DNA from: Crambe crambe
Lineage: Eukaryota > Porifera > Demospongiae > Poecilosclerida > Crambeidae
Assembly (NCBI GenBank): GCA_963924555.1
Contig: OZ004589.1
Coordinates: 1,178,001-1,242,000, forward strand
DNA length: 64,000 bases
Reading direction: 5' to 3'
Shown here in pieces: positions 1-64,000 of the stretch. The notes beneath the pieces are model-generated. The model saw only the letters and a list, made by a program, of their open reading frames with translations, did not search any database and had not been told where the DNA came from. The first letter of the stretch is position 1. Each line of letters opens with the position of its first letter. A program made the translations under genes and the position numbers.

Positions 1-798
1 GTATTCTCAGACTGCTGCCTAAACCCTATCCCAGTTTTGGAACTTAAACCCTATCCTGGACCCTATCTTGAATCCAATTGCCAATGTTTTTGAACTCTGA
101 ACTCTGAACCCTGCAGCTCTAGTTTTAAGATGAGCATGTCCTCAGAATACCCACCATCACTTGAGTCTTGGTCCTGAATGAATCTGCTTGTCCTTGAATT
201 ACTGTTTCCAATGTGGTAATAGGGTTATCTCTACCAAACTTCAGCCCTCTATAAACAACCAACTGCTAACTAATTTTTGTGGGTAGCAATATTTATCCAG
301 CGTGACTGGAACTTCCAGGAAAGGAACTACTACTCGTTAATTCTTCTGTGCACTAGCAAAGTGATACACTGCAATAAACATTGTAGAATTCAGAGGAAAG
401 CTCATTAGTTGTGAGGCAAGGGGACCTCGTTAGTCTAGATGTATTTTCATTTGTAAGAAGTTCTCTGGTTAGTCGATCCCCTTCCAGAGAAGGTAGGATA
501 AGGTTAAAAATTGATGGATACTTTTCATTTGTAAAAAGAACCTGTTCTCTGGCTAGTCCATCCCCTTCCAGGGAAGAATACTTTTGTAAAGTGATCTTTA
601 TTTCTTACTGCATTAAGTTATGTGCATCGTGTGGCTGCAGCAGCTGGTATGTCCCTTACTTCATTAGCAGGGACCCACTACATCACACACAAAGGCCCCA
701 TTAATGATAGGGCCCCTTATTTAATTAGCAGGAACCCACCCTTGAAATAACCAAAGGCCCCATTAAATTGTGTTTACTTGATCCATCATTTCTTATAA

Positions 799-921
799 CT
801 GCTATAACTTTCTTAATTCTTAACCAAATTTAAAATTTCAAAAACCAGCTCATAGAGTGAGTGATCAGCTCTCTGCTGGTGTTTTAAATTTGAAATTTGG
901 TCAAAAATTGAGAGAAAATTG
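799..921. mobile_element. MITE-like palindromic element, family A copy 1
   Basis: The left arm reads ctttcttaattcttaacc and the right arm ggtcaaaaattgagaga, which are near reverse complements. The core contains gatcagctctctgctgg. The same core and arms recur at 44120-44233 and 54131-54246, so this is a dispersed non-autonomous element with no coding capacity. Ends are approximate. Confidence 0.7.
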
Positions 922-1332
922 AGAGATATGACAAATCACTGAATGAAAAGACTATAATGAGGTGTGCATATGTAGTGACTTGAGTTTGCAAGGTGTGCGA
1001 GAACAAGTTTTGTACATTGGAACCTCTTACAGAGACAAGTTGGGGCAAAGTTCCACCGTACTTTCCAAAAAGACTTGTGCCTCGGATCTAGGAGTTCACA
1101 TACCTTAGAAGCATAGTAGTGACCATGGCTATAGATGTCACATGCCACCTAGATCTGAGACCAAAGAAATTGTGCATAATTTGAAACTACTCATTTTGTG
1201 CATTCCATATTACTCTGCCCCTATATTCCAATGTGTGGTTGTGATCATACCATCAACGTGATAATGGTGCCATGTGCATCCATAGTGACATCCTGTATCA
1301 TAGAGAGAGAGATGCCATCCATAGTGATATCC

Positions 1333-1336
<4 letters not shown>

Positions 1337-1397
<61 letters not shown>
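1337..1397. repeat. (GA)n microsatellite
   Basis: Near-perfect AG dinucleotide tract of about 60 bp in the non-coding flank of the Rab gene. The open frames across it encode only Arg-Glu or Ser-Leu repeats and are not genes. Confidence 0.97.
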
Positions 1398-1401
<4 letters not shown>

Positions 1402-3477
1402 AACCCGTAAAAGTGGTCTTATTTGGGACAGTGAAGCACTGATTTGAGGTTTCAGAAACACCCGAGTTGGATATTTCTGAAAGAGATTTCACCGTGTGCA
1501 TTGCAATTAATCTTCTTAAAGAACACTGTATCATTGTTCTATCTAAGCCACACAATAATGGTCAGGAATTGAATCGAGTGAAAAATTTTACACTGTGTGA
1601 CACTTTAGTTATGTTGGAGTATGTTACTGTTAATGTAATTGTAACTCCAGCAGCTGCAAGCATTTCTGTTTTGATGAATGGAGTGGCCTGTTCAGATTTG
1701 TGTTGTGGTCTCATCCCTGGAGTCATTCCATCTGCAGAGATTAGGACGTTGGTACAAGAGGGAGAGGGAGAAGGGGGGATAGGGCTAGTTAACTTTTAAT
1801 AGAAGCTAGTATCTCCCAAGACTTTCCCCCTGGATGGAAGTTAACATATTACTGAAGTTTTCAGGTTGGTTGACCAGTAGAATTTGCGCATGTGCAAGAT
1901 AAATTCAAGCGAGCAAAAATACTGTCATACAAAATGTAATGCTCTTAAATTTTGCGAGCACAAATTTAATTCTGCACTGTTGGCAAATTTTGTGTCGACC
2001 AACCTGAAAACCTCAGTATGCTTTTGTTTTTTTATCTTCTGCCCCTGGACATGCCATGTCAGCAGAGAAGAAAGAACAGTATTGCACAATAGCCTTGTCC
2101 TGTCAACTTGTAATGTCAGCATGTAGTTGACATGTAACTTCCATGACTTTTCTGGGATGTAGCTAGCTATCCAGAGACTCTGTGGATGTGGTGTGATAAA
2201 GCAGCCCTACAAGTGATGTGGCTATGGTTCCTTGAAGATGGACATAAACAACTTATTTCCTTGAAGACGGACATAAACAACTTGTTTCTTGTCCATCTGG
2301 TGTTGCATGTGGTGTGTTATTAGACATTACATCATTGTGTTGTAGCTATGGTTCCTTGAAGACGTAGGACATAAACGTTAAACAACTTGTTTCTTGTCCG
2401 TCTCTAGCTCTGGTGTTGCATGTGATGCTATTTTTAGACATTACATCATTGTGTAATCTTGGAACACTTGCTGAGTGGCAGGTGTGCATTTTTTTATGTA
2501 CCTCTCAATTCCAAGTTTTTGCTGACCACGTGTGACACACTAAGCTTAAGGCAGACAAAGTCAACAACTGCATTACCAAAGGGTTGTTATCTTTGCAACG
2601 CAACAAATACTAAATCATCCGTGGGCTAAAATTAATAAAGAGTGTGCCTACTGTGTCTGTTTGACAAGCAGTGGACTTGTGAATGATTTCATATGAGCCA
2701 CACTTCTTTTCCACACCTTTCTAACAACTTATGTGGATTGATTATAATTCCATTGTACAGGTGGGAGATCCCCTGTAATCAAAACTGATATTCCTAATGT
2801 CCCTAGGGAATTCTCTAGTCCCAAACGGTGTGTGTAGCTCATGTGTCCATACCTTTACTGCTGTGGCTACCAGGCAGTGTTCCATTGTCCTTACACACTT
2901 CACTTCATCACATGTGTAGACCATTGCAATTTAGCCTTTAAAAATTAAATTTTAGAAAGCTCTCTATGAGAACTGTCTTTCGTAGGTTATCAAGCTTTAC
3001 TTTATCATTCAGAGAACCCTTTTTTATACCAGCTGTCCAAGTCAGAGCTAGGATCAGCAATCCAATTTGATTGGTCATATGTCTGATATTCCATGACCTA
3101 CAAACAATAAATTTCTTGAAATTGAAATGACCTATTAAAGTTTTGTTGTGTCTTTAGAGTCCATAAGACTATATTAGGGTGGAGTCTGCCATTTCTCTCA
3201 AACATCTGTAACCTTTTCCTGGTGTATTAGGTCTGGTGCATGAGGCTGTTGCCTGGGTAGCTAGGCATATAGCTGCCGAAGATTGTTGCAGCTGTGTTAT
3301 GGAAACTATGGTCACATTCTTTCACAAACATACCCTGACCTGTTATGTAGACAACGGAAAATGAAAGTACATGGTGATGGAAGAGGCGAGAGTGGGCAAG
3401 AGAGAAAAAAATATTCTAGTTCTCCTTGCTGCAACAGTGCATGGAATGAGGATATCCCTACTAATTAGTTTTGATTT

Positions 3478-3479
<2 letters not shown>

Positions 3480-3560
<81 letters not shown>
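3480..3560 (+). repeat. (CT)n tract ending at a splice acceptor
   Basis: About 81 bp of CT dinucleotides run directly into the AG acceptor at 3561-3562 of the Rab switch II exon. The microsatellite therefore forms the whole polypyrimidine tract of that intron. Confidence 0.95.
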
Positions 3561-3561
<1 letters not shown>

Positions 3562-3562
3562 G

Positions 3563-4299
3563 GAATGACAAACGGATCAAGCTGCAGATTTGGGACACAG
3601 CTGGACAAGAGCGTTATCGGACCATTACCACTGCTTATTACAGAGGAGCCATGGGCTTCATCGTCATGTTTGATCTGACCAATGAGGAGTCCTTTCAAGC
3701 TGTCAGAGGATGGTGAGTACTTGATAGTCACATGATTATAACATGACAGTACAGTGTACTAATACTATAGTCTTTCATATATCTACCCTTTACCTATTCT
3801 TTTGTATATCTTTACCTTGGAACCTCCACTTGGGACTTAACATCTTATCCTTTGTAGAGAGGTTGTCCTCTTTTGGAGGTTATTTTGTATGCAAAAGGTA
3901 CTTTTAGATTGTTGAGTGGTTTGTCCTCTTTCAGGATGTTCTTTATCGGAGATTCCAACTGATTATTCTATCCTTTACTCCTGCAGGACATCAACCATCA
4001 AGGACCTCTCTTGGGAGAATGCTCGTATGATTCTGGTGGGCAACAAAAGTGATTTGACAGAGAATAGAGCCATTAGCTATGAGCAAGGCAATGAGCTGGC
4101 AGAGTCGTTAGGCATAAAGTACTTTGAAACAAGTGCAAAGGAGAACACAAACATCAAGCAGACTTTCGAAGCACTCGTGGACGAGATCTCAGAGAAGATG
4201 GCAGAGAGCATCGAGAAAAATCCAAACTTTCTTAGCAGGGGCTCACGGGTACGAGATTTAGAGTCGTCAGAGCAAACTAAATCCAATTGCAGCTGCTAG
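3563..4299 (+). CDS. Rab3-like small GTPase, 3' exons only (5' partial)
   Basis: Exons are 3563-3712 and 3987-4299; splice phases match and together give the last 153 residues. Rab GTPases cycle between GTP and GDP on vesicle membranes to direct docking and fusion. Visible motifs in order are the G3 box WDTAGQE with the Rab switch II run [14 protein letters not shown], the G4 box NKSD, and the G5 box ETSAKEN. The protein ends in CSC, a double-cysteine prenylation signal. Phrases such as [10 protein letters not shown] and NIKQTF best match Rab3; Rab8, Rab10 or Rab26 types are possible alternatives. The P-loop and switch I coding exons are absent from the window, because the first exon here begins inside an Arg codon after a long (CT)n acceptor tract. 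The intron 3713-3986 holds a copy of the dispersed 'GGAACCTCC' element. Confidence 0.9.
3817..3958. mobile_element. Dispersed intronic element, family B copy
   Basis: Sequence of the type GGAACCTCC... TTGTCCTCTTT... is shared with stretches at 55138-55266, 59272-59427, 59953-60072 and 60850-60957. The ends of the best copy carry AGTGGAACCT-like inverted repeats. There is no coding capacity. Ends are approximate. Confidence 0.55.
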
Positions 4300-4348
4300 T
4301 GCAATAATAGCATTTTAATTCTACACAAATTCATGGATAGCATTTAAT

Positions 4349-4354
4349 AATAAA
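4349..4354 (+). promoter_or_regulatory. Polyadenylation signal of the Rab gene
   Basis: A canonical AATAAA lies 49 bases after the Rab stop codon within an A/T-rich stretch. It is the best placed signal for the 3' end. Confidence 0.6.
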
Positions 4355-5280
4355 ATAATTACTTTCACTACATACAAGAGAATTGTTTTGTTGTCCCCTT
4401 TTTCTTCTTTCTTTTATTCCTCCCTCGATCATTTTTTTTTATCAGTCATGCAGCTGCTCAACTGTCACAAATGCATCACAACCTCAAGCATGTCACTAGA
4501 TAAAGATTTTTGTGTATCGATGTATATTGACTGCATAGCATTTATACACATGCACCAATAATAGGGTATGATTCTGGTGACCCTTTACCACAAATCTGAG
4601 TTTCCTAATTGGAGGGGTTGGCTCATTCATGAAATGGCACACCTGAAGAAGAGATAGCTAGCTGAAACAATACACCTGGTTCAGAAGCATGTGCAGCTAG
4701 CTAGCTAGCACAATACCCTTCCACCGACACTTTGAAGCGAGATTGTAAGCTAGAGTCTAACAGATTGAATGGAGACCATACACATTAGCTAGAGACCGTA
4801 TAGCATATATAACGTCCCTAGATTCTCACTAGCTACATTTACATTGTGGTAAATAGCCACTCCTCCCTTGTAATGGTTAGTAGCACAGCACAGGCTGGAG
4901 AATAACATTTTCTATAATTATACCTGTTTATTGCATACCCTTGAGTTAGTCAGTAATAATGATTTTTCTGCATGATAGACAAAATGAATTTAGAGTATAT
5001 AAAAATTATGTTATACATATTATGACCAGTGAAAATAGAGCCATCATAATCATTATAAAAAGAACATCTTTAATATTTTGCACATTTTTACACAAAATAA
5101 AAAATTTTTTAATTTCAGTTAAAAAAAGATGAAAGTTTTCCTTTGCTTATCGATCCAGATGCTTTGATAAGTGAAAAATGGTTGAGAAGAATATAGGAGT
5201 CATGTGATCATTAGAGTTGCCATAGTAACAGAGAACTGAATTGTAATGAGAGTTAATTTGCTATGAACAGCATCAACTGG
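4355..5280. other. Intergenic spacer between two convergent genes
   Basis: A/T-rich DNA between the 3' ends of the Rab gene (+) and the KSR-like gene (-). No supported exon is seen. A TTTATT at 4927-4932 would be an AATAAA on the minus strand and could end the KSR-like transcript. Short AGCT-AGCT runs occur near 4693-4708. Confidence 0.5.
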
Positions 5281-10171
<4,891 letters not shown>

Positions 10172-10710
10172 GCTATTACTATTATAATTATTAGCTACCT
10201 GGCCTGTTTTGTTCTTGCAACTCTTAGCTAGCAGCTTACACTCAGCTAGATAGCACAATTCTGTCGGGTCTAAGACAGCTGACCGGGCTTTTGTAGCTAG
10301 CTAAGCGAATTCAAAACAGGAAGTGAACTCAGGAAATGCAATAATTGGATGACCAGCGTGCAGTTGAAGTTCCACTGGCTGTGCAAACATGCTTTAAAAA
10401 TTCCCAAATTGTGATGGGACACTTTTCTTTATTAAAATTAATGCTGTCATGTGCACAGGGGGAACTTTAATGGCGTAGTAACAATCGTACATAAGATGTA
10501 TCAATTAAAAGATATGGAAAGTTTATAGAAATAACTGAATGATAATGACTGTGATGATGATAATTATAATGACAATAAAAAATAGCCATCCTATTCATAA
10601 TCAATACAATTATATTATTCCAAGTTTCCAATTAAAAATGTAGTCATTATTCCAAGTACAGATTGACTAATGAAATAAACTAGTTTGTCCACAGCTGAAA
10701 CAGTTGCTTG
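10172..10710. other. Spacer between LAP and KSR-like genes (head-to-tail)
   Basis: This 540-bp stretch must hold the LAP 3' UTR and the KSR-like promoter and 5' UTR, all on the minus strand. A TTTATT at 10428-10433 reads AATAAA on the minus strand, 278 bases after the LAP stop, and is a plausible poly(A) signal. No other motif is clear. Confidence 0.5.
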
Positions 10711-38762
<28,052 letters not shown>

Positions 38763-39098
38763 CACGTCTGTCGTTTATCTATGCTCTTTGCCTTGTAAGA
38801 GATTTTAGCAGCTGGCTAGCTAACGAATACACGCTATAGATAGTAACTAACTGTCACCTAGCAGAGCGGTATGAAAATTCCACTTCTGAAATTTTGATTA
38901 ACCGCATAAATCACCGCGAAAACTTAATTGAGATTCATTAATGATATTCACGACCAATTATTAATTTGGCTTGGTCAATTGCGCATGCTCAAAAAGGCTT
39001 CAGCATCAATAAATTTCATACACCATACAAGAGATAATGAAATATATACTCTATATTCAGAAATTAAAAAAATTCCACAAAATAATACTAAAATTAGT
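38763..39098. other. Spacer: LAP promoter and ADAP-like 3' UTR
   Basis: A/T-rich 336-bp spacer between two minus-strand genes in head-to-tail order. No clear TATA box, initiator or poly(A) signal is recognised. Confidence 0.45.
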
Positions 39099-46455
<7,357 letters not shown>

Positions 46456-48131
46456 CTATTGAAAGAAAGCATAAATGGTGGATCACAGCCAGAATATTAG
46501 ACACATCTATTTTGGCCTTTGCCTCGGCACCGAAGTGCCAAGGCGCAGGGACTATGATCTATGGTACATATGTCTTATTAGTAGCACATGCAAATGATTA
46601 TACACATGCACATGACCTTAACCTTGGCATGATGCAGAAGTTAACAGTCGTTTGAGAAAGTACTGGGAGCAAGAAAGCCTTAGGTAGGCAACGAAAGCAG
46701 AGGGTACAAAGATCATCTGAATAGGCAGCAAGAGAGCCTAACAGTCATAAGAAAGCAGAAAGAGATTTAAGCAGCGAGAGGCAGTAGGTAAGTTAACAAT
46801 CGTACCAGAAGCAAGAAAACCAACATGAAAGCCATAAACAGCGAGAGCAGAGGGTATACAAAGCTCAAGATTTAAATTCAGCAGCAAGAGAGCCTCCTAA
46901 AATAGCAGGAACAGAAGCTACAAAGTCACGAAGTCCTGAGAAAGCAGAGAGTTAATAAAACTAACCACCACAGCTAAATGCTAACTCATTGATGTAATAA
47001 TTATAGAACAATAATGATATGCATGTCAGTCTTCCTATATTATACATACCTACAAAAAATAAATCAGTGACAAGGTAACCCCAAATGATACTATGTGCCG
47101 AGGCATCAAGTCTTTTAAAAGATAAACTTGTTAAACTTTGGCTCACCTAACTCTAGTGGCCATGGTCTGGAAATCTGCTCTAGAGATAGTCTACATGATG
47201 AATGTGAGAATCGATTAGCTCTCAGCAATAATTGCTTCTTCAATGGAGTGTGCATGCAGTTTAAAGATGTGTTTAAAGTGAAGGTCACTGTGTTCTATAA
47301 TGGTTAGGGCACTCCATTAATACCTTGAATTGCTGAAGCAATTTACTATGTGGTCATTTTACATCATAAGATTTAACCGAGAGGCACGTCGTTATGGAAA
47401 CAATAACTACATACTATAGATGTCTGCATCACTATGTTCCTGATTCAGATAGATTGGTTTTTGATATGCCCTGCATTGTCTAAACTATTCAAGCAGATGA
47501 GAGGTTTGGCTATGGACAAATGATGGGTTGTCATGTACATAGCAGTGGAGCACATTGAAACTTGACTGTTTGCTAAGGACCTGACTATGTGTTCTGTTTC
47601 ACTATGCAGAAATGAGGAGATATCAGAGGCACACTAGAGATGCAGGAATGAAGATATCAGAGGTACTATTAACACACAATGTACTATAAGCTCCAGACAA
47701 AAATCTTCATACTGTAACACATGGGGGAGAGTTATGCATAACATAGATAATTTATGATTCCCTAGTTCATTAGTCCACTAGGAAGAAGTGGGGGTACCAG
47801 TAGTGTACCAGTAGTAGTAGTAGTGTACCAGGAAACACTTGCAGTCAGTGTCTCTATTGAATGAGCCATGGAGGTGGGTGGTATAGTACTTTGATGATCA
47901 AGTATTCATAGCATGGGATTAGATAGTCCTCTTTGATGATAAAGTAGCAAGATCCACTTGTGTGATTTTTATAGCCACTAATGGCAGAGAAACACAGAAA
48001 GATGAAAACTTTACTCAAAAAGAAAGAAAACAATAAGCACATTACCATGGCTGCAGTCAACACACTCAAATAATAAACTGGAAGACCCTATATCAGACCC
48101 CGAAGGTCAACCCTGAAATAGTGAAAAATTC

Positions 48132-48172
48132 CTATGTAGGGTTAATCTGGAATGGACGTGGCTTCTCTCATA
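48132..48172. repeat. Dispersed repeat end, family C copy 2
   Basis: Near copy of 43336-43374 in the same orientation, about 85% identical by eye. Confidence 0.65.
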
Positions 48173-48707
48173 GGACAATACAAACTATGACTCTTCTATT
48201 CTTGCTACAGGCTCAACTAAACTGCTTACATCTGGAAAACGATGCAGAAGATGATGCTATGTCTGCTCAAACTCTTCCAGAACAGCGTCAACGATCGGCA
48301 CCAGCTGCCATCTAAATCTAAAATTATTATGATTCGTTCATCATCATCATCAGATTCATCTTCTTTGATGGCTGTAACTTCATGATCCTTTCACTTACGA
48401 CAATCAAATTCATATCAATTTGTACAGTAATGTGCTTTTACCATCGTTATCCACACAGTTTTCCTCCAAAATAATCAGTCATATGGAACGACTTTTCATT
48501 ATGAATGATACTATGTCAAATTAAAACAACATTTGCATGCGTGTCTGTCACGTGCACGTGCGGGTACCAGCCAGAGATATCAGTGCTAGTAGTTAAAACA
48601 TGAGTTGATATAGTAAGTGAAGGTCATTAATAAAAAAATATTGACTAAAACAAGAGTTGGTACAGTAAGTAAGTAAGTAAAGGTCATATAAAAAGCAAAC
48701 AAACAAT

Positions 48708-48930
48708 TATGCTAAATAAAAAGGCCATGTAGGGTTAGTCCGCAGTTTCTGTGCCTTCAATGATAATCCCTACATCGCTGCCTAAACCAAGCAGAACACT
48801 TCTATACTGACACGAATAATTAAAGCAGCTTGGTGGGAGGCAGTGATGTAGGGATTATTATTGAAGGCAGCATAATTGTTCTATAGGTAAAAGTACAGAC
48901 TAACCCTACGTGGCCTTTTTATTTAGCATA
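48708..48930. mobile_element. 223-bp palindromic MITE-like element
   Basis: The terminal arms tatgctaaataaaaaggcc plus atgtagggttagtc are inverted at the other end with one mismatch in about 33 bases. A second inner inverted pair (ccttcaatgataatccctac against gtagggattattattgaagg) makes most of the element self-complementary. There is no open frame. The target-site duplication is unclear. Confidence 0.85.
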
Positions 48931-49528
48931 TTTTTTTTCCCCTTTCACTTGTAATTGTTATAGTATTAACATACTTTGTATGCCTTGGGACATTGTCATA
49001 GCGATGACAACAGACTGAAACTATTCCTCTAAAATCAGGGCACCTTTCTTCTAGTCTCTAAGTGTCCAGAGGAGGTAAGAGGTTGATTCCAACATAGCAG
49101 TGGAAGTGAATGCATCAGGGTTCACCATAGAGTCCAGGTTTAAGGGTTATTTTAACTGTGTTTTCCCATGCTGAGGATTTCTATGGAGCATGTCATACCT
49201 CAGTAAACTCTTGAAGTTCCTATTTACACATGCTCACTTAACCCTCCACACACTGCAAGAGTTATAACAGGAACTGTTGTTGGTTTGTTTAATATCCCTC
49301 TCTCTTAGTGGACAGCCGCCAGCTAATTGCCAGCAATTTATAAACAGGTGGTCCCATCTAAACTGAAGTGGGAGATAGGCCAAATAAGGCATTAGTAATC
49401 CCCACCACACCATACACGTTGGTAATCCCACCAAACCACATGTATACTCTATCACACCACTCAAGCACAAGACCACTAATATAATAGAGGGAGTCCAGAG
49501 CAAAGTACATCAAGCCACTCAAGCATAT

Positions 49529-49658
49529 AAATCTCTGTCTGCAGTCTCTATTAGGTCCTCTTTAGTAATCTTAGTAATACTAAAGAGGTCTTTAGTAATA
49601 CTAAAGAGGTCTTTAGTAATACTAAAGAGGACCTAATAGAGACTGCAGACAGAGATTT
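49529..49658. repeat. Long hairpin (130 bp) flanked by a direct repeat
   Basis: The arm aaatctctgtctgcag plus tctctattaggtcctcttta is repeated exactly in inverted form at the other end. The centre has three tandem copies of a 'tttagtaatactaaagagg' unit that is itself palindromic. A 16-bp direct repeat agggagtccagagcaa occurs at 49488-49503 and 49661-49676. Confidence 0.9.
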
Positions 49659-49952
49659 TGAGGGAGTCCAGAGCAAGACTGCAGTTTACACATAATATTT
49701 ATTAACTACTGCAGAGGACATTTTAAAGTGTACATAGAGTCTCTGATTATGTGTGAATGTCTGTGAACCAACCTGGAAACCCTCTGTAGAATATAATTAA
49801 TTAGTGTTAGCAAATGGATAAAAACATTTGAATGGATGATTCTCTCATTAAGCATGAAATGTACTAAGAGTAGAGTAGCTGGATTGCTAACATTCTGCAA
49901 TCTCCTGTACAAGTGAACACATGGTATGGGTATTGATCATCTAATGGAATAC

Positions 49953-49954
<2 letters not shown>

Positions 49955-50010
<56 letters not shown>
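49955..50010. repeat. (GA)n microsatellite
   Basis: 56 bp of AG in intergenic DNA. Confidence 0.97.
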
Positions 50011-50011
<1 letters not shown>

Positions 50012-50574
50012 GCTAGCTAATTTGTGTATTACTGAGCTTCTAATTAGTGGACTTGTCATTGTGCCAGCAAGTGAACACCATTAGCAACAAAATGTTGACA
50101 GTGTAGAGTTAAGTGCGGACCTTATTTTTTCACTATTTAAATTCATGAAATTACCATTCGCAAGTTGACAGTAACACAGAACTACCTACTTTGATCAAGA
50201 ATGGCTACACTTTTGATAAACTAATAATAATCCTGGAGAGTAGAAGACAGGTGTGCCAGACCTTCATTAACTAAACACAACACTTCGATAATAATTTTTA
50301 AAAACAAACGTCCTTATCTAAATTGTATGCAGAGCCTCGTGGTAAAGTGACGTGAAAAAGACTTTCATGATGCATTTTTCAGGTCCAATCCTGCAACAGT
50401 CTTACTTCAGCTGCTTGTGGGAGATGTTAAAATAATTAGAGTTGGCCAATGGACCGTGGCCAGTGACTAACTTCCCATAAAATTGGGAAATAGAACTTGT
50501 TGTTAAAATATTTTCATTGTCTTGTTCAAACAACTCGCAAGAAAATTAGTTACCTTGTCAGGCAGGCTTACCCA

Positions 50575-50815
50575 CAAGGTTGTCCCACTAGACTGTCCTA
50601 CAAGGCTCTATGTCCTACAAGACTGTCCTGCAAGGTTGTGTTTGTCCCACAAGACAGTCCTATAAGGGCACAAGATTGTCCTACAAGGGTGTCAGTCACA
50701 CAAGACTGTCCTACACCAACAAGACTGTCCTGCAAGGTTGTGTTTGTCCCACAAGGGCACAAGACTGGGTGTCAGTCACACAAGACTGTCCTACAAGGCT
50801 GTGTGTCCCACAAGA
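50575..50815. repeat. Degenerate array of 'caagactgtcctacaaggctgtgt' units
   Basis: About ten irregular copies built from cacaagactgtcctac and aaggttgtgtttgtccc phrases. The open frames across it are Cys/Thr-rich by-products of the repeat. Confidence 0.8.
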
Positions 50816-51246
50816 TTATCTCACATTAAATAGCTCTATATGATAGCTCACGACACAGAGGCTGGCTTTCCAGGTACATTGTCCCTAGAAAATGAAACAT
50901 CTAGTACCAGGGACTTCAATCATTATAATTCCTGTCTACACCCACTCTCATAACAGACTCCCACTGGCCGAGTGTATGGCTTGCCAAGGGCTTCACTCCA
51001 ATCTGTACCCCACTTGCCAAGGCTCCATCTTTGCTCCTATTGGCCACATATCAAGCGCATGGGACTGTACCCCTTGCCAAGGTTCCATGTACATATGCTT
51101 CACTTCCTCCTGATAGTTGTTTGCAATACAATCAATAATTTAATTCCTGACCACTTTTACATAAACTTCCTTATTTTCAAGACTGCCATGCCTAACCTAA
51201 CCTAACTATTCACCTCACACAATTACATGTACTTAGATGGTTGGCG

Positions 51247-51412
51247 CCAGGTAATAGTGATGGGCAGGTAATAGTGGTGGGCAGGTAATAGTGGTGGTCA
51301 GGTAATAGTGATGGGCAGGTAATAGTGGTTGGCAGGTAATAGTGATGGGCAGGTAATAGTGATGGGCAGGTAATAGTGATGGGCGAGTAATAGTGATAGC
51401 AATGGGCGGAAA
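51247..51412. repeat. Tandem repeat, 17-bp unit
   Basis: Nine to ten head-to-tail copies of ggcaggtaatagtgatg, with G/A and T/G variants at two positions. Confidence 0.92.
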
Positions 51413-52630
51413 TAAATTGTTGTTAAATGTCTAGATGCTTAAGTCTCTATAGTAGAAGTTAGTTGTAACGCAAAGACAAACCTTCCTTATTATCCCAATG
51501 AAGATAAACCTTTCCTACATTCAGTGATTTCACACCTTATACAACACTAATCAAGAGGTTAAAGTGCATTAGTTATCACTTACATCACCACCACCTCACT
51601 AGACAGTGGAGTGATCATGAATAACCAAGGCACACTCCCATCATCTTGACTACTGGATAGTTAGGCACCAAGACAAAGGGATCTACGATGTGTTTTAAAA
51701 CATGTAGCAGAGGTAGGGCAAATGAGTAACTCAATGCCGATACCAAGCTATTTAATGCCCTAGTGAGGTTCTAATTAGCACTAGTCTTAAAGAATGAGGT
51801 CCAATTTTTTTACTCGTGGGTAAGTATGAGAATATGCCCAATTTTGGGAACACACGTTAGGCTACACTTGCTGATACTCACAATTGTGCTAAGTGTTGCA
51901 TGTGTATTAATCAAACCAAGTTAGAGGGAAAAAAGGTCTCCATTCATCCTCTCACTAAGAGGCAGTTATATGGGAAGGTTGCATCCATTCTTGCTGAAAG
52001 GTCAACTCTCTTATCCTTGGTCAGTACATTCCTATTGAATGGAACTCCAGTGTGAATCCATAGCAGGCCTCTAGTCTTACTCACAAACCTGTACTGCTTG
52101 CACAAAGTGTCCCAAATTTCGCTAAATACTTTAGATTTAAGAGAAATCACAGATGACTAACTTCTTAATGAGTAATAATAAATATTTAATTGTTATCTTA
52201 GCATGGGAGAAAATTTAGCATGTTATTGCATGCACAAATACAAAGTATCAAAATTATAGATCATTCAGTCCAGGAGACCAAACCTCTTTAGAACAAGGAC
52301 CACTTAATGAAGTAGAAGAGATGGACTGATGGACTACTAAACCATATTACAGAGATGGTTGTACTGATTCCAGCCTCTCTCTCCTCTACTAATTGACCTA
52401 ACTCCACATCCCGACACTGAGACATAATTAGGTTAAACTGTGTGTAAGGAACCATGTAAGTGGGTGTACTTTATTAACTGGTGTTGGTTTAATGGAGCAC
52501 TGACAAATTTGAATACCAGAAGGGTACAACAGACTGCTTGCAGGAAGATCTCACAACCTTGCAGAATTAACTGCAAATTGGCAGAAAGAGGTGCAACTTA
52601 TTAATAATTACCTCAAAGCTACTGCTAATA

Positions 52631-52840
52631 GAGGGAGGGGAGGAGAGGGAGGGGAGGGGGGGAGGGAAGGAGGGAGGGAGAGGAGGGAGGGGAGGGGAGG
52701 GGAGGGGAGGGAAGGAGGGAGAGGAGGGAGGGGAGGGGATGGGAGAGGGAGGGGAGGGGAGGGAAGGAGGGAGGGAGGGAGAGGAGGGAGGGGAGGGGAG
52801 GGGAGAGGGAGGGGAGAGGGGAGAGAGGAGGGGAGAAGAG
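52631..52840. repeat. 210-bp pure purine block (GGGAGGGGAGG type)
   Basis: The plus strand contains essentially only A and G, with dozens of GGG/GGGG runs separated by one to three bases. This is strong quadruplex or triplex potential. It lies about 560 bp upstream of the RIMOC1 start codon. Confidence 0.93.
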
Positions 52841-53401
52841 GTGATTGGGACTATGAGGGGAGATCTGATTTCTAGACTCACATGACTAAGACTAGTTAGC
52901 TGCAAGGCTGCCAATCCCTGATCTATGCAGCTACCTTCTTAGCAAGGCCAGTAGCTAGAAATCTACCTAGCTGAAAAGAAAAAAAAAAGGCAAGAAAAAA
53001 AAAGAAAAAAAAAGAAAAAGGAACTGGAAGCAGTTTAATAACTTGTTCTTAGCTAGCTAGCAGCTTCATCTTACTCTTTATTTCGCCTGGTCTTCGGTCA
53101 CTGTCAGTCTATTCTTGTAGGCTGTGCTTAGTATTGAGAGATAACTGCATCAACTCGATTCCTTAGCTGCGATCTCTGCAGATCATCGAATCTGAATCTA
53201 TGCTGAATCATGTCATGAAATGTCCAAAATTTAATTATAGCATCAATTAATTATCTATTTAAAAGAAATAAACACCAAAAGAAATTTTGAAATTTTAAAT
53301 ATCAGCGCACGTGGTACATTGAAATCGTTATAAAGAGCTAGCCTCGTCCCCCCCATCTGGCTAGCTAGCTGTAGGAGCTCAGGTTTCTCACCAGCCTGAC
53401 A

Positions 53402-54866
53402 ATGGAAGACTTGGATCTGGCCGAGTTGGAGAAAGCTTACAGACAACAGGTTCACCTTTGCCAGGAAATGTTGGAAGAGAATTCCACAGGTGAGTGACTT
53501 CAAATGCAGCTAATTAAAACTTTGTCCTCATCCCCCCTACAACTCCCCCCCGTGCACTTTTTATTGCATCATTCACAGATGAGTTGATTGTCAAGTCTCA
53601 TATGACCTCTCGGGCTGCCGTATCACAGTTGCAAAGGTAAAAAAAAAAACAACAACAAACAAACTGCATGTACCCTTGACCACTTCCTTGAAGTACTAGC
53701 TCTGTCTTGAGAGTTAGAAAGAGCAGCAAGAATCCATCATAGGGCCACCACCGGTTTCATTCAATCAAGGAGAAAATGGTGGCAAGAATCTAGGGCTGCC
53801 ATAGAATTAAGGGCAATAGCTCAAGTTTCATGTGGTTGGTGTTTATTGCCGCCTGGTGTCTAGTGTATTTTTGACGTTGCCTGGTGTTGCATGTTCTTCA
53901 CTGAAACTGGTTGGAATTGAATATTGAATAGAATCTGTCACGTTGACACAACTGGACAACTGTAGACGAGAAAGACGATGACCTAATCCAACGCAAGCTG
54001 GTTGTGGTTGCATGGCAACTGCTGGATATCATTATGACTAACCAGCAAGCAACAATTATGTCATAGATGTCCACTAAATAATGTACCTACTCAATACTGT
54101 GTTCACTGGATCCATTGATCATTGAGTAGAGCTGATATAACTTTCTCAATTCTTAACCAAAATCAAAGAACCATGGGTGATCAGCTCTCTGCTGGTGTTT
54201 TAAATGTGAAATTTGGTCAAGAATTGAGAAACTTACAGAGCAGATGAATGATCTCAAGTGAACACAAAATCATAGACTTCAGGAATGCCATCAACAGGAA
54301 ATTTTCATGGGGCTCAATTTTTTTTGTGGATTTTGTGATTTTGAAAAAATTAATACACAAAACAAAGCAATTCATAATTCACAATTTATGATCTCCTTCC
54401 CTTCCCCCCCCCCCCCCCCGTTTGGTTTGTGGTGCAGGTACACAAGTGGTGAAGAGAGCAAAGACTCCAAGAAGAAGCTACTCAAATCCTCACTCAACAA
54501 CTACACACAGTCCATCCTAGACTCCACCTATTACAGAGAGTGCCAGCTAGCCGATGCTGAATTTTCAGACAAAGCAAGTCTCGAGAAAGTGGTGGGGATC
54601 AATCAAGCGTTATCCCTGCCGGTCCAGTTATGTGGCTCCCTGGAGAGAGTGGTCCTGCTGCTGGGGACCGAGCTTCTGGAGTGTTTGTATTGGAGGGTTG
54701 GGGGACTCTTCTACATGTACTGTCATTCCTTCTTTGAGAAGGAGGAAAGAAGGAAAAACATGGACAAGGAAATCTTCTTGAAAGTAAAAATGGATAATAT
54801 AGATGTAAAAAAATAATAAATCAATCTAGATTCCTTAGCTCTGATGACCCTTACCTAATATTTCTG

Positions 54867-54899
<33 letters not shown>

Positions 54900-56244
54900 A
54901 ATTATTCCTGTTTTCTTGTCCAATGATTACTGACTGTGAGACTTTCCGTCCATTTTTTCCTGTTCACTTGCACTCTTCAATCTTGTGTTTCAGTGCTGCT
55001 GTGCAGGTGTGGGGTACCTACGTCTGATGCTAAGTGCTCGGACGCCTCTAAGTAAAGACGAAGACTACATATCACATGACACAGACATGGTGCAGCTATT
55101 GGAGCAAGGTCAGGTCACATGACAGGGGCTGCAATGTTCATACAGTGGAACGTACCTCCCAAACAATGGGACCAAGCCTTTGTCCTTTGTCCTTTTTACA
55201 TATACTTATTTAGATTGTCCTTTGTTTTGAGGTTTATCCTCTTTCGGAGTGTCCTTTGTTCATATAACATTTTCCACATTGATGTGTTAATTTCGAGCAG
55301 GAATCTTCAGTGATATACACATGTTGGCTGTGATGTATGCCGGAGAACTCTGCTACTGGGTGTGGACAGTGTCCACTTCCCTTCCTCCAGCCCTGCCCCC
55401 TCAATTAACACCAGTCCCACCACCCTCTCAGCCGAAACCAGTTTCTTCACAGACTGAGAATGACACCAATTCTAAACATGAACAGCAATCAGTAGGAAAA
55501 GAAGTAGGCACAAAAGAGTCGACTAGAGAAGAAGGAAAAAGAACTGATGAAGTGTCGACCTCAACGTTGAAAGAAGCAGTAGCTGTTAAAGATGAAGAAG
55601 TGATGATAAATGAAGGCAAACCTGCTAGTGCAGTGGAGGAAGAGAAAGTAGCCAGCACCAGAGAATCAGTTATCACGATGGAAAAAGAAGAAGTATCAAA
55701 GCAACAAGCAACAATATCAAACATCCAAACAAAGTCCAATGGATCTTCCATACCTGATGCAACAAAAGCTACCATTACTTCTGCTCAGGACAAAGTTGCT
55801 GTTGCCTCAACCCAAGACAAAGACCAAGCGTCTGATGCACAGGTGATACGTTCCAGTGAACGCAAAGGTGATACATCACATCAAGCAGGTTCTGATGAAC
55901 ATGTATCCAGTTCTGATGGAAATGCATCAAAGAAAGTAATTTCTGGTGGATGTGGGTCAAAGGTGAAGGGTGAGGATGAGACGTGGGTCTCGGAGAAGTC
56001 CAGGACACACGTTGACTCAGCATGTCCAGATCTCTACAAGATCATGAGGTGGACTCGTGGAGAAGACTTCACTTCACGATGGATTGCAGAATTTGATGCC
56101 CTCAAGTATGGCCTTGAGATGCTCTCCAAGTACATCAATGCAGCACGAGGACCTCTCAAAGGACATGGCTGGAAGTATGCAAAAGCTGTGGAACTGGTTG
56201 TCAAGCTAAAAAGAGCAGCTGCTTCGGCAAGTACTGCAAAATAG
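53402..56244 (+). CDS. RIMOC1: RIMOC1 (C5orf51) homologue, RAB7A-interacting MON1-CCZ1 complex subunit
   Basis: Five exons (53402-53489, 53579-53636, 54438-54783, 54994-55108, 55301-56244) join in phase to 516 residues. Vertebrate RIMOC1 works with MON1-CCZ1, the exchange factor for RAB7A, on late endosomes and in mitophagy. The match rests on several blocks: YTQSILDSTYY, LLGTELLECLYWRVG followed by GLFYMYCHS, GIFSDIHMLAVMYAGELCYW and a C-terminal RGPLKGHGWKYAKA block. Vertebrate proteins are about 290 residues. Here about 220 extra Glu/Lys/Ser/Thr-rich residues, probably disordered, sit in the last exon between the CYW block and the C-terminal helix. The donor of exon 3 (AAA|gtaaaa) is weak but gives the right phase. 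The introns contain a family A palindrome, a C-run and a short (GA)n. Confidence 0.87.
53637..54437. other. Intron 2 of RIMOC1
   Basis: Non-coding. It carries a family A palindromic element at 54131-54246 and an 18-base C run at about 54402-54419 just upstream of the acceptor. Confidence 0.7.
54131..54246. mobile_element. MITE-like palindromic element, family A copy 3
   Basis: The best preserved copy. Left arm ctttctcaattcttaacc and right arm ggtcaagaattgagaaac are near-perfect inverted repeats around the shared gatcagctctctgctgg core. Confidence 0.8.
54870..54897. repeat. (GA)n microsatellite
   Basis: 28 bp of AG in RIMOC1 intron 3, purine on the sense strand. Confidence 0.95.
55138..55266. 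mobile_element. Dispersed intronic element, family B copy
   Basis: Begins acagtggaacgtacctccc and runs through tttgtcctttgtcc and ttgaggtttatcctcttt. It is shared with four other copies in this window. Confidence 0.6.
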
Positions 56245-56294
56245 CTAATTTTATCAGCATTGGAAAATTCATTTCATGTGTGTGTGTGTGTGTG

Positions 56295-56301
56295 TATAAA
56301 A
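56295..56301 (+). promoter_or_regulatory. TATA-like box in the RIMOC1 to NSF-like spacer
   Basis: TATAAAA follows a (GT)n run and lies 104 bases before the ATG of the NSF-like gene. Position and match suit a core promoter, but the same spacer must also hold the RIMOC1 3' UTR. Confidence 0.25.
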
Positions 56302-56404
56302 AAGCAATATAATTTGGTGATCAGTCAATGATATGTAATTTGCTGGAGGTCGAAGGTCACGGATTCTTTTGTGGTTTTTTGGTTGTTTTGGTAGTGAATG
56401 AGTG

Positions 56405-59400
56405 ATGAATGGGAGGTCGAGGAGGGTTGGTTTGGTGTTCGTGTTTCTCCTGTTCCCCTTAGCTACATTGTTGCTGGTCCGCTGTGATGACAGCATCAAC
56501 AAGCAGCCTACAGGTCCGGACAGCGAATCAGCAGGACAACGTGGCAGTAATCCGGTCGTTAATCCAGCCCAGGGACATTGTACTAGAGATGGGGTGTGTT
56601 AGCTGTTGCCATAGTAGTTAGCAACTATTTATAGCTATCTCTGATAATATATTATCTGAAGGTTGCCTGTCTCATAGCTTGGGCCAGATCCAGGATTTTT
56701 AGATAGGTGGGATTGCAGGAGTGCACACACACTGGGCCATGGGGAAGGAGCAAGTTGCTTCACTTGCAGGCTACCACTTTTTGAGCATTTAGCTTTGCTT
56801 ATTGTATTATAAATATCACAAATAGCTAGCTAATCTTTTGCATAAAATTGAATCCAAGAATTGCATTTAATATGTGTATCATTTTATCTACAGGCTTAGC
56901 TTGGGAACAGGGGGGGGGGGGGGGGGGGGTTGCAACCCCTTCAACCCCTGGGCCCACCCTTGGATCCAGCTAAGATATGCACTTTCTTGCTTTGTATTAT
57001 TGTAGAGTTGTCATGAGGAAATTCAGTGCATATGGAGGTCAAAGGAGGGAGTATGGTATAGCCTGAAGGACTTTATAAACAAGCTGTTCCAAATTGCCCT
57101 TCCAAATCCCCGAGGGTCTGTGCTGAAGTTTCATCTCTGCCCTTTCCCGTCCTCTCAAATCTCATGCAAAAATGGTAGAAAGTCTCCAGCTTGCATAACT
57201 GTCCCTGGGGTCAGTCCCACCAGTACTGGAATGGAACCAAGAATTGAGCAACTGGAACCAAACATCCCCAGCATGGGAATCAGACTGGTATATGATGATG
57301 GAGATGTGTGTGAAGTGACAAAAATCCCTCGTAAAACAATAGTGAGACTTCCATGTAAGGAAGCAGTGGATTTCCCAATGAACACTTTCCAGCCGAGACA
57401 GGCTTGGGAAGGAACCAAGAAGGAGATATGTCATTATTTCGTAGAATTCCCACCCAGTCAATTTGGCTGTCCCAGTAAATTGGATGGACAGCTGGTGTCT
57501 GATTATGTTGCTACTGGTATCAATCACCATGGAAATAGCGAAAGTGGTACTGGTTCTTCACCTACACTTGTGCCCGAGATATCGGCTATTACTGGTTGCC
57601 ATGACTCTGTGCCTGCTAGAACTACAGAAGACTGTCATTTTGCAGGGAAGATAAAACTAATTCTGCACGGTTTGAACTTCCACAGCCTCTGCAGTGCTTC
57701 GGCAAATGTACCAGCTTCGTCGATCAGCTCTGTCTGTGAGAATAGCTTTAGTGACCAGTTTGCAGTGTACATTGGAGAAGTGGAATGTAGTCAAGTGGCC
57801 TTGGTTAGTCAGTATCAAATTAATTGCACAGTCGAGAAAGCAGCTGGAAAGGAGCAAGATGTTATCATAAAGAGGAAGTCCCTTTCATCAGTGAAATCTG
57901 AGAAGACCGCACAGGGGGAAATGGTGGCTATTTTAAAAGGAGCCGTTTCATTTAAAGAACGGATTAACTATCAAGAGAGATTCAGCAAGTTTGTTGAGAT
58001 GGGTGTAGGAGGATTGAAGAGAGAGATAAATGAGTTATACAGAAGGGCTTTTGCTTCAAGAGGTATATATGTTTAGCCAAGATAGACAGTTCTATTTAAA
58101 CATTTCATTCACGTATCCTATTTTAGGTACTTCCCCTGAACTCTTGGAGCAGTTAGGAATTGGACATGTGAAGGTATTCTCAAGCTAGTACATTGCACTA
58201 AGACATTGCCACCACATTCACATAGATAGCCACTCCAATGCTCTAGCTGCATGAAAGCTGAAACTAGGGATTATTGTCCCATTGACTGTAGGGTATTCTT
58301 CTATACGGCCCTCCAGGATCTGGCAAGACTTTACTGGCTCGAACCATTGGGAAGATTCTTGGATCAAAACAGGTACTTAGCAAGTGAGCTAGCTAGGTAT
58401 GTAAAGCATTATTTTACTGATTAAAATAGCTACTTCAATCAAAGGTGCTTGGGTCTAGTTAGAGACAATTTGACAGTGAGGATTATAACTGTTTTGAAAT
58501 GATCTGACAAATGTCAGACCAAGGGAAGAGTTGATCGGCTATATTATGATATGGCCTTTAAATAGATACATTCCTAAATGCAAGGGATGTAAGTATGCCA
58601 ATAATTATGATGTCAGACCAAAGCAAATCTTGACCAGACCTATTTGACCTTTTGACCCGGTAAATGGCCTATGGCAGACTGTTATAATCCTCACTGTTTG
58701 ATAGATTCCCTCTTCTTAGGTATCTATAATCAATGGGCCAGAAATCATCAGCAAGTACTTAGGAGAATCCGAAAAGAATCTGCGCTCTCATTTCAAAGAA
58801 GCTCACCAAAAGTGGAAGGAGTTTGGACCACTGAGCGATCTCTTTGTCATCATCATTGATGAAATAGATGCTGTGTGTAAGCCTCGGGGAAAAAGTGACC
58901 AATCATCTGCTGGTGTTGCATACGATGCTCTGGTCAATCAATTCTTGACTCTAATGGATGGTCTCAACGAGGTCCATAATACTCTCGTTATCGGTCTTAC
59001 AAACAGGCGAGAGTTACTTGACCCTGCTTTGCTAAGACCGGGAAGGTTCGAAGTTCAAATTGAGGTAGACCTGCCAGATGAGGAAGGAAGGAGAGAAATC
59101 TTTGAGATTCACACAAGAGAGATGACGAAAAATGGTCTGCTTGGGAAAGATGTGAACATCTTGGAATTGGCAGCCAACACAAGTCGTTTTAGTGGAGCTG
59201 AAATAGCTGGGATTGTCAGGGCTGCATCTTCCTATGCACTGGAGAGACACCAGCTCAAATCAGGTCAAATACAGTGAAACCTCCAAATAATGGACACATT
59301 CAGGACCCATCCTTTTGTCCTTTGTCAGAGAGATTGTTCTCTTTTAGAGTGTATAATATAAAGGTATTGTCCTTTGTTGAGAGGTTTGTCCTCTTTCAGA

Positions 59401-61230
59401 GGTCCTTTATTAAAGGTTCCACTTGTATCCATATATATATATATATAATTATATTTCTTAACATTAGCCTGGATATTTACATCATGATCATATCTAAAAC
59501 TTAATATATATATATATATATTTTTTTTTTTTTGCAGATTTAGTTCATGATTCAAGATCAGTAGTCGTTACTTTGTCGGACTTTTCTCGTGCTATTCAAG
59601 AAGTGAATCCGGCCTATACCCACTCTGAATCCCACGTCCTCTCCCATTTCCTCCCCCTGGGCTATCTGCCCTGTGGGGAACCACATGCCACAGTCATAGA
59701 GTCTGCCTTGGATATGGTTCACGTTCTCTTCTCGAGTTCAGCTGCTCGTTTTCAGTCCCTTCTTCTCTACGGACCTCGAGGGAGTGGGAAGACCACCATG
59801 GCTGCCCATCTGGCAATGATGGGGAAGTTCCCCTTCGTTAAGATCATCACAGCCGCATCTTTAGTGGGCGTCCATGATGCAGCAAAGATTGACATAATGC
59901 ACCAAACTTTCAGAGATGCCTACAAGTACATGACATGTTACAATCACATAATGCAGTGACATAGCCTTGTCTTTTGAAGGTTATAGAGTGTACAAAGACA
60001 CACGACTGTATTTTTAGATTGTCCTTTGTTGAGCAGTTTGTCTTCTTTAGGAGTCAAAGGTTCCACTCTATAGTGTATATACACTCAAACCAGATGAACC
60101 TTTGAACTTTACAACTCACCAAAGGTGTATCCCTGAGGAAGAACAATGCATTCACTGTTACAGTAACTGTTTTGACTATGATGTTAGGTGGGATTCTAAA
60201 CACATTAATTTATTAGGTCTCATCCTTTCCACTCAGAAGTACTATTACTACCATCCTTGTTTGGTGTATTAGATCTGAATCAGCTGTGATTATCCTGGAC
60301 GACCTCCACAGACTGGTTGAGTACATCCAAGTAGGACACCAGATCCAAGTCTCCCACTCCCTCCTTCACACCCTCTTCACCCTCCTCACCACCACACCCC
60401 CCTCTGGTGCCAAGCTGATGGTTGTGAGCACCATGACTCTTGCGGAACAAGGACAGTTGGAGGAACCACTCTCCCTTGGGCTTCCAGAGCTATTTACACA
60501 ACACATGTTTGTCCCTCTCCTAGGGCCTGAGGAAGCTAAAGTGTTTATAGCTGCTAGAAATATCCACAGGTTTGTGTTGACATGTTTTTTGCTGTGTAGT
60601 ACAATGGAACCTGAAACTTTAAAAACCTCTTTGGGGATGAAAATGTATTTTTTAAAGAATTAGCTGTCAGCCTACAGATCATTTGCTCAGCAATCACTGA
60701 CATACGACTTGATTTGTGACAAGGTCACCTTCCTCTGTTCTGTCCTGACAACATAGCCTTTGATAGGACATTGATTACTTTTGATCGGCAAATGTCAGAT
60801 ATCAGACAGCTATTTTCATCCCCACTCTTAACAAAGGATAATCTAAAAGTACCATTATAATTATATATAAAAATAACCTTCAAAAGAGGACAACCTCCCT
60901 ACAAAGGACAAAGGATGGGTCCCAAATATGTCCATCATTTGGAGGTTTCATTGTACTACTTCATGCAGAATGATTTGTTGTTGTTGTTGTTGTTGTTTGT
61001 TGCTATTGTTGTTGTTTATTAGAGACAGCTTTCCTTCTTGCAGATCTGATGGTGGTCGTTTTTCGCTCCCAGGAAACCTGGCCATCTCCATGGAACAGTT
61101 ATTGCACTCCATAGATTGTGCCTGTGTGACGAGTGAGGAATCATGTGACTTCAAACATTCTAGTCAGATAAGACAAGATCACCTCCTCAACTGCATCATG
61201 ACCCACATAAGGAAAACCCACCAACACTAA
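56405..61230 (+). CDS. Signal peptide + MRH + IPT/TIG domains fused to an NSF-like double AAA+ ATPase
   Basis: Eight exons (56405-56593, 57006-58062, 58127-58173, 58292-58372, 58720-59263, 59538-59925, 60273-60569, 61044-61230) join in phase to 929 residues. Residues 1-30 are a classic signal peptide (basic start, hydrophobic [15 protein letters not shown]). About 58-218 form a Cys-rich MRH (mannose-6-phosphate receptor homology) domain with [20 protein letters not shown] and ICHYFVEF. About 253-352 look like an IPT/TIG domain ([24 protein letters not shown]). From about 385 it is [24 protein letters not shown], then D1 with Walker A GPPGSGKT (437-444), Walker B IIIDEID (Asp505, Glu506) and TNR...RPGR. 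D2 follows with GPRGSGKT (718-725) and Walker B ILDD. NSF disassembles SNARE complexes in the cytosol. Here its roughly 200-residue N-domain is missing and replaced. No transmembrane helix is seen between the halves. The start ATG sits 160 bp after the RIMOC1 stop. Confidence 0.85.
56594..57005. other. Intron 1 of the NSF-like gene
   Basis: 412-bp intron with a gtgtgt donor and a ttattgtag acceptor. It contains a 20-base G run at 56910-56929 and no coding signal. Confidence 0.7.
59272..59427. mobile_element. Dispersed intronic element, family B copy, next to a donor site
   Basis: Begins cagtgaaacctccaaata eight bases after the last base of NSF-like exon 5 and ends aaggttccacttgta, giving short inverted ends (AGTGGAACCT type). 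It contains tttgtcctctttcagaggt. Confidence 0.7.
59953..60072. mobile_element. Dispersed intronic element, family B copy
   Basis: Begins gcagtgacatagcc, contains gtcctttgttgagcagttt and ends aaggttccactcta. It lies in NSF-like intron 6, 27 bases after the donor. Confidence 0.6.
60850..60957. mobile_element. Dispersed intronic element, family B copy (reverse orientation)
   Basis: Contains gaggacaacctccctacaaa and ends tttggaggtttcattgta, the reverse complement of the other copies. NSF-like intron 7. Confidence 0.6.
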
Positions 61231-61404
61231 AATGCAATACATTATTAGGCATTGCTATAATTATTTAAATTCAAGAACAAAATTAATATTATTGGCAGTA
61301 GGTAGGTAGCTAAATATACTTGTATTAACAGTTTTGCATAGTGCTAATACTATGACTACCTTAGCTATGGCTATTAGTAATAGTATGAGAGCTAGCTAAT
61401 TGGG

Positions 61405-64000
61405 TCATTGCATTGGTGTGACAAGCAGGTGAGCTCTCTTGGCCTTATGGGAACCTGCAATAGCTTTGGTGCGGAGCTTCTGTCCATCAGTAGTGCGTCT
61501 CGTCTCTTCTGAGGAGGTACTGGAGTGAGTCGACAGCTTAGGATTGACATACCTGTGATAATACATTACCGTGAATTGATATCGGAATTAGTTACAGGAG
61601 TCATGTGTGAATTGATATCAGAGCTCTCTATATAAGTTTTGAAAGCAAACTACACATCAGATCATTCAGATGTGACTACTGATGTAACATACATACACAT
61701 ACATACATACCTGGTGACGGTTGAGACTCCATCTACAAACTTGGTTTTGAACAAAACGTTGGCATTGTTGAACATGCCGTCTTTGAGGGACACCACGATG
61801 AACTGGGAGTGTCTGAAGTGAGAGCGTAGCATCTGCCCAATGTTTTGTGTGTGGGACAGATCAAGGGCGGCATCCACCTCGTCTAGGATGTAGACTGGAG
61901 CAGGCTTGAACAGGAGGAGGGCAAGAATCAGAGAAAGGGCTACAAGGGACCTACGTACAATTTTAGCAAAGTGAAAATTTAGAGTATACATAAGGTTAGA
62001 TATGACAGGGCCAAAAAAGTGCTGCTTCTATGTGGAGTAAGTGGATTGGATTTGGTGGTACTATACCTTTGACCTCCTGAGAGTTCCTGCAAGGATTCCT
62101 TCCAGACTCCCCCAAATGCCACTTTGACCTCCAGCCCATCCAGAATCCCCATTCCCTCAGGGGGGGACAGTCGAGCGTCAGTTCCAGGAAGCAGAGTTGC
62201 GAATATGGAACCAAAATCCTGAAAATGTGAAATAAATTTGGATTTCGAACAGCATCTTTGAGGTGTTCTAACAGCTGCTTGAACTTTCGGGAGTGAAGAT
62301 AATTTTTGTATAAGCATTCAATAGAGTGCCAGTACCTTATTGACTCTTTCATAAGCACCCTCCAATGCTTCGTTTTTCTTTTGGTCCAGTTCCTCAATGA
62401 GTTCAGCAATTTTAGTCTTATCGTTCTCCACTATGTTCTTCTTCTTTAACAGGTCATTGTACTACAAGGAAGCATGTGAATAATGGCTGGTCTAACTGCA
62501 GTTTTTCCTGGACATATGTCCTGTTTCAGACTGTTATAAATACCCCTGTTAACTGACCTTTTCTTCAGCTTTACCAAGCATATTCATAGCACGCATGTTC
62601 ACGCTTTTACTTAGCTTATCCTAAAAAAGCAGAGGAGGAGCAATAAAGGGTGTAAAAGTATTGATGGTTAGAAACTAGACTGCACCTTTTGTTCCTGCAT
62701 CTTGGCCAATCTCCTGTTGACTTCAGTGATGTTATTAGCTTTAAAGTCATAGGTAGAATTGGGTTGGCCAAAGAACTGCCTGTCAGTGGCTATCCATTCA
62801 TATTTGCCAAGCATAGACTCAACCTATCAAACACAAACAAACAATAAAACAACAACAACAACAAAAGTGTATAAGTGTGAGAAGCAACATTTGATATCAG
62901 ATCAACAGCCATGCTAAGGAAAGTTCTGTATTGCACAACTCTTTTCATACCCTATGAGCAGCATCTCGACTGTCTTTCTGGAGCTTTACAATCCTATGTT
63001 CTAGCTCTTTGATCTCGAGAGAGTAGTCCACTTTCTCTTTCTCATGCTTTCGTCGCAGCTGCTCAAATTTCTGCAGCTCCTTGTTCCTCTCACGAAAGAT
63101 TGCTTTCTGTTCATCCAGTTCCCTCTTTGCATCCTTCAGCCCATCCTAATTAAAGTTATAACAACAGGGTTCTCCTCAATCATTATAACAGTTAATATAA
63201 CATTCATTCTGTGAGTCTGTCCATTTTCATCATTACCTTTGCCTCTTCATCAGCCTTAGCGAGTTCTTCCAGTTTCTCAGCTCTTTTAGCAATAATCTCA
63301 GCACAAGATACAAGCTATACACACAGTACAAATTAGATGATATGTATTGATGCATGTTATAGCTTACCTGTTTCTGCTGAACTTCCAGGGCCTTTTCTAG
63401 CTCTTCCACTTCCAGTTGAAGGGTTTGCATGGATTGCTGCTGCATCTTGGCCTCCCCAACGATCCCTTCTGCCTCTTTCCTGGTTCTCAACACCTCTTCT
63501 TCGGCTGCTTTCAGCTCACGCTCATGGTGGCTCTTGGAATCCTAAAGTTAAAAATAGAGAATAAAGTGTCTGTTTCAGACCAGATGATCAAGTATCTGAT
63601 ATTATATATTATTTACCTTCATGTTATGCTGGACCTCTTCAAGCTGGGCTTTGGCAGCCTTTTCTGCATCCTGGGCCTTCTTGAGCACTTCCTTTTGCTC
63701 ACCTATCAAAGAAGTTGCCAGTTTTGTGGGTAGATGGTGACTTGCCAGTATCTGAACTCACTTATGGTGTCCCTGAGTTTCTGGAGTTGTGTGAGCTGCT
63801 CGTGGTGAGTACTTTGTTCCATACGAGTCATTATCACCTGTGCTTCATGACCCTTTCCATCCCTCTGATCTTTCAGCTTCCGATATCTAGAGAACAGAAA
63901 AAAATAATCATAATAAGAACATTCGTTAGTCTTCTACCGTTACATACTTGGATGCTACGGACTGTATTTTCTCTAGTTCCTGTTCCACTCCCTTTAGTGC
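61405..64000 (-). CDS. SMC2: SMC2 condensin ATPase subunit, C-terminal part (5' end beyond window)
   Basis: Twelve exons are visible (64000-63948, 63886-63762, 63702-63617, 63541-63368, 63314-63237, 63145-62951, 62823-62686, 62620-62558, 62461-62336, 62218-62067, 61950-61711, 61552-61405). They join in phase to the last 525 residues. SMC2 pairs with SMC4 in condensin and drives chromosome compaction by ATP-dependent loop extrusion. The first part is coiled coil (heptad-like Glu/Lys/Leu). SMC2-specific blocks follow: [18 protein letters not shown] and IVENDKTKI. The head domain has [13 protein letters not shown], the ABC signature ELSGGQRSL, Walker [14 protein letters not shown] with its D-loop, and a H-loop-type [14 protein letters not shown]. 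The tail beyond VDGVSTVTR is Lys/Arg/Ser/Thr-rich and ends at a TGA. The gene converges on the NSF-like gene with 174 bp between stop codons. Confidence 0.97.

What the first reader, a model, noticed from the sequence alone, without database searches (positions are those of the whole stretch)
56405..61230. NSF-type AAA+ ATPase fused to a signal peptide, an MRH lectin-like domain and an IPT/TIG domain
Seen: one eight-exon, phase-consistent model encodes a hydrophobic N-terminal leader, a Cys-rich MRH-type block, an IPT-like block and then the full NSF D1-D2 tandem with both Walker A motifs. Known: NSF is a cytosolic SNARE disassembly machine with its own N-domain, and MRH domains (OS-9, erlectin, glucosidase II beta, M6P receptors) bind mannose-type glycans in the lumen. 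I know of no described protein joining these parts. Inference: this could be a glycan-guided lumenal or secreted unfoldase, a role torsins (another lumenal AAA+ group) show is possible in principle, or a new receptor-type ATPase.
Basis: partly seen in the sequence, partly recalled or inferred. Interest (0 to 1): 0.92.

Follow-up and report, generated by a model that had tools for sequence, protein, structure and literature searches.

The report
NSF-like ATPase with predicted secretory leader
An animal genome (probably a sponge) carries, beside its normal NSF, a strongly diverged NSF-type protein-disassembly motor that looks built for the inside of the secretory pathway, with a lectin-like and an immunoglobulin-like module where NSF has its adaptor domain; if real, it would be an unusual kind of motor for that compartment.

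Summary
The eight-exon model holds: 929 codons, no internal stop, all GT-AG, phases consistent. The motor is NSF-class: best solved-structure hits are NSF and Sec18 (E 1e-117 to 3e-117; next class, VCP-like, 5e-93), with intact D1 Walker A/B, pore loop, RPGR finger and D2 P-loop. NSF's own N-domain is not detected; instead there are a hydrophobic leader (the only TM-like segment), an 8-Cys MRH-like block and a TIG domain (Pfam 21.8 bits, cut-off 20.9). MRH support is moderate: no Pfam hit, but 0 of 2000 Cys-preserving shuffles score as high on a CI-MPR profile. MRH, TIG and the start of D1 lie in one open exon. The genome also has a canonical NSF; this second gene is 42% identical to it and falls outside animal NSF plus Sec18 in a five-sequence tree. 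Glycan binding is doubtful: of four sugar-contact positions, Arg and Tyr are kept, Gln and Glu are not. Best reading: an extracytosolic NSF-type unfoldase whose MRH-TIG crown selects clients. Not shown: transcript, localisation, orthologues (no eukaryotic collection was searchable), fold (predictor busy in 23 of 23 tries).

The parts
56405..61230 (+). Whole gene model, eight exons, 929 aa
   Evidence: Open frame, GT-AG, phases; NSF homology across exons 2-7
56405..56593 (+). Exon 1: start, hydrophobic leader (residues 8-26), polar linker
   Evidence: Hydropathy and splice phase; no SignalP was available
57027..57470 (+). MRH-like domain, residues 71-218, eight cysteines
   Evidence: CI-MPR profile, shuffles, alignment; hhalign
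57570..57881 (+). IPT/TIG domain, about residues 252-355 (Pfam stretch 276-355)
   Evidence: PF01833, 21.8 bits, cut-off 20.9
57990..59263 (+). NSF D1 ATPase domain, from residue 392, over exons 2-5; Walker A 437-444, pore loop 470-475, Walker B 502-508, RPGR 564-567
59660..60546 (+). NSF D2 domain, about residues 681-860, exons 6-7; P-loop 718-725, Asp-Asp Walker B 775-780
61044..61230 (+). Exon 8: C-terminal tail with four cysteines (893, 895, 902, 918), no KDEL-like end
   Evidence: translation; not covered by the PDB alignment

Best explanation
One gene encodes an NSF-class double-ring AAA+ ATPase sent into the secretory pathway. Shown by sequence: leader, MRH-like and TIG modules in one continuous model with a D1 whose catalytic motifs are intact and a D2 with an intact P-loop, no detectable NSF N-domain, no second TM-like segment, and a separate canonical NSF gene. 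Inferred: the leader takes the whole protein to the lumen or outside (cleaved, or kept as a type II anchor; either way the rings face the lumen); it forms a hexamer through D2; D1 hydrolyses ATP and pulls clients through its conserved aromatic pore loop; the MRH-TIG crown sits where NSF's SNAP-binding N-domain sits and selects lumenal or surface partners, by protein contact and perhaps by glycan.
For: Continuous eight-exon frame; NSF-class D1-D2 with Walker, pore-loop and RPGR motifs kept at 42-43% identity to NSF and Sec18; canonical NSF elsewhere, so this gene is free to differ; front half reads as MRH-like plus TIG, kinds usual in extracytosolic proteins (usual place recalled); leader is the only strong hydrophobic stretch; MRH, TIG and start of D1 in one exon.
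Against: No transcript, no localisation, no orthologue, no fold model. MRH and TIG are weak by standard models: genome-wide searches with PF07915, PF00878 and PF01833 do not list this place. Sugar site half lost. No ER-retention motif. Cysteine content of the AAA core (2) is no lower than that of cytosolic Sec18 (2), so it gives no sign of a lumenal life.
Confidence: 0.5

Rival explanations
1. Two products from one locus: a secreted MRH-TIG protein (intron 2 retained; the frame ends ...RGIYV stop just after the donor) and a cytosolic NSF-like ATPase without N-domain, started from an internal Met such as 369 or 395.
For: Exon 2's open frame ends at 58076, four codons past the donor; Met369 and Met395 lie just before D1.
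Against: MRH, TIG and D1 start share one exon and frame; a cytosolic product would need initiation inside that exon.
Confidence: 0.17
2. A secreted or membrane-anchored receptor or scaffold in which the NSF rings serve binding or assembly, not unfolding.
For: MRH-like and TIG modules; no KDEL-like end; the 18-19 residue hydrophobic stretch could be an anchor.
Against: DEID and RPGR, needed for hydrolysis, are kept.
Confidence: 0.13
3. A local, young or decaying chimera, or an assembly or modelling artefact, without a conserved role.
For: Seen in one genome only; no second copy of exon 2 in it; long branch.
Against: 929 open codons, seven proper introns and all catalytic motifs kept at 42-43% identity; none of six introns in the NSF part is shared with canonical NSF, against a recent genomic copy; contig of 7.6 Mb.
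Confidence: 0.12

Closest known systems
NSF / Sec18 (vesicle-fusing ATPase)
   Same: D1-D2 tandem, Walker motifs, pore loop, arginine finger, best match by far
   Different: NSF N-domain not detected; leader, MRH-like and TIG modules instead; 42-43% identity while this genome's canonical NSF is 64% identical to mammalian NSF
Torsins
   Same: Predicted signal sequence and extracytosolic AAA+ domain
   Different: Other AAA+ class, two rings; has the arginine finger that torsins lack according to PMC7140721 (passages)
MRH-domain proteins (CI-MPR, OS-9, erlectin, glucosidase II beta)
   Same: Eight-cysteine layout of CI-MPR repeats; Arg and Tyr of the sugar site
   Different: One diverged MRH fused to a motor; Gln and Glu positions not kept

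Membership tests
NSF | D1-D2 AAA tandem closest to NSF/Sec18 | tested here: met
   E 1.2e-117 (NSF) and 3.2e-117 (Sec18) against 5.1e-93 for the next class
NSF | Catalytic D1 (Walker A, DEID, RPGR) and D2 P-loop | tested here: met
   motif positions and alignment
NSF | SNAP-binding N-domain (CDC48_N / CDC48_2 models) | tested here: not met
   no match at E<=10 in pieces 1-248, 244-431, 340-431; this genome's canonical NSF matches both models, weakly and below Pfam's cut-offs
NSF | SNARE disassembly with alpha-SNAP in the cytosol | not testable with these tools
   needs biochemistry
MRH domain | Eight-cysteine MRH sequence pattern | tested here: met
   all eight cysteines align; 0 of 2000 shuffles reach 11.3 bits; but no Pfam hit and only 48% in hhalign
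MRH domain | Sugar-contact residues Gln, Arg, Glu, Tyr | tested here: inconclusive
   Arg172 and Tyr207 kept, Ile127 and Lys202 at the Gln and Glu places; positions other than Arg391 recalled, Arg391 seen in PMC7481795 passages
IPT/TIG domain | Match over Pfam cut-off | tested here: met
   21.8 vs 20.9 bits; not listed in the genome-wide search
Torsin | Torsin sequence class, missing arginine finger | tested here: not met
   NSF class, RPGR present, Torsin model has no hit in the genome at E<=0.001

The most novel reading that the evidence does not exclude
A second, independent class of extracytosolic AAA+ motor: an old NSF paralogue, perhaps splitting before animals and fungi, that crossed the membrane by gaining a leader and an MRH-TIG client-recognition crown, and that remodels glycoprotein complexes in the lumen or at the cell surface of an early-branching animal.
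Probability: 0.25. Interest if true: 0.93.

Novelty: new variant of a known kind. Interest (0 to 1): 0.7.

Why it matters
PMC7140721 (passages) calls torsins the only AAA+ proteins known in the ER lumen and perinuclear space, and says that they lack the arginine finger. A lumenal NSF-type double ring with complete catalytic motifs would show that a classical unfoldase can work on the secretory side, and would be a testable case of a SNARE-disassembly machine re-aimed by swapping its adaptor domain.

Tried and rejected
Structure prediction of exon 2 (MRH-like + TIG): 23 attempts, all answered 'machine is busy'; no fold evidence.

Orthologue hunt: exon 2 in viral contigs and genome contigs, none; exon 5 in viral contigs none, in genome contigs eight haloarchaeal loci, taken as Cdc48-type by recall and not examined. 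These are viral and prokaryotic collections and say nothing about animals.

Cysteine depletion of the AAA core as a sign of lumenal life: rejected; window 2, canonical NSF of the genome 7, mammalian NSF 6, Sec18 2. Sequons in the core: 1, 2, 1, 3, uninformative. A possible second MRH+TIG gene on C19: the MRH there is glucosidase II beta and the TIG matches lie some 11 kb away in what looks like another gene (by eye).

Torsins in this genome: PF06309 no hit at E<=0.001 (its controls ring in 3 of 14, 0 over cut-off); PF21376 no hit, but nothing rang in its controls either. Absence is not shown.

Literature: searches gave no description of an MRH-TIG-AAA protein or of such an NSF paralogue among the papers listed (listings and abstract starts seen, lists capped; one search showed 20 of 240). 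Passages were read in PMC7140721 and PMC7481795. A search for the species by assembly size found nothing fitting.

Full report
What is there. The model was rebuilt exon by exon: eight exons, 929 codons, no stop, all introns GT-AG. The ATG at 56405 has an in-frame stop two codons upstream. Exon 2 (57006-58062) cannot be read further upstream in its frame, since a stop lies at its acceptor, and its first Met is residue 139, inside the MRH-like block; so an upstream exon is needed, and exon 1 fits in phase and gives MNGRSRR followed by a hydrophobic stretch. The next gene upstream is RIMC1-like and ends at 56244 (PF17716).

The motor. The solved-structure search ranks vesicle-fusing ATPase first (E 1.2e-117), with Sec18 at 3.2e-117, ahead of VCP-like proteins (5.1e-93 and weaker). 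D1 keeps [21 protein letters not shown] and RPGR; D2 keeps GPRGSGKT and an Asp-Asp Walker B. Identity is 200/474 to the genome's canonical NSF, 201/472 to mammalian NSF and 204/470 to Sec18, whereas the genome's canonical NSF is 318/495 identical to mammalian NSF. In a five-sequence tree rooted on p97 D1 the window protein lies outside animal NSF plus Sec18 (support 81). With five sequences, a long branch and an outgroup that covers D1 only, this may be an old split or fast evolution. None of the six introns in its NSF part sits where the canonical gene has one of its nine in the compared stretch; the nearest pair is about two residues apart, and the last of the six falls where the alignment is poor (compared by eye). 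That speaks against a recent genomic duplication.

The front. The piece 244-431 passes Pfam's TIG cut-off narrowly; residues 1-248 hit no Pfam family at E<=10. Genome-wide searches with TIG, PRKCSH and CIMR models do not list this place. Eight CI-MPR repeats, four from this genome and four from solved structures (called mammalian by recall, 6P8I named human CI-MPR), were made into a profile; I chose these eight from more repeats visible in those outputs. The MRH-like block scores 11.3 bits; of 2000 shuffles that keep the cysteine places, 1845 were scored and the best reached 8.5. The full-length protein scores 10.0 bits, with only the second half of the domain aligned (6.5 bits). hhalign gives 48% probability, against 92.5% for this genome's glucosidase II beta MRH and 1.9% for the TIG segment. 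I accept MRH at moderate strength. The NSF N-domain models match no piece of the front at E<=10, while the genome's canonical NSF matches them weakly, below Pfam's cut-offs.

One gene or two. The TIG, the linker and the first 24 residues of the D1 region are encoded in one open exon. Separation into two genes would need initiation inside that exon. Intron 2 retention would end the protein four codons past the donor, so a secreted MRH-TIG isoform remains possible. Exon 2 has no second copy in the genome.

How it may work. With one strong hydrophobic segment at the N-terminus and none elsewhere, the protein should face the lumen or the outside whether the leader is cut or kept (inference; positive-inside rule recalled). 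D1-D2 should form a hexamer that threads clients (known for NSF, recalled); the MRH-TIG crown would replace the SNAP adaptor. Of the CI-MPR sugar-site positions, Arg and Tyr are kept, Gln and Glu are not, so protein recognition is at least as likely as glycan recognition.

What is known. PMC7140721 (passages) calls torsins the only AAA+ proteins known in the ER lumen and perinuclear space and says they lack the arginine finger. The searches named in Tried and rejected found no such NSF variant in the held library. A database annotation of this architecture in other animals could exist unseen, because no eukaryotic protein or genome collection was searchable here.

Limits. One genome, no RNA, no fold, species unverified.

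Noticed in passing
54262-56244, + strand: RIMC1-like gene (PF17716, RAB7A-interacting MON1-CCZ1 subunit) whose last exon holds a long stretch rich in Ser, Thr, Glu and Lys between two parts that look conserved.
   Followed up: partly
61400-64000, - strand: The convergent gene downstream looks like an SMC-type coiled-coil ATPase by eye; no search was made.
   Followed up: no
L052, L053, L054 (G000:C8 near 8.24 and 8.17 Mb, G000:C6 near 2.72 Mb): TIG matches cluster on contig C8; the three loci looked at encode PSI-TIG stretches that look plexin-like by eye, suggesting a large expanded family.
   Followed up: partly
whole genome G000: No torsin match with PF06309 or PF21376. If torsins were truly missing, this NSF-like protein might be the only AAA+ in the lumen; exon-by-exon search and weak or silent controls leave it open.
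   Followed up: partly
window exon 8, 61044-61230: Four cysteines within 26 residues of the C-terminal tail (893, 895, 902, 918), absent from the NSF tail by recall; could be disulphide-bonded if the tail is lumenal.
   Followed up: no
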